Of a stretch of DNA of 45,776 nucleotides, positions 1 through 45,776 are shown piece after piece. How positions within the stretch are numbered: position 1 is the first letter of the stretch; every line of letters begins with the position of its first letter. The position numbers and the translations under genes were made by a program. The DNA is from an uncultured bacterium (GTDB taxonomy: Bacteria > Cyanobacteriota > Vampirovibrionia > Gastranaerophilales > Gastranaerophilaceae). The notes beneath the pieces are model-generated. The model did no database searches, was not told the DNA's origin, and saw only the letters and a program-made list of their open reading frames with translations. The DNA lies in contig CASDPF010000019.1 of the NCBI GenBank assembly GCA_949282215.1, positions 1 to 45,776 on the forward strand. Reading direction: 5' to 3'.

Positions 1-187
1 ATGCAAAAGATAAGTATAGCAAGAATTTCGGGGGGGGGGGCTACCGACTAGCAGTTAAATCAAGTATTTCCGACTTAGACCTCCGATTGAAATTAAAAGA
101 GCTAAAAAGCAAGCCGTGCCAAGTGACACGGTGATTTTTGGTGTAAAAATTGTTAAAATAGAAAATAGTATAAAAACGGAGGACTAA
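1..187 (+). promoter_or_regulatory. Pilin leader element, copy 1 (poly-G tract, hairpin, SD)
   Basis: The window opens inside this element. It starts with an ATG at 1, followed by an 11-G run (30-40) in otherwise AT-rich DNA. A hairpin CCGTGCC-AAGT-GACACGG (114-131) is followed by a short T run, and the pilin SD CGGAGG lies at about 177-182. The reading frame from the ATG gives the short peptide MQKISIARISGGGATD and stops at TAG 49-51. A tract of 12 or 9 G would instead stay open to the TGA at 132-134, just beyond the hairpin. CCTCCG at 81-86 is complementary to the pilin SD. A second copy lies at 1069-1254. What is seen is a conserved structured leader; phase variation or attenuation is inference. 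Confidence 0.6.
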
Positions 188-925
188 ATGAAAAAGAGAA
201 ATGCTTTTACCTTAGCAGAGGTGCTAATCACGTTAGGTATAATCGGGGTTGTCGCAGCAATGACAATGCCTACAGTTATAAATAATATTCAAAATAAGGA
301 AAATATTAATAAATTAAAAAGAGAATATTCTATAATGCAGCAGGCATTCCAAAAAATAGCAGCAGAAAATGACGCTAATTTTAAAAATGCTCTTGCTGTC
401 TGTGCGAATGCTTCAAATAAGCATGCTTGTTTAAAAAATATTTTTAAAGCAAAATTGAACACTATTAATGATTGTGACATTAATAATGGCGAAAATTTAT
501 CAAAATGTTTTGTCTCTCAGGCTGATGCAAAGCAATTAAATGGTAAGCCTGTAAAATCAAGTGCTGGTTATTTTAATAATAATACAACTTCTGGTCTGGT
601 TTTAAATGATGGTAGTTCAGTAGCTTTCTGGCTGGATGATACAAATTGTATAACAGATTATGCTGTTTTAACACCTGCAAGTATGGAACGTTGCGGTTGG
701 ATTGTAATTGATGTTAACGGTCCATCTGCAAGACCTAATACTTGGGGAAAAGATATATTTTTATTTTTTATTTATTCAAAAAGAATATTGCCTGCTGATC
801 CAAAATATACCGGTGATACTTGTAACGGGCTAGATGAAGATATAGAATGTGTTCTGGGAGCTGATGATTGCGGTGCAGGTATCAATTATGGATTAACATG
901 TTCATATAAATATCTTTATGAATAG
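188..925 (+). CDS. Type IV pilin-like / pseudopilin protein
   Basis: This is a 245-residue protein with a class III (prepilin) signal. A short basic leader, MKKRNA, is followed by FTLAEVLITLGIIGVVAAMT. Prepilin peptidase would cleave between Ala6 and Phe7, leaving the conserved Glu at +5 of the mature protein. The hydrophobic helix continues to about residue 35, and the rest is a Cys-containing globular domain with a WGKDIF motif near the C-terminus. It is predicted to assemble into a type IV pilus or pseudopilus, or to sit in the inner membrane. The first 31 codons are almost the same as in the gene at 1255, while the rest differs, as in paralogs sharing a conserved assembly region. The start has a strong SD (CGGAGG, 6 bp spacing). 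A terminator follows at 931-957. Confidence 0.88.
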   Translation: MKKRNAFTLAEVLITLGIIGVVAAMTMPTVINNIQNKENINKLKREYSIMQQAFQKIAAENDANFKNALAVCANASNKHACLKNIFKAKLNTINDCDINNGENLSKCFVSQADAKQLNGKPVKSSAGYFNNNTTSGLVLNDGSSVAFWLDDTNCITDYAVLTPASMERCGWIVIDVNGPSARPNTWGKDIFLFFIYSKRILPADPKYTGDTCNGLDEDIECVLGADDCGAGINYGLTCSYKYLYE

Positions 926-930
926 TTAAG

Positions 931-957
931 AAGGGATAAGTTTTCTTATCCCTTTTT
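931..957 (+). terminator. Rho-independent terminator after first pilin gene
   Basis: A perfect 10-bp stem AAGGGATAAG / CTTATCCCTT with a TTTT loop is followed by a T run, six bases after the pilin stop codon. It separates the first pilin unit from the second leader. Confidence 0.88.
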
Positions 958-1002
958 AACTGCTATTAATAACTTTAATTTGTATTAGTATAGTTTATAA
1001 TC

Positions 1003-1033
1003 TTGAAAAATTTTAAAAATAGTTTAATATAAT
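1003..1033 (+). promoter_or_regulatory. Candidate sigma70-type promoter for second pilin leader
   Basis: TTGAAA at 1003-1008 and TATAAT at 1028-1033 are separated by 19 bp, slightly long. Transcription would start near 1040 and give a leader of about 215 nt containing the poly-G element. Another TATAAT at 996-1001 lacks a good -35, so the assignment is tentative. Confidence 0.35.
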
Positions 1034-1068
1034 AATATAAAGATAAATGAACTAATCAGGAGGCGAAT

Positions 1069-1254
1069 ATGCAAAAGATAAGTATAGCAAGAATTTCGGG
1101 GGGGGGGGCTACCACTTACAAGGTATAGTAAGCATTTCCGACTTAGACCTCCTATTGAAAGAAAAGAGCTAAAAAGCAAGCCGTGCCAAAAGACACGGTG
1201 ATTTTTGGTATGAAAAATGTTAAAATGGAAATTAGTATAAAAACGGAGGACTAA
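1069..1254 (+). promoter_or_regulatory. Pilin leader element, copy 2 (poly-G tract, leader peptide, hairpin)
   Basis: This is a second copy of the leader at 1-187. The first 45 nt are identical, including the 11-G run (1098-1108). About 20 nt then differ, and the following blocks are again nearly identical. A strong SD (AGGAGG) lies 5 bp before the ATG at 1069, so the short peptide MQKISIARISGGGATTYKV is probably translated. The hairpin CCGTGCC-AAAA-GACACGG (1181-1198) keeps its stem while its loop differs from copy 1, which supports a functional RNA structure. CCTCCT at 1149-1154 could pair with the leader SD. The pilin SD CGGAGG lies just before 1255. Confidence 0.6.
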
Positions 1255-1980
1255 ATGAAAAAGAGAAATGCTTTTACCTTAGCAGAAGTGCTGATTACCT
1301 TAGGAATAATCGGGGTTGTAGCAGCAATGACACTGCCGACATTAATTGAAAAACATCAAAAAAAAGTTACGGCTACAAGATTAAAAGCCGCATATAGTAT
1401 TTTTTCTCAGGCATTGCTTGCTGCACAAAAAGATTATGATGAACCAAAATATTGGGATTCTGCTAGAGGTCAGCTTAATACCGGTACAAGTAACGATAAA
1501 CTTGGAACAATTGCCTTTGTTGAAAAATATGTATTACCTTATGTTAAGGCCGGGAAATCTTATGGATGGAAAACTCTTAATGATATGGGTTATAAAAATG
1601 GATGGGTAAATTTAAACGGAACCCAAAGGACATCATCTAGTAGTAGTAGTTATTTTATTGAACTACCAAATCAAACACTTGTAGCTTTTAAACATAACAA
1701 TTTTTATATTAATGGCACAGATGGTCCTACAAGTCTCACTGATTTATTATTTTTTGTTGACATTAATGGAAAACAAAAACCAAACATTTTAGGTAGAGAT
1801 ATCTTTTTGCTTTATTATGATACAGCTAACGGTAAAGTAAATGCTTATTATATACATAATAAATTACCGCGAGAGACAATTTTAGAAAAATATTGTTCTA
1901 AAAGTAAGTCTGAAAGTGCATATTGTACAGCAGTTATAATGTTAGATGGCTGGGAAATAAAGGATGATTACCCTTGGTAG
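1255..1980 (+). CDS. Type IV pilin-like / pseudopilin protein, paralog
   Basis: A 241-residue protein whose prepilin leader and hydrophobic helix match the protein at 188 almost exactly (MKKRNAFTLAEVLITLGIIG, predicted cleavage after Ala6, Glu at +5). The globular part is different and includes a run of six Ser residues near residue 125 and a GRDIFLLYY motif resembling the GKDIFLFF of its paralog. It is predicted to be exported and inserted by the type IV pilus/pseudopilus machinery, none of which is encoded in this window. Its own leader element (1069-1254) suggests the two paralogs are expressed independently. The start follows CGGAGG with 6 bp spacing. Confidence 0.88.
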   Translation: MKKRNAFTLAEVLITLGIIGVVAAMTLPTLIEKHQKKVTATRLKAAYSIFSQALLAAQKDYDEPKYWDSARGQLNTGTSNDKLGTIAFVEKYVLPYVKAGKSYGWKTLNDMGYKNGWVNLNGTQRTSSSSSSYFIELPNQTLVAFKHNNFYINGTDGPTSLTDLLFFVDINGKQKPNILGRDIFLLYYDTANGKVNAYYIHNKLPRETILEKYCSKSKSESAYCTAVIMLDGWEIKDDYPW

Positions 1981-2799
1981 TTAGTGAACTTTGTAAAAAT
2001 CACTTCCGCCAATGACTTTATCTTTTAATTTTTTAAGTCCTGCTCCGTAGAAGTATTTCAACTGTTCAGGGAACTGTTCTGATATGTCAATTAAATACAT
2101 ATCATGGATAATAAATTCTTTTATCAAAAATACAATATCTTCATTTTTTGTCCAGATAATATCAGTTTCCTGATTTTTTGCTGGGGTTATTTTCCCAAAA
2201 CATCCTTCAATATTATCTGCTGCCATAAATATCATTTTCCCGCCAAGTGAATGCTCGATTTCCCGTCCGTTTACGTGTTTAAAAACTGTTCCAAAGTTAC
2301 AATTAAAATTGTCATAACCTACAATTTTTATATCAAGTCCGCGATTGTATGCTTCAAAAAGATATGGTTCAAAGTATTTGAAATCTTGCGACCAGATTTC
2401 TAAGAATATTTCTTTTGTTGCACTGTTTATAATCTCAATAATTTTTTTATGAATAGCTGTGCTGCCTGAAACTGTTAATATTGGTTCTGTATAGGAATCT
2501 TTTACGTTAGGAAGCTTTTTTTCGAGAAAATCAAGTGTGGATGTAATTTTTCTTTTATATCGTTTAGTTAATTCTTTAGGTCTTATTGGGGTATAGGTCA
2601 CAGGTTTTGTGTTTGAGGCTGTGACGATATGCTCCATTTCCAAAGCTTTCAGAGTATCATAAGCTCTTGCTTGTGGGATATCTGCAAGTTTACTTACCTC
2701 ATACCCTGTTGCAGGATATTTTTTTAACAAAGCGATATACACCTTTGCTTCATAACTGTTAAGACCAATTCCTTTTAAATTTTCTATTAATTCATCCAT
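1981..2799 (-). CDS. TrmB-family transcriptional regulator
   Basis: A 272-residue protein. The N-terminal winged helix (about residues 5-70) contains the TrmB-type pattern LNSYEAKVYIALL and IPQARAYDTLKALE, where the recognition helix lies. A coiled linker (about 75-95) follows, then a C-terminal effector domain with the TrmB/phospholipase D-like start KEIFLEIWSQDF. TrmB proteins are sugar- or metabolite-responsive repressors/activators, best known in archaea and also widespread in bacteria. The start lies one base after the stop of the gene at 2801-3415 (TAAGATG), so the two are cotranscribed and probably translationally coupled. It converges on the pilin gene, with the stop codons abutting. 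The effector is not predictable. Confidence 0.82.
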   Translation of the reverse strand: MDELIENLKGIGLNSYEAKVYIALLKKYPATGYEVSKLADIPQARAYDTLKALEMEHIVTASNTKPVTYTPIRPKELTKRYKRKITSTLDFLEKKLPNVKDSYTEPILTVSGSTAIHKKIIEIINSATKEIFLEIWSQDFKYFEPYLFEAYNRGLDIKIVGYDNFNCNFGTVFKHVNGREIEHSLGGKMIFMAADNIEGCFGKITPAKNQETDIIWTKNEDIVFLIKEFIIHDMYLIDISEQFPEQLKYFYGAGLKKLKDKVIGGSDFYKVH

Positions 2800-2800
2800 C

Positions 2801-3415
2801 TTATTTTTTCTTTGTTTTATTTATCATTCTGTGCCATAGGCAGGTTTTATTATGTTGTTGTTCCATATAGGCAGGTTGAGAAATTTTTTCACCAAATGGT
2901 CTTAAATCTGAAGGTTTTGTACCTTTTTTTTGAACTTTTTGCAGTTTTTTCAGGTCATTTCTTTTAAGTTTTCTAATCATACGATATTTAGCTTTTTGAT
3001 CGCTATTAAGAATTTCCATAAATTGTTTATCGTATTCTGTAGAAATGTTTTGAATACATTTTCTAATAGGCTTTAATTCTTTTTCTGCATTTGCAATTTC
3101 AGCTTTATTACATTTTTCTTCTGCTATTTTAAGTTTCTTTTTAGCTAAACAGAATTTTTTAAGCTCAGGTTCCAAAGCTTCAAAACGTTTTTTTTCAATC
3201 TCGTTTTTACATTTAATTTGAGAAGGTGTAAGATTTAATGCATTATAAATGCTGTCACGTTGCATTTTAATTTTTTCAAGGAGCTGAGATGCATAGTCAT
3301 ATTGTTGTTCTTCGATAATAGAGACTTCACAAGGTGTGTTTTGTTCATCTTCCGCAAATACGGGAACAGCTGTAGTAATAATACACAGACCTAATAAAAA
3401 TAAAACTCTTTTCAT
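2801..3415 (-). CDS. Periplasmic LTxxQ (Spy/CpxP-like) helical protein
   Basis: A 204-residue protein with a Sec signal peptide (cleavage likely after VPVFA, about residue 21) and an all-helical charged body. NALNLTPSQIK at about 59-69 and ILNSDQKAKY resemble the LTxxQ repeats of the Spy/CpxP/ZraP family, which act as periplasmic chaperones or metal/stress sensors. Cys residues occur in the mature part. It is the first gene of a two-gene unit with the TrmB regulator. Family membership is inferred from the repeat and helical pattern; other periplasmic coiled-coil proteins could look alike. The C-terminal tail is very basic. Confidence 0.55.
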   Translation of the reverse strand: MKRVLFLLGLCIITTAVPVFAEDEQNTPCEVSIIEEQQYDYASQLLEKIKMQRDSIYNALNLTPSQIKCKNEIEKKRFEALEPELKKFCLAKKKLKIAEEKCNKAEIANAEKELKPIRKCIQNISTEYDKQFMEILNSDQKAKYRMIRKLKRNDLKKLQKVQKKGTKPSDLRPFGEKISQPAYMEQQHNKTCLWHRMINKTKKK

Positions 3416-3521
3416 AAATTCTCCTTATTTAAAAGAATAAAAAACTTCCTTCCTTTAGTCCTATTGTTACACACACAGCTTGAAATTTCAACATGGCGTA
3501 TTTTCATGCTAAATTAGAGAT

Positions 3522-3884
3522 ATGGAAGAAATGAATTTAAGAAATTATGCATATATTGGAGATGCGGTCTGGGAGCTGCATATACGTAAAAAAACAGTTT
3601 GTATAACAGAAAATTCTAAAAAACTCCACAAAATAACTACAGATAAAGTAAAAGCTTCATATCAGGCAGAATTAATTCATTTTTTAGAACCTAAATTAAC
3701 AGATGAAGAATTGGAAATAGCAAGGCGTGCGAGAAATCTTCCAATACCGGTGGGACGTAGACAAATTCAGCATGAATATCGTCAGGCTACTGCATTTGAA
3801 GCATTAATCGGGTGGTGGTATTTGAATACTCCTGAAAGATTTACTGAGTTAATAGATATAATAGATACAGAAATAGAGTTTTAA
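3522..3884 (+). CDS. mrnC: Mini-ribonuclease III
   Basis: A 120-residue protein consisting of a single RNase III catalytic domain without the dsRNA-binding domain, the defining layout of MrnC. The signature AYIGDAVWELHIR (about residues 9-21) holds the catalytic Asp. RRARNLPIPVGRRQ and YRQATAFEALIGWWYL (about 85-102) supply the second acidic site (FEALIG). MrnC matures the 3' and 5' ends of 23S rRNA in Firmicutes and Cyanobacteria. The start could be the ATG at 3522 or the in-frame ATG at 3531; neither has a strong SD. It is transcribed alone, upstream of tRNA-Ala. Confidence 0.9.
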   Translation: MEEMNLRNYAYIGDAVWELHIRKKTVCITENSKKLHKITTDKVKASYQAELIHFLEPKLTDEELEIARRARNLPIPVGRRQIQHEYRQATAFEALIGWWYLNTPERFTELIDIIDTEIEF

Positions 3885-3978
3885 AAATTAAAAAGGGGCT
3901 TTACAAAAAAAAATCAGCATGTAAAATAAATATTGTGACAAATGAATAGCACTTCTGCAAAAATTGCAGAAACCTTGT

Positions 3979-4054
3979 GGGGGTTTAGCTCAGCTGGTAG
4001 AGCACCTGCTTTGCACGCAGGGGGTCAGGAGTTCGAATCTCCTAACCTCCACCA
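3979..4054 (+). tRNA. tRNA-Ala (anticodon TGC)
   Basis: A complete 76-nt cloverleaf. The acceptor stem GGGGGTT pairs with AACCTCC and includes the G3-U70 wobble that identifies alanine tRNA. The D arm begins GCTCAGCTGG. The anticodon stem CCTGC/GCAGG holds loop TTTGCAC (anticodon TGC). The T arm is AGGAG-TTCGAAT-CTCCT. The discriminator is A and the CCA end is encoded. A terminator follows immediately. Confidence 0.97.
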
Positions 4055-4055
4055 T

Positions 4056-4089
4056 AAAAAACCGAATGATATTGATTATTCGGTTTTTT
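4056..4089 (+). terminator. Rho-independent terminator after tRNA-Ala
   Basis: Stem AAAAAACCGAAT / ATTCGGTTTTTT with a 10-base AT-rich loop, starting two bases after the encoded CCA. Confidence 0.85.
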
Positions 4090-4362
4090 ATTTAGTGAGG
4101 TTAAGTATTTATGAAACTTCTAATGTGCGAAGGAACATTTTAAAAGTTCGAACGACCTATAAGCGGAGTTTGGAGGACTTTTGTAAAAAGAATGTAAGTT
4201 CTATGAAGCAAAATCCGTAGGCATGTTTAATGCGAACAGGTCAAGAATATTTCCTAACCTCTATCATTTAAAAATAAGAGTAGTAAGGCTTTTTTGTATG
4301 AAATTTTGTTTATATAAACTATTTTAAACTAAAGTTTTACTAATAAATATTAGGAGTGTTTT
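4090..4362. other. Non-coding stretch with decayed copy of tRNA-Ala 3' end
   Basis: No convincing gene was found here. Positions 4239-4266 (GGTCAAGA, then TCCTAACCTCTATCA) match the T-arm and acceptor end of the tRNA-Ala at 4024-4054 with a few substitutions and a short gap. An AGTTCGAAC at about 4143-4151 also resembles a T loop. This could be a tRNA remnant or an old attachment-site duplication. It lies directly before two accessory-type genes. Confidence 0.4.
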
Positions 4363-4941
4363 ATGAATTTATGCAATAATTTACATAAGTTGTGTCCTGA
4401 AAATTTAGTGAAAAAATATAACAATTGTTGTTTATATTCTAAAGATGGGGAAAGAAGATATTATTATTTTAATAATTTGACAAAAGTAGAAAATGGTAAA
4501 AAGGTTACTATTATAATGATAAATCCTAGTAAAGAGAAAGAACATCCGAAAGATAATCTATTGGATAATACTATTAGTAATGTTCGCGGCATATTAGAAA
4601 AATATAATAAAAATGCAAATGATAAAATTTCATCTTTTGAAGTAGTAAATTTGTTTTCAAACAAAAATTCTGATCCAAAAAATATTATAAATGATGATGG
4701 TGTTGAAGAATTAAACGAAAAAATATTAATGTCGGTTATTTTAGAGGCTGAAATAATTATTCCTGCTTGGGGGATAGAAAAAAAATTTCATAAAAATACT
4801 AAAAACTTACTAAAGCAAATCAAAAAATGTTGTAAAGGCAAAAAAGTTATGATTATTATTAACAAATATCCTTGTCATTTTGCTATTCAATGTACAAGTG
4901 TGAATAGAAATCCTGAACTTATTGAATATAACTTTGATTAG
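4363..4941 (+). CDS. DUF1643 family protein
   Basis: A 192-residue protein with the DUF1643 pattern in order: an aromatic-rich start (RRYYYFNNL), IIMINPSKEKEH (about 50-61) where the family has an NPS motif, LLDNTISNVRGIL, VVNLFSNKNSDPKNI (about 97-111), and IIPAWG (about 134-139). DUF1643 proteins are small cytoplasmic proteins of unknown biochemical function, often found on mobile elements. The start has a good SD (AGGAGT). Its position after the tRNA and its solitary transcription suggest acquired DNA. No function can be assigned. Confidence 0.75.
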   Translation: MNLCNNLHKLCPENLVKKYNNCCLYSKDGERRYYYFNNLTKVENGKKVTIIMINPSKEKEHPKDNLLDNTISNVRGILEKYNKNANDKISSFEVVNLFSNKNSDPKNIINDDGVEELNEKILMSVILEAEIIIPAWGIEKKFHKNTKNLLKQIKKCCKGKKVMIIINKYPCHFAIQCTSVNRNPELIEYNFD

Positions 4942-5051
4942 TTTAAGTTGAAATAATAAAAGATTGTAATATTTAGTATTAAATTATTTGATAAAAATGA
5001 TAAACTTGGTTAAATTGTGAATAATGATAAATTATAAAGTTAGGAGTTGTT

Positions 5052-5723
5052 ATGATTGTTTCTATCACTGATTGGTTGGATTTGATTACTCATAAAATTA
5101 AAACTTGTTTTGGGAAAAGAGTATTGTTTATTGGTTTTCAGGGTAGTTATAGGCGAAATGAAGCTAACAGTAACAGTGATATTGATTTAGTGGTAATTCT
5201 TGATGAGCTTAATTTCGATGATTTAGTCCAATATAGAAAAATTATAAGGTCAATGCCGGATTATAAAAAAGCTTGCGGTTTTATTTCCGGTAAAAAAGAA
5301 ATTTGTGCTTGGTCAAAATCAGATTTGTTTCAATTTGCTTTCGAAACGGAAGCTTTATTTGGAGATATTAATGATATAATCTCAAAACCGGATGTAAATG
5401 ATATTAAAATTTATGTTAAAACTGCCACAGAAGCTTTATATCATCAACTTTGTCATAATTTTTTATATGAAGATAATATTGTTGCCAATTTATCAGATTT
5501 TTATAAAATGACATTTTTTATTTTACAAGCAGAGTACTATATAAAAAATAATATTTATATTTCCACTAAAAAAGAACTGCTGAATTTATTGGAAGATAAA
5601 GACAAGCTAATTCTCTATAATTGTATTCACAGAAACAAATTTAAAACTAAAAATGCTATGGAAATTTCTGGATTATATAAACTTATTCTTGAATGGTGTA
5701 ATCGCCGTCTGATTTTTAATTAA
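5052..5723 (+). CDS. Nucleotidyltransferase-fold protein
   Basis: A 223-residue protein. The nucleotidyltransferase core motif GSYRRNEANSNSDIDLVVIL at about residues 31-50 gives the GS...DxD metal- and nucleotide-binding site (Asp43, Asp45). The C-terminal half is helical, as in standalone aminoglycoside- or MNT-type transferases. Activity would be transfer of an NMP to a small molecule or protein; the target is unknown. The SD AGGAG at 5043-5047 supports the start. Its stop codon overlaps the stop of the convergent gene at 5720. It is neighboured by DUF1643 in the region behind tRNA-Ala. Confidence 0.7.
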   Translation: MIVSITDWLDLITHKIKTCFGKRVLFIGFQGSYRRNEANSNSDIDLVVILDELNFDDLVQYRKIIRSMPDYKKACGFISGKKEICAWSKSDLFQFAFETEALFGDINDIISKPDVNDIKIYVKTATEALYHQLCHNFLYEDNIVANLSDFYKMTFFILQAEYYIKNNIYISTKKELLNLLEDKDKLILYNCIHRNKFKTKNAMEISGLYKLILEWCNRRLIFN

Positions 5724-8110
5724 TGAAAACCTTTTTCTGAAAAAATATCAAAGTAGTAATCGTTTTGGCTTGAGAATAATCTTTCTAAATATCCTACAAT
5801 TTTTAATTCCATTTTGTATTCCATATTCTTATTGTTTCGGTTTATTTTTTTGATTCCCGATGTTCCTTTTTCTGTTGCAAATGATGAAAGTGCTTCTTCA
5901 AAATTTTTCAAATAATCTATGTATATAGGATATTTGTATTTGTTTAATATTTGTTTTTTTGCTTTCGAACTAAATGTCGCTGTAATATTTTTATCACTTG
6001 TATCATGAATATTTGTCAAAACCGAAGTATCAAAGTTTACATAATCATTTTCAATAATATGTTTCATAATTATTTTGTCTATACTGTCTTTTGAATCAAA
6101 TATATTTAAAATATTTGTTATAGAAGTTTTTTCATTATCAGTCAAATCGTAATGATAAGAATCGTATTTGCATAAATATTTTATAGCATCTTTTTTTTCA
6201 TATTTTGCTTTGTCTATAATTTTGGTAATTATTTCAGGATTGTGTACGAATTCAAGACTTTGTGGATAATTATCTATAATTTCGGAATTTATTATATATT
6301 GTCCTGCTTTATCTATATCTATATTCCCGTTTGCTGTTTTGGCAAATTCTATTGCTTTTATATAAACAGGGTTTTCAAAATCGTTTGTTTTGTAATAATT
6401 ATATGTATCCCACCTTAAAATGTTAGCTTCAAGTTTAGATTTATTTATTATGTGTTTGTTTGTCGAATCTAAATTTTTATTAATGATATTTATTATAAAA
6501 TTTGTGTTATCTAAAGTATTCTGTGTAAGTTCGGTTGGTCTGTATTTTATGCAAGTATTAGCTATATTATTTAAATTATTCATGTACAAATAATTAATCG
6601 AATTATCAAAATTTTTCTTTAATTGACTTAATTCGAAAAGTTTTTTCTGTTCAATTCTAAAATCAGCTATATTTTTTTCAATTTCTGATGGAATTACATT
6701 TTCCGGTTGTTTTGGAAATAGTCCTTCAGCTTTAATTGTTTCTAATCCTTTTTCAAGTGTTTGATGTCCATCATTAATTTTATCTAATTCTTTTAGAAAT
6801 TTGATTAAAGCTTTTATATCTTCATCAGAGTATTCACAATTATCAAAGGCAATAATCCTCTCAAGTAAGTCTTCATTATTTCCTATTTCTTTCCCTGCAA
6901 AGAAATTCAGTCTGGTTTTAAAATCAGTTTTATTAAAATTTTCATAATCCCTTTGAGCTTTAAATAAAGAATTAGATGTGTTAATTATTTGTTTAATTTT
7001 TTCAGGAATTTTTGCAAATTTGTATTCGGAATTTTTTAATGTAGAAAGTGATATTGTTGTATTTTTATCAATGTATTTAATTTCATTGGGTTTTTGGAAG
7101 TCGATATATTGTTTACGCAGTACAGACAAAACAAAATCATCAAAATTTATTGACAACAGGTCGATATCATTTTGTGTAACCGGAGGAGTTTTAATTTTTC
7201 TTTGTATTGGAACTGAAGAAAAACTCGTTTCATTTTTCATTTTTATATATCTGTCTGCAATTAGATTTGTTGTTGTATCCGTGATTTTATCAGAAAACAT
7301 ATTTAAATCTATTCCGAATTTTTCAGAAATTTCTTCAAAAATAGGCTGAAGTGTTTTATTGAATAGTTTCATTGTTTTATCTTCTGACATAACATCAATG
7401 CATTTATCCAATTCTTCGTAAAAGTCACGAGTTAAAACAGATTCAATCTTCTTTGCTATAACATTTTCGGGCCTTTGAGGAATTTCTATTTTAGGAAAAT
7501 TTTCTTTTAATTCTTCCAGTGAGTTTATTTCATTGAGTTTTCCATAGTGATTTTTGAAAACTTTTGTTAAATTAAAGTCATCTTCGTTTATCGAATTTCT
7601 CATTGTATTAAGGAGTTGAAAATCAAGTTTTTCATCGGTTGACTTTTGTTTTTTGTCATTAGTTGTTGTTTTTAAGGCTTTTTTTTCTAAAAGATTAAAT
7701 TCTTTTCGTATTCTTCTTGCTTCATCCATTTTTTGTTGAGGATTGAGGAATTTATCTTCAGCAAGTTGTTCCAGCTTGCTGCAAAGAGCTTCCTGCTGTT
7801 TCAGGTGATTTCTGCAACTAAAAAGAGCAGATTTTAAACTATTGACTATGATATCTGACAAATCAGTGTCAGTATTCTCTGCAGAAAGCATTTCATCTAA
7901 TGTTTTAAGTAACTTTTTCTTTTCAAGTTCAATATTAATTTTTTTAGGTTTAATTCCATATATTGAACCGAATGGTATTTCAGATGTTTTTGCATATACA
8001 AATGCATTGGTATTAGTGTTAGTATGTGTATTTTGAGCTGGTTTATTAATTATTTTACTGTTATCAAAATTACTATTATTTATAGCAGGGGTAATTTTTA
8101 AAATATTCAT
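5720..8110 (-). CDS. Large lineage-specific protein, unknown function
   Basis: A 796-residue hydrophilic, Lys/Asn-rich protein with no recognised domain, no signal peptide and no membrane segment. An Asn/Thr-rich low-complexity stretch occupies about residues 25-36 and is followed by a PFGSIYG motif. Residues about 55-150 are strongly helical with coiled-coil character (LEKKKLLKTLDEML). NVI-containing segments PENVIAKKIES and PENVIPSEIEK recur at about 217 and 470, which may mark an internal repeat. It is read in the same direction as the UbiB-like gene, 38 bp downstream of it. It is likely cytoplasmic or a non-classical effector or scaffold; function is unknown. Confidence 0.6.
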   Translation of the reverse strand: MNILKITPAINNSNFDNSKIINKPAQNTHTNTNTNAFVYAKTSEIPFGSIYGIKPKKINIELEKKKLLKTLDEMLSAENTDTDLSDIIVNSLKSALFSCRNHLKQQEALCSKLEQLAEDKFLNPQQKMDEARRIRKEFNLLEKKALKTTTNDKKQKSTDEKLDFQLLNTMRNSINEDDFNLTKVFKNHYGKLNEINSLEELKENFPKIEIPQRPENVIAKKIESVLTRDFYEELDKCIDVMSEDKTMKLFNKTLQPIFEEISEKFGIDLNMFSDKITDTTTNLIADRYIKMKNETSFSSVPIQRKIKTPPVTQNDIDLLSINFDDFVLSVLRKQYIDFQKPNEIKYIDKNTTISLSTLKNSEYKFAKIPEKIKQIINTSNSLFKAQRDYENFNKTDFKTRLNFFAGKEIGNNEDLLERIIAFDNCEYSDEDIKALIKFLKELDKINDGHQTLEKGLETIKAEGLFPKQPENVIPSEIEKNIADFRIEQKKLFELSQLKKNFDNSINYLYMNNLNNIANTCIKYRPTELTQNTLDNTNFIINIINKNLDSTNKHIINKSKLEANILRWDTYNYYKTNDFENPVYIKAIEFAKTANGNIDIDKAGQYIINSEIIDNYPQSLEFVHNPEIITKIIDKAKYEKKDAIKYLCKYDSYHYDLTDNEKTSITNILNIFDSKDSIDKIIMKHIIENDYVNFDTSVLTNIHDTSDKNITATFSSKAKKQILNKYKYPIYIDYLKNFEEALSSFATEKGTSGIKKINRNNKNMEYKMELKIVGYLERLFSSQNDYYFDIFSEKGFH

Positions 8111-8148
8111 AATTTTCCTTAAATTTTTATGGGGTCAAGATTATTCTA

Positions 8149-10710
8149 TCACACAATTCCAAAATTTACACCCATGCTGCTTAAAGCTTCTTCTGTATTA
8201 TTTACAAAGAATTTATATCGTTTAGCTATTTCTTGTGCTGTTAATTTCGGATTAATTTTTATTGAGTCTTGAGTAGCTTTAGACATTTCATTTACAAGTT
8301 GTTTTATAATGGTATTTCTGTCGACGGCTTTTGCTAAGTCATATCCGCAGCTGTTTGCGATATTTTGCAGACATCCGAGATTTGAAATTATATAAGTTTC
8401 TTCAGCTTTCATCTGGTTAATATGTGATGCGTTAGGAATTATATTTTTCTTTTGCATAAAATCAAGACAGAAGCTGTTTACGGTCGAGAATATTTTTACA
8501 GGGTTATCTACATCTATTTTGGTATCGGTGTTGTAGATTTTATCTTTTAGAGCTTGTGACATTTCTTTTATGATAGCTTTCTTATTATTATTTCCGAGTT
8601 TAGCTCCTTCAAGCATTGCTTCTGCTATTGCATCCGTGTTACCGATTAAATAATCAATGTGGTTAAATAAATTCTTTATAGCTTGGGCTTGTTCGGTTTT
8701 AGTTGTGTTACCGTAGTCAATAATTGTAATAGGTTTAGAACCGTTTTTGAGATCTTTTATTTTATTTACGTCAACTAAAATATTACCGCCGTGCGGGTCT
8801 GATTGAACTACTTTGACACCTTTTTTCGGTAGTGAGAATAATTGTTCGCAATAGACTTTTACATAATTTTCTACAAAGTTTTTAAAATCATCTTCTGTTA
8901 AATTTGCTTCTTTCCATTTTTGAGCAAATTTGTCACTATCTAGTTGATAGCCTGAAGCTTTTTCCATAATAAAGATATGCGGTTTTGCATCAATAACTCC
9001 TACAGGTTGGAAGTTAGAGGCCTGTTCTCCGATTTCTTTTGCAGAAACTGCTTCTTGGTTCAGGTGGATTTCATTTCCCCAAACCTTATACATATTATCG
9101 ACTTGATTAAGGTCATATTGTTTTCGTTCTTTTGTTTTTATTGTTTGTTTTGAAGTAAATAAAGAGTAATCATCTTGTGCTCTCATATTAATTTTTGATA
9201 CGACTTTAGCTTTATCTGCAGCAATTTTGTCCTTATCAAGGAAATGCTGTTTAGTGAGTTTTGCTACAAATTCATTATTTGAAGCGTCTTTTACAAGATA
9301 AGATTCTGCAACTGAGCCAACGCCGAGAAGTTTTTCAATTTTGTATTTGCCGTTATATTCAGCATCAAGCATTTTTTGTGCATCTTCAATACTCCTTGAT
9401 GTTGGACATGAACTCTTAATTCGTTTCAAAATCTGTTGAAGATCTTTAAAACCATTAATATCCATATTCTTTTCATCAAGCTCATCAAGTGCTCTGTCAA
9501 TTCCTGAGGTTTCAAATGAGAATTTGAATTCCCTTCCGTCATAGCCTGAATTCATTTGACGTTCTTTATATCCTTCTAAAAGCTGATCAATTTGTTTAAT
9601 CAACTTAGCTTGCTTATCATCAGGAATATCGACAACGGTTTGCAAATATTTTGGCAAGAAAATATTTTCTTCTTCAAGTTTTCTGATTTTACTTTCAATA
9701 TTACCATTTTGTCCTTTTTCAAGTAATATTTTCATAAAATCTTCATCAAGTTTTGAAATGCCTGTAGGGTCAAATTTTTCACCCTTGATAATTACTCCAA
9801 GGTCATAACCGATATCACGTGCCAGTTGTTGAAATTCTGTCAGTTGATCTTCCGGAGGTCTATAGCTGATTACGTGTTGTTTATTGAGTTTTGTAGCTTT
9901 TATTGATTCTACAATTTTTGCTACATTAAGATGTCCTCTTGCTGCTGCAACTGAAATTCCTGCAAGTCCGAGAATTCCTATTCCTGCTGAATCTTTTTGT
10001 TTTTCAAGAAAATCACTGATTGAAGGAAGAGTCGCATCATCTTTTTTATCGGTTATATATCTTGTGAAAGCATTAATTGCAATACCTGCAGGGATTAGTA
10101 ACGGATTAAGCGATGAGATAAATCCTGATACACCGTCCATCGTTCCTGATATCAGATTTTCTTTTGTCCGTTTTTGCTCTTTCCTTGCATTTTTGTCCAT
10201 GCCTAAAGAATCAAGGCCTTTTAAGCCCATTTTTACAGCCAATCCTGTTATAACAGATGCTCCTGCGGTCAGTGCAAATGCATACTTTTTATATTTTGGG
10301 GTAAAGATGTTCATTAGAGTTTTAGCTTTTTTACCTAAAAACCCTACTCCGACAGCTGCCATTGATGCTAGTGTATCAATAGTAATTTCTGAGCTGTTAA
10401 AGTTTGCATTTTCGTAACGGTCTATATATTTTTTAGTATCTTGTTTTGAAACTTTCCCTTCTTGATATTCTATTAATTTCTTTTTAACTTTTTTATCAGA
10501 TAGTCCAAGAGGAATTATCTTATTTATAAAACCGTAAAATTTTGCAATAAGCCCTCTTTTTTTCTTAGCTGAAATATAGACATCATTCATGTCATTATCG
10601 GGATTTATTGCAGGTTTAATAACAGCCTTTTTTTCTTTTTTCGTTTTATCAGGCTTATTTGCGGTAAATTGTATATTGTTAATCTGGTTTTCTGCAATAT
10701 TATTGGACAT
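8149..10710 (-). CDS. Membrane-associated protein with UbiB/ABC1 kinase-like domain
   Basis: An 853-residue protein. An N-terminal low-complexity Lys-rich region is followed by hydrophobic segments (about residues 110-215, for example AFALTAGASVITGLAVKMGL). The C-terminal half (about 455-800) has a protein-kinase-like fold of the ABC1/UbiB/ADCK type: a glycine-poor nucleotide loop KLLGVGSVAESYLV, the catalytic motif SDPHGGNILVDV and the metal-binding IIDYGN. UbiB-family proteins are atypical ATPases/kinases linked to isoprenoid quinone or lipid metabolism. The long N-terminal extension is not typical of UbiB, so this is probably a lineage-specific derivative. The gene diverges from the one at 10856. 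Confidence 0.7.
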   Translation of the reverse strand: MSNNIAENQINNIQFTANKPDKTKKEKKAVIKPAINPDNDMNDVYISAKKKRGLIAKFYGFINKIIPLGLSDKKVKKKLIEYQEGKVSKQDTKKYIDRYENANFNSSEITIDTLASMAAVGVGFLGKKAKTLMNIFTPKYKKYAFALTAGASVITGLAVKMGLKGLDSLGMDKNARKEQKRTKENLISGTMDGVSGFISSLNPLLIPAGIAINAFTRYITDKKDDATLPSISDFLEKQKDSAGIGILGLAGISVAAARGHLNVAKIVESIKATKLNKQHVISYRPPEDQLTEFQQLARDIGYDLGVIIKGEKFDPTGISKLDEDFMKILLEKGQNGNIESKIRKLEEENIFLPKYLQTVVDIPDDKQAKLIKQIDQLLEGYKERQMNSGYDGREFKFSFETSGIDRALDELDEKNMDINGFKDLQQILKRIKSSCPTSRSIEDAQKMLDAEYNGKYKIEKLLGVGSVAESYLVKDASNNEFVAKLTKQHFLDKDKIAADKAKVVSKINMRAQDDYSLFTSKQTIKTKERKQYDLNQVDNMYKVWGNEIHLNQEAVSAKEIGEQASNFQPVGVIDAKPHIFIMEKASGYQLDSDKFAQKWKEANLTEDDFKNFVENYVKVYCEQLFSLPKKGVKVVQSDPHGGNILVDVNKIKDLKNGSKPITIIDYGNTTKTEQAQAIKNLFNHIDYLIGNTDAIAEAMLEGAKLGNNNKKAIIKEMSQALKDKIYNTDTKIDVDNPVKIFSTVNSFCLDFMQKKNIIPNASHINQMKAEETYIISNLGCLQNIANSCGYDLAKAVDRNTIIKQLVNEMSKATQDSIKINPKLTAQEIAKRYKFFVNNTEEALSSMGVNFGIV

Positions 10711-10855
10711 TATTTCCCCTATATTTTTTATAAATATCCTGAATGTTAAAAATTGCCACGAAAAATTTATTTTATTAAGAATTATGAAATGGATTAATTG
10801 ATTATAGCAATTTTTGTTTATGTTTAAATTTTATTTTAGTGGGAAAGGTTTTTCA

Positions 10856-12265
10856 ATGGAAGGTATTTCAGACGTAACTAAAATCCAAAATGACAATAAA
10901 TTATCTGCTCAAGGGAATGGAAAACCTTTGTCAGTGCCTGTAAAAACAGAACCTATGCCTTATGACTCTGTAGAACTTTCTACAAAAAATAATGGAGACT
11001 CAAAAGGTTTTGGAAATGTTGTAGCACTTTTAGCAGGGCTTTCAGTTTTGATTGGTGCAGGGACGTTGGGAGGAGTTAAGCTTTATGACAGGTACTTCCA
11101 AAAACTCGCTTGCGGAATTAAAAAAGGTGAGATAAACGACGCTTTGTATAATTTTATCAAAAAAAATGACCCTAAAGGCAAGTTATTCTCAAGCAAGTCT
11201 GAAATTATGGCTATCAATGAAAAACTTACTGATGAAAACTTTCTTATATTAAAGCAATTAACCAAAATGAAGGATGAGAGTCCTTGGAGAATATACAATG
11301 ATACAACGAGGTTTAATCTTGATGAAATTACGGATTTGCTGACAAGTACAAACGAATTTAACCTCAAATATTTAGAACAATTAGCTAAAAAATCAGAAAA
11401 GAAATATGGAGTTATTGAGACAATCAAAACAAATGATATGCTAAGAATTTTGAAAAAAATTACTCCTGATAATGAAAAGGTTGCAGGACAGCTAATTGAT
11501 ATCACTAAGATTGATAATACGCAAGAACTTGTAGATTGTTTGAAAAAAATTAATAAAGATAATGTTGATATTTATCAGATGTTACTTTCAACAAGAAAAA
11601 AAGGCGGTAAAACTGAATTAAGTATTAGTGATATTGATTTGGTAGCAAAAAAACTTGAAAGAACTAAAAATCCAAATTGTGCTGAATTATTCCTTAATGC
11701 CGAAAAAAATGATGGTACAGGGGAGTTCAGATATAAGATGGAAGATATTGAAAATTTGCTGAATATTGCCAAAGAAGAAAAATACGAAACATATAAAAAA
11801 CTATATGATTTAAAATGTACAGGTGGTGTTGACTCCGGTATGGTATCACTTGTTAAATCAGTTAGTGATGATAATATAGATTTAATTGAACCGTTATTAA
11901 CAAAAAAAGGTAAAGGTGAATTTGCCAGTAAATATGTAATATTTGATGACTGGAGTAGAATTGAAAATATTTTAGATTCTGTCGATGATAAAAATAAAGA
12001 TGTTGCAAAACGAATTATTGATACGGTTGATGAACAGCGGTTTAAAACAGTTTCTGATTCTTGGGAGCGTACTAATGTTGATACATATTTACCAAGATTA
12101 TTTAAAGAATTATCCGATAATCCTAAAAATTTAAAACGTGCTGAAGAAATTTTAAATAATGGTGTTGTTAATGATGAACAAACACTCAATTTCCAAAAAT
12201 TTTATAATCTTTACGATACGGTTAAAGAAAAAAGTAACAAATACAGTTGGCTTGGTAACTATTAA
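10856..12265 (+). CDS. Lineage-specific membrane-anchored protein
   Basis: About 469 residues from the ATG at 10856, which has AAAGG six bases upstream. An upstream in-frame start at 10814 would add 14 residues and lacks an SD. A single hydrophobic segment NVVALLAGLSVLIGAGTLGG (about residues 50-70) follows a polar N-terminus, so the long helical C-terminal domain lies on one side of the membrane. The body has repeating helical units of about 60 residues, each with a pattern like IxDIxxLLxxxxxxN (FNLDEITDLLTSTNEFN, YKMEDIENLLNIAKEE), suggesting an alpha-solenoid. No known family was recognised. Confidence 0.6.
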   Translation: MEGISDVTKIQNDNKLSAQGNGKPLSVPVKTEPMPYDSVELSTKNNGDSKGFGNVVALLAGLSVLIGAGTLGGVKLYDRYFQKLACGIKKGEINDALYNFIKKNDPKGKLFSSKSEIMAINEKLTDENFLILKQLTKMKDESPWRIYNDTTRFNLDEITDLLTSTNEFNLKYLEQLAKKSEKKYGVIETIKTNDMLRILKKITPDNEKVAGQLIDITKIDNTQELVDCLKKINKDNVDIYQMLLSTRKKGGKTELSISDIDLVAKKLERTKNPNCAELFLNAEKNDGTGEFRYKMEDIENLLNIAKEEKYETYKKLYDLKCTGGVDSGMVSLVKSVSDDNIDLIEPLLTKKGKGEFASKYVIFDDWSRIENILDSVDDKNKDVAKRIIDTVDEQRFKTVSDSWERTNVDTYLPRLFKELSDNPKNLKRAEEILNNGVVNDEQTLNFQKFYNLYDTVKEKSNKYSWLGNY

Positions 12266-12910
12266 CTAGAATTTAAATTTTGTTGAGAAATTTACTTGTG
12301 AGCGTATTGGGGATGTTGTATCAGAGTATATTTGACCTGCACCTACATCAAAGTTCATACGGTCATCTTTGAATGGTTTTAGGCTGAAGATGAGTTCATT
12401 TTTTCGATTTCTGTCCATAAAATTTGTTGAATATACATTCTGCAATGTGACGTGATTGTTCAATTTATATTCCGGAGTGAAGGCAAAAGTGCCTTTTCCC
12501 GTTTTTTCCATTGAGGCGAAAGAGTCGCTTTTATAAGATGTATTTAGCGAAAATTTATTTTTGCTGTATTTGGCAAACATTGTACTTGTTTGAGTAAATT
12601 TATCAGGTGCAAATGTGCTGTCGGTTTTGTTTCCGAACGTAAAATCCCCGTATTTTTTTTCATTTGTATGTGAGGTCGAGTGTTTATCGTACGGGTTTTT
12701 ATTGTAGTAATCGTGTATGTTTTGGGGTGTTACGGTGTAGCTATTTTGATTAGTTAAATCAAGTTTTTTTGAGTTGAATATTTGTGGAGTTTTCAGGTTT
12801 AAAGTTTCCTGAGAATTTTTGATATCAAGATAAATTGCATCGGAGTCTTCTGCCATTATCGGCATTCCTGTAAATATTACTAAAATTAAACTTAATAAAA
12901 TCTTCTTCAT
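12266..12910 (-). CDS. Secreted protein, probable small outer-membrane beta-barrel
   Basis: A 214-residue protein with a Sec signal peptide (cleavage near PIMA-ED, residue 20). The mature protein is rich in alternating hydrophobic/polar strands with aromatic residues and ends in FSTKFKF. The C-terminal Phe and amphipathic last strand are typical of proteins inserted by the BAM complex. Residues about 90-214 could form 8 or so strands. The N-terminal 70 mature residues are Asn/Thr-rich and probably disordered. Convergent with the gene at 10856. Function unknown; the barrel call is inference from strand pattern. Confidence 0.55.
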   Translation of the reverse strand: MKKILLSLILVIFTGMPIMAEDSDAIYLDIKNSQETLNLKTPQIFNSKKLDLTNQNSYTVTPQNIHDYYNKNPYDKHSTSHTNEKKYGDFTFGNKTDSTFAPDKFTQTSTMFAKYSKNKFSLNTSYKSDSFASMEKTGKGTFAFTPEYKLNNHVTLQNVYSTNFMDRNRKNELIFSLKPFKDDRMNFDVGAGQIYSDTTSPIRSQVNFSTKFKF

Positions 12911-13003
12911 ACTAATATTATATAAGTAATTTATAAAGAAATAAAGCTCTTATACTATTTATGATATTATTAATTATTATGAGAATTTGCTAAGGAGAAA
13001 CAG

Positions 13004-14605
13004 ATGAAAGTATTAATAATAGGTGGAGGAGCTTGCGGAGCAAGCAGTGCGGCAAGATTAAGAAGACTTGATGATAGTGCGGAAATTACTATTTTGGAAA
13101 AAACTTATGAAATTTCTATTGCGAATTGCGGATTGCCGTATTATTGCTCAGGAGTTATTGCAGATGAGGATGTTATGCATGTATCTTCTCCAAAAAAGTT
13201 TAAAGAATTATTAAATGTTGATATAAAACTCGGTGCTGAAGTTGTTGAGATTAACCGTAAAGATAAAAAAGTTATTTTGAAAAGCGGAGAAGAGCTTGTT
13301 TATGACAAATTAGTGCTTACTCCGGGTGCTAATCCTTTTATTCCTCCAGTCAAGGGAACTGAAAATAATCCTAAAATATTTACGGTAAGAATGCTTCAGG
13401 ATGCTGAAAAAATAAAAGATTTTATTAAATTTACAAAAGCAAAAAATACCGTTGTTTTAGGTGGCGGTTTTATCGGAATTGAAATGGCGGAGAGTTTATC
13501 CGAGCTGACTGATACAACACTGATTGAGTTGGGTGAACATATTTTGCCTCAGGTAGATTATGAAATTTCCGCTGTTGCTCAAAACGAAATGAGAGATAAG
13601 GGTGTAAATCTTATTTTGTCAGATAGTATAGTTGAATTCAAAGAAGATGAAGTGATTTTACAATCGGGCAGAAAACTTCCTTATGATGTAGCAATTATGG
13701 GGATAGGTGTAAAACCTGAGACTTCTCTTGCAAGAGCTTGCGGATTAGAAATCGGAAAAAGCGGCGGGGTAAAAGTTAATGAATTTATGCAGACTTCTGA
13801 TGAAAATATTTATGCCGGAGGAGACAGCGTCGAGGTTGAAAATTTTGTTTCCGGAGATGATGTAATTATTCCTCTTGCAGGGCCTGCAAACCGTCAGGGA
13901 AGAATTATTGCTGATAATATTTCCGGTAAAAATTCTACTTATAAAAAGACAATCGGAGCTTCTGTTATTAAAGTTTTTGATTTAACAGTTGCAAGTGTTG
14001 GAATGTCTGAGACGGCATTGAAAAAACAAGGTATTGACTATTTAAAGACAATTACTTTAGGCTTTTCTCATGCAAGTTATTATCCTGGTGCTACGAGAAC
14101 TTTATTTAAAATGATGTTTAACAAAGATGGTGATATTTTAGGATTACAGGCCGTAGGACGTGAAGGTGTCGAGAAAAGAGTGGATGTTATGGCTGTTGCT
14201 ATGCGTAATCATTGCAAAGTTTGGGATTTAATTGATTTGGAACTTTGCTATGCTCCGCCTTATTCTTCTGCAAAAGATCCTGTTAATATCCTTGGGATGA
14301 ATGCTGATAATATATTAAAAGGCTATGTAAAACCTGCTTTTTATGAGGATTTGAAAGATTCTATGCTTATAGATATCAGGAATTTTGAATCTTATAATAA
14401 GGAAACTATTTCTCAGAAATACAGCGAATTACCAAGGGATAAAAAAATTGTATTGTTCTGTAATACAGGTTTTCAAAGCTATGTTGCATCAAGAATTCTT
14501 ATTCAGCAAGGGTTTGAAAATGTGTATAGCCTTTGTGCCGGTATTGAGCTTTATAAAATGCTGAAAAAGAATGAACAGGCTGAAAAAGTTTGTGCTAATG
14601 TATAA
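13004..14605 (+). CDS. CoA-disulfide reductase with C-terminal rhodanese domain
   Basis: A 533-residue protein. The N-terminal FAD site (VLIIGGGACGASSAARLRRL) is followed by the single-Cys active site NCGLPYY (Cys42), which defines the CoA-disulfide reductase / NADH oxidase / persulfide reductase group. The NAD site is VVLGGGFIGIEMAE (about 145-158) and the second FAD motif is IYAGGDS (about 268-274). A rhodanese domain occupies about 445-530 with active-loop Cys at FCNTGFQS (about Cys486). Members reduce CoA disulfide or CoA/glutathione persulfides with NAD(P)H, supporting thiol homeostasis and sulfur or oxidative-stress handling in the cytoplasm. Good SD (AAGGAG). Monocistronic. Confidence 0.88.
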   Translation: MKVLIIGGGACGASSAARLRRLDDSAEITILEKTYEISIANCGLPYYCSGVIADEDVMHVSSPKKFKELLNVDIKLGAEVVEINRKDKKVILKSGEELVYDKLVLTPGANPFIPPVKGTENNPKIFTVRMLQDAEKIKDFIKFTKAKNTVVLGGGFIGIEMAESLSELTDTTLIELGEHILPQVDYEISAVAQNEMRDKGVNLILSDSIVEFKEDEVILQSGRKLPYDVAIMGIGVKPETSLARACGLEIGKSGGVKVNEFMQTSDENIYAGGDSVEVENFVSGDDVIIPLAGPANRQGRIIADNISGKNSTYKKTIGASVIKVFDLTVASVGMSETALKKQGIDYLKTITLGFSHASYYPGATRTLFKMMFNKDGDILGLQAVGREGVEKRVDVMAVAMRNHCKVWDLIDLELCYAPPYSSAKDPVNILGMNADNILKGYVKPAFYEDLKDSMLIDIRNFESYNKETISQKYSELPRDKKIVLFCNTGFQSYVASRILIQQGFENVYSLCAGIELYKMLKKNEQAEKVCANV

Positions 14606-14619
14606 AATTTTATCAGATT

Positions 14620-15906
14620 TTATATATAGTCTTGAATATACTTTTTGATATCGAATTTGGATTTTGCTCCATTATATGTCATAGGGCGGATTTTTCCTGA
14701 AATCGGTCTTTCTTGAAATGCTCTGTCATGTAATCCGCCTATTGACCATAAAATTCCGACATAACCGCTTGCAGATGGTGCATCATAAGCGTACTTATCA
14801 TTCAGGTAAATTGCATATTCAAGTGCTTTTTTAGGTGTTGGAGTCCATAGCAAAATTTGTTTTGCCCAATACATTCGCATATATCCATGTATTTTACCGT
14901 CTTTTACAAGTTGTTTTTGTGCGGCATTCCATAATTCATCATTTGTTTTTGCGTTTTCTAATTCCTCTATTGTGTAATTTTGCAGTCTTATGTCCTTTGA
15001 ATGTTCATCAAGTGTTATTTTTGCCCAATTTGGAATGCCATCAAGAGTTTTGTAATTTTTATTATAGAAGCAAAAATTGTCTGACAATTCATTTCTTATT
15101 ATAAGTTCTTCGAAAAAAGCTTCTTTATTTACATTAGCGGTATCGGTTTTAAAAACTTCTAATGCCGCTCTTTGAGCAGATATAAAACCCAAATTCAGGT
15201 AAGGTGACAAGTTTGAATTTACGTTCGCTGTCGGGTCATTTCGTTTTTGATTAAATGTATTAATTTTATTTTTTAGAAAGTCTTCTAAAACCTGATAACT
15301 TTCTGTTTTTATAAAATTAGTTTTTGGAAATTCCGTGAAAAATTCTGCAATATTATGGTAGACTTTTCGTCTGTAAGAGGCTGCGTTGTATTCTTGTTTA
15401 TCGCTTATATAATGGACAGGACAAATATTATGGCTGTCGATTTCGATTGTTTCAAAGGTATTTTTATTAAAATTAAAATTTTCAATAGGATTAAAATCTT
15501 TAATCAAAGTCTTTATGTTTTCATTGTTAATGAAATTTTCTATGTCCTTTTTGTTTGAAAAAATCTTATATTTTAATGTTGTATTTTGCAGAAATTGATT
15601 TAAATTTCTTTGGAAAAAATCGTTTTTGTTTTTTACTTCAAATTCAGGTGCAAAGATTATTAATTCAGCATTATTTGATTTTGCATAATTCATTGCAAAA
15701 TTATCTTCTTCTCTGAAATTTCTCGTAATAAGATAAAAGGTTTTTCCGTTCTGATTTTTGATTTGACCGTATTTAAAAAATCGTTTGGGATTAATTTCAT
15801 CCTCAATTTTAGGTTCATCGGGTAAATATTCCATCATAGTATATTTTACAATTTTGTTTAGCATATAATGATTTATAAATAGTTCCATAAAATATTTTAA
15901 TGGCAT
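14620..15906 (-). CDS. Class II CPD photolyase
   Basis: Up to 428 residues. The N-terminal Rossmann-like domain starts at FYLITRNFREEDNFAMNYA, corresponding to the family's (Y/F)xxxRxxRxxDNxA pattern. The FAD-binding helical domain has LSPYLNLGFISAQRA (about 232-246), FFEELIIRNELSDNFCFYN (about 264-282), HGYMRMYWAKQILLW (about 340-354) and GYVGILWSIGGLHDR (about 382-396), all class II signatures. It repairs UV-induced cyclobutane pyrimidine dimers using blue light and FADH-. Several in-frame ATGs within the first 27 codons lack an SD, so the start is uncertain. Divergent from the ferredoxin-nitroreductase gene. Confidence 0.9.
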   Translation of the reverse strand: MPLKYFMELFINHYMLNKIVKYTMMEYLPDEPKIEDEINPKRFFKYGQIKNQNGKTFYLITRNFREEDNFAMNYAKSNNAELIIFAPEFEVKNKNDFFQRNLNQFLQNTTLKYKIFSNKKDIENFINNENIKTLIKDFNPIENFNFNKNTFETIEIDSHNICPVHYISDKQEYNAASYRRKVYHNIAEFFTEFPKTNFIKTESYQVLEDFLKNKINTFNQKRNDPTANVNSNLSPYLNLGFISAQRAALEVFKTDTANVNKEAFFEELIIRNELSDNFCFYNKNYKTLDGIPNWAKITLDEHSKDIRLQNYTIEELENAKTNDELWNAAQKQLVKDGKIHGYMRMYWAKQILLWTPTPKKALEYAIYLNDKYAYDAPSASGYVGILWSIGGLHDRAFQERPISGKIRPMTYNGAKSKFDIKKYIQDYI

Positions 15907-15943
15907 AATTGGTTATATTTTAAGGTAAAAGTTAGGAGAGTTT

Positions 15944-16834
15944 ATGAAAAATAAGAATTTAGTTATAGATAAAGAAAAATGTATTCATTGCGGGTTATGC
16001 GTAAATGATTGTATTACATTTGCACTTGAATTTGATGAAAATAAAAATCCTAAATTTGCACAAGGCGGAGAAGACAGATGTCTTGAATGTCAGCATTGTC
16101 TGGCAGTATGTCCTGTAGGTGCAATATCTATTCTTGGCAAAGACCCTGAGAATTCTGACAAAATTCTTTCTTCATATAATTCGGAAGAGCTTTTAAATTT
16201 GATAAAAAGCCGCCGCAGTTACAGACATTTTAAAAATGAAAATTTAGATTCAGATAGGATGACAAAATTAAAAGATATGCTTAATTGGGTGCCGACAGGA
16301 TGTAATAATCACGGATTGCATTTTTCATTTATTGAAGATGTAAATGTAATGAATGATTTTAAAAATTATACTAATCAAAAACTTATAAAAATTTTGCAAA
16401 AATCACCGCTCAAAGGTTTAGCAGGTAAATTTTCAAAGTATAAAGACGCACTTATCAATGGGAATGATGTAATTTTTAGAGGAGCTCCTCATATAATTGT
16501 AGTTTCAGCACCTATAAATGCACCTTGCGTGAATGTAGACCCGATAATTGCGTTGAGTTATTTTGAATTATATGCCCAAAGTCTTGGTGTTGCAACATTG
16601 TGGTGCGGGTTTGCAGAGGCTTGTTTGCAAATTTTTCCTGAATTGTGCAAAGAATTAAAGATTCCTGACGGGTATAAGGCTTCTTATGTTATGCTTTTTG
16701 GCCCTGCTGATATTAAGTATGCCAGAACAACTCAACCTGAGCCGTTTAAGGTTGACGTTGTAGAAAAATTTTCACCGCAAAAAATGTCGTTAATTGATAA
16801 ATTAAAAAGATATTTTTGGAACACTATAAGATAA
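15944..16834 (+). CDS. Ferredoxin-nitroreductase fusion protein
   Basis: A 296-residue protein. The N-terminal domain (about 1-65) has two 4Fe-4S clusters: CIHCGLCVNDC and CLECQHCLAVCP. The remainder is an FMN-dependent nitroreductase domain with the conserved start IKSRRSYRHFKNE (about 89-101) and the mid-domain GVATLWCGFAE. In this fusion, widespread in anaerobes, ferredoxin-derived electrons reduce nitro- or quinone-type substrates through FMN. The physiological substrate is unknown. Good SD (AGGAGAG). The gene ends in a bidirectional terminator shared with the convergent gene at 16862. Confidence 0.9.
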   Translation: MKNKNLVIDKEKCIHCGLCVNDCITFALEFDENKNPKFAQGGEDRCLECQHCLAVCPVGAISILGKDPENSDKILSSYNSEELLNLIKSRRSYRHFKNENLDSDRMTKLKDMLNWVPTGCNNHGLHFSFIEDVNVMNDFKNYTNQKLIKILQKSPLKGLAGKFSKYKDALINGNDVIFRGAPHIIVVSAPINAPCVNVDPIIALSYFELYAQSLGVATLWCGFAEACLQIFPELCKELKIPDGYKASYVMLFGPADIKYARTTQPEPFKVDVVEKFSPQKMSLIDKLKRYFWNTIR

Positions 16835-16836
16835 TG

Positions 16837-16863
16837 AAAAAGTCGGATTTAATCCGACTTTTT
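16837..16863. terminator. Bidirectional Rho-independent terminator
   Basis: AAAAAGTCGGATT followed by AATCCGACTTTTT forms a perfect inverted repeat with A and T tails on both sides, serving the convergent genes at 15944 and 16862. Confidence 0.88.
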
Positions 16864-17269
16864 ATTGTTTGACAGTACAATATTCATTATGAATTTTGTC
16901 CATAAAATCATTTTCATCTGTTCTTGTTGCAAAATTTCCGTTTGCAATGTCATCCAGTCCTTTTAAACCTGCTGAAGCATATTGTTTGACGAGTTTCATC
17001 GGTACTGCACAGGTATATTTTGATTGTCTGAAACGGCAGTTTCCATATTGATCTTTACCATTGATTATTAAAGCTCCATCACCTGTTTTTGCTACTGAGC
17101 AGGTATATAATTTTTCCCATGTCGGTCTGTATATTTTAGCTTGTTCACTGGCTCTGTCGAAAAACATTGCTTGAACTTCAGGTGGTAATGATTTGATTTC
17201 CGCATTTGCTGTGCAGATTGCTGATAATATTATTGAAAAGATTGTTATTCCTAAAAATATTTTTTTCAT
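16862..17269 (-). CDS. Secreted small protein, unknown function
   Basis: A 135-residue protein with a clear Sec signal peptide (cleavage likely after CTANA, residue 23). The mature protein has four or five Cys residues (KLYTCSV, GNCRFR, KYTCAVP, NEYCTVK), consistent with disulfides in the periplasm. No family was recognised. The SD AAGGAG lies just upstream of the start. Convergent with the ferredoxin-nitroreductase gene. Confidence 0.6.
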   Translation of the reverse strand: MKKIFLGITIFSIILSAICTANAEIKSLPPEVQAMFFDRASEQAKIYRPTWEKLYTCSVAKTGDGALIINGKDQYGNCRFRQSKYTCAVPMKLVKQYASAGLKGLDDIANGNFATRTDENDFMDKIHNEYCTVKQ

Positions 17270-17429
17270 TTTTTCTCCTTATTTGTTAAGTATTAATTTA
17301 TAACTTTAATCATACTTATGTCAATCCGATTTTTACTGTAATTTATTAAAAAGTAATTGTATTGTAAATAAATTGCCCAATAATAAATTTGAATGTTAAA
17401 ATTAATCCGAGGAATTAAGAGAGGATTCT

Positions 17430-18122
17430 ATGAAAAAAGTTTTAATAAGTTTAGTTAGTATATTTTTGCTTAGTTCAATACCGGCTTTTGCAGATATTAA
17501 TCCTGCTAAAGTTGAAAAAGCTTATGCAAGACAAGAGTTAGTAAGCCAGATTGGTTTTAGACTGCTGAATTCAAGCAGAATAAAAGAGAGAATGGTTTTT
17601 CAATATGTTAATAAAGATACCGTAAATGCCGTTACTTATTATTCGGGTCGTAAAATTGTTATATACGGAGGAATAATGAATTTTACAACTGATGAAGATA
17701 TGGTAGCAGCTATTTTAGCTCATGAAATATCTCATGGTATTGATTATTCTCATGGTATTTTCCGTGGAGCTTTTTCTTTCTTGCCATCGGCATTTACGCC
17801 TAGAAAATATGAAAAAAAAGCTGACAAAAGAGCTATTGACTTTATGGTTAACGCAGGATATAACCCTGTTGCAATGATTGTTATGATGAATAAAGTCTTT
17901 GCTCAGGACAGATATGAATTTATGTCCACCCATCCTTTAGCTTCAAGAAGAATGGCTTATGTTTATGAATATATTTACTATAAATATCCAGAATTTTTGA
18001 AGAATAATAAATATATCGATGATGTATATTATCAAAATTTCCTTTTAAATTCTCAAGATAACAGAAGAAAACTCAAAGAGAAAATTGACAGCCATTCCAA
18101 AGGAAATGTAAATTATGATTAG
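17430..18122 (+). CDS. Periplasmic M48-family metalloprotease
   Basis: A 230-residue protein. The signal peptide ends near IPAFA (residue 21). The zinc site HEISH (His98, Glu99, His102) is followed by the third ligand in YEKKADKRAIDFM (Glu128), and the late THPLASRR motif (about 177-184) is typical of M48 peptidases such as BepA/LoiP. It is likely a soluble periplasmic quality-control protease for outer-membrane assembly; BepA's TPR domain is absent. The gene overlaps the next one by 8 bp, implying translational coupling. Confidence 0.88.
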   Translation: MKKVLISLVSIFLLSSIPAFADINPAKVEKAYARQELVSQIGFRLLNSSRIKERMVFQYVNKDTVNAVTYYSGRKIVIYGGIMNFTTDEDMVAAILAHEISHGIDYSHGIFRGAFSFLPSAFTPRKYEKKADKRAIDFMVNAGYNPVAMIVMMNKVFAQDRYEFMSTHPLASRRMAYVYEYIYYKYPEFLKNNKYIDDVYYQNFLLNSQDNRRKLKEKIDSHSKGNVNYD

Positions 18123-18822
18123 ATTTTTGTTTCTGGTGGTATGTCTTGCAGGACTTTCTTGTTATGCTGCGGATATTTCACAAGAACCAATTAAAGATGA
18201 GCTTGTGGAGGAGACTTTAACTAATGTAAGTGAAGTCTATCCTGAGCCTTCTAATATTCATTATACAGATTTGGAAATTAAACGTGATATTCCTGTAAAA
18301 GTTCACTATAAACCGCTTCATATTAATGATGGGATTGTGAAACTTTATATGAAAAATGTCAGCAGTGTATACCCTGAATCAAATTTAGGTTATGACTATT
18401 CAGAGATAAGGTATCTGCCTTTTAGAATAAGATTTCTTGAACCAATTTCTACTAAAGGTACTCAAAACACTGAAGGTCAGATTGTCAAATTTGAAGTAAT
18501 TCATGATGTATATGACGGTAATAAAAAGGTCGTTCCGCATGGAACAATAGGTACAGCAAAAGTCGAAACAATTTCTCCAAACGGTTTTATGGGTGTGCCT
18601 GCAGATTTGATAATTGCTCACTTTAATATTGCAGGACTTGACAGAAAAAAATTTCAAGAGCCGATTTCAAAATCAGGGTATAATCTTATGGGGCTTGCCG
18701 GAGCTTTAAAATATTCTATAGGAACTTTTATTCCCGGAACAGGATACTTGTTTATGCTCATAAAAGGCGGACATGCAAAAATTAATACCTCAGATATCTT
18801 TGAAATTAAATATGTACCCTAA
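18115..18822 (+). CDS. Secreted protein, unknown function, coupled to M48 protease
   Basis: A 235-residue protein with a signal peptide (cleavage near CYA-AD, residue 18). Two similar blocks (VSEVYPEPSNIHYTDLEIK at about 38-56 and VSSVYPESNLGYDYSEIRY at about 83-101) form an internal repeat. Residues about 120-165 look like an all-beta domain (VPHGTIGTAKVETISPNGFMG). A hydrophobic stretch near LMGLAGALKYSIGTFIPGTG may be membrane-associated. It starts inside the M48 gene and its 3' end overlaps the convergent KS gene by 17 bp. It is likely a periplasmic partner or substrate of the protease; this is inference. Confidence 0.6.
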   Translation: MIRFLFLVVCLAGLSCYAADISQEPIKDELVEETLTNVSEVYPEPSNIHYTDLEIKRDIPVKVHYKPLHINDGIVKLYMKNVSSVYPESNLGYDYSEIRYLPFRIRFLEPISTKGTQNTEGQIVKFEVIHDVYDGNKKVVPHGTIGTAKVETISPNGFMGVPADLIIAHFNIAGLDRKKFQEPISKSGYNLMGLAGALKYSIGTFIPGTGYLFMLIKGGHAKINTSDIFEIKYVP

Positions 18823-20032
18823 ATATTAAAGAAGTATTTATTCCGCCGAAGGCAAAGTTATTTGACATAACTATATTTGTATGAATTTCGCGTCCTTGAG
18901 ATTTTATATAATCAAGTTTTCCGCATTCATCATCTACATTATTTAGGTTAATTGTCGGGCAGAACCAGCCTTTATGTGCCATATCAAGCGTTAACACTGC
19001 TTCAACTGCTCCGCATGCACCTAAGGTATGTCCTGTGTAACTTTTTATTGAACTTATAGGGATTGCTCTTTTAAATATATCGTATGTAGCGTTTGTTTCA
19101 GCAACATCACCTTGAATTGTTGCTGTTCCGTGAGCATTGACGTAATCTATTTTATCAGATGAAATATCAGCATCTTTAAGAGCTAATTCAAGAGCTGATT
19201 TCATCTTGTCACGGTTAGGGCTTGTAATATGAGTTCCGTCAGTGCTTGTGCCAAATCCTATTATTTCTCCGTATATTTTAGCCCCACGTTTTTTAGCATG
19301 TTCATATTCTTCTAAAATCATAGTACCTGCACCTTCACCAATAACAAGTCCGTCCCTGTTTTTATCAAACGGGGATGGAGTAAGTTCAGGTGTAGAATTC
19401 TTTTGACTGGTTGCATATAATGTGTCAAAAATTGCAATTTGGGTAGGATGCAATTCATCTGCTCCACCTGCAATCATTACTGTTTGGTAGCCGTTTTTAA
19501 TTGCTTCATAAGCGTATCCGATACCCATTGAGCCTGATGTGCAGGCTGTAGATGTTGGAATTATTCTGCCTGTTGTCTTAAAGTAAAGTGAAATATTTAC
19601 GCAAGTCGTCTGGGCCATCATTTTTACATAACTTCCTGATGTGACGCCCTTTACTTCTTTATCTACCATCATTGAATAAAAATCAATAAGAGTATCTAAA
19701 GACCCTGTAGATGAGCCATAACTTACACCGGTTTGACCATTTGTAATGATTTCGTCTCCTAATAATCCTGCGTCTTTCAGTGCTTCCTCAGTACTTACCA
19801 CACTTAAAACTCCTACACGTCCCATTGTTCTTAGAGTTTTTCTGTTATAGTGTGATGGGATTACAAAATTCTCAGCGGGGGCTGCAAGTTTTGTATTTAA
19901 TCTTGTGTATTGTTCAAGGTCAGGCATGTATTTAACACAATTTTTCAGGGAAAGAAGTTTTTCAAATGCTTCTTCTCTGTTTGCACCGAGAGGACTTATT
20001 TGTGACATACCTGTAATTACTACTCTTTTCAC
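18806..20032 (-). CDS. Beta-ketoacyl-ACP synthase of APE cluster (ApeR/FabF-like)
   Basis: A 408-residue KAS II-type condensing enzyme. The catalytic triad is intact: Cys164 in STACTSG, His301 in NAHGTATIQGD and His335 in SYTGHTLGACG. It would catalyse decarboxylative Claisen condensation of malonyl-ACP with the growing aryl-polyenoyl chain. It is the last gene of the leftward operon (KS-DH fusion, ketoreductase, this KS) and overlaps the ketoreductase gene by 4 bp. In known aryl polyene clusters a second KS accompanies the KS/chain-length-factor pair; the separate role proposed for it is early or partner condensation. Confidence 0.88.
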   Translation of the reverse strand: MKRVVITGMSQISPLGANREEAFEKLLSLKNCVKYMPDLEQYTRLNTKLAAPAENFVIPSHYNRKTLRTMGRVGVLSVVSTEEALKDAGLLGDEIITNGQTGVSYGSSTGSLDTLIDFYSMMVDKEVKGVTSGSYVKMMAQTTCVNISLYFKTTGRIIPTSTACTSGSMGIGYAYEAIKNGYQTVMIAGGADELHPTQIAIFDTLYATSQKNSTPELTPSPFDKNRDGLVIGEGAGTMILEEYEHAKKRGAKIYGEIIGFGTSTDGTHITSPNRDKMKSALELALKDADISSDKIDYVNAHGTATIQGDVAETNATYDIFKRAIPISSIKSYTGHTLGACGAVEAVLTLDMAHKGWFCPTINLNNVDDECGKLDYIKSQGREIHTNIVMSNNFAFGGINTSLIFRVHI

Positions 20033-20760
20033 AGATACAGACCTCCGTTTACTGAAATTACCTGTCCTGTTATGTAAGAGGCATCTTCACTCATTAGGTA
20101 GTTTACAAGGCTTGCGACTTCTTTTGCCTGACCAAATCTTTTCATCGGAATCATTTTTCTTATTTCTTCTACAGGTAAATCCTCTGTCATATCGGTGTCA
20201 ATTGCTCCTGGGGCAATTGCATTGACTGTAATTCCTCGTTTTGCAAGCTCAAGGCTTAATGCTTTTACAGCACCGATAATTCCTGCCTTTGAAGCACTAT
20301 AGTTTACTTGTCCTCTGTTCCCGCAAAGTCCTGAAACTGATGACATCGCAATAATTCTTCCTTTAATTCTTTTCTGAATCATAGGCATCACAATCGGTTT
20401 TAAGACATTATAAAATCCGCCTAAATTAGTATCTAAAACCTTGTCCCATTCATCGTCTTCCATTGCAGGAAAAACATTATCTTTTGCTATTCCTGCATTA
20501 AGCACTACTCCGTAGTAAATGCCGTTTTCTTCAATATCTTTTTCAAGAATTTGCTTGCATTCTTCTCTATTGCTGATGTTAAACTGCAAAACTCTTGCTT
20601 TTACCCCCAGTGCTTCTATTTCTTTTAGAGTGTCATTAGCTTTTTGAATATTTGTATTGCAATGCAAAACAATATCATATCCGTTTTTTGCAAGATATAA
20701 TGCTGATTCTTTTCCGATACCGCGGCTTGAACCTGTGATTAAAACCTGTTTCTCCATCAT
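20029..20760 (-). CDS. 3-ketoacyl-ACP reductase of APE cluster (ApeQ/FabG-like)
   Basis: A 243-residue short-chain dehydrogenase. The NADPH site is TGSSRGIG (about residues 9-16), followed by LNAGI (about 87-91). The catalytic residues are Ser141, Tyr154 and Lys158 in VNYSASKAG, and the C-terminus GQVISVNGGL is typical of FabG. It reduces the 3-keto group after each condensation. The spacing of GGAG favours the second ATG (20757) over the first. It lies 9 bp after the KS-DH gene and overlaps the next KS gene by 4 bp, so it is tightly cotranscribed. Confidence 0.9.
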   Translation of the reverse strand: MMEKQVLITGSSRGIGKESALYLAKNGYDIVLHCNTNIQKANDTLKEIEALGVKARVLQFNISNREECKQILEKDIEENGIYYGVVLNAGIAKDNVFPAMEDDEWDKVLDTNLGGFYNVLKPIVMPMIQKRIKGRIIAMSSVSGLCGNRGQVNYSASKAGIIGAVKALSLELAKRGITVNAIAPGAIDTDMTEDLPVEEIRKMIPMKRFGQAKEVASLVNYLMSEDASYITGQVISVNGGLYL

Positions 20761-20769
20761 ACTCTCCGT

Positions 20770-22293
20770 TTATTCCAAAAATTCAGAAGCATTTGCCGGC
20801 TGGTAGACATTCACCATAGCTTCAGCACATTCTCTATTATTATTATAAATAAAACACTCAAATGAAACAAGTTGATTATCACTAAAAATCTCTTTTACTT
20901 TTATAATATATTTTTCATCTTTTTGAAATTTTGGGATGTTACATTTATAAGAGCGTGTGCCAAGAAGAAAACCTATTTGAGGTCTTGACTTGTTGTTTTT
21001 AAAATACGAATAACAACCGATGGTTTGTGCCATAAATTCAATTCCCGTAATGTATGAAATGCCATCTAGTTCTCTGTCAAAAAACAGGCTATTCTCACTT
21101 ATTGTAACACTTGCAGTTAAATAACCTTTTTCAATATTAATTTCTTCGACATCATCAATTAATATCATAGGGTGACTGTGCGGTAATATATTTTCTAAAT
21201 TATAATGTTTTTTAGGTTCATTTTTTCCAAGGATTATAACTGCATTTGTACCGCCAAAACCGAAAGCATTACACATTACATATTTAATTTGCTTTTCAGG
21301 CTTTTCATCTTTTTGTACAAGTCTGAGTTTTGGAAGTGTTTCATCATACTGTCCATCATAAATATGGGGCAGAGCTTGATTTTTTTCTAAAACAGCACAG
21401 CATAGAGCGGTTTCAATACTTGCAGAAGCCCCAAGACAATGACCCGTCATAGGTTTAGTCGAACTTACAGGAGTTGATTGCCCAAAAATATTTGATATAG
21501 CATTCGCTTCCATAAGGTCATTTGTGATCGTACCTGTACCATGGAGATTTATGTAATCGATATCTTGAGGTTCAAGTTTGGCAAGTTTTAGTGCGGATTT
21601 CATTGCTTGTGAGGCTTGAGTTCCTTCAGGGTCAGGTGTCGCTGCGTGATATGCGTCTGAAGTCTCCCCTATTCCAAGGATTTGTATTCCCTCTCCATCT
21701 TTTTCAAGCAAAAATACAGCTCCTGCTTCTCCAATGTTCATTCCCTTGCGGTTTTTACTTAAAGGAATTGATATTTCGTCAGATAAGACTTCTAAAGAGG
21801 CGAATCCTGCGAGGGGAAATTTTGATATTTCGTCTGCTCCGCCTGCTATGACTGCATCGCAAACCCCGTTATCAATGAGTTTTTGGGCAGTTGAAAATGC
21901 TTTTATTCCCGATGAGCAGGCTGTTGATATTCCATAGAAAATGCCTTCTAGGCCCAAATAATCTTTTATAAATTCAGCAGGATTACTCATTTTAAGAAAT
22001 TCTGCATCATTTGTTTCTTCAAATCTATCAATTCCTGTATTGCTTGTTGCAATAACTATACCGATTTTCTTTTTATCATAACGATTTATAAAAGACTTGA
22101 TTTCAGGCTTAATTTGATTTATACAGTGCAAAAGAATTCTGTTACAGCGGATATTGTATTTTTCCTCTTTAATTTCCGGTAATTCTGCTTTAATTCTTAG
22201 GTCTGTTGGTTTTCCCGCAATGGCATTTGAGAAAATTTCATCTAAATTTTCTCCCAGCGAACAAATTGCACTTGTTTTTGTTATCGTAATCAT
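20770..22293 (-). CDS. KS-dehydratase fusion of APE cluster (ApeO+ApeP-like)
   Basis: A 507-residue two-domain protein. Residues 1-360 form a condensing enzyme with Cys126 in GISTACSSG, His251 in NLHGTGTITND and His285 in PMTGHCLGAS. Residues about 363-505 form a hotdog dehydratase of the ApeP type, beginning ILPHSHPMILIDDV (His372), which resembles the PHxxPMxLxD motif of FabZ-like 3-hydroxyacyl-ACP dehydratases. In the E. coli type of cluster these are separate proteins, so the fusion is unusual. SD GAGGAAAG precedes the ATG. It is the first gene of the leftward operon, 25 bp from the divergent start at 22319. Confidence 0.88.
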   Translation of the reverse strand: MITITKTSAICSLGENLDEIFSNAIAGKPTDLRIKAELPEIKEEKYNIRCNRILLHCINQIKPEIKSFINRYDKKKIGIVIATSNTGIDRFEETNDAEFLKMSNPAEFIKDYLGLEGIFYGISTACSSGIKAFSTAQKLIDNGVCDAVIAGGADEISKFPLAGFASLEVLSDEISIPLSKNRKGMNIGEAGAVFLLEKDGEGIQILGIGETSDAYHAATPDPEGTQASQAMKSALKLAKLEPQDIDYINLHGTGTITNDLMEANAISNIFGQSTPVSSTKPMTGHCLGASASIETALCCAVLEKNQALPHIYDGQYDETLPKLRLVQKDEKPEKQIKYVMCNAFGFGGTNAVIILGKNEPKKHYNLENILPHSHPMILIDDVEEINIEKGYLTASVTISENSLFFDRELDGISYITGIEFMAQTIGCYSYFKNNKSRPQIGFLLGTRSYKCNIPKFQKDEKYIIKVKEIFSDNQLVSFECFIYNNNRECAEAMVNVYQPANASEFLE

Positions 22294-22318
22294 CTTTCCT
22301 CTGTGTTAATATGATAGC

Positions 22319-22912
22319 ATGAAGGAAATTATTTTTGATATAAAAAATTTTTCATATATTGTCGGTGAGGAAGCTGATGTATCTTTTATTCCTATGATGT
22401 TGAGGCGTAAGCTTAACAAATTCGGACGAGCAGGATTATATACACTTTATAATGCTTATTGCGGTGGAAGTCCTGATTTGGTTTTTTCATCTTGTTATGG
22501 GGACTATGACAGGGTTATAAAGCTTATTGCTCAAAGGCATGAAGATGGAGAAGTTTCTCCTGCAGGATTTAGTTCATCTGTTCATAATGCTACAATAGGA
22601 CTTTTTTCACTTTTAGAAGGTATCAAAACAAGCTATAATTCGATTTCTTCCGGTGAAAAGACAGTCAGTGCAGGATTTTTAGAAAGTCTTCTTTCTGAAA
22701 ACTCATTGTACTGTTATACTGAAAGTGTCGGGGGGATAAAAAGTGTTTCTATAGCAACTGAGCAGACTGATAAGGGTAAGTTTTTCTTATGCGAAAATTC
22801 TGAAAACCTTCCTCCGCAGGACAAGTTTGAGGATTTAGTTGAGTTTTTGAACGGAAAAAAAGATTCTTTTATAAGTGATTTGTATGTGGTAAAGAAAAAT
22901 GAGAATTTATAG
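22319..22912 (+). CDS. KS-like chain-length factor subunit (ApeC-like)
   Basis: A 197-residue truncated condensing-enzyme N-terminal domain. FSSSVHNATIG (about residues 84-94), preceded by GEVSPAGF, matches the beta-ketoacyl synthase-like N-terminal domain family found in aryl polyene and xanthomonadin clusters. The position where a KS has its catalytic Cys is Val-His-Asn here, so it is presumably catalytically inactive and pairs with a KS to set chain length. A stop codon four codons upstream fixes the start at this ATG or later. There is no SD, and the untranslated leader must be very short. First gene of the rightward operon. Confidence 0.8.
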   Translation: MKEIIFDIKNFSYIVGEEADVSFIPMMLRRKLNKFGRAGLYTLYNAYCGGSPDLVFSSCYGDYDRVIKLIAQRHEDGEVSPAGFSSSVHNATIGLFSLLEGIKTSYNSISSGEKTVSAGFLESLLSENSLYCYTESVGGIKSVSIATEQTDKGKFFLCENSENLPPQDKFEDLVEFLNGKKDSFISDLYVVKKNENL

Positions 22913-23630
22913 AGGACTTCTTGTAATATTAGAAATGAGCTTATTTGCAATCGGAGCTTTTGTTATCGGATGGGTAATATTTCCGATTTTGGGCTTGCGT
23001 TATAAGGGGAGTGAAAGACGATGTAAGTTTGCCTTGATTATTCATAATTCGTGGAAGTTTTTTATTTCTGTTATGGAAAAATCAAAGATGATAAAGTTAA
23101 ATATTACGGAAGGCAGTCTTGCTGATATAAAAGGGAAAATAGTTGTCGCATCTCATCCGAGTTTGATTGATATAATTCTTTTAATCGGTAATATGCCTAA
23201 TTCTTTATGTTTAGTCAAAAATGGCATATTAAAAAATCCTTTTATGAGTAATATTGTAAAATCACTTTATATAATTAATGATGTTGATCCTAAAATTTTC
23301 CAAAAGTCTGCTTTAGAGGCATTGAATGAGGGTTATAATATAATAATTTTCCCTACAGGAACCAGAACTTTGCCAGGGGAAGATTTGAAAATTCATAAAG
23401 GTGCTGCACAAATTGCTATTGCATCAGGTGTTGATATAGTCCCAATTAAAATTCAGACAGATAGTCCTTTTTTAATGAAAAATCATTTTCCTTTGGATGC
23501 TGGTGATAAAACGGTTAATTATACTTTGACTGTAATGCCTGAGATAAAATTGTCGGATTTTCCGGAAAATCTTACTGAAATAAAATTAAGAAATCATATT
23601 ACTGAAAAAATTAAAGAAGCCATAAATTGA
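22899..23630 (+). CDS. PlsC-type 1-acyl-glycerol-phosphate acyltransferase-like (ApeD-like)
   Basis: A 243-residue protein. An N-terminal membrane segment (about residues 7-32) is followed by the LPLAT domain with the HxxxxD catalytic motif HPSLID (His86, Asp91) and the FPTGTRT substrate motif (about 151-157). It would transfer an acyl or aryl-polyenoyl group from ACP to a lipid acceptor at the inner membrane. It overlaps the chain-length-factor gene by 14 bp. Such an enzyme is a regular member of aryl polyene clusters. Confidence 0.85.
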   Translation: MRIYRGLLVILEMSLFAIGAFVIGWVIFPILGLRYKGSERRCKFALIIHNSWKFFISVMEKSKMIKLNITEGSLADIKGKIVVASHPSLIDIILLIGNMPNSLCLVKNGILKNPFMSNIVKSLYIINDVDPKIFQKSALEALNEGYNIIIFPTGTRTLPGEDLKIHKGAAQIAIASGVDIVPIKIQTDSPFLMKNHFPLDAGDKTVNYTLTVMPEIKLSDFPENLTEIKLRNHITEKIKEAIN

Positions 23631-23676
23631 CTTTATATTTTTGTTAGGTTATAAATTTATTATAGGAATTAAGTAT

Positions 23677-23934
23677 ATGACTTTAGAAAATGAAATAAAA
23701 GAGTTAATAATTAAAGTTTTAGAGCTTGAGGATATTTCAGTATCTGATATAAAAGATGAAGAAGCTCTTTTTGTTGATGGGTTAGGGTTAGATTCCATTG
23801 ATGCATTAGAGCTTGGTATGGCTTTAAAAAAGAAATATAATGTTACTCTTTCTGCTGACAAAAAAGAAAATACAAAATATTTTTATTCCGTAAAAACGTT
23901 GGCTGATTTTATCAGGAGTAAGACCGTTGAGTAA
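23677..23934 (+). CDS. Acyl carrier protein 1 (ApeE-like)
   Basis: 85 residues from the ATG at 23677, which has TAGGAA 9 bp upstream; a longer reading from TTG 23641 lacks an SD. The phosphopantetheine attachment site is Ser40 in GLGLDSIDALEL. It carries the growing polyene chain. The 4'-phosphopantetheine would have to be installed by an Sfp-type enzyme, for which the gene at 33982 is the nearest candidate. It overlaps the second ACP gene by 8 bp. Confidence 0.9.
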   Translation: MTLENEIKELIIKVLELEDISVSDIKDEEALFVDGLGLDSIDALELGMALKKKYNVTLSADKKENTKYFYSVKTLADFIRSKTVE

Positions 23935-24181
23935 AAATTTTACGCATGAAGAAATTGTAAATAAACTAACAGAAATTCTTGTCGATGATTTTGAAATTGA
24001 TGAGAGTTTAATCAATCCTGAAGCAAATTTGTTTGAAGACTTGGAGCTTGATAGTATTGACGCGGTTGATTTAGCTGTAAAACTTCAATATTTTACTGAT
24101 AAAAAAATTGCACCCGAAAATTTTAAGAAAATTCATACGGTCGGTGATGTGATAAATGCTATTGAAGAACTTTTGGAATGA
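23927..24181 (+). CDS. Acyl carrier protein 2 (ApeF-like)
   Basis: 84 residues. The start is TTG at 23927, supported by AGGAG 8 bp upstream and by overlap with the stop of the first ACP gene. Ser43 in ELDSIDAVDL is the phosphopantetheine site. A pair of dissimilar ACPs is characteristic of aryl polyene clusters, where they have been proposed to carry starter and elongating intermediates respectively. The last codons overlap the next start as ATGA. Confidence 0.9.
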   Translation: MSKNFTHEEIVNKLTEILVDDFEIDESLINPEANLFEDLELDSIDAVDLAVKLQYFTDKKIAPENFKKIHTVGDVINAIEELLE

Positions 24182-24582
24182 AATTTAAGTTTTTATTGCC
24201 TTTTTTATTAACTTTGACTGTAATTGTAATATTCCATTATACGCAGTTTTTTGCAGTCAAATTATATCCTGTAATGGCTAATTTAACCGTATTTTTAGTA
24301 TTTTTTATTTCTGTTTTTTCAAAAGAAACCGTAATACAAAAATTTGCCAGAGCTTTGGAAGGTAAGGAGCTTGATGATTTTACCAGAATATATACACGCA
24401 GACTGACTTATGTCTGGTGTGTGTTTATGTTTATAAATCTTACTATTTCAATTGTTTCAGTATTTTTATCTGAGCATTTTTGGGCAATTTATAACGGTTG
24501 TATTTCATATATTGCAATTGGTACTATGTTTGCGGTTGAATATATTATAAGAATAGTTTTGAGGAATAAGTATCAAAAATGA
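24178..24582 (+). CDS. Small integral membrane protein (ApeG/COG4648-like)
   Basis: A 134-residue protein with four predicted membrane helices (about residues 3-20, 28-46, 80-98 and 106-126) and a short charged loop DDFTRIYTRRLTYVW between helices 2 and 3. The same kind of protein sits between ACPs and the adenylating enzyme in known aryl polyene clusters. It may anchor the multi-enzyme complex at the inner membrane; its biochemical role is unknown. It overlaps both neighbours by ATGA, showing strict coupling. Confidence 0.75.
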   Translation: MKFKFLLPFLLTLTVIVIFHYTQFFAVKLYPVMANLTVFLVFFISVFSKETVIQKFARALEGKELDDFTRIYTRRLTYVWCVFMFINLTISIVSVFLSEHFWAIYNGCISYIAIGTMFAVEYIIRIVLRNKYQK

Positions 24583-26120
24583 TTTTAGAAAAATTTTTTA
24601 CACATCAATATGACGAAAAAATAATTTTTGTTAATCCGAATATTACTTTTGGAGAGTTTAAACGATTTGTGCTGGGGCAAAAGTCAGAGTTTGAAAAAAG
24701 TGATATTCAGAATGTTGTATTGTTTTGTGATGATTATTTAGATTTTTCCGTTAATTTTTTTGCTTCTGTTTTTGCTCATAAAAATATGTTTTTTTTAACT
24801 GATAAAAATCGTCTTAAACAATTGGACTTTGATTATATTTTGCCGTCTGATTACAGTCCTTGTGATGGGGAGTTTGAGGGAGATTTTGATGCAAGAAATA
24901 TAGATATTAATCTTTTTACTTCTGGTTCTACAGGTGTTCCTAAAAATATTGTAAAAACTTTGTATAATATGGAGACAGAGGCTCTTTTTACAATTAAGGA
25001 TTTTACCCTTGAACCAGATATGACAGTTGTGTCTACGACCTCATCCGCTCACAGTTTTGGGATGACGTTTAATTTTATGCTGCCTTTTGTTGGGGATTAT
25101 AAAATTAATCGTAAAAAAATAGAATATCCTGAACAATTAGATATCAAAGATAAATATATTTTTATTTCTACGCCGTCATTTATGGAAAAGTTGGCAAAGT
25201 ATGATTTTACTTTTGAAAATTCGCCGCAGATAATTTTTCTTGCAGGTGCGAAATTAAAAGAGGAAATTTATTCTTATTTTGCAAAATTTGCCAAAGTTGT
25301 TGATATATATGGAAGCACTGAGACAGGTAACATTGCTTATAAATGCGGTGGAGATGTATTTACTGTTATGGGCGGGGTCGAGGTCTATCCTGATGAAGAT
25401 GGAAGGATAACTGTAAAATCTGAGTTTTTCCCTGCTGATAAAATAGTTCTAAACGATGCTATTGAGAAAAAATCACCATCAGAATTCATTTTAAAAAAAC
25501 GAACTGACAGGATTGTAAAAATTCTTGAAAAGCGAATTTCCCTCGATGAATTGGAAAATAATTTGTCTCAGCATAAGAATGTTCAAGAATGCTGTTGTTT
25601 TTCTTATGCTGATAAGCTATGCTGTGCTGTTGCTTCTAATAATCCTGACGTAAAACCTTCAGAATTGAAAAAATATTTATCAAATTTCAGTGAAATTGTC
25701 CCTAAAAAATGGAGAATTTTGGATGAAATCCCAAGAACTGTAAGTGGTAAAATTGACAGAGTTAAGCTAAATAAAATTTTCGGATCTAATTTGTCTTATC
25801 CTTCAGTATATTCAAGATATATAAGCGAATCTCAGGCAGAAGTTGAGATTTTATTCAGAAAAAATTCAAACTTTCTTAAAGGTCATTTTGACATTACTCC
25901 GATTATTCCTGGGGTAATACAGCTTTATTATGCAAGGTTTTTTGCAGAAGACATTTTTGGTATGGAACTTTCTTCTGAAGAAGTAAAAAAGGTTAAATTT
26001 TCCAATATTATGAGACCTGAGAATAAAGTTAGATTGAAATTAATTAATAAGGAGAAATCTTTAGAATTTACCTATGTGGCGGATGACAAAATATTTTCTT
26101 CTGGTATATTTGTAAAGTGA
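24579..26120 (+). CDS. Adenylation enzyme fused to thioester dehydratase (ApeH+ApeI-like)
   Basis: A 513-residue protein. The acyl-adenylate-forming domain (1-400) has the P-loop TSGSTGVPK (114-122), YGSTETG (244-250), the hinge KKRTDRIVK (about 306-314) and the catalytic Lys391 in SGKIDR. It would activate an aryl acid such as 4-hydroxybenzoate and load it on an ACP. Residues about 415-513 form a hotdog dehydratase with FLKGHFDITPIIPGV (His436), like the GHF..P..PGV motif of FabA/FabZ. In the reference clusters these are two genes; here they are one polypeptide. The adenylation domain lacks the long N-terminus usual in CoA ligases. Confidence 0.85.
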   Translation: MILEKFFTHQYDEKIIFVNPNITFGEFKRFVLGQKSEFEKSDIQNVVLFCDDYLDFSVNFFASVFAHKNMFFLTDKNRLKQLDFDYILPSDYSPCDGEFEGDFDARNIDINLFTSGSTGVPKNIVKTLYNMETEALFTIKDFTLEPDMTVVSTTSSAHSFGMTFNFMLPFVGDYKINRKKIEYPEQLDIKDKYIFISTPSFMEKLAKYDFTFENSPQIIFLAGAKLKEEIYSYFAKFAKVVDIYGSTETGNIAYKCGGDVFTVMGGVEVYPDEDGRITVKSEFFPADKIVLNDAIEKKSPSEFILKKRTDRIVKILEKRISLDELENNLSQHKNVQECCCFSYADKLCCAVASNNPDVKPSELKKYLSNFSEIVPKKWRILDEIPRTVSGKIDRVKLNKIFGSNLSYPSVYSRYISESQAEVEILFRKNSNFLKGHFDITPIIPGVIQLYYARFFAEDIFGMELSSEEVKKVKFSNIMRPENKVRLKLINKEKSLEFTYVADDKIFSSGIFVK

Positions 26121-26145
26121 GCAGTTTTATAAAAGGGCGGGTTAT

Positions 26146-26559
26146 ATGAATATTGAAGCTGAGACGTTTATCACTGTACAATTTTACGATTTAGATCCTA
26201 TGAATATCGTCTGGCATGGAAACTATATAAAATATTTGGAAGCTGCAAGATGTGATTTGCTTGCTAAAATCGGTTATGATTATGATGCTATGAAAGAAGA
26301 TAAAATTGCTTATCCTATAGCAAATATGGAATTAAAGTTTATAAAATCATGTATTTTTAATCAAAAGTTGAGAGTCGTATCAAGTTTAGAAGAAATAGAA
26401 CCTTGTATGATTATTAAGTATTTAATTTTTGATGCCGATACCGGTGAAAAGTTATTTAAAGCGAAGTCTATGCAGATTTGCGTTGATACATCTACAGGGG
26501 AGAGTGTATATTCTGCTCCAAAACGTTTGAAAGATAAGCTTGCTTGTTGTAATCTTTAA
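26146..26559 (+). CDS. Hotdog-fold acyl thioesterase (ApeK/YbgC-like)
   Basis: A 137-residue 4-hydroxybenzoyl-CoA thioesterase-type hotdog protein. The motif FYDLDPMNIVWHGNYIKYLE (about residues 13-32) includes the catalytic Asp17, and ARCDLLAKIGYDY follows. It likely releases the finished chain or edits stalled thioesters on the ACP. The start is preceded by the purine-rich AAAAGGGCGGG. It lies 25 bp after the adenylation gene and 2 bp before the LolA-like gene. Confidence 0.85.
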   Translation: MNIEAETFITVQFYDLDPMNIVWHGNYIKYLEAARCDLLAKIGYDYDAMKEDKIAYPIANMELKFIKSCIFNQKLRVVSSLEEIEPCMIIKYLIFDADTGEKLFKAKSMQICVDTSTGESVYSAPKRLKDKLACCNL

Positions 26560-26561
26560 TT

Positions 26562-27086
26562 ATGAAAAAATTTTTAATCTTAGTTCTGGGGATTTTGATA
26601 GGCGGAAGTGCAATGGCACAGGATTTGATTTTTCAACATCTTGCAAGGCCTGAGAGTGTTTTTATCCCGCAATATAGAGCTGTGTCTTGTAAGTTTACTC
26701 AAAATAAAACTATACCAAGCACTCAAACTGTTATTGAATCAGGCGGAAAGTTTCGATTTAATGCGTCATCAGGTGTAGTCTTTGAAACTTTATATCCTGT
26801 AGTTAATACGGCAGTTTATGCAACAGATAAGGATAAAAGACTCGGAGCTTTGATTACGGCTATTGCAAGAAAAGATTATACTTATTTGAATAACAATTTT
26901 GAATTATTTTATATTCGAAACGGAGTGTCATGGCGTTTGGCACTAAAACCTAAGGTGGCATCCCGAGCAAGCGGAATTATGGAATCAATTATTATTGCTG
27001 GCGGTAAATATATTGAACAAATTGATATTAAAACTCCAAGAAGCGGTAATATTAAAATAAATTTTTCCGAATGTTCTGCTTATTAA
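26562..27086 (+). CDS. LolA-like outer-membrane lipid/lipoprotein carrier (ApeL-like)
   Basis: A 174-residue protein with a signal peptide (cleavage after SAMA, residue 19). The mature domain has the LolA-like opening CKFTQNKTIPST followed by SGGKFRF and the FETLYPV strand. LolA-related proteins in aryl polyene clusters are thought to shuttle the lipid product across the periplasm, working with the MMPL exporter encoded next. Adjacent genes are spaced by 2 and 18 bp, so it is in the same operon. Confidence 0.82.
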   Translation: MKKFLILVLGILIGGSAMAQDLIFQHLARPESVFIPQYRAVSCKFTQNKTIPSTQTVIESGGKFRFNASSGVVFETLYPVVNTAVYATDKDKRLGALITAIARKDYTYLNNNFELFYIRNGVSWRLALKPKVASRASGIMESIIIAGGKYIEQIDIKTPRSGNIKINFSECSAY

Positions 27087-27104
27087 TCTTATTTTGGAAG
27101 GGTT

Positions 27105-29210
27105 ATGAAAAATTTTTTAAGGATTTTGTATATTATCATTTTTGTTATTTCAGGTATATTTGTTTTTACTCATCCTGTGAAAACTGAAACAAATATATTA
27201 AAAGCGGTCTTTTCTGACAGTTCTGCCGATGAAATAATAGTAAAATTAAGCGGAAGATATTCTTCAACTATTAATGTTATTGCACAATCTGAGGATTCTG
27301 CAATGGCTTCTGAAATTATTGACAAGTTTTCAAATTCAATAGATAAAAATTCTTTCGAAATTCAAAATTTTGATGCTTCAAAAATGATTGAAGATTATCA
27401 AAAATATTACAAAAATATTTTGTCTGATAAAACCTCTATGAAGCTTGAACGTCATAATTATGATGAAGTTGTGAATGAAGCTTTTGGCAGATTATATGAT
27501 CCTTTCGGATTTATGCTTTTGCCTTTAAATCAAGATCCTTTTATGTTGTTCACTGATTATGTCAAATCGCTGGGTGATGGCGATTTAAATTATATAAATT
27601 ACAACGATAAGTATTATAAGATTTTAACTCTGAAAGTGAAAAATGATACGGCACTTTCTCCTGATATTTTAAATAAAAAGGTTAAGACTTTAGTGGATTT
27701 GCAAACAAATCTTTCGAATGAGGATGTGCAAATTTATTTAACAGGTGCACCTGTTCATTCATATTATGCCAGTTCAAAATCTATGAAAGAAATTAATATA
27801 ATTTGCATTTTTTCATCATTGTTTGTTATCGGATTATGTTATTTTTATTTCAGAAATCTCAAACTTTTAATTCCTATTGGTATAAGTTTGGGTTTGGGAA
27901 TATTATCCGGATATATTCTTACGTCAATTATTTTTCCGTCGATACATGTTTTGACTTTTGTTTTTTCAACTACTTTGATTGGTATTTGTATTGACTATTC
28001 TTTGCATTATTTCATCGAAAAAGATTTGTCTAAAATTTTTAAAAGTCTTACTGTTAGTATGCTCACAACAGTTAGTGCATTCGGTGTACTTTTATTTTCT
28101 GGTGTTGAGTTATTAAGACAAATTGCCGTATTTACGATGACGGGGCTTTTTAGCGTATATTCAATTGTTGTATTGTTTTACCCTCTTTTGAATTTGGAGT
28201 ATAAATCAAAAGAAATTAATTTTACGGTATGTGAAAAATTTAAAAAAGTTTTCGCTGTAATTATTTTATTAATTGCTGTAGGTGGAGTGTTTTTCTTAAA
28301 ATTTGATGATAATATCAAAAATATGTATGTCCCCTCTAAAAAACTACTTTCTGCAGAACAGCTTTTTAATGATATAACAGACGGAAATAAAAAAACTTCC
28401 TTTGCTGTGGTAAAAGGTCGTGACATGCAGGATATGCTACAAAAAGAAGAATGGATTGCAAGAAACTTACAAGGGTTTAAATATCAAGCTTTGAGTAAGT
28501 TTGTTCCATCAAAAAAACAGCAGATTAAAAATTTCGAATTACGTAAAGCTTTGTATAAAAATTCTTTAGAAAAATATGCGACATTTTTAACTAAAAATGA
28601 TATTCAAAACTTGTTGAAAGAATCTGCTCCGAAAGATTTTATTCAATATGAAAAAGAATCTTTATTTTCTGATTTTCTAATCGCAGATAATACATCAGTT
28701 ATGGTTTTATATGATTTCAACAGACCTGAAATTGTTACCCAAAACGGCGGGCAGTATGTTGATGTCCAAAGTGATGTTTCAGCTCGTATAAAAGAGTGCA
28801 GGTTAGCTTGTTTAAAAATGCTTGTACCTGTTTTCATGCTATTATTCGGAATTTTATCTGTAATTTACAGACCTTGTACGGCAATAAAAATTCTGACTCC
28901 TTCTGTATTGGCAGGGATTTTTGCAATAGGACTTTTAAGTATTTGTCAGCAGGAAATTAATTTATTCCATGTATTGGCAATATTTTTGATAATAGGTTTT
29001 GGTCTTGATTATTCGGTATTCCGTGCTGGGGGTGTAAAAAATTCTTCTGACGCGGTGTTGTTAAGTTGTGCTACCAGTGTATTTTCATTTATTTTACTTG
29101 CTTTTACCAGCTTTAAATTAATTAGTTCACTAGGGTTTGTTTTATCAGCAGGTTTAATCGTATCTTATCTTTCCAGTCTGTTTTTTAACTATGGAGATAA
29201 TGTGAAATGA
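27105..29210 (+). CDS. MMPL/RND-superfamily lipid exporter (ApeM-like)
   Basis: A 701-residue inner-membrane protein. TM1 lies near residues 5-22, followed by a large periplasmic domain (to about 225). A helix bundle (about 230-360) contains the family-typical TLIGICIDYSLHYF. A second TM (about 382-398), a second periplasmic domain (to about 570) and a final helix bundle with FLIIGFGLDYSVFR follow. The paired GxxxDY motifs are the proton-relay region of MMPL transporters. It is predicted to flip or export the aryl polyene lipid to the periplasm. It overlaps the next gene by 4 bp (ATGA). Confidence 0.88.
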   Translation: MKNFLRILYIIIFVISGIFVFTHPVKTETNILKAVFSDSSADEIIVKLSGRYSSTINVIAQSEDSAMASEIIDKFSNSIDKNSFEIQNFDASKMIEDYQKYYKNILSDKTSMKLERHNYDEVVNEAFGRLYDPFGFMLLPLNQDPFMLFTDYVKSLGDGDLNYINYNDKYYKILTLKVKNDTALSPDILNKKVKTLVDLQTNLSNEDVQIYLTGAPVHSYYASSKSMKEINIICIFSSLFVIGLCYFYFRNLKLLIPIGISLGLGILSGYILTSIIFPSIHVLTFVFSTTLIGICIDYSLHYFIEKDLSKIFKSLTVSMLTTVSAFGVLLFSGVELLRQIAVFTMTGLFSVYSIVVLFYPLLNLEYKSKEINFTVCEKFKKVFAVIILLIAVGGVFFLKFDDNIKNMYVPSKKLLSAEQLFNDITDGNKKTSFAVVKGRDMQDMLQKEEWIARNLQGFKYQALSKFVPSKKQQIKNFELRKALYKNSLEKYATFLTKNDIQNLLKESAPKDFIQYEKESLFSDFLIADNTSVMVLYDFNRPEIVTQNGGQYVDVQSDVSARIKECRLACLKMLVPVFMLLFGILSVIYRPCTAIKILTPSVLAGIFAIGLLSICQQEINLFHVLAIFLIIGFGLDYSVFRAGGVKNSSDAVLLSCATSVFSFILLAFTSFKLISSLGFVLSAGLIVSYLSSLFFNYGDNVK

Positions 29211-30085
29211 AATGGTATCAGTTAAAAGAGCAGGCTGCCGGAGAAAAAAGATTGTGGCTTACTTGGCAGATTTATAAAATTTTTGGTAAAAAAGCTGTTA
29301 AAATAATTGCATTTTTTGTTACTTTTTTTGCGTTCGTTTTTGGAAAAGAAGCAAGGAGATGTTCAAGAAAAAATCTTGCAATTATTGGCCTAAAACCGTC
29401 AATAATAAATCAATTCAGACATTTTCTTGAGTATTCTTATTCTTTAATTGACAGGATGGAAGTTTTTTCAGGAAATTATGATTATAAAAAGATTTATTTT
29501 GACAACGAAAAAGATAAAAATTCGTTGATAAATGATTTTAGTAAAGGGATATTTATAATATGCTCGCATCTTGGAAATATAGATATAATGCGTGCATTCA
29601 TAAATAAATATCCCGACCAAAATGTAAATGTTTTTCTTTCTGCTGACCAGTGCAGGGTGTTTAACAGTTTTATAAAACATATAGCAATTAATACTAAGAT
29701 TTCTACATACCCTGTTGAAGAAATAAATATTGATACTTCAATTGAAATTAAAGATAAACTTTCCAATGGTGAAATAGTATATATGGCAGGAGATAGAATT
29801 TCAAAGAGTAGTGTAAATTCAGAGGTTCAGTTTTTTGGTCATAAAGTAATGTTTCCTATCGGGACATTTAAATTTGCTCAGATGATGGAATGTCCTATAT
29901 ATTTTGCTTGTGCAATTAGAGAGGGTGAAAATTATCGGATTTATTTGCATAAGTTTTCTTCTGATTTGGCAAAGTCTGCAAAAGTTGTACAAATGCAAAA
30001 AGAATTTATTCAATTTTTAGAAAATTTGACCCCGAAAGCACCGTTACAATTTTTCCATTTTTATGACCTGTTTGAGCAAGAATAA
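29207..30085 (+). CDS. LpxL/HtrB-like lipid acyltransferase
   Basis: A 292-residue protein with an N-terminal hydrophobic segment (about residues 30-46). The HxxxxD motif is HLGNID (His121, Asp126), followed by VYMAGDRIS (about 186-194), as in lauroyl/myristoyl-KDO-lipid A acyltransferases. In the E. coli-type aryl polyene cluster this domain is fused to a GT2 glycosyltransferase (ApeJ). Here it stands alone and the glycosyltransferase is a separate GT61 gene. It would acylate the lipid acceptor with the polyene. Confidence 0.82.
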   Translation: MKWYQLKEQAAGEKRLWLTWQIYKIFGKKAVKIIAFFVTFFAFVFGKEARRCSRKNLAIIGLKPSIINQFRHFLEYSYSLIDRMEVFSGNYDYKKIYFDNEKDKNSLINDFSKGIFIICSHLGNIDIMRAFINKYPDQNVNVFLSADQCRVFNSFIKHIAINTKISTYPVEEINIDTSIEIKDKLSNGEIVYMAGDRISKSSVNSEVQFFGHKVMFPIGTFKFAQMMECPIYFACAIREGENYRIYLHKFSSDLAKSAKVVQMQKEFIQFLENLTPKAPLQFFHFYDLFEQE

Positions 30086-30132
30086 TATAATAGGTTGATG
30101 TTTAAAGAAATTTCTTATGATAGGTTTATTGT

Positions 30133-31299
30133 ATGTATAATAATAAGTTTATAAAATTTATAAGATCAGTAAAATTTGAAATAAAGTATTTTTTCAAAAA
30201 TTATCCGTTTAAAAGACAAATTAATAGGTTTGTTACCCTTAAAAAAAGTCATTTTTACAGATGGATGTTTAATTTTATCCTGACTGGAGATTTCATGAAA
30301 CAATTCAATCAGGGAGAAGTCAGAAGAAATATTTTTGATTATGGTATAGATTTGTTTTATTTTGAGGATTGTGAAATTTCATGTTTCTCAAATTGTGCGT
30401 TTGTACATAAGTTTGTAGGTAAAACTGCTTATGCTCTTAAAGAGTCTGCCGGGATAAACAGAAGAGTTGATGAAGATGGTATAACTTTTGGAAGGCCTAT
30501 TAATTTGCGTAAAAATGTTACGCAAGAAGATGAAGTCTGTCAGCTTTGCTTTTCAAATGGAATGAATTACTGGCATTTTACGCTTGATGTTCTTACAAAA
30601 ATTATGATAATGGAAAAATTGGGATATAAGGGAAAATATTTGGTAAATGCAGATGGGTGTTCTAAAGAATTCTTAGAACTATTAGGTTTTCCTGAAGACC
30701 GTATAATTTTTTGCGGTTTTAATAAAGTTATCCATGCTAAAAAAGTTTACATGTTTGATGAATGCTATGGTATTGACTTGGGCGGAAAATGGCTTGATGA
30801 TACCCGTAAATTTATTGTTGATAGAATTCAAGAAAGACATGGTTCGCTCATTGATGAAAATTCACCTAAAAGAATTTATGTTTCAAGAGTCGGAACTCGT
30901 AGAATTATAAATGAAAATCAATTGATTGATTATTTAAAACCTCATGGATTTGAAGTTATTGTGCCTGAGAAATATTCTATTCTTGAACAGATAAAATTAT
31001 TTGCGAATGTTGATATTCTCGTAACGCCTCATGGGGCAAATTCTACCAATGTTCTATATTCTAAAAAAGGCACAACTTTTGTCGAATGTTTCGGACATTA
31101 TTGGGTAAATCCTTGTATGGTAACGACAGTTGATTTGCTTGATTTGGATTACCATATGATTTGTGAAAGGTTTATGCATAATATTCCAAATTCAGGAAGT
31201 AGTTCAAATTATATAATTGATATTACAATATTCAAATGTATAATGAAAAAGATTTTTGAATATTGGGATTTGAAAAAGTCTGCTGATTTAAAGAAATAA
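30133..31299 (+). CDS. Glycosyltransferase family 61 protein
   Basis: A 388-residue protein. The GT61 (DUF563) region has NYWHFTLDVLTKI (about residues 142-154), RIYVSRVGTRRIINENQL (about 250-267), and FANVDILVTPHGANSTNVL (about 290-308), followed by FVECFG. GT61 enzymes transfer pentoses, GlcNAc or similar sugars. It is the last gene of the rightward APE operon, 47 bp after the acyltransferase gene, and would add a sugar to the polyene or its lipid carrier. This family is not usual in described aryl polyene clusters. Its stop abuts the convergent gene at 31300. Confidence 0.8.
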   Translation: MYNNKFIKFIRSVKFEIKYFFKNYPFKRQINRFVTLKKSHFYRWMFNFILTGDFMKQFNQGEVRRNIFDYGIDLFYFEDCEISCFSNCAFVHKFVGKTAYALKESAGINRRVDEDGITFGRPINLRKNVTQEDEVCQLCFSNGMNYWHFTLDVLTKIMIMEKLGYKGKYLVNADGCSKEFLELLGFPEDRIIFCGFNKVIHAKKVYMFDECYGIDLGGKWLDDTRKFIVDRIQERHGSLIDENSPKRIYVSRVGTRRIINENQLIDYLKPHGFEVIVPEKYSILEQIKLFANVDILVTPHGANSTNVLYSKKGTTFVECFGHYWVNPCMVTTVDLLDLDYHMICERFMHNIPNSGSSSNYIIDITIFKCIMKKIFEYWDLKKSADLKK

Positions 31300-32106
31300 T
31301 TACTTTTTAGCATCAGCATAACTAATATTTAGATCAGTTGCTTTAACATTGTCAATGATATTTTGTAAATCTTTTATTGTAATCATTGAATCTTTATTAT
31401 AGTCAAGTGATTTATTGCCGGCGTATAAGCTTGCTGTAGCTGAGTCGTTTGCACTTGAAAGGAATTTTTTATTAATTCTGCCCGGAGTATAGAATAATCC
31501 GTACAACTCTCCACCGCTTAAATGTTTATTCATATTTCTAATGTAAGCACTTTTCATTGCTAAAATATAATTTCTTACATAAGGCATCTGCTCTTCTCTT
31601 GGCAGCGATAGAAATTTTTCGAGAACAATTGTATTAATCCCTTTTCTTACGGATTCATCTTTATCAGCCAAACTGATACTTAAACTAAGAGATTTTTTGT
31701 TCATTTGTCCTATTCCGCCAAAATTCCCGTTTCTGGAATTAGGTTTGAGTTTAGATTCTTTGTATAAAAGTGCAGCTAAGTCATCAGGTTCACATTTAAC
31801 TCTTTCAGAAGTCTCTAAAATTTGTTCTACAAAATCATCTGAAATATCTGGTACAACTCTTTTTAACATGTTTTTAATTCTTATAAAATCTGCACTTTGA
31901 CTTTCAAATATATCTGTAGCTATAGAAGGTCTTAATTTTGACATTTTTGCAGCTACAGGAGCCTGTACAGGCATAGTAAGAGATTGTGCCAGTAATAACA
32001 TACCTGGAATAGTCTTTTTAGCAGCCTTTTCTTTTTGAACATAGACACTTTTTAGTTTGTGAAATGCTCCGCGAACTTGAGAATTTCTTATACGGGGTAT
32101 ATGCAT
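31300..32106 (-). CDS. Lysozyme-fold (SLT-like) protein with dockerin/EF-hand-like C-terminus
   Basis: About 268 residues from the ATG at 32106, which has AAGGA 8 bp upstream; a TTG further up would add 7 residues. A basic N-terminus and hydrophobic segment (PGMLLLAQSLTMP, about 35-47) could anchor it. The central domain resembles a soluble lytic transglycosylase: AALLYKESKLKPNS (candidate catalytic Glu) followed by GNFGGIGQM. Near the C-terminus DYNKDSMITIKDL fits an EF-hand/dockerin calcium loop (Asp1, Asn3, Asp5, Asp12). It is probably a peptidoglycan-cleaving enzyme. Convergent with the GT61 gene. Confidence 0.65.
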   Translation of the reverse strand: MHIPRIRNSQVRGAFHKLKSVYVQKEKAAKKTIPGMLLLAQSLTMPVQAPVAAKMSKLRPSIATDIFESQSADFIRIKNMLKRVVPDISDDFVEQILETSERVKCEPDDLAALLYKESKLKPNSRNGNFGGIGQMNKKSLSLSISLADKDESVRKGINTIVLEKFLSLPREEQMPYVRNYILAMKSAYIRNMNKHLSGGELYGLFYTPGRINKKFLSSANDSATASLYAGNKSLDYNKDSMITIKDLQNIIDNVKATDLNISYADAKK

Positions 32107-32182
32107 AGTATTAATCCTTCTTTCCAAAGTTTATTTTGTATAAAAAATAAATTAATTTCAAGTGGGTAATTCTTTTTAACTA

Positions 32183-32212
32183 TTGACAAAAATTTTTCTT
32201 TCGGTTTATACT
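32183..32212 (+). promoter_or_regulatory. Strong sigma70-type promoter
   Basis: A consensus TTGACA (32183-32188) and TATACT (32207-32212) are separated by 18 bp. Transcription would begin near 32219. It drives the structured RNA described at 32219-32382 and possibly the gene at 32408. Confidence 0.85.
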
Positions 32213-32218
32213 ACCTAC

Positions 32219-32382
32219 ATAGGAAAATTTATGATGAATTTATTTACTGCAAAATCTAATACCTCCTCCTCCACATCCAAGTACTTCGGGACTTGTATGA
32301 ATTTTGGCGTTTAGATTTTTTAAGCAGTAAAATTTATAATAGTATTTGAGTCCCGCATAAATATTTAAAGCGGGATTTTTTA
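32219..32382 (+). ncRNA. Candidate structured small RNA or attenuator leader
   Basis: It begins just after a strong promoter and ends at an intrinsic terminator. The outer stem pairs TTTACTGC (32243-32250) with GCAGTAAA (32324-32331), and ATCTAA (32254-32259) with TTAGAT (32311-32316). The enclosed region has an unpaired CCTCCTCCTCC (32262-32272), ideal for pairing with Shine-Dalgarno sequences. A small hairpin CAAGT-A-C(TTCG)G-G-ACTTG (32278-32295) is capped by a UUCG tetraloop. It also contains a 27-codon frame (32231-32314, SD AGGA), so a leader peptide is an alternative. No known RNA family was recognised. Confidence 0.55.
32351..32382 (+). terminator. Intrinsic terminator/attenuator before gene at 32408
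   Basis: TCCCGC (32351-32356) pairs with GCGGGA (32370-32375), followed by six or more T. Only 26 bp separate it from the next start codon, so there is no room for another promoter. The downstream gene therefore depends on read-through or on regulated anti-termination. Confidence 0.82.
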
Positions 32383-32407
32383 ACATGTAAACAGATAAGG
32401 GAATCAG

Positions 32408-33958
32408 ATGAATTTAACAATTAACAATTATGATATAAGACACAGACAACCAAATTTCAACGGAATTTTAGACAGTGCATTGACAAGCGGATTAAAACTT
32501 CTTGATACAAATGAAATGGCAAATGCCGTGTTAATAGATGTAGGGGCAATGGTTGCTCCTCGTACTTATTACGATACGAAAGCGAGAAATAAAGATGCCG
32601 GTGCTGAAACTTTTTTCCGTGAGTTGAGCGGTACATTTATCAACTGTTTGTCTGCAGGGCTTTTAGGTATTGGTATTGCTAAAGTTGCAAACAACCGAGT
32701 TATGCCTGATGTTAAAATTAACTCTAATACTTGGTTCTCAAAAGATTCCATAAACGTTTTAAAGGCGGCTTGGGATAATGCTGATAATAATGTTGAAAAA
32801 TATGTCCAAAATGTTTTTGATAATCTTGGCGGTCGTGATTATAAGAATATTAAACATTTTAAAGATATTAATTGGAATAATGTTGAGTGGAATAACCAAG
32901 AAAATTGGAAGAAAATTTTCTGGAATAATGCAGGTTTTGTAGATCTTGATGAAAGATTAAAAACGAAAAACGGCATTGTGTCTACAATGACTCAATTAAT
33001 TAATGATAAAACTATAACCAAAAAAGATAAAGAAAATGTCTTAAAAATTATGCAGGCAAGAATTGCAAATGCATTAGGGGCAGAACGTGATATTCAGGTA
33101 AAAATTGGTGGACATACTCTTGGTGCTACTTTAGAAAATGTACTTCGCGATACTTTTGATATGGGTCGTAAAGTCTTTGCCAATAAAGATGTAGATATTA
33201 ATTTAGCATTGAAAAAAATCGGTAAAGTAAATAATATTAAAGTTTTTGGAGCTTTAGCCGGTGCTTCTGCTCTTGGACTTACAAACCAGTATATTAACAG
33301 AAAAATTACCGAAAAACGCACCGGTAAAAAAGGTTTTGTAGGGGATGTTGATTATGCTCAAAAAACTCTAGATGCTAAAAATGCTGAACCTAAAAAAGAA
33401 AAAAATCTATGGCTGAAAAAGCTCGCAGCAAGTGCAGGCATGATTGCTATGGTTATTGCTGTAATGAGAGTTAAAAATCCTAAGGATTTTGTAAAAAAAT
33501 TAGAATTTACAGGCCCTGTGACAAGCGGTAATGCTATTAAAACGGTATATGCTTCTACTATTGTCGGACGTTTCCTTGCTGCTGATAACAGTACTGAATT
33601 GAGAGAATCTGTTACTCGTGATTATTTCGGATTTTTAAATTGGCTTGTATTTGGCGGATTTGCTGCAAAAGGTGTTGCGAATATGCTTGATAAAGATTGC
33701 AAAGATTTATTCAATATTAAAAATGATGGAAAAGGTCTTAAACATTGGTTAAACGATTTGAGTTTAAAAACTCATGCTGAAATCGCAGCAAAGGGTGCAG
33801 ATTTCGCTAAGAAAAATATTTGGAAACTTAACGCTGCTCATATTGCTGGACTTGCATATTCAGCGATTACTCTTGGGGTTTTGCTTCCAATGATTAACGA
33901 TAAAATGACAAAATATAAAGCCCGCAAACAAAAGGAACAAACTGCTGTAGTCGCATAA
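32408..33958 (+). CDS. Lineage-specific membrane protein, unknown function
   Basis: A 516-residue protein. Hydrophobic segments lie at about residues 77-94 (INCLSAGLLGIGIAKVA), 275-290, 335-352 and 470-495, with charged stretches between. A Trp/Asn-rich motif repeats around 150-175 (INWNNVEWNNQENWKKIFWNN), suggesting a short tandem repeat. The N-terminus carries PNFNG at residues 15-19, resembling the FxG motif near the start of the amidohydrolases at 38278 and 43658. SD AAGGGA. It sits behind the intrinsic terminator at 32351-32382, so its expression is probably controlled by read-through. No known domain. Confidence 0.6.
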   Translation: MNLTINNYDIRHRQPNFNGILDSALTSGLKLLDTNEMANAVLIDVGAMVAPRTYYDTKARNKDAGAETFFRELSGTFINCLSAGLLGIGIAKVANNRVMPDVKINSNTWFSKDSINVLKAAWDNADNNVEKYVQNVFDNLGGRDYKNIKHFKDINWNNVEWNNQENWKKIFWNNAGFVDLDERLKTKNGIVSTMTQLINDKTITKKDKENVLKIMQARIANALGAERDIQVKIGGHTLGATLENVLRDTFDMGRKVFANKDVDINLALKKIGKVNNIKVFGALAGASALGLTNQYINRKITEKRTGKKGFVGDVDYAQKTLDAKNAEPKKEKNLWLKKLAASAGMIAMVIAVMRVKNPKDFVKKLEFTGPVTSGNAIKTVYASTIVGRFLAADNSTELRESVTRDYFGFLNWLVFGGFAAKGVANMLDKDCKDLFNIKNDGKGLKHWLNDLSLKTHAEIAAKGADFAKKNIWKLNAAHIAGLAYSAITLGVLLPMINDKMTKYKARKQKEQTAVVA

Positions 33959-33981
33959 AATTTTTATAGTATTATGTTGCT

Positions 33982-34506
33982 ATGGAAATTTATTATATTG
34001 ATACTGAAAAATTTCTAAAGTCCCATGATACCGATTTTCTTAGGAGATTTTTAGATGGAAAAGAATTTAAATCCCTAAAGCGTTTTGTCCAATATTCTAT
34101 CGGGCGTTATCTTGTCAAATCTGTCGCTAAAGTTGTTTATAATTTGTCAGATACCGAAATTATTATAGATAATGATAAACCAAAATTTAAGAATGGCGGA
34201 GTCTTTTTTAGTATATCTCATAGCGGGAATTATGTTGCTGCTGCTTTTGATAATTCACCTTGCGGGCTTGATATTGAGGAAATGAAGCCTCGAGATTTTG
34301 AAGCACTTTCTGCTCGTTATGAAAAAGATTTTCAAACTGCAGAGGATTTTTATAAGTTTTGGACTGAATATGAAGCTGAAATTAAGCTGCAGCAAAAAAC
34401 ACAGGCATCTTATACCTGCGTTTTTCATGAAAATTTTATTTTAACAGCGGTTTCTGCTAATCCTACTTTTTCACAGCCATCTTGTATAAGTCATTTCGAC
34501 GCTTAA
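33982..34506 (+). CDS. Sfp-type 4'-phosphopantetheinyl transferase
   Basis: A 174-residue protein. VFFSISHSGNYVAAAF (about residues 74-89) holds the conserved SxSH, CGLDIEEM (about 94-101) holds the Mg-binding Asp/Glu, and FYKFWTEYEAEIKL (about 122-135) corresponds to the WxxKEAxxK motif with Tyr in place of the first Lys but Glu and Lys kept. It transfers 4'-phosphopantetheine from CoA to a carrier-protein Ser. It lies 2.7 kb beyond the APE operon and is the obvious candidate to activate its two ACPs. The 3' end overlaps the convergent ABC-F gene by 44 bp. Confidence 0.82.
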   Translation: MEIYYIDTEKFLKSHDTDFLRRFLDGKEFKSLKRFVQYSIGRYLVKSVAKVVYNLSDTEIIIDNDKPKFKNGGVFFSISHSGNYVAAAFDNSPCGLDIEEMKPRDFEALSARYEKDFQTAEDFYKFWTEYEAEIKLQQKTQASYTCVFHENFILTAVSANPTFSQPSCISHFDA

Positions 34507-36091
34507 TAATATCAGGATTTGTTAAGTAATCCTCATATTTGCTTCTGCTGTTGATGTATCCGTTAGGTGAAATTTCGATTATTCTGTCTGCAACTGTTTG
34601 AATGAATTGATAATCCTGTGATGTAAACAGAACAGTTCCGGTATAATCAATTAAAGAATTATTCAATGCCGTGATAGATTCCAAATCAAGGTGGTTTGTA
34701 GGTTCATCAAAAATCATTACATTTGATTCTTCTATCATCATTTTGGCTAAAATACAGCGAACTTTCTCTCCGCCTGATAGAACATTTACTTTCTTATCTG
34801 CATCATCGCCTGAGAAAAGCATTCTGCCCAAATATCCGCGTAAAAAGTTTACGTGCTGGTCAGGAGAATATTGTGCAAGCCACTGCATAATCGTCTTATC
34901 TGAGTCAAAATAAAAGTTGTTATCTTTCGGGAAGTAAGATTTTGTAGCTGTAACGCCCCATTTCACTTCGCCCGAATCAGGTTCTATATTGCCCATTAAA
35001 ATCTCAAATAATGTTGTAATAATTAACGGGTCTTTTGCTATGAAGGCAATTTTTTCACCTTGGTAGACTTCAAAACTAAAGTTCTTGAACAAAACTTCAC
35101 CGTCAACAGACTTCGTAAGTTTATCTACAGTAAGCACGTCTTTCCCGGGAATTTTTTGATAATTAAATCTAATTCTCGGATATTGTCGGGAAGATGGTTT
35201 GATTTCTTCAAGAGAAAGTTTATCAAGCATATTTTTTCTTGAAGTTGCTTGTTTTGCCTTAGATGCATTTGCACTAAATCTTGCAATGAAGGCTTTCAAT
35301 TCTTCCATTTTTTCTTCGGTCTTTTTATTTTGTTCTTCTTTTTGTTTTTTAATTAATTGGCTAGCCTCAGACCAGAATGAATAGTTACCCGTATATAGCT
35401 GAATGTTTTTATAATCAATATCTGCCATATGAGTACAGACTCTGTCTAAAAATTTTCTGTCATGTGATACGACTATTACAAGGTTTGGAAAATCAATCAA
35501 AAATTCTTCCAGCCAAGTAATAGTATTGATATCCAAGTGGTTTGTAGGCTCGTCAAGCAAAAGAATATCAGGATTTCCGAACAATGCTTGAGCAAGTAAT
35601 ACTCTTACCTTTTCACTGCCGGCAAGATCTTTCATTTGTGAATAATGAAGTTCATCAGGGATTCCGAGTTCTGATAATAGAGTCGCAGCCATAGATTCAG
35701 CCTGCCAACCATCTAACTCTGCAAATTCTTCTTCTAAATGTGCTGCCTTAATTCCGTCTTCATCATTGAAATCAGGTTTTGCATATAACGCATCACGCTC
35801 TTTCATTATGTCATATAACTTTTTATGTCCCATAATTACAGTATCAATTACACTGTATTCATCAAATTCAAAGTGGTTTTGTTTTAATACTGCTATTCTT
35901 TGTCCTTTTGAAATATTAACTTCCCCTGAGGTTGGTTCAATTTCGCCTGAGATGACTCTTAAAAGTGTACTTTTTCCTGCTCCGTTTGCACCTATTACTC
36001 CGTAGCAGTTTCCGGGTACAAATTTTATTGAAACATTTTCAAATAATGTTTGTGAACCAAAACGAACTGTTAATTTATTTGTTGTTATCAT
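34463..36091 (-). CDS. ABC-F family ATP-binding protein (YbiT-like)
   Basis: About 543 residues from the ATG at 36091 (AAGGAA upstream); an upstream in-frame start adds 22 residues and has no SD. Two ABC domains are present: the first Walker A is GANGAGKST with LAGSEKVRVLLAQAL and LLLDEPTNHLD. The second has LSGGEKVRCILAKMM and MIFDEPTNHLD but a degenerate Walker A (AFIAKDPLIITTLF). The inter-domain linker (about 240-310) is basic and helical as in ribosome-binding ABC-F proteins. There is no membrane domain. It likely acts on stalled or antibiotic-bound ribosomes. Confidence 0.9.
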   Translation of the reverse strand: MITTNKLTVRFGSQTLFENVSIKFVPGNCYGVIGANGAGKSTLLRVISGEIEPTSGEVNISKGQRIAVLKQNHFEFDEYSVIDTVIMGHKKLYDIMKERDALYAKPDFNDEDGIKAAHLEEEFAELDGWQAESMAATLLSELGIPDELHYSQMKDLAGSEKVRVLLAQALFGNPDILLLDEPTNHLDINTITWLEEFLIDFPNLVIVVSHDRKFLDRVCTHMADIDYKNIQLYTGNYSFWSEASQLIKKQKEEQNKKTEEKMEELKAFIARFSANASKAKQATSRKNMLDKLSLEEIKPSSRQYPRIRFNYQKIPGKDVLTVDKLTKSVDGEVLFKNFSFEVYQGEKIAFIAKDPLIITTLFEILMGNIEPDSGEVKWGVTATKSYFPKDNNFYFDSDKTIMQWLAQYSPDQHVNFLRGYLGRMLFSGDDADKKVNVLSGGEKVRCILAKMMIEESNVMIFDEPTNHLDLESITALNNSLIDYTGTVLFTSQDYQFIQTVADRIIEISPNGYINSRSKYEDYLTNPDIIKRRNDLYKMAVKK

Positions 36092-36150
36092 TTGTATTTC
36101 CTTATTTATAAGTATTCGACAAGTGTATGAACATTGTAGCACAAAAATAC

Positions 36151-36203
36151 TTGACAAATTGTTAGTCTTGCCTTACAATATATTTTGTTAGTTAAGCCTA
36201 ACA
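36151..36203 (+). promoter_or_regulatory. Promoter with two DtxR-type operators upstream of DUF2023-like gene
   Basis: TTGACA (36151-36156) and TACAAT (36174-36179) are separated by 17 bp. Operator 1 (36160-36177) is TGTTAG-N6-CTTACA, filling the spacer and the -10. Operator 2 (36186-36203) is TGTTAG-TTAAGC-CTAACA, a perfect 6-bp inverted repeat near the transcription start. Both match the DtxR/IdeR-type iron box core (TTAGG-type halves) and the operator at 38248. Metal-dependent repression of the gene at 36218 is the straightforward prediction. Confidence 0.75.
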
Positions 36204-36217
36204 TAAATGAGGGTTAA

Positions 36218-36676
36218 TTGATGAGAATAAATAACGTAAGTTTGTATAGAAGTTTATATTGCGGAAGTTCTGCAATTACACTCCCTTTTGGCAATGCAGC
36301 TTCCGCAAATCCTGCGATGGTGAAGGCTGAATATGCAGACTTACGTGTTTTTCATCACCATATATATGAGTATAAAAAAGGGATAAGAAATCTTATTTTA
36401 ACTACAGAAAAAGGCATTTACCGTGATAATATTGAAAAACGGCTTCAAAATGAAAATATAGATTATGTTGTACATGATATCGGTAATGGAAAGATAAATG
36501 TTTATTTTGGGGAAAAACCTTGTGTTGATGTTGTTAGAACTCTCAATCCAAAGTTAAACAAGTTGACACCTGAGCAGGATTTTATACTAGGCATAATGCT
36601 TGGTTATGACAGGGTCAGACAATGTGAAAGATATTTAAATATGAAAGAAAAAGTTATTAATCTAAAAAAATCCTAA
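36218..36676 (+). CDS. DUF2023-like protein, predicted metal-regulated
   Basis: A 152-residue protein; an in-frame second ATG is immediately downstream. RVFHHHIYEYKKGIRNLILTT (about 44-64) matches the start of the DUF2023 fold as I recall it, small homodimeric proteins of unknown function often associated with iron-regulated flavodoxin loci. The remainder has the LTPEQDFILGIMLGYD helix. The N-terminal 35 residues (TLPFGNAASANPAM) look like an added segment. The DtxR-type operators upstream support a role in iron or manganese limitation. The family call rests on one motif. A terminator follows. Confidence 0.6.
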   Translation: MMRINNVSLYRSLYCGSSAITLPFGNAASANPAMVKAEYADLRVFHHHIYEYKKGIRNLILTTEKGIYRDNIEKRLQNENIDYVVHDIGNGKINVYFGEKPCVDVVRTLNPKLNKLTPEQDFILGIMLGYDRVRQCERYLNMKEKVINLKKS

Positions 36677-36712
36677 CTTATTGTTTATCATATTATTAAC
36701 ACTATTGATTGT

Positions 36713-36742
36713 GCTTGTCTGAATTTTTAGACAAGCTTTTTA
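36713..36742 (+). terminator. Rho-independent terminator
   Basis: GCTTGTCT / AGACAAGC with an 8-base loop followed by a T run, 37 bp after the DUF2023-like gene and just before the convergent gene end at 36768. Confidence 0.88.
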
Positions 36743-36767
36743 TTATTTTTGAATAAAGTTTACTTGA

Positions 36768-37787
36768 CTAATTTTTGTCGGAATACGGTTTACCGTTTCT
36801 ATAACCAATACCTGCTCTATAACCAGATACTGAATACATAATCGGTAATGCAGGTTCAATCCATTTTAGTCCTGACATAACCGCTACTGTTGCAATATCA
36901 TCTGTGTGTAAGCCAATATCTAGCGGTTCAGGTTTTCTTTCATCAAACAGGTGTTCTTTTTTATGTTTATGACCGTGTTCAAACATAGGATTAATAATTT
37001 TATTTCCTATAAGATTTGCGATTGTACTGCCTCCGATTACGCCTGTTGCAATAATTCCGCCTATCATTCCTATTGCACGGGATGCTTTTGAGCGGATATT
37101 GAGTTTTTCCATTATTGCAAGAGCTCCGCCTGCACCGATGTTACATAAGAATATATTTGCAAGATATTGGTATGAACCTTCTTTTATTTTATCGGGAATT
37201 TTCTTTTTCCATTTATCGTTTGTGAGTTTATCACCGATTATTCCGCCAGCAATCCCGCCTAGGACAGGAATTAAGCCAAAAACAGAGAGTCTGCCGATTT
37301 CTGAAAAAATTTCTTTTGAATCTATATTTTCTGGATCAGGTATAAGTTTGTTTAATAGTTCTTTTCCGTTTTTGTTATTTTCAAAGTTTTTGAATAAAGT
37401 TTTTACTTCTTTATATTTTAGAATATTTTCTTTGGCTTTCTCTAAAATGAGTTTTGATTTTTCATCAATTTGATTTTTTTTCAAAAAATCATCTACAAGT
37501 CCTGTTGCATCTTTTTTTAATTCTTTTATTGATTTAGGGATTTCATCTGCATCTTTAAAAAGTTTGTTGGTTATTTTAGGTGCAGCAAGGGCTGAAGCTA
37601 CTGTAAATGCCATTGTAGTACCTATTCTGATTGCGGCTTTTTTACGTTTTTTTTGCGGTGTGTTTATAATTTCTTTTGTTGTATATGCAGCAGCTCCTGC
37701 TGTAAGTATTGTTGGAACTGCATTATGGAACTTTGCAACCAACATCGGTTGGTCGAGAAATTTACCTGCTATTTTTAGTGTATTCAT
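36768..37787 (-). CDS. Membrane protein with His cluster, in dtxR operon
   Basis: A 339-residue protein with several glycine-rich hydrophobic segments (about 24-36, 50-66, 168-190, 215-235 and 240-262, for example VFGLIPVLGGIAGGIIGDKL) and a soluble charged region at 75-160. A cytoplasmic or periplasmic His cluster FEHGHKHKKEHLFDE (about 274-288) could bind metal. It starts 2 bp after dtxR and is read with it, so expression should be metal-controlled. No transporter family was recognised; the glycine-zipper segments resemble those of other lineage-specific membrane proteins in the window. A metal-handling role is inference. Confidence 0.6.
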   Translation of the reverse strand: MNTLKIAGKFLDQPMLVAKFHNAVPTILTAGAAAYTTKEIINTPQKKRKKAAIRIGTTMAFTVASALAAPKITNKLFKDADEIPKSIKELKKDATGLVDDFLKKNQIDEKSKLILEKAKENILKYKEVKTLFKNFENNKNGKELLNKLIPDPENIDSKEIFSEIGRLSVFGLIPVLGGIAGGIIGDKLTNDKWKKKIPDKIKEGSYQYLANIFLCNIGAGGALAIMEKLNIRSKASRAIGMIGGIIATGVIGGSTIANLIGNKIINPMFEHGHKHKKEHLFDERKPEPLDIGLHTDDIATVAVMSGLKWIEPALPIMYSVSGYRAGIGYRNGKPYSDKN

Positions 37788-37789
37788 TT

Positions 37790-38218
37790 TTACTTGTCTC
37801 TATAATATTTTTTAAATTCTTCTGTATATTCGGGGTGGTTTTGATGAAAATTTCTCAAGTCTGTAAATCTGTCAAAAACTTTCTCTGAAATTATATGCTC
37901 AATTTTACAAGCGGTTTGTGCTGCTTCATTTGAATCAAGTCCCATAATCTCTTCAAAAAAGTATTGAAGTGCATTATGTTTTTCAATCACCTCTATAGCT
38001 TTTTTACGACCGTTTTCTGTCATAGAAATCATGTCGTATCTGCCGTAATTTATTAAGTTTTTATTTGCCAGTTTTTTCAAGGCTTCCGTGACGGATGCCC
38101 GACTTACATTAAGTTCTCTTGAGATATCTATTGCTCGGACTTTTTCATTTTTGTCTATGTAGTTATAAATTACTTCCAGATAATCTTCAAGGCTGGAACT
38201 TAATTTTTCTTTTATCAC
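37790..38218 (-). CDS. DtxR/MntR-family metal-dependent regulator
   Basis: 142 residues from the GTG at 38218, which has GGAG 6 bp upstream; a TTG at 38230 is an alternative. The winged helix (about 1-60) has SLEDYLEVIYNYI and the recognition region ISRELNVSRASVTEALKKL. The dimerisation/metal domain (about 65-125) has ENGRKKAIEVIEKHNALQYFF and CKIEHIISEKV, with Cys, Glu and His in the usual metal-ligand positions. There is no SH3-like third domain, as in MntR and short DtxR proteins. It should repress its own promoter through the operator at 38248. Confidence 0.88.
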   Translation of the reverse strand: MIKEKLSSSLEDYLEVIYNYIDKNEKVRAIDISRELNVSRASVTEALKKLANKNLINYGRYDMISMTENGRKKAIEVIEKHNALQYFFEEIMGLDSNEAAQTACKIEHIISEKVFDRFTDLRNFHQNHPEYTEEFKKYYRDK

Positions 38219-38245
38219 TGCCGACTCCAAATTTCTTACAAATTG

Positions 38246-38274
38246 ATTGTAAGGCTAACCTAACAAATTGTCAA
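38246..38274 (-). promoter_or_regulatory. dtxR promoter overlapped by DtxR-type operator
   Basis: On the minus strand TTGACA (38274-38269) and TACAAT (38251-38246) are separated by 17 bp. The spacer holds TGTTAG-GTTAGC-CTTACA (38248-38265), which contains TTAGGTTAGCCT, nearly the classical DtxR iron box half plus centre. The layout is the same as operator 1 at 36160. Confidence 0.78.
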
Positions 38275-38277
38275 GTG

Positions 38278-39411
38278 TTATTTTATTTGTGAAGCATTTG
38301 TTTCTGCTGGTTTTTTCTTTAGGCTTTTGTATAGAGCATTAGCCAAAACTCCTACTACAAGAAGGCCTGCGGCTATAATTATTCCATGTTTTGTTTTAAA
38401 TTCTTTTTTAGGACTTTTAGCCCAATTTTTTATAAAGAATAGTTCTTCGGCATTATCGTAGAATAATTTGTTTGAAATAGTTTCCCCATTTGTTCCGAAA
38501 GTATTTTTGATTGAATTTTTTATCTGTTTAACATTTTCCCCGTAATAGGCAGGGTCATAGAGTCCGTCTGCACCAAACCTTCCTATTGGAGCGTCAGTTC
38601 CAAACAATAGGCGGGAAGTCATATCTCCTTTGCTTGTGTTTTGGAGTTTTTTCAAGGTTTCTGTTATGGTATTTTTCTCAGCCGAGTTACAGTCAACCCA
38701 TGAGATGTCGGCATATATTGTAGCATCCCCGTTATTTATTGAATCCAATAAGACTTTTATTGCTCTTGAGTGTGAGTCTTCGCCTGCTCCAAGGTGGGCA
38801 AGGATCATCGGAACTTTCGGATGTCGTTTTGCGAGTTCATATATTTGTTCAGGTGATGAGTATTGACATCCTGAGGCGTCACAGTGGAAAAGACATGGGA
38901 GATTATTTTTTTCTGCGACTTTCATATAGTCATCATATTTAGCATCGTTTGCAGCAAGTTTCATGTGTAATGGATGGAATTTAAGTCCGTAAAATTTACC
39001 TTCTTTTAAGATTGTCCTGATATTATCAGCATTTTGAGTTTTATCGGGTTGACATACCGCCAGAGGTTTTAAAAGCGGATTTGAATTTGAAATATTAAGC
39101 ATTTCTCTGTTGCCGTCAATTTCATTCAGGAATGTTTTTGATAATCCTTTTTCCTGTAACTTTCCTTCCATTTCAGGACTTATGTTATCTATACAATTAA
39201 GGTTTGAAACTAATACTTTTTCAAGTGTATCTTGTCCATCGTTAATTGAATTAGAAGTAATCTGATTAAAGTGCCTTGCTTCAAACTTATCGCATGTATT
39301 ATTTAATCCGTCTGCAAATGTACCTACATGTGTGTGTGCATCAATTATTTTACCGCTGAAGATTACATTGTTAGCATAATTTGTGCGTAAAGAAATATTT
39401 TGTACTTTCAT
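38278..39411 (-). CDS. Membrane-anchored amidohydrolase (TIM-barrel)
   Basis: A 377-residue metal-dependent hydrolase of the amidohydrolase-2 type. Metal ligands are His26 and His28 in IIDAHTHVG, with later ligands in LKFHP, LFHCDASG and LAHLGAG, and the catalytic Asp in LLFGTDAPIG. After the barrel (about residue 330) a single membrane helix HGIIIAAGLLVVGVLANAL and a Lys-rich tail anchor it by its C-terminus. The N-terminus has an added 20 residues with VIFSGK before the first barrel strand. A shorter, unanchored paralog lies at 43658. Substrate unknown. Confidence 0.8.
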   Translation of the reverse strand: MKVQNISLRTNYANNVIFSGKIIDAHTHVGTFADGLNNTCDKFEARHFNQITSNSINDGQDTLEKVLVSNLNCIDNISPEMEGKLQEKGLSKTFLNEIDGNREMLNISNSNPLLKPLAVCQPDKTQNADNIRTILKEGKFYGLKFHPLHMKLAANDAKYDDYMKVAEKNNLPCLFHCDASGCQYSSPEQIYELAKRHPKVPMILAHLGAGEDSHSRAIKVLLDSINNGDATIYADISWVDCNSAEKNTITETLKKLQNTSKGDMTSRLLFGTDAPIGRFGADGLYDPAYYGENVKQIKNSIKNTFGTNGETISNKLFYDNAEELFFIKNWAKSPKKEFKTKHGIIIAAGLLVVGVLANALYKSLKKKPAETNASQIK

Positions 39412-39453
39412 AATTTTAGAGACCTTTCATTTAATATTTAGAACATAAAATTT

Positions 39454-39930
39454 TTAATTGCAATACTCCATTATGTAATCGTCCATAACAAAATTATTGC
39501 CTATGTCGGTTACTACCGAATTGATAATTTTAAACCCCCATTTTTTATATGCATTAATCGAATGGATATTATTTTTATTGACTGTAAGAGTTATTTTTTG
39601 CCCGTTTGCTATTTCTTTAATTTTTTCAAATGCTTTTGTACCTATGCCTTGGTGTCGGTATGTGCCGTAGATATATAGTTTTGATAGAAATATGTGGTCT
39701 TTTTTATCAGAAAGCCCAAAATATCCTATATTTTCATTATCTTTTTTTATTAGGTAATAAGTATAATTTTCGTTTTGGATTTGGTTTTTGATAGCTGTTT
39801 CGGATTGAAATTTGTCTACCATATAATCAATTTGTTCAGGTGATAAAATTACAGGCCAGTATTCATGCCATATTTTTGAGGCAAGAGATGCAAGTTCTTT
39901 AATATTTTCTGCTTTTATAATTTCTATCAT
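39454..39930 (-). CDS. GNAT-family N-acetyltransferase
   Basis: About 158 residues from the ATG at 39930, which overlaps the stop of the thioesterase gene as ATGA; an in-frame start further up adds 8 residues. The acetyl-CoA site is LYIYGTYRHQGIGTKAFEKI (about residues 85-104), the R/Q-x-x-G-x-G/A P-loop, followed by VNKNNIHSINAYKKWGF, the usual motif B. It acetylates an amine on an unknown small molecule or protein. Translational coupling to the acyl-ACP thioesterase gene suggests coexpression. Confidence 0.85.
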   Translation of the reverse strand: MIEIIKAENIKELASLASKIWHEYWPVILSPEQIDYMVDKFQSETAIKNQIQNENYTYYLIKKDNENIGYFGLSDKKDHIFLSKLYIYGTYRHQGIGTKAFEKIKEIANGQKITLTVNKNNIHSINAYKKWGFKIINSVVTDIGNNFVMDDYIMEYCN

Positions 39931-40664
39931 ACCCACCTGCATTGAATTAGACATAATTCTTCTTGTGTTTCAGCATTTTTTAATAAATGAATTGTTGTGT
40001 TATCTCTGATTTCTACTTGAGAGATAAGTTTTTCTTCGAATTTGATTTCTTTTTTATAAATCATATCAAGGGTTTTAATTTTATGAGTTGATTTGAATTC
40101 AAAACTTAAAGGTTCAAATGCCCAGATTATGTAGTTTCCGTTATTTGCGTGCTTATTTACGTCAAGATCGTTGTATCTTACTTCAAATTCTTTTTCTGCA
40201 TCAATTTTTATAGGAGGTTTTATTTTGTCAAAACTTAAATCATCCTCTTTCTTTTCATAAGGAGGCATTCCGGGATTGTTTTCAAGACCTATGTTTATTG
40301 GGATAAGGTTTCTTGAGGAGATGTCTACTAATGACCAGATACTGGCAATTCTTCCGAGAAGTTTGTCGCCTTCCCAAAATTCAAAATCACGGTATGCAAA
40401 AAGTTTTTGATACCCTCTTGGTTGAGTTTTAAGAGTAAGATTTTCAATATTAATCGGATATTCTTCAAATTCCATGTGATATTTCAGCAGGAACCAGGCT
40501 ATGTTTTTGGGTGTGATAAAAGAATAGCCAAAACCCATATCTTCAGCATTTTTGCTTGCAATATCCTGTAAATAATTCAATAAAGAAAATGGCTTTAATG
40601 TCTGATTATAATCCATTTCAGAATATTTGACTTTAATTTCTTCTCTATAACCGCCTGTAATCAT
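39927..40664 (-). CDS. Acyl-ACP thioesterase (FatA-type)
   Basis: A 245-residue double-hotdog protein of the bacterial/plant acyl-ACP thioesterase family. The first hotdog has YSEMDYNQTLKPFSLLNYLQ (about 14-33) and FLLKYHMEFEEYP; the second has the catalytic-region FEVRYNDLDVNKHANNGNYI (about 161-180) with Asn/His. It releases free fatty acids from ACP during lipid synthesis. It is the first gene of a two-gene unit with the GNAT. A second possible function is release of acyl chains for the envelope lipids encoded in the window; that is inference. Confidence 0.88.
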   Translation of the reverse strand: MITGGYREEIKVKYSEMDYNQTLKPFSLLNYLQDIASKNAEDMGFGYSFITPKNIAWFLLKYHMEFEEYPINIENLTLKTQPRGYQKLFAYRDFEFWEGDKLLGRIASIWSLVDISSRNLIPINIGLENNPGMPPYEKKEDDLSFDKIKPPIKIDAEKEFEVRYNDLDVNKHANNGNYIIWAFEPLSFEFKSTHKIKTLDMIYKKEIKFEEKLISQVEIRDNTTIHLLKNAETQEELCLIQCRWV

Positions 40665-40785
40665 AGGTTTATTCTATCATATATTTTTTTTTCAGGCGGA
40701 TTGTTAAATTTTGGTTAAAAAATTAAGGTTTTTTATAAAACAGATAAATAATATAAATGTGGTTGATGAGAGCCGCTAAAGATTA

Positions 40786-40803
40786 GCCGACTCGGCAAGC
40801 CGA
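40786..40803 (+). promoter_or_regulatory. Tandem GCCGA/TCGGC dyad upstream of hsp20
   Basis: GCCGA-C-TCGGC-AA-GCCGA lies about 30 bp before the hsp20 start in AT-rich DNA. It could be an operator or an alternative-folding element in the 5' untranslated region, for example a thermosensor. It does not match the CIRCE element. Confidence 0.35.
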
Positions 40804-40832
40804 TTAAAGTTAAATTGAAAGGAGTGTTGAGT

Positions 40833-41288
40833 ATGAGATTTTTAGTAAAGAAAGCACCGGACAATTTTATAAAATCCGTTAATGATGAAATTAATTCAAT
40901 TTTGAGCAGACATTTTGACAATTATTATCCTGATTACGGATTTGAAGAAGAAATTGATAAGATGTCTATGCCTGTAGAAATTACTGAAAAGGAAAAGGAT
41001 TATGAAGTTCGTGCTGAATTACCGGGTGTTAAAAAAGAAGATTTAGATATTGATATTGAAAAGAATTCAATCACTATCAATGCTAAAAAAGAAGAAGAAT
41101 CAAAAGAGGATGTAAAAGGATATAAAAAATCAGAATTCAGGTATGGTGAATTTTCAAGAACTGTTTACTTCCCTCAAGAAATTGATATTGATAAAGCTGA
41201 AGCAAAACTTGAACATGGCGTATTGAAAATTTATGCTCCAAAACGTTATATAGAAAAAGAATCCGTAAAAAAACTTGCGGTAAAATAA
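40833..41288 (+). CDS. Hsp20/alpha-crystallin small heat-shock protein
   Basis: 151 residues from the ATG at 40833, preceded by GGAG; an upstream TTG would add 6 residues that encode the SD itself. The alpha-crystallin domain spans about residues 44-140: PVEITEKEKDYEVRAELPGV, ITINAKKEEE, the loop FRYGEFSRTVYFPQEID and the signature LEHGVLKIYAPK. The C-terminal tail has only LAV as a candidate IxI motif. ATP-independent holdase chaperone forming oligomers in the cytoplasm. Monocistronic, with a terminator downstream. Confidence 0.93.
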   Translation: MRFLVKKAPDNFIKSVNDEINSILSRHFDNYYPDYGFEEEIDKMSMPVEITEKEKDYEVRAELPGVKKEDLDIDIEKNSITINAKKEEESKEDVKGYKKSEFRYGEFSRTVYFPQEIDIDKAEAKLEHGVLKIYAPKRYIEKESVKKLAVK

Positions 41289-41311
41289 TAAATATTCCTC
41301 CAATCTAAGGC

Positions 41312-41348
41312 AAATAGCAGACATTATAAATTAATGTCTGCTATTTTT
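41312..41348. terminator. Rho-independent terminator between hsp20 and DUF262 gene
   Basis: AAATAGCAGACATTA pairs with TAATGTCTGCTATTT across a short AT loop, with T run and A run on the two sides, serving both convergent genes. Confidence 0.87.
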
Positions 41349-41365
41349 GTTTGGTATATTTATTT

Positions 41366-42457
41366 CTAAGAATTTTTTAAAATATTTTCAATTTCTTCTT
41401 TCCATTTGCTAATACGATATTTGACTGCTTTTTTACTCATTTTTTTATAACAAGGACGCATGTTATCATCTTGTAAAACAAGGTCTTCATATCTTTTTTT
41501 AATTTTGTCTTTGTATCTGATGATTAATTCTGAGTCAAAATCCGTAAAACCAAGCATTTGCATATCATAAACGGATTTTGATAATGATTTGTAATTAATT
41601 TTTTGTATTTTATTTTTGTTATCGCAGTATTTAAATGCATTAGTACCAAATACTGCAATGCTTAAATCAACAGCTTTTTTAAATTTTAAAACAATTTCAT
41701 TGGTTTGAATTGTAAAAGTTTCGTCAGAAACTTCATTCAGTTTGATTTTATCATTTAAATAATCATCTAAAAATACTTTGATATCAGGTTTATAATTATC
41801 AAAATTTTCATAAAAAGCGAAAAATCTTAAAACATATTCCTCTTTTTCCATTCTATCAATTTCTTTATTTTTAAATATTTTATTAAATCCTTCATATTTG
41901 GTTAATTTTTGTATTAATGTATTAAATTTTCCTTGATATATGCAATTTCTTATTTCTTGCGGATTTAGTCTGGTAGCTCCTGTGTTAAATCTTTTAAAAA
42001 TTTCATATAAAATATTCTTATCATTCACGTTAACAATTTTAACTATATTTAGATTATAGTTTAAAATTTTGTTTTTATCTTTGTCCGGTAAAGAGTAAAA
42101 ATAAAAACCATTCCACTTTGATTTAGGTATAGATATTTTAAATTCATTGTTGATAAATTTTTTAATCGTTGTTAATCTTTGTTGTCCGTCAATAACTAAT
42201 TCTTTATTATCATTATGCTCTAAATAAGTGTAAATAGTCGATATTGGCAAACCCATTAAAATACTATCAATTAAACTTGATTTTTGTTGTTTGGACCATA
42301 CAAAGTGTCTTTGAAATACTGGGTTTATTACATACTTGTTTGTATTTTTGATATATTCTACGTTAATTGAATAAGGAATTGATATAACACTGTATGTATC
42401 TAAATCATTCTTTGATTCAATAATTTTTTCTTTATCTTTAATAATTATTTTTTCCAC
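41366..42457 (-). CDS. DUF262 (GmrSD-like N-terminal) protein
   Basis: 363 residues from the GTG at 42457 (AAGGAG 6 bp upstream); an ATG at 42487 would add 10 residues that encode the SD. The DUF262 core is VFQRHFVWSKQQKSSLIDSI (about 48-67), GLPISTIYTY, then the invariant VIDGQQRLTTIKKF (about 87-100), and FKRFNTGATRLNPQEIRNC (about 155-173). DUF262 proteins are ParB-like NTPases/nucleases found in phage-defence and restriction systems such as GmrSD. This solitary form lacks the DUF1524 HNH nuclease domain. It is divergent from DUF2971. Confidence 0.8.
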   Translation of the reverse strand: MEKIIIKDKEKIIESKNDLDTYSVISIPYSINVEYIKNTNKYVINPVFQRHFVWSKQQKSSLIDSILMGLPISTIYTYLEHNDNKELVIDGQQRLTTIKKFINNEFKISIPKSKWNGFYFYSLPDKDKNKILNYNLNIVKIVNVNDKNILYEIFKRFNTGATRLNPQEIRNCIYQGKFNTLIQKLTKYEGFNKIFKNKEIDRMEKEEYVLRFFAFYENFDNYKPDIKVFLDDYLNDKIKLNEVSDETFTIQTNEIVLKFKKAVDLSIAVFGTNAFKYCDNKNKIQKINYKSLSKSVYDMQMLGFTDFDSELIIRYKDKIKKRYEDLVLQDDNMRPCYKKMSKKAVKYRISKWKEEIENILKNS

Positions 42458-42667
42458 AGCATACTCCTTTTTTACAAATGTTATCATAAAAATAAAAAGA
42501 GGGCACCCTGTTTTAATAAATATTTTTTATAGTTAAGAACAAATATTATTATGAAGCTTAATTTTTTACTAATAAATGCAGTCTAAAATTTTTATTTAGT
42601 GAAAATTAATCAATATACAAAAATATGTTATAATATTAATAGAGATATTGTTGCTTGGAGATGAGAA

Positions 42668-43585
42668 ATGATAGATTATGATGGTCTTTTGAAAAAAATT
42701 CCTAAGGTTAAAAAAATTCTTGATGATGGTTCTAATAGTAATCTTTACCATTATACAAAACCTGAAAAGCTTTTGAGTATTTTAGAATCCGGTACGATAA
42801 GGTTTTCCAATGCACTTTATCTGAATGATAAAGAGGAAGTTACGTACTCTTATAGACTTATTGTAAATCTGATAGCTGAAATGCCAAATCTTAATTCAGA
42901 ATTATTTTCAAAGATTAAAGAATATTTCTACAAAAAATATAAAAATATTATTGACGGGAATGACAATTTTACAAATAAATATGAATATTATACCATTTCC
43001 TTTTCAACTGATAATGATAATTTGACTCTGTGGAACAACTATTCCAAAGGGCAGACTTATACAGGGTATAATATAGGTTTCTGCAAAAAAGATTTGATTG
43101 CTGATATGGAAAGACAGGGGTTTCATTCTGTTTACGGGAATATAATTTATAATAATGAAATTCAGACAACAATTTTAAAATTAATATTTGAAAAATGGAA
43201 TAAGCAGTACGAAAAGTATGCTAAATCTAAAAATTCATCCAAAAATCTTGAAAAAAGACAGGATACAATATTTGAGCTTATTGATATTTTAAGCATAATA
43301 AGCTTATTTTTCAAAAATCCTCATTTTAAAGATGAAAAAGAATACCGTATAATTTTTATAAGTAATTTTAGTCCAAGTTCATATAAGCAGACAAAAATTT
43401 TTGAAAAGAACGGATTATTTATCCCTTATATTGAATATAAATTTTTAAAAAGAACCGTCAGTTCAATAAATATAGGCCCGACTCTTGATGAAAATATTTT
43501 CTATACAAGTACCTGCAGATTGCTTGCGAATTTTGGGTATGAAAAGAAAACGATAAACCGTTCTAAAATCCCTCTCAGATACTAA
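42668..43585 (+). CDS. DUF2971 family protein
   Basis: A 305-residue protein. The DUF2971 opening NLYHYTKPEKLLSILESGTI (about 25-44) and FSNALYLNDKEEVTYSYRL, then YTISFSTDNDNLTLWNNYSKG (about 107-127), and the late FKDEKEYRIIFI (about 219-230) are the family's conserved blocks. The order His-Tyr...Ser...Glu resembles ADP-ribosyltransferase folds, which is inference. The function is unknown; DUF2971 genes are common in accessory regions. A TATAAT lies at 42629-42634 and the SD GGAG precedes the ATG. Transcribed away from the DUF262 gene across about 210 bp. Confidence 0.75.
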   Translation: MIDYDGLLKKIPKVKKILDDGSNSNLYHYTKPEKLLSILESGTIRFSNALYLNDKEEVTYSYRLIVNLIAEMPNLNSELFSKIKEYFYKKYKNIIDGNDNFTNKYEYYTISFSTDNDNLTLWNNYSKGQTYTGYNIGFCKKDLIADMERQGFHSVYGNIIYNNEIQTTILKLIFEKWNKQYEKYAKSKNSSKNLEKRQDTIFELIDILSIISLFFKNPHFKDEKEYRIIFISNFSPSSYKQTKIFEKNGLFIPYIEYKFLKRTVSSINIGPTLDENIFYTSTCRLLANFGYEKKTINRSKIPLRY

Positions 43586-43586
43586 T

Positions 43587-43621
43587 TTAATAGTCCTTTA
43601 GTAATAATAAAGGACTATTAA
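43587..43621 (+). terminator. Probable terminator after DUF2971 gene
   Basis: TTAATAGTCCTTTA / TAAAGGACTATTAA is a perfect 14-bp stem with a 7-base loop, immediately after the stop codon. The downstream T content is modest. Confidence 0.7.
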
Positions 43622-43657
43622 TTAAATAGTTTTCTGTTTTATTTGATAAAAACTTAT

Positions 43658-44620
43658 TTAAGCTAAATTATCTATTTTAGGATAGAATAGTTTTTTGCTG
43701 TTTCTGTAGAAAATTCGGCTTATTAACTTATTAGCATCATCTCCAAAATTATCTTTGATAGCTTTTTTAATTTCTTGAATGTTGTCGTTATAAGCATTTT
43801 CACGCTTAAAGGCTTTTTCTCCAAAAATACCTAAAGGAGCATCAGTACCGAATAATAAACGTTCGGTTCTATCGCCTTTAGAAGTTTTTAAAAGCTTATT
43901 GATAATTTCTATAATATGCGGTTTTTCAGGATTTGCCCAATCAACCCAAGCTAAATCAGCATATAATTTCGCATCACCGTTTTCTATTGAATTGATGATT
44001 GTATTAATTCCGATTTCGTGTGCTTTATCTCCGCCTAATCCCATATGTCCTAATATTACCGGAACATTCGGGAATTTTTTTGCTGTTTCATAAATTAAAT
44101 CAGGATCTGATACTCCACCTCTAATAAAATTTCCGTTATTATCAGTTATTACTTCACTATGAAACAGGCAAGGTTTGTTATATTTTTCAGCAAGTTTCAT
44201 ATATGGAAGATATCTGACATCATTTGCAGGTAAATTAAGACAGGCAGGATGAAATTTTAACCCTCTAATCAAATCAGGATATGTATTTAATAATAATTCA
44301 ATATTTTCAGCACATCCATGACCGGGTTGACACACTGCTAAAGGCATAAGCCTTTTATCTTTTAGGCATTGTTTTATCAAAACAAGATTACCTTTCATTT
44401 CATCTTTATACGGCGTATTATTTTTATTGTTTATAATGCAATCAAGATTTGATATTATGACTTTATCAAGTTTATCTTTGCCGTGGTTAAGTTTTTGACT
44501 AAAAAATTTCAACATGTCATTTGTTGAAAATGAATCGTTAATCCATTTTCCGCAATGTACGTGTGAATCTATAATTTTACCTTTAAAATTCGTATTATTT
44601 TGATAAGATGTTATATACAT
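43658..44620 (-). CDS. Amidohydrolase (TIM-barrel), soluble paralog
   Basis: A 320-residue paralog of the protein at 38278 with all ligands kept: His20 and His22 in IIDSHVHCG, GLKFHPACLNLPAND, LFHSEVI, LGHMGLGG and LLFGTDAPLG. It ends right after the barrel and lacks the C-terminal membrane helix of its paralog. The N-terminus has TNFKGK (residues 10-15), resembling the FSGK of the paralog. It is transcribed alone. The two enzymes probably act on similar substrates in different places (membrane-tethered versus soluble). Confidence 0.82.
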   Translation of the reverse strand: MYITSYQNNTNFKGKIIDSHVHCGKWINDSFSTNDMLKFFSQKLNHGKDKLDKVIISNLDCIINNKNNTPYKDEMKGNLVLIKQCLKDKRLMPLAVCQPGHGCAENIELLLNTYPDLIRGLKFHPACLNLPANDVRYLPYMKLAEKYNKPCLFHSEVITDNNGNFIRGGVSDPDLIYETAKKFPNVPVILGHMGLGGDKAHEIGINTIINSIENGDAKLYADLAWVDWANPEKPHIIEIINKLLKTSKGDRTERLLFGTDAPLGIFGEKAFKRENAYNDNIQEIKKAIKDNFGDDANKLISRIFYRNSKKLFYPKIDNLA

Positions 44621-44794
44621 GACTTCTCCTTAATTATTATCAATATAAAATCCCTAAAAAATTTTTTTGCTGGCTAATATATTTACAACTTAATTTTTCG
44701 TTTTTATGAAAGTCTTTTATTGCTAATTTCGCGACATATCCATCACTCGTTTTGAGACAGAAGTCAAGTTGGGGTAAATATAAAATAAAAAATA
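44621..44794. other. Intergenic stretch, possible decayed coding remnant on minus strand
   Basis: No intact gene. The minus strand is open without a start codon for about 50 codons (roughly 44790 to 44640), with a protein-like stretch TSDGYVAKLAIKDFHK. This could be the tail of a lost gene or chance. Confidence 0.2.
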
Positions 44795-45130
44795 TTATTT
44801 CCAGTAAACTTTGAAGTTTTCAATTTCTTCAAGAGTTTTGTGATAATCCCCCTTGAAACAAATCGTTCTATCATCAATATAAAGATAAGACGGCAATTTT
44901 ACATTAGTTACATCTTTAAAAAACTTATCTAAATTGTTATTAATTAGCCATTTAGTTGTAAGCATCAAATTTCTTGATGTAAAAAGATACAATTCAGCAC
45001 TTTGGGATAAACTTTCTAAAAATTCATAAGCCCCGACCTTAATTTCAGGAATGTAATTTTCATCGAATTTTTCTTTCCCGTATTCATTTAGTACGCCGTC
45101 TAAATCCATAAGTATCTTTTTAGTAAACAT
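44795..45130 (-). CDS. Small HAD-superfamily phosphatase-like protein
   Basis: A 111-residue capless HAD-fold protein. Motif I is MDLDGVLNE (Asp9, Asp11), motif II is LYLFTSRN (about 47-54), and motif III/IV is YLYIDDRT (about 83-90). At this size it resembles small HAD proteins carried by phages and accessory regions, which dephosphorylate nucleotides or sugars. Its substrate is unknown. It is divergent from the XRE regulator gene, sharing a 68-bp region with palindromic sites. Confidence 0.75.
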   Translation of the reverse strand: MFTKKILMDLDGVLNEYGKEKFDENYIPEIKVGAYEFLESLSQSAELYLFTSRNLMLTTKWLINNNLDKFFKDVTNVKLPSYLYIDDRTICFKGDYHKTLEEIENFKVYWK

Positions 45131-45150
45131 AAATATTATCCTATTTTTAG

Positions 45151-45185
45151 CTAGTAGTACTAGTTGTATATAATGCTAGTATAGC
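45151..45185 (+). promoter_or_regulatory. Shared promoter region with two palindromic operators
   Basis: CTAGTA-G-TACTAG (45151-45163) and GCTA-GTA-TAGC (45175-45185) flank a TATAAT -10 at 45169-45174. The XRE-family regulator encoded just downstream is the likely ligand and would autoregulate, also covering the divergent HAD gene. Confidence 0.6.
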
Positions 45186-45198
45186 TAACAATTTAAAA

Positions 45199-45414
45199 AT
45201 GAACAAGCCTTTTTTAGAAAAATTAGCAAAGCGACTAAAATATTTAAGAGAAGAACGAAAATTAACACAAGATGATCTTGGAGTAAATGGTGTATCAAGA
45301 TCAATGATTAGTTTGCTTGAACTTGCAAAAACAGACGTTACCGTCACTAAGTTAAAAATTATAGCTGACAATTTGGGGCTTGAAGTTAAGGATTTGTTTG
45401 ACTTTAAAGATTGA
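45199..45414 (+). CDS. XRE-family helix-turn-helix regulator
   Basis: A 71-residue protein consisting almost entirely of one HTH domain: LAKRLKYLREERKLTQDDLG (helix 1-2), VSRSMISLLE (recognition helix) and KLKIIADNLGLEVKDLF. No sensor domain. The start lacks an SD; the very short leader suggests near-leaderless initiation. Autoregulation through the flanking palindromes is likely. Its position between an HAD gene and a broken toxin gene suggests a remnant of a mobile or toxin-antitoxin region. Confidence 0.88.
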   Translation: MNKPFLEKLAKRLKYLREERKLTQDDLGVNGVSRSMISLLELAKTDVTVTKLKIIADNLGLEVKDLFDFKD

Positions 45415-45463
45415 TATATAAAATTTTTGCTGAATATTTATTAAGAATAAGCCCTCCAAAAAA

Positions 45464-45492
45464 TTGACAAAGTGTCTGCTATAGTTTACACT
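45464..45492 (+). promoter_or_regulatory. Promoter of broken toxin gene
   Basis: TTGACA (45464-45469) and TACACT (45487-45492) are separated by 17 bp. AGTGT (45471-45475) and ACACT (45488-45492) form an inverted repeat overlapping it, like a toxin-antitoxin operator. The ATG at 45499 is close to the predicted transcription start, so the message would be leaderless. Confidence 0.65.
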
Positions 45493-45498
45493 ATTAAT

Positions 45499-45776
45499 AT
45501 GAACACGCGAATTGTAAAAATTGCCCAATTGGCAAACGACAAAGCACCATTTATTGAAAATGGATGAATTCGCTTGATAAAAATACAAAAATAAGGATAC
45601 AAAGCAGGTTAACAAGATTATTGGAAAATAATTTTGGAGACCATAAGAAAATAGACAATGAAATATCTGAACTAAGATTAAGTTTGGGTCCGGATATCGG
45701 ATTTATTATACTGAAATAGATAATATAATAGTTTTACTTATTAATGGTGGCGATAAATCAACACAAAGTAAAGATA
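45499..45776 (+). pseudogene. RelE/ParE-family (HigB-like, COG3657 type) toxin, frameshifted and cut by window end
   Basis: Read in three successive frames, the DNA encodes a typical phage-derived addiction-module toxin. The first frame gives NDKAPFIE, then a frame change near 45557-45561. The next gives WMNSLDKNTKIRIQSRLTRL and FGDHKKIDNEISELRLSLGP. A second change at 45691/45692 leads to GYRIYYTEIDN followed by LLINGGDKSTQSKD. Both changes correspond to a single missing base (one in an A run, one at GGTCC). The conserved GDHK, SELR, GPGYR and GGDKSTQ blocks are all present, so decay is recent. The partner antitoxin, usually downstream, lies outside the window. Confidence 0.85.

Follow-up and report, generated by a model that had tools for sequence, protein, structure and literature searches.

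Nearly all long G runs in the genome of an uncultured bacterium of Candidatus Gastranaerophilales are associated with type IV pilin-like genes, and each run is probably a slipped-strand (contingency) switch of one pilin gene, which would operate through a leader attenuator in one class of loci (class A) and directly through the reading frame of the pilin in the other (class B). This proposal is founded on the observed anatomy of the elements, their reading frames, their copy number, the upkeep of the runs, length differences between sister species and an excess of OFF alleles among the assembled loci.

Two copies of the leader element in the window

The window (the whole stretch of DNA analysed, 45,776 nucleotides) opens with two pilin-like genes, both of which contain the prepilin cleavage/N-methylation motif, with PF07963 and TIGR02532 matches above the cut-offs. 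Each gene is headed by the same succession of a leader ORF containing G11, an intrinsic-terminator-like hairpin and a Shine-Dalgarno sequence (SD). The individual features are as follows.

1..29, + strand: start of the copy 1 leader ORF (MQKISIARIS...)
30..40, + strand: copy 1 G11 tract
41..51, + strand: tail of the copy 1 short (11-G) frame, with stop TAG at 49-51
41..134, + strand: copy 1 long frame (12 or 9 G), with stop TGA at 132-134, at the 3' foot of the hairpin
113..139, + strand: copy 1 terminator-like stem-loop (113-132) plus T-rich tail
177..182, + strand: SD of pilin 1 (CGGAGG)
188..925, + strand: pilin-like gene 1 (PF07963 N_methyl, TIGR02532)
1003..1030, + strand: promoter-like site before copy 2 (TTGAAA-16-TAATAT), a consensus match only
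1058..1063, + strand: SD of the copy 2 leader (AGGAGG)
1069..1097, + strand: start of the copy 2 leader ORF
1098..1108, + strand: copy 2 G11 tract
1109..1128, + strand: tail of the copy 2 short (11-G) frame, with stop TAG at 1126-1128
1109..1172, + strand: copy 2 12-G frame, with stop at 1170-1172, 7 nt before the stem
1180..1206, + strand: copy 2 terminator-like stem-loop (1180-1199) plus T-rich tail
1244..1249, + strand: SD of pilin 2 (CGGAGG)
1255..1980, + strand: pilin-like gene 2 (PF07963 N_methyl, TIGR02532)

The leaders of both copies have the appearance of translated frames, with an SD, an ATG and the peptide MQKISIARIS, and their first 29 nt, from the ATG (1-3 and 1069-1071) up to the G run, are identical. 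The contig starts at the ATG of copy 1, and the SD of this leader therefore lies outside the window; it was located on contig C33 (AGGAGGCGAATATG), which overlaps the start of the window contig by 99 nt. A sequence-only reading of the window had described one element ahead of both pilins, consisting of an ATG, exactly 11 G, a patch of about 20 nt that differs between the copies and a series of conserved blocks. This anatomy was recovered in full, and CCTCC is among the conserved blocks found 3' of the variable patch in both copies. The statement that so long a G run is exceptional is borne out by six nine-G matches in the window, where shuffles give an expectation of 0.03. The frames that had been assigned to copy 1 are also correct: with 11 G the leader closes at the TAG at 49-51, and with 12 or 9 G it remains open to the hairpin, ending at the TGA at 132-134. 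The 10-G frame of copy 2 stops at 1199-1201. Pilin gene 2 is convergent with a gene for a TrmB-type regulator (PF01978; window 1981-2799, - strand), beyond which a tRNA-Ala (TGC) is found at 3979-4054 (+ strand).

Pilin-associated G runs across the genome

The window belongs to a Candidatus Gastranaerophilales genome (G000) of 2.19 Mb in 45 contigs, which contains 89 runs of at least nine G. When the element copies were listed genome-wide together with the genes behind them, about 85 of the 89 runs were found by inspection to stand before pilin genes, either with the pilin downstream or with the element cut by a contig end. At least 70 of the 89 lie within 330 nt upstream, and on the same strand, of a TIGR02532 match, for which the chance expectation is 1.1%; the set behind this proximity count comprises at least 150 TIGR02532 pilin genes. 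About 65 copies belong to class A, which has the leader element seen in the window, and about 20 belong to class B, in which the G run is located inside the pilin frame. A leader ORF with a ribosome-binding site and an ATG contains the G run in 59 of the 62 class A copies having the hairpin. A covariance model of the part of the element that follows the tract gave 70 matches in G000, 39 in the sister species G003 and a total of 6 in three further genomes of this genus. An Rfam scan of the class A element returned no match at E<=1, and a search of viral contigs for the element returned none.

The exceptions among the 89 runs that are not linked to pilins include L141, L132, L133 (without a clear gene) and one chimeric contig end. 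At L141, G11 at 2024-2034 (G000:C11:20722, +) is positioned near the start of a Stealth-family phosphotransferase ORF (PF11380, PF17101, PF17103), which requires 10 or 13 G to be in frame and is therefore predicted to be OFF. L132 (G000:C5:50677, -) is a G9 run in the middle of a GT-D-like ORF, the downstream part of which fits the frame with 10 G. At the start of contig C1 (L112, 1-131) a GC-rich stretch is fused to the element, probably as a chimeric contig end, and at L115 (G000:C12:52.8 kb) N stands in place of the tract region, which fits assembly trouble at such tracts.

The pilins behind class A leaders display a median identity of 72% over their first 40 residues and of 27% over the remainder, and such a conserved N-terminus with a divergent body is as expected for variable surface proteins. 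At locus L200 (6236-7136), compared with L105, the upstream flank is near-identical between the sister species, and the element and the 5' end of the pilin look less alike, as if elements had been exchanged between copies.

Reading frames, terminators and tract lengths

For each class A copy the position of the stop was computed from the leader ATG at 10, 11 and 12 G, a frame being taken to reach the hairpin when it ends within 15 nt of it. None of the 59 class A frames of G000 reaches the hairpin at 11 G, 53 do so at 12 G (26 of these with the stop inside the stem-loop itself) and 9 at 10 G. The 11-G stop is located at least 28 nt ahead of the hairpin in 58 of the 59 copies, the distance between this stop and the hairpin being about 60 nt in class A. 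In G003 the hairpin is reached by 0/20 frames at 11 G, 19/20 at 12 G and 3/20 at 10 G. About one third of the class A copies are shifted by 1 nt after position 47, so that the end of the long frame may fall ahead of the hairpin, within it or beyond it. These frames agree with the earlier claim that the length of the tract sets the point at which the leader ribosome stops; its further part, an effect on pilin expression, is taken up below as a component of the model. Shuffled canonical segments contain one open and two closed frames in 40% of cases, and the same geometry was found in 9-11% of shuffles of the other two architectures, whose 5' part is common to both. The geometry of the class A frames is supportive of a switch and alone not decisive, and it may have arisen by chance. 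The codon-position entropy of the long-frame peptide in class A displays no coding pattern, so only the openness of this frame could matter.

Judged by its sequence, an intrinsic terminator is positioned between leader and pilin. The canonical hairpin is a weak terminator of about -8 kcal/mol, with the tail GATTTTTG or GATTTGTG. Stronger versions are found in the sister species G007 and G004, where terminators of other sequence occupy the same place (-9 to -14 kcal/mol, with T-rich tails). The long frame of G007 ends at the 3' arm of the terminator (GGC TGA TTTTTT), and those of G004 read through the terminator at L042 and stop 10 nt before it at L053; the other frames of both species have their stops 29-35 nt ahead of the stem. 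CCTCC and the hairpin sequence are near-invariant in class A copies (window 41-139), beyond the needs of a plain terminator, and may represent another layer of control.

An unbroken run of 10-13 G is retained in nearly all class A copies whose tract was sequenced, the exception being L116 (G5AG5), and the leader SD and ATG are retained across the copies as well. Mean column identity across the element is about 80%, so that other positions differ by about 20%. Since the class A copies are related, their common 11 G is partly a matter of descent. One class A copy (L037, G006:C3) has an 18-G run, after which an AT-rich stretch splits the tract from the remaining element. Loss of MutS was considered as the cause of the long tracts and rejected, since G000 and most of its relatives have an intact MutS1.

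In class B the G run sits between the start codon and the GFTLAEVLI motif, which is the part that prepilin peptidase removes, and the pilin is in frame at one of three tract lengths. Class B frames were obtained for 57 loci in 12 genomes. G000 contributes 21 of them, including three or four copies that resemble class A and whose frame happens to be uninterrupted, and the eleven further genomes sampled contribute 36. All sampled pilin-linked tracts with a readable start in another genus (G033, G091) belong to class B.

From the assembled tract lengths, 58 of the 59 class A alleles in G000 are predicted to be OFF and one to be ON (L108); the corresponding prediction for class B is OFF at 20 of the 21 loci and ON at one (L140). 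Over the 12 genomes, 8 of the 57 class B loci are predicted to be ON, which is below one third (p=8e-4). Tracts of 11 G were found at 3 of the 21 class B loci that would be ON at this length and at 24 of the 36 others (Fisher p=2.5e-4). As 11 G is rare at the loci where it would mean ON, 11 is not simply the preferred length; the lengths avoid the ON value. Syntenic loci of the two sister species differ in length, with 12 G in G003 against 11 in G000, and 11 against 10, in a comparison made between species with one genome per species. A pattern scan of G003 gave 30 copies with 11 G, 3 with 12 G and 1 with 10 G, and 12 or 13 G are also present in other contigs of the same genus.

A proposed poly-G switch, its alternatives and known systems

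The upkeep of an unbroken run in nearly all copies, the length differences between sister species, the class A frames, of which one reaches the terminator and that of 11 G never does, and the class B loci with the run inside the pilin frame argue for the view, already put forward as a possibility in the sequence-only reading, that the G run is a slippage switch; the switching itself, through slippage in growing cells, is what we infer from them. At a class A locus with 11 G, and in most copies also at 10 or 13 G, the ribosome on the leader would halt 30-60 nt before the hairpin, the terminator would fold and the pilin would be OFF. With 12 (or 9) G the ribosome would run to or into the hairpin and block its folding, and transcription would continue into the pilin, which would be ON. 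This scheme presupposes that the hairpin terminates transcription, that the ribosome drives antitermination and that pilin expression follows, and class A would most likely work like the leader-peptide attenuator of Streptococcus gallolyticus pil1. At class B loci the length of the tract would directly set the frame of the pilin, within the N-terminal part cut off by prepilin peptidase.

Class A might instead act on translation, with the leader CCUCCG base-paired either to the G run or to the SD of the pilin (CGGAGG), and the SD being free or not according to where the leader ribosome stands. The leader segment UUAGACCUCCG matches the pilin SD region at 10 of 11 positions, CCTCC is nearly invariant and the pairing is often formed in single-sequence folds. 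However, the base that follows CCTCC does not covary with the one preceding GGAGG (56 copies, Fisher p=1.0), the consensus fold retains only the hairpin and a G-run pairing, and sister species are devoid of the motif and have a terminator instead, leaving a small but appreciable probability for this mechanism. It is rather improbable that RNA polymerase or the ribosome slips on the run, giving a mix of frames in every cell and a leaky, non-heritable expression. Long G runs are slippery and the pilin ORFs are intact though most assembled alleles are out of frame, but tract length differs at syntenic loci and the lengths are biased off the ON value, which is unexpected under a length-independent mechanism.

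The dozens of pilins with a common 5' end and differing bodies (72% identity over the N-terminal 40 residues, 27% over the rest), together with elements that look more divergent than their flanks at the syntenic locus, as if exchanged, would suit a G run that serves as a G-quadruplex recombination signal for gene conversion among the pilin copies, as in gonococcal pilE. Such a role is nevertheless rather improbable, since an uninterrupted G11 lacks the length to supply four G3 runs and the loops between them, and the tract is placed within a translated-looking frame, in class B that of the pilin itself, with its length tracking the frame. Class A leaders could also be remnants of fused (class B) pilins that have become dispersed, in which case the pilin's own start is used and the tract is no longer relevant. 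Some fused leaders do look like that of class A (MENLVRMRISGGGLPNSKHSKGFTLAES against MQK..ISGGGLPTNS) and the pilin is equipped with an SD and ATG of its own, but a relic is hardly credible when only a single run (L116) is interrupted among the fully sequenced copies, other columns averaging 80% identity, when the leader SD and ATG are kept and when nearly every copy has a terminator-like hairpin between leader and pilin.

Several known systems resemble the proposed poly-G switch in part. The poly-G/C contingency loci of Campylobacter, Helicobacter and Neisseria have a homopolymer in the 5' coding region, where a change of ±1 base shifts the frame; they mostly concern varied surface genes, whereas nearly all tracts here belong to the pilin family. 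Neisseria gonorrhoeae pilE is one expression locus that receives silent copies via gene conversion and has a true quadruplex motif. A large pilin repertoire and G-rich DNA upstream are common to both, but the present genome contains many complete genes, each with, as proposed, its own switch. For S. gallolyticus pil1 it was shown experimentally that a repeat in the leader ORF decides where the ribosome stops, a stop at least 28 nt before the hairpin giving low expression and one at or in the hairpin high expression, with translation relieving premature termination (Danne et al. 2014, PMC3894217). The pil1 and pil3 loci share with class A a simple repeat in a leader ORF with ribosome-binding site and ATG, a terminator stem-loop before the pilus gene, a short-frame stop tens of nucleotides upstream and a majority state, which is low there and mostly predicted OFF here. 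In contrast, they consist of GCAGA pentamers ahead of sortase pili at two loci of a Firmicute, whereas poly-G is found here with type IV pilin-like genes of a non-photosynthetic cyanobacterial lineage, where a single genome has about 65 paralogous copies at scattered sites and, in addition, about 20 fused loci. In the E. coli rph-pyrE attenuator a frameshift that relocates the upstream stop relative to the attenuator alters downstream expression (PMC2784333); that frameshift is a fixed laboratory mutation, unlike the hypermutable-type tract described here. The principle is already known, and what is new is the phylum and organism group, an attenuator of the pil1 type that would be built on poly-G, the expansion of this attenuator to about 65 copies, the coexistence with fused poly-G pilins and the mostly-OFF library. 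No earlier account of such poly-G pilin switches was found in the open-access journal literature that was searched.

On balance we favour a view in which the 2-Mb genomes of this gut family hold libraries of dozens to about 100 complete pilins, every gene governed by a poly-G switch of its own and nearly every one OFF in most cells, from which a population would sample one pilin or a few at a time; within one genus the fused switch would have been converted into a portable leader-attenuator cassette, by now found ahead of about 65 pilins. If so, Gastranaerophilales, which are abundant and little-studied gut bacteria, would possess one of the larger one-family phase-variable gene sets in a small genome, which would suggest that their pili are under strong pressure to diversify, through immunity, phage or adhesion. 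Repeat-gated leader-peptide attenuation, known experimentally from one streptococcal species, would then have arisen elsewhere and multiplied as a cassette. Because tract length would predict the ON or OFF state, expression states could be read off from metagenomic data that already exist.

Genomes of the family contain between 0 and 128 such G runs each. Three loci of G025 (L208, L215 and L222), without an in-frame pilin motif, have another repeated element after a G10 run (TAAACCGCTCAYACCAAAGGTTTTGGCGATTTTTT). At L213, L219 and L220 (G075, G004) a very long N-terminal stretch precedes the pilin motif, in some cases with repeat-like inserts of the HPELVSGS type.

Follow-up and report, generated by a model that had tools for sequence, protein, structure and literature searches.

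A putative transcription attenuator with serine or cysteine control codons upstream of an orphan gene in Gastranaerophilales

The window, by which we mean the whole stretch of 45,776 nucleotides analysed here (contig CASDPF010000019.1, assembly GCA_949282215.1, an uncultured member of the Gastranaerophilaceae), carries a gene for a 516-amino-acid orphan protein that is preceded by a short leader element (Table 1). A divergent neighbour of 275 amino acids, weakly similar to phage families that include a baseplate hub, lies on the other side of the leader, and a possible 4'-phosphopantetheinyl transferase, scoring under the curated cut-offs, follows 23 nt after the gene. An earlier note on this DNA had described a near-consensus promoter, a long-range stem, an exposed CU-rich CCTCCTCCTCC, a UUCG hairpin and a GC-rich terminator 26 bp before the next start codon, and each of these was found where it had been placed, with the end of the terminator GAGTCCCGC...GCGGGATTTTTT 26 nt upstream of the ATG at 32408. 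This terminator was missed by a terminator scanner because the scanner has a loop limit of 8 nt and the loop here is longer. Six promoter-like sites were counted in the 1.8-kb region versus 7.4 expected, and only the quality of the leader promoter stands out; TTGACA-like boxes were also recognized by reading upstream of most of the relatives' leaders. Folding of the 200-nt RNA was better than that of 200 out of 200 shuffles (z = -3.73). The most telling feature, absent from the earlier note, is CGGGACTT within the leader ORF, which repeats the 3' arm of the terminator.

Table 1. Features of the leader element, the gene behind it and the adjacent genes, in positions of the window.
Feature	Position	Strand	Basis or remark
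Divergent neighbour, 275 amino acids	31300-32127	-	weakly similar to phage families
Leader promoter, TTGACA-18-TATACT	32183-32212	+	11 of 12 consensus matches
Candidate ribosome-binding site for the leader ORF, GGAA in AGGAAAA	32222-32225	+	judged from the sequence
Leader ORF of 27 codons, MMNLFTAKSNTSSSTSKYFGTCMNFGV-stop	32231-32314	+	second ATG at 32234; counterparts in relatives
CU-rich CCTCCTCCTCC	32262-32272		
Putative sensor codons UCC UCC UCC ACA UCC (the C-rich loop of the earlier note)	32264-32278	+	UCC bias; replaced by Cys codons in the sister clade
Region 1 (CAAGU), partner of ACUUG in region 2	32278-32282	+	pairing in Ser leaders; covariation in Cys leaders
UUCG hairpin	near 32278-32295		
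Region 2, CGGGACUUG, repeat of the 3' arm of the terminator	32287-32295	+	duplex tests, covariation
TTTTG-N-TGTGTA-like element	32300-32314		candidate pause site
Region 3, GAGUCCCGC, terminator 5' arm and antiterminator partner of region 2	32348-32356	+	covariation
Region 4, GCGGGAUUU, and U tract, intrinsic terminator	32370-32381	+	in Ser leaders, pairing in 99.1% of cells and double changes at 7 of 8 pairs
Putatively regulated gene, 516-amino-acid orphan protein	32408-33958	+	same gene behind the leader in 12 of 12 nearest relatives and in wider sets
Possible 4'-phosphopantetheinyl transferase	33982-34506		under curated cut-offs

The orphan protein is mostly helical in an AlphaFold model (pLDDT 80.3, pTM 0.80), and three of its stretches exceed the hydrophobicity cut used for membrane helices. 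Sequence searches of Pfam, NCBIfam, PHROGs and the PDB and Foldseek searches of the PDB and BFVD led to no usable match. A membrane pyrophosphatase was considered as a fold match and rejected, as the best Z of 6.5 in VIA-align (rmsd 4.1 over 138 residues) is within the common range of this tool. We therefore claim no function for the protein, which has no recognised link to Ser or Cys metabolism. It is part of a larger paralog family (32408-33958 of the window, G000:C1:128624-129925), often with 2-4 hits per genome, many of which carry an N-terminal F-[KGN]-G motif. The gene neighbours differ between genomes, so that leader and gene look like one unit. At loci L048, L057, L040, L082, L051, L055, L036 and L035 the neighbours include MnmA, a pyridine nucleotide-disulphide reductase with rhodanese, an iron-dependent repressor, ferritin, a flavin reductase-rubredoxin and a nitroreductase; they lean towards sulphur, redox and iron functions and are not conserved.

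A DNA search of 99 genomes, including that of the window, gave 12 genomes with E below 1e-6, and the leader was located upstream of the same gene in all of them. Orthologs detected by protein search occur throughout family f1 and in a few genomes beyond it within the order, and the other orders of the class showed weak partial matches only, in 2 of 17 genomes. The named records that bear the gene are mostly Candidatus Gastranaerophilales/Melainabacteria or MAGs, and a record of Candidatus Scatousia excrementigallinarum carries it at 87% identity. Records titled uncultured Brachyspira sp. (L245, 65% identity) and uncultured Acinetobacter sp. (L269, 61%) also carry the gene; these names are probably wrong. 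A leader run was defined as at least three Ser or Cys codons out of six in an ORF starting with ATG and not longer than 45 codons, and such runs were detected in 68 of 72 ortholog upstreams and 31 of 32 upstreams of a second set, as compared with 41 of the 320 windows used as controls and 2 of the 19 upstreams of paralogs. With at least four of six codons the counts were 60/72, 31/32, 8/320 and 0/19 respectively. The second set has no 40-mer in common with the first, 48 of its 80 loci having been removed for a shared 40-mer, and contains one locus (L266) without a true leader. The paralogs are approximately 28-39% identical, and 19 of their 20 upstreams were used, L350 being omitted as its sequence was from downstream of the gene. 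Outside the run the leader peptide is variable (GTCMNFGV, TELT, SGLE, RGR, GGTY), and the peptide as such is therefore not the conserved object. In the sets examined the element always stands directly upstream of the same gene, and when poly-Cys runs were sought elsewhere (54 runs in 50 hits with fetched loci), leader-like runs were found only in leaders already known.

The codon run of the leader shows a pronounced bias. The 193 run codons of 36 Ser leaders comprise 115 UCC, 60 UCA, 10 UCU, 5 UCG, 3 AGC and no AGU, and AGY codons thus account for 3/193 run codons versus 591/2051 Ser codons in 67 downstream genes, which contain 135 UCC. The long ORFs of the window hold 49 UCC and 230 AGY among 823 Ser codons, and in the window UCA is used more often than any other Ser codon. 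The run allows more freedom at the third base of its UCN codons (C 182, A 114, T 12, G 2; n = 310 codons). Ser runs frequently include a Cys codon (SSSSCK), and in half the family, the Cys leaders, the CU-rich stretch is replaced by UGU/UGC runs. Genes for tRNA-Ser(GGA) and tRNA-Cys(GCA) are present in the genome. Among the tRNA-Ser anticodons of G000, GCU, CGA and GGA were found, and tRNA-Ser(UGA) was not seen, possibly because it is absent from the draft assembly. A bias among synonymous control codons is a known property of attenuators (PMC1183508, in part), and the preference found here echoes the pattern in B. subtilis, in which ribosomes become denser on UCN and Cys codons, and not on AGY, under serine starvation (PMC3862929, in part).

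An intrinsic terminator is located between the leader ORF and the gene, and its 5' arm (region 3) can also pair with the tail of the leader ORF (region 2), so that antiterminator and terminator are mutually exclusive. The duplex energy of region 3 with the ORF tail, extended 15 nt past the stop codon, was better than that of mononucleotide shuffles (p ≤ 0.05) in 52 of 60 leaders (34/36 Ser, 18/24 Cys), with 8 of 60 not reaching this level, and in 30 of 31 leaders of the second set. Twelve of the 72 leaders had been omitted from this analysis as they had no trusted run or terminator (L054, L057, L064, L065, L069, L071, L072, L074, L075, L096, L100 and L106); inspection by eye showed Cys codons at the expected place in all except L106, with only two adjacent Cys codons in L071, no ATG in L096 and a shortening by the contig end in L072. 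Removal of near-copies led to 60 of 91 leaders (40 Ser, 20 Cys) in alignments A3 and A4. Here, the 2:3 antiterminator was paired in 96.6% of cells for the Ser leaders and 90.6% for the Cys leaders, in both cases with double changes at 5 of 8 pairs and a covariation score reached by 0/500 shuffles, which keep the relatedness of the rows; this and the following counts are supportive and are not probabilities. The score dropped when the partner was slid; in the Cys set a slide of +1 still left 66.9% pairing and double changes at 6 pairs. The terminator score of the Ser leaders (Table 1) was also reached by 0/500 shuffles. Regions 1 and 2 were paired in 95% of cells of the Cys leaders, with double changes at 4 of 6 pairs (0/500 shuffles), and in 82.3% of cells of the Ser leaders, where no covariation was detected. 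The features of the earlier note do not all carry equal weight: the UUCG loop was retained in just 5 of 91 leaders, and the long-range stem outdid shuffles (p ≤ 0.05) in 3 of the 8 near relatives, in 18 of the 55 remaining Ser leaders and in 4 of the 28 Cys leaders. The same note had proposed a search of Rfam and of related genomes for covariation. The covariance models of Rfam gave no match in the element, and a single weak snoRNA match, below the threshold, fell outside the leader; the relatives did yield compensatory changes, in the antiterminator and terminator.

Ser and Cys leaders also divide the downstream proteins. A tree of 67 orthologous proteins contained 65 labelled genes (32 with a Ser leader and 33 with a Cys leader), which were separated by one change; the unlabelled rows are L138, on a very long branch from another family of the order, and L129, with an upstream Cys run lacking an ATG. 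Six labels of the upstream set were assigned by hand (Cys for L069, L071, L072 and L075, none for L096 and L106). At least one genome (G236) has a gene copy of each leader kind. Among the 20 residues, Ser and Cys are the most unequal between the proteins of the two clades (Ser clade/Cys clade 0.60 and 3.6 respectively), a result to be read as one evolutionary contrast, as the rows are related and p-values are not independent tests. The proteins of the Ser clade contain 4.37% Ser and 0.59% Cys, those of the Cys clade 7.23% Ser and 0.16% Cys, and 20 paralogs 7.55% Ser and 0.52% Cys, i.e. the proteins of each clade are depleted in the residue whose codon the leader would sense. A protein made under shortage of an amino acid is expected to spare that residue, and both shifts are therefore in the expected direction.

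The ORF and its codon run are conserved, both of the mutually exclusive helices show compensatory changes, the run codons are biased, and the division into Ser and Cys leaders is accompanied by reciprocal shifts in protein composition; on these grounds the element is very probably a ribosome-mediated transcription attenuator of the trp type, with Ser codons in the window and Cys codons in relatives, that controls the orphan protein. Coding, covariation and distribution speak for two suggestions of the earlier note, namely that the 27-codon frame encodes a leader peptide and that the RNA, as an attenuator, may gate the gene at 32408. From the sequences we infer the stalling of the ribosome, the amino acid as signal and the direction of the switch as follows. 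The promoter would start a transcript in which the UCC-rich Ser codons of the leader ORF come just before region 1. With plentiful charged Ser-tRNA the ribosome would clear the run and depart, after which region 1 would pair again with region 2, or the ribosome itself would cover region 2; with region 2 unavailable, region 3 would pair with region 4 and RNA polymerase would halt at the U tract before 32408. The expected attenuated product is a terminated transcript of about 160 nt. When charged Ser-tRNA is scarce, the ribosome would stall on the last Ser codons and cover region 1, so that region 2 could capture region 3 while region 4 is still to be made, and transcription would continue into the orphan gene. 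In the sister clade the same device would read Cys codons. The attenuator thus probably turns the gene on when Ser, or Cys in the relatives, runs short.

These ribosome states were modelled by folding the RNA with transcription stopped before region 4, with a pairing probability of region 3 with the ORF tail above 0.5 for a stalled ribosome and below 0.2 for a ribosome at the stop codon taken as switching. The window showed values of 0.01 without ribosome, 0.71 when stalled and 0.13 at the stop. The medians for 28 Cys leaders were 0.10, 0.74 (with the ribosome placed at the final Cys codon) and 0.00, and 26 of them switched in this model; those for 63 Ser leaders were 0.10, 0.55 and 0.05, and only 19 of 63 switched in the model. 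The simple occlusion model fits the Ser leaders less well than the Cys leaders. Many Ser leaders have their stop codon about 18 nt past region 2, and a ribosome at the stop may therefore not cover region 2; termination in such leaders would depend on ribosome release and the 1:2 hairpin. Equilibrium folding with the complete terminator showed no switch, the terminator winning at the median in every ribosome state, and the order of co-transcriptional folding would thus be essential. Downstream of region 2, most Ser leaders carry a TTTTG-N-TGTGTA-like element, of which the Cys leaders show a looser form; this element may be a pause site of RNA polymerase that synchronises ribosome and polymerase. 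Further points against the attenuator are the lack of covariation in the 1:2 helix of the Ser leaders, the 8 of 60 leaders whose 2:3 duplex did no better than shuffles, the missing link of the orphan protein to Ser or Cys metabolism, and the finding that none of the serA, cysE and cysKM homologs of the genome has such a leader upstream.

The Cys codons admit a variant of the attenuator in which both leader types report the supply of serine: cysteine is made from serine, so Cys codons would slow too, and the Ser/Cys exchange would be a change of read-out only. This is in line with the response of UCN and Cys codons, not AGY, to serine starvation in B. subtilis (PMC3862929, in part), with the Cys codon often found within Ser runs, and with the presence of serA, cysE and cysKM homologs in G000. 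We nevertheless consider it rather unlikely, because the proteins of the Cys-leader clade avoid Cys and not Ser, suggesting that they are synthesised under a shortage of Cys itself.

Other readings dispense with amino-acid sensing. The genetic layout would be identical in a leader of the erm, SecM or TnaC kind, in which a nascent peptide stalls the ribosome on a small molecule, a drug or a membrane-insertion state, and a short peptide before a gene product with stretches hydrophobic enough for membrane helices would suit it. As the peptide is not conserved outside the run and follows the RNA pairing there, and as neither the swap of Ser for Cys nor the preference of UCC over synonymous AGY is predicted by an effect of the peptide, such an arrest is very improbable. 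The earlier note had named first a trans-acting sRNA whose exposed CU-rich loop binds GGAGG sites, i.e. SD sequences, of target mRNAs. An own promoter and terminator and the occurrence of CCTCC in 53 of 63 Ser-leader segments agree with it, but the stretch turned out to be a Ser codon run with a freer third base, a conserved CCUCC loop was not found, as the Cys leaders of half the family have UGU/UGC runs without CCUCC instead, and the antiterminator covaries in an element that always precedes the same gene in the sets examined; an sRNA of this type is scarcely credible. Much the same doubt falls on the idea that the ORF encodes a small protein rich in Ser or Cys with a function of its own, as a microprotein or a modified peptide, and that the terminator is no more than its 3' end: the ORF is indeed kept in place and frame, but its C-terminal residues track the RNA pairing, region 2 mirrors the terminator, and neither the UCC bias nor the constant position before the same gene would be expected, which makes this explanation extremely doubtful.

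Returning to the attenuator, we find it plausible, without quite favouring it, that the make-up of a starvation protein has co-evolved with its sensor: serine shortage would switch on a serine-avoiding protein in one clade, and cysteine shortage a cysteine-avoiding protein in the other, and the protein may serve starvation in general and not the synthesis of Ser or Cys. If so, a single cell, as possibly that of G236, may carry serine-limited and cysteine-limited editions of one protein. The amino-acid sparing by starvation proteins would be testable here in a natural two-way comparison. The usual view of an attenuator links it to a single amino acid and to the pathway of that amino acid; here, one device before an orphan gene appears to have swapped the sensed amino acid once between two gene clades, and the protein composition follows. 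An orphan family in uncultured gut relatives of Cyanobacteria thereby gains a handle, as its protein should be made when Ser or Cys is short.

The literature searched, mostly outside subscription papers, contained no poly-Ser attenuator. Serine sensing by UCN and not AGY codons is described for sinR of B. subtilis (PMC3862929, in part), where the codons are within the coding region of the repressor, without leader, antiterminator or terminator. The mycobacterial polycysteine attenuators (Canestrari et al., 2020, as described in part of PMC9031893) share contiguous Cys codons in a short ORF and control of a downstream gene by cysteine supply, but are described as regulating translation of downstream genes, with leaderless ORFs; the element studied here has an intrinsic terminator, and its sister clades differ in using Ser or Cys codons. 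The uORFC-8-2 motif before cysS in Rhodobacterales (PMC8632094, in part) also combines tandem Cys codons in an upstream ORF with a terminator and two prominent stems, with proposed sensing of charged tRNA-Cys; it differs in lineage, gene and number of tandem Cys codons (two versus 3-4 or more here), and no Ser version is described in the available part of that source. The trp/his/thr/leu-type attenuators (PMC1183508, in part) have in common with the present element a run of control codons in the leader ORF, the division into regions 1-4, an exclusive antiterminator and terminator and the bias among synonymous codons, the difference being that the gene here encodes an orphan protein instead of a recognised biosynthetic enzyme and that control is by Ser codons, or by Cys codons in the sister clade.
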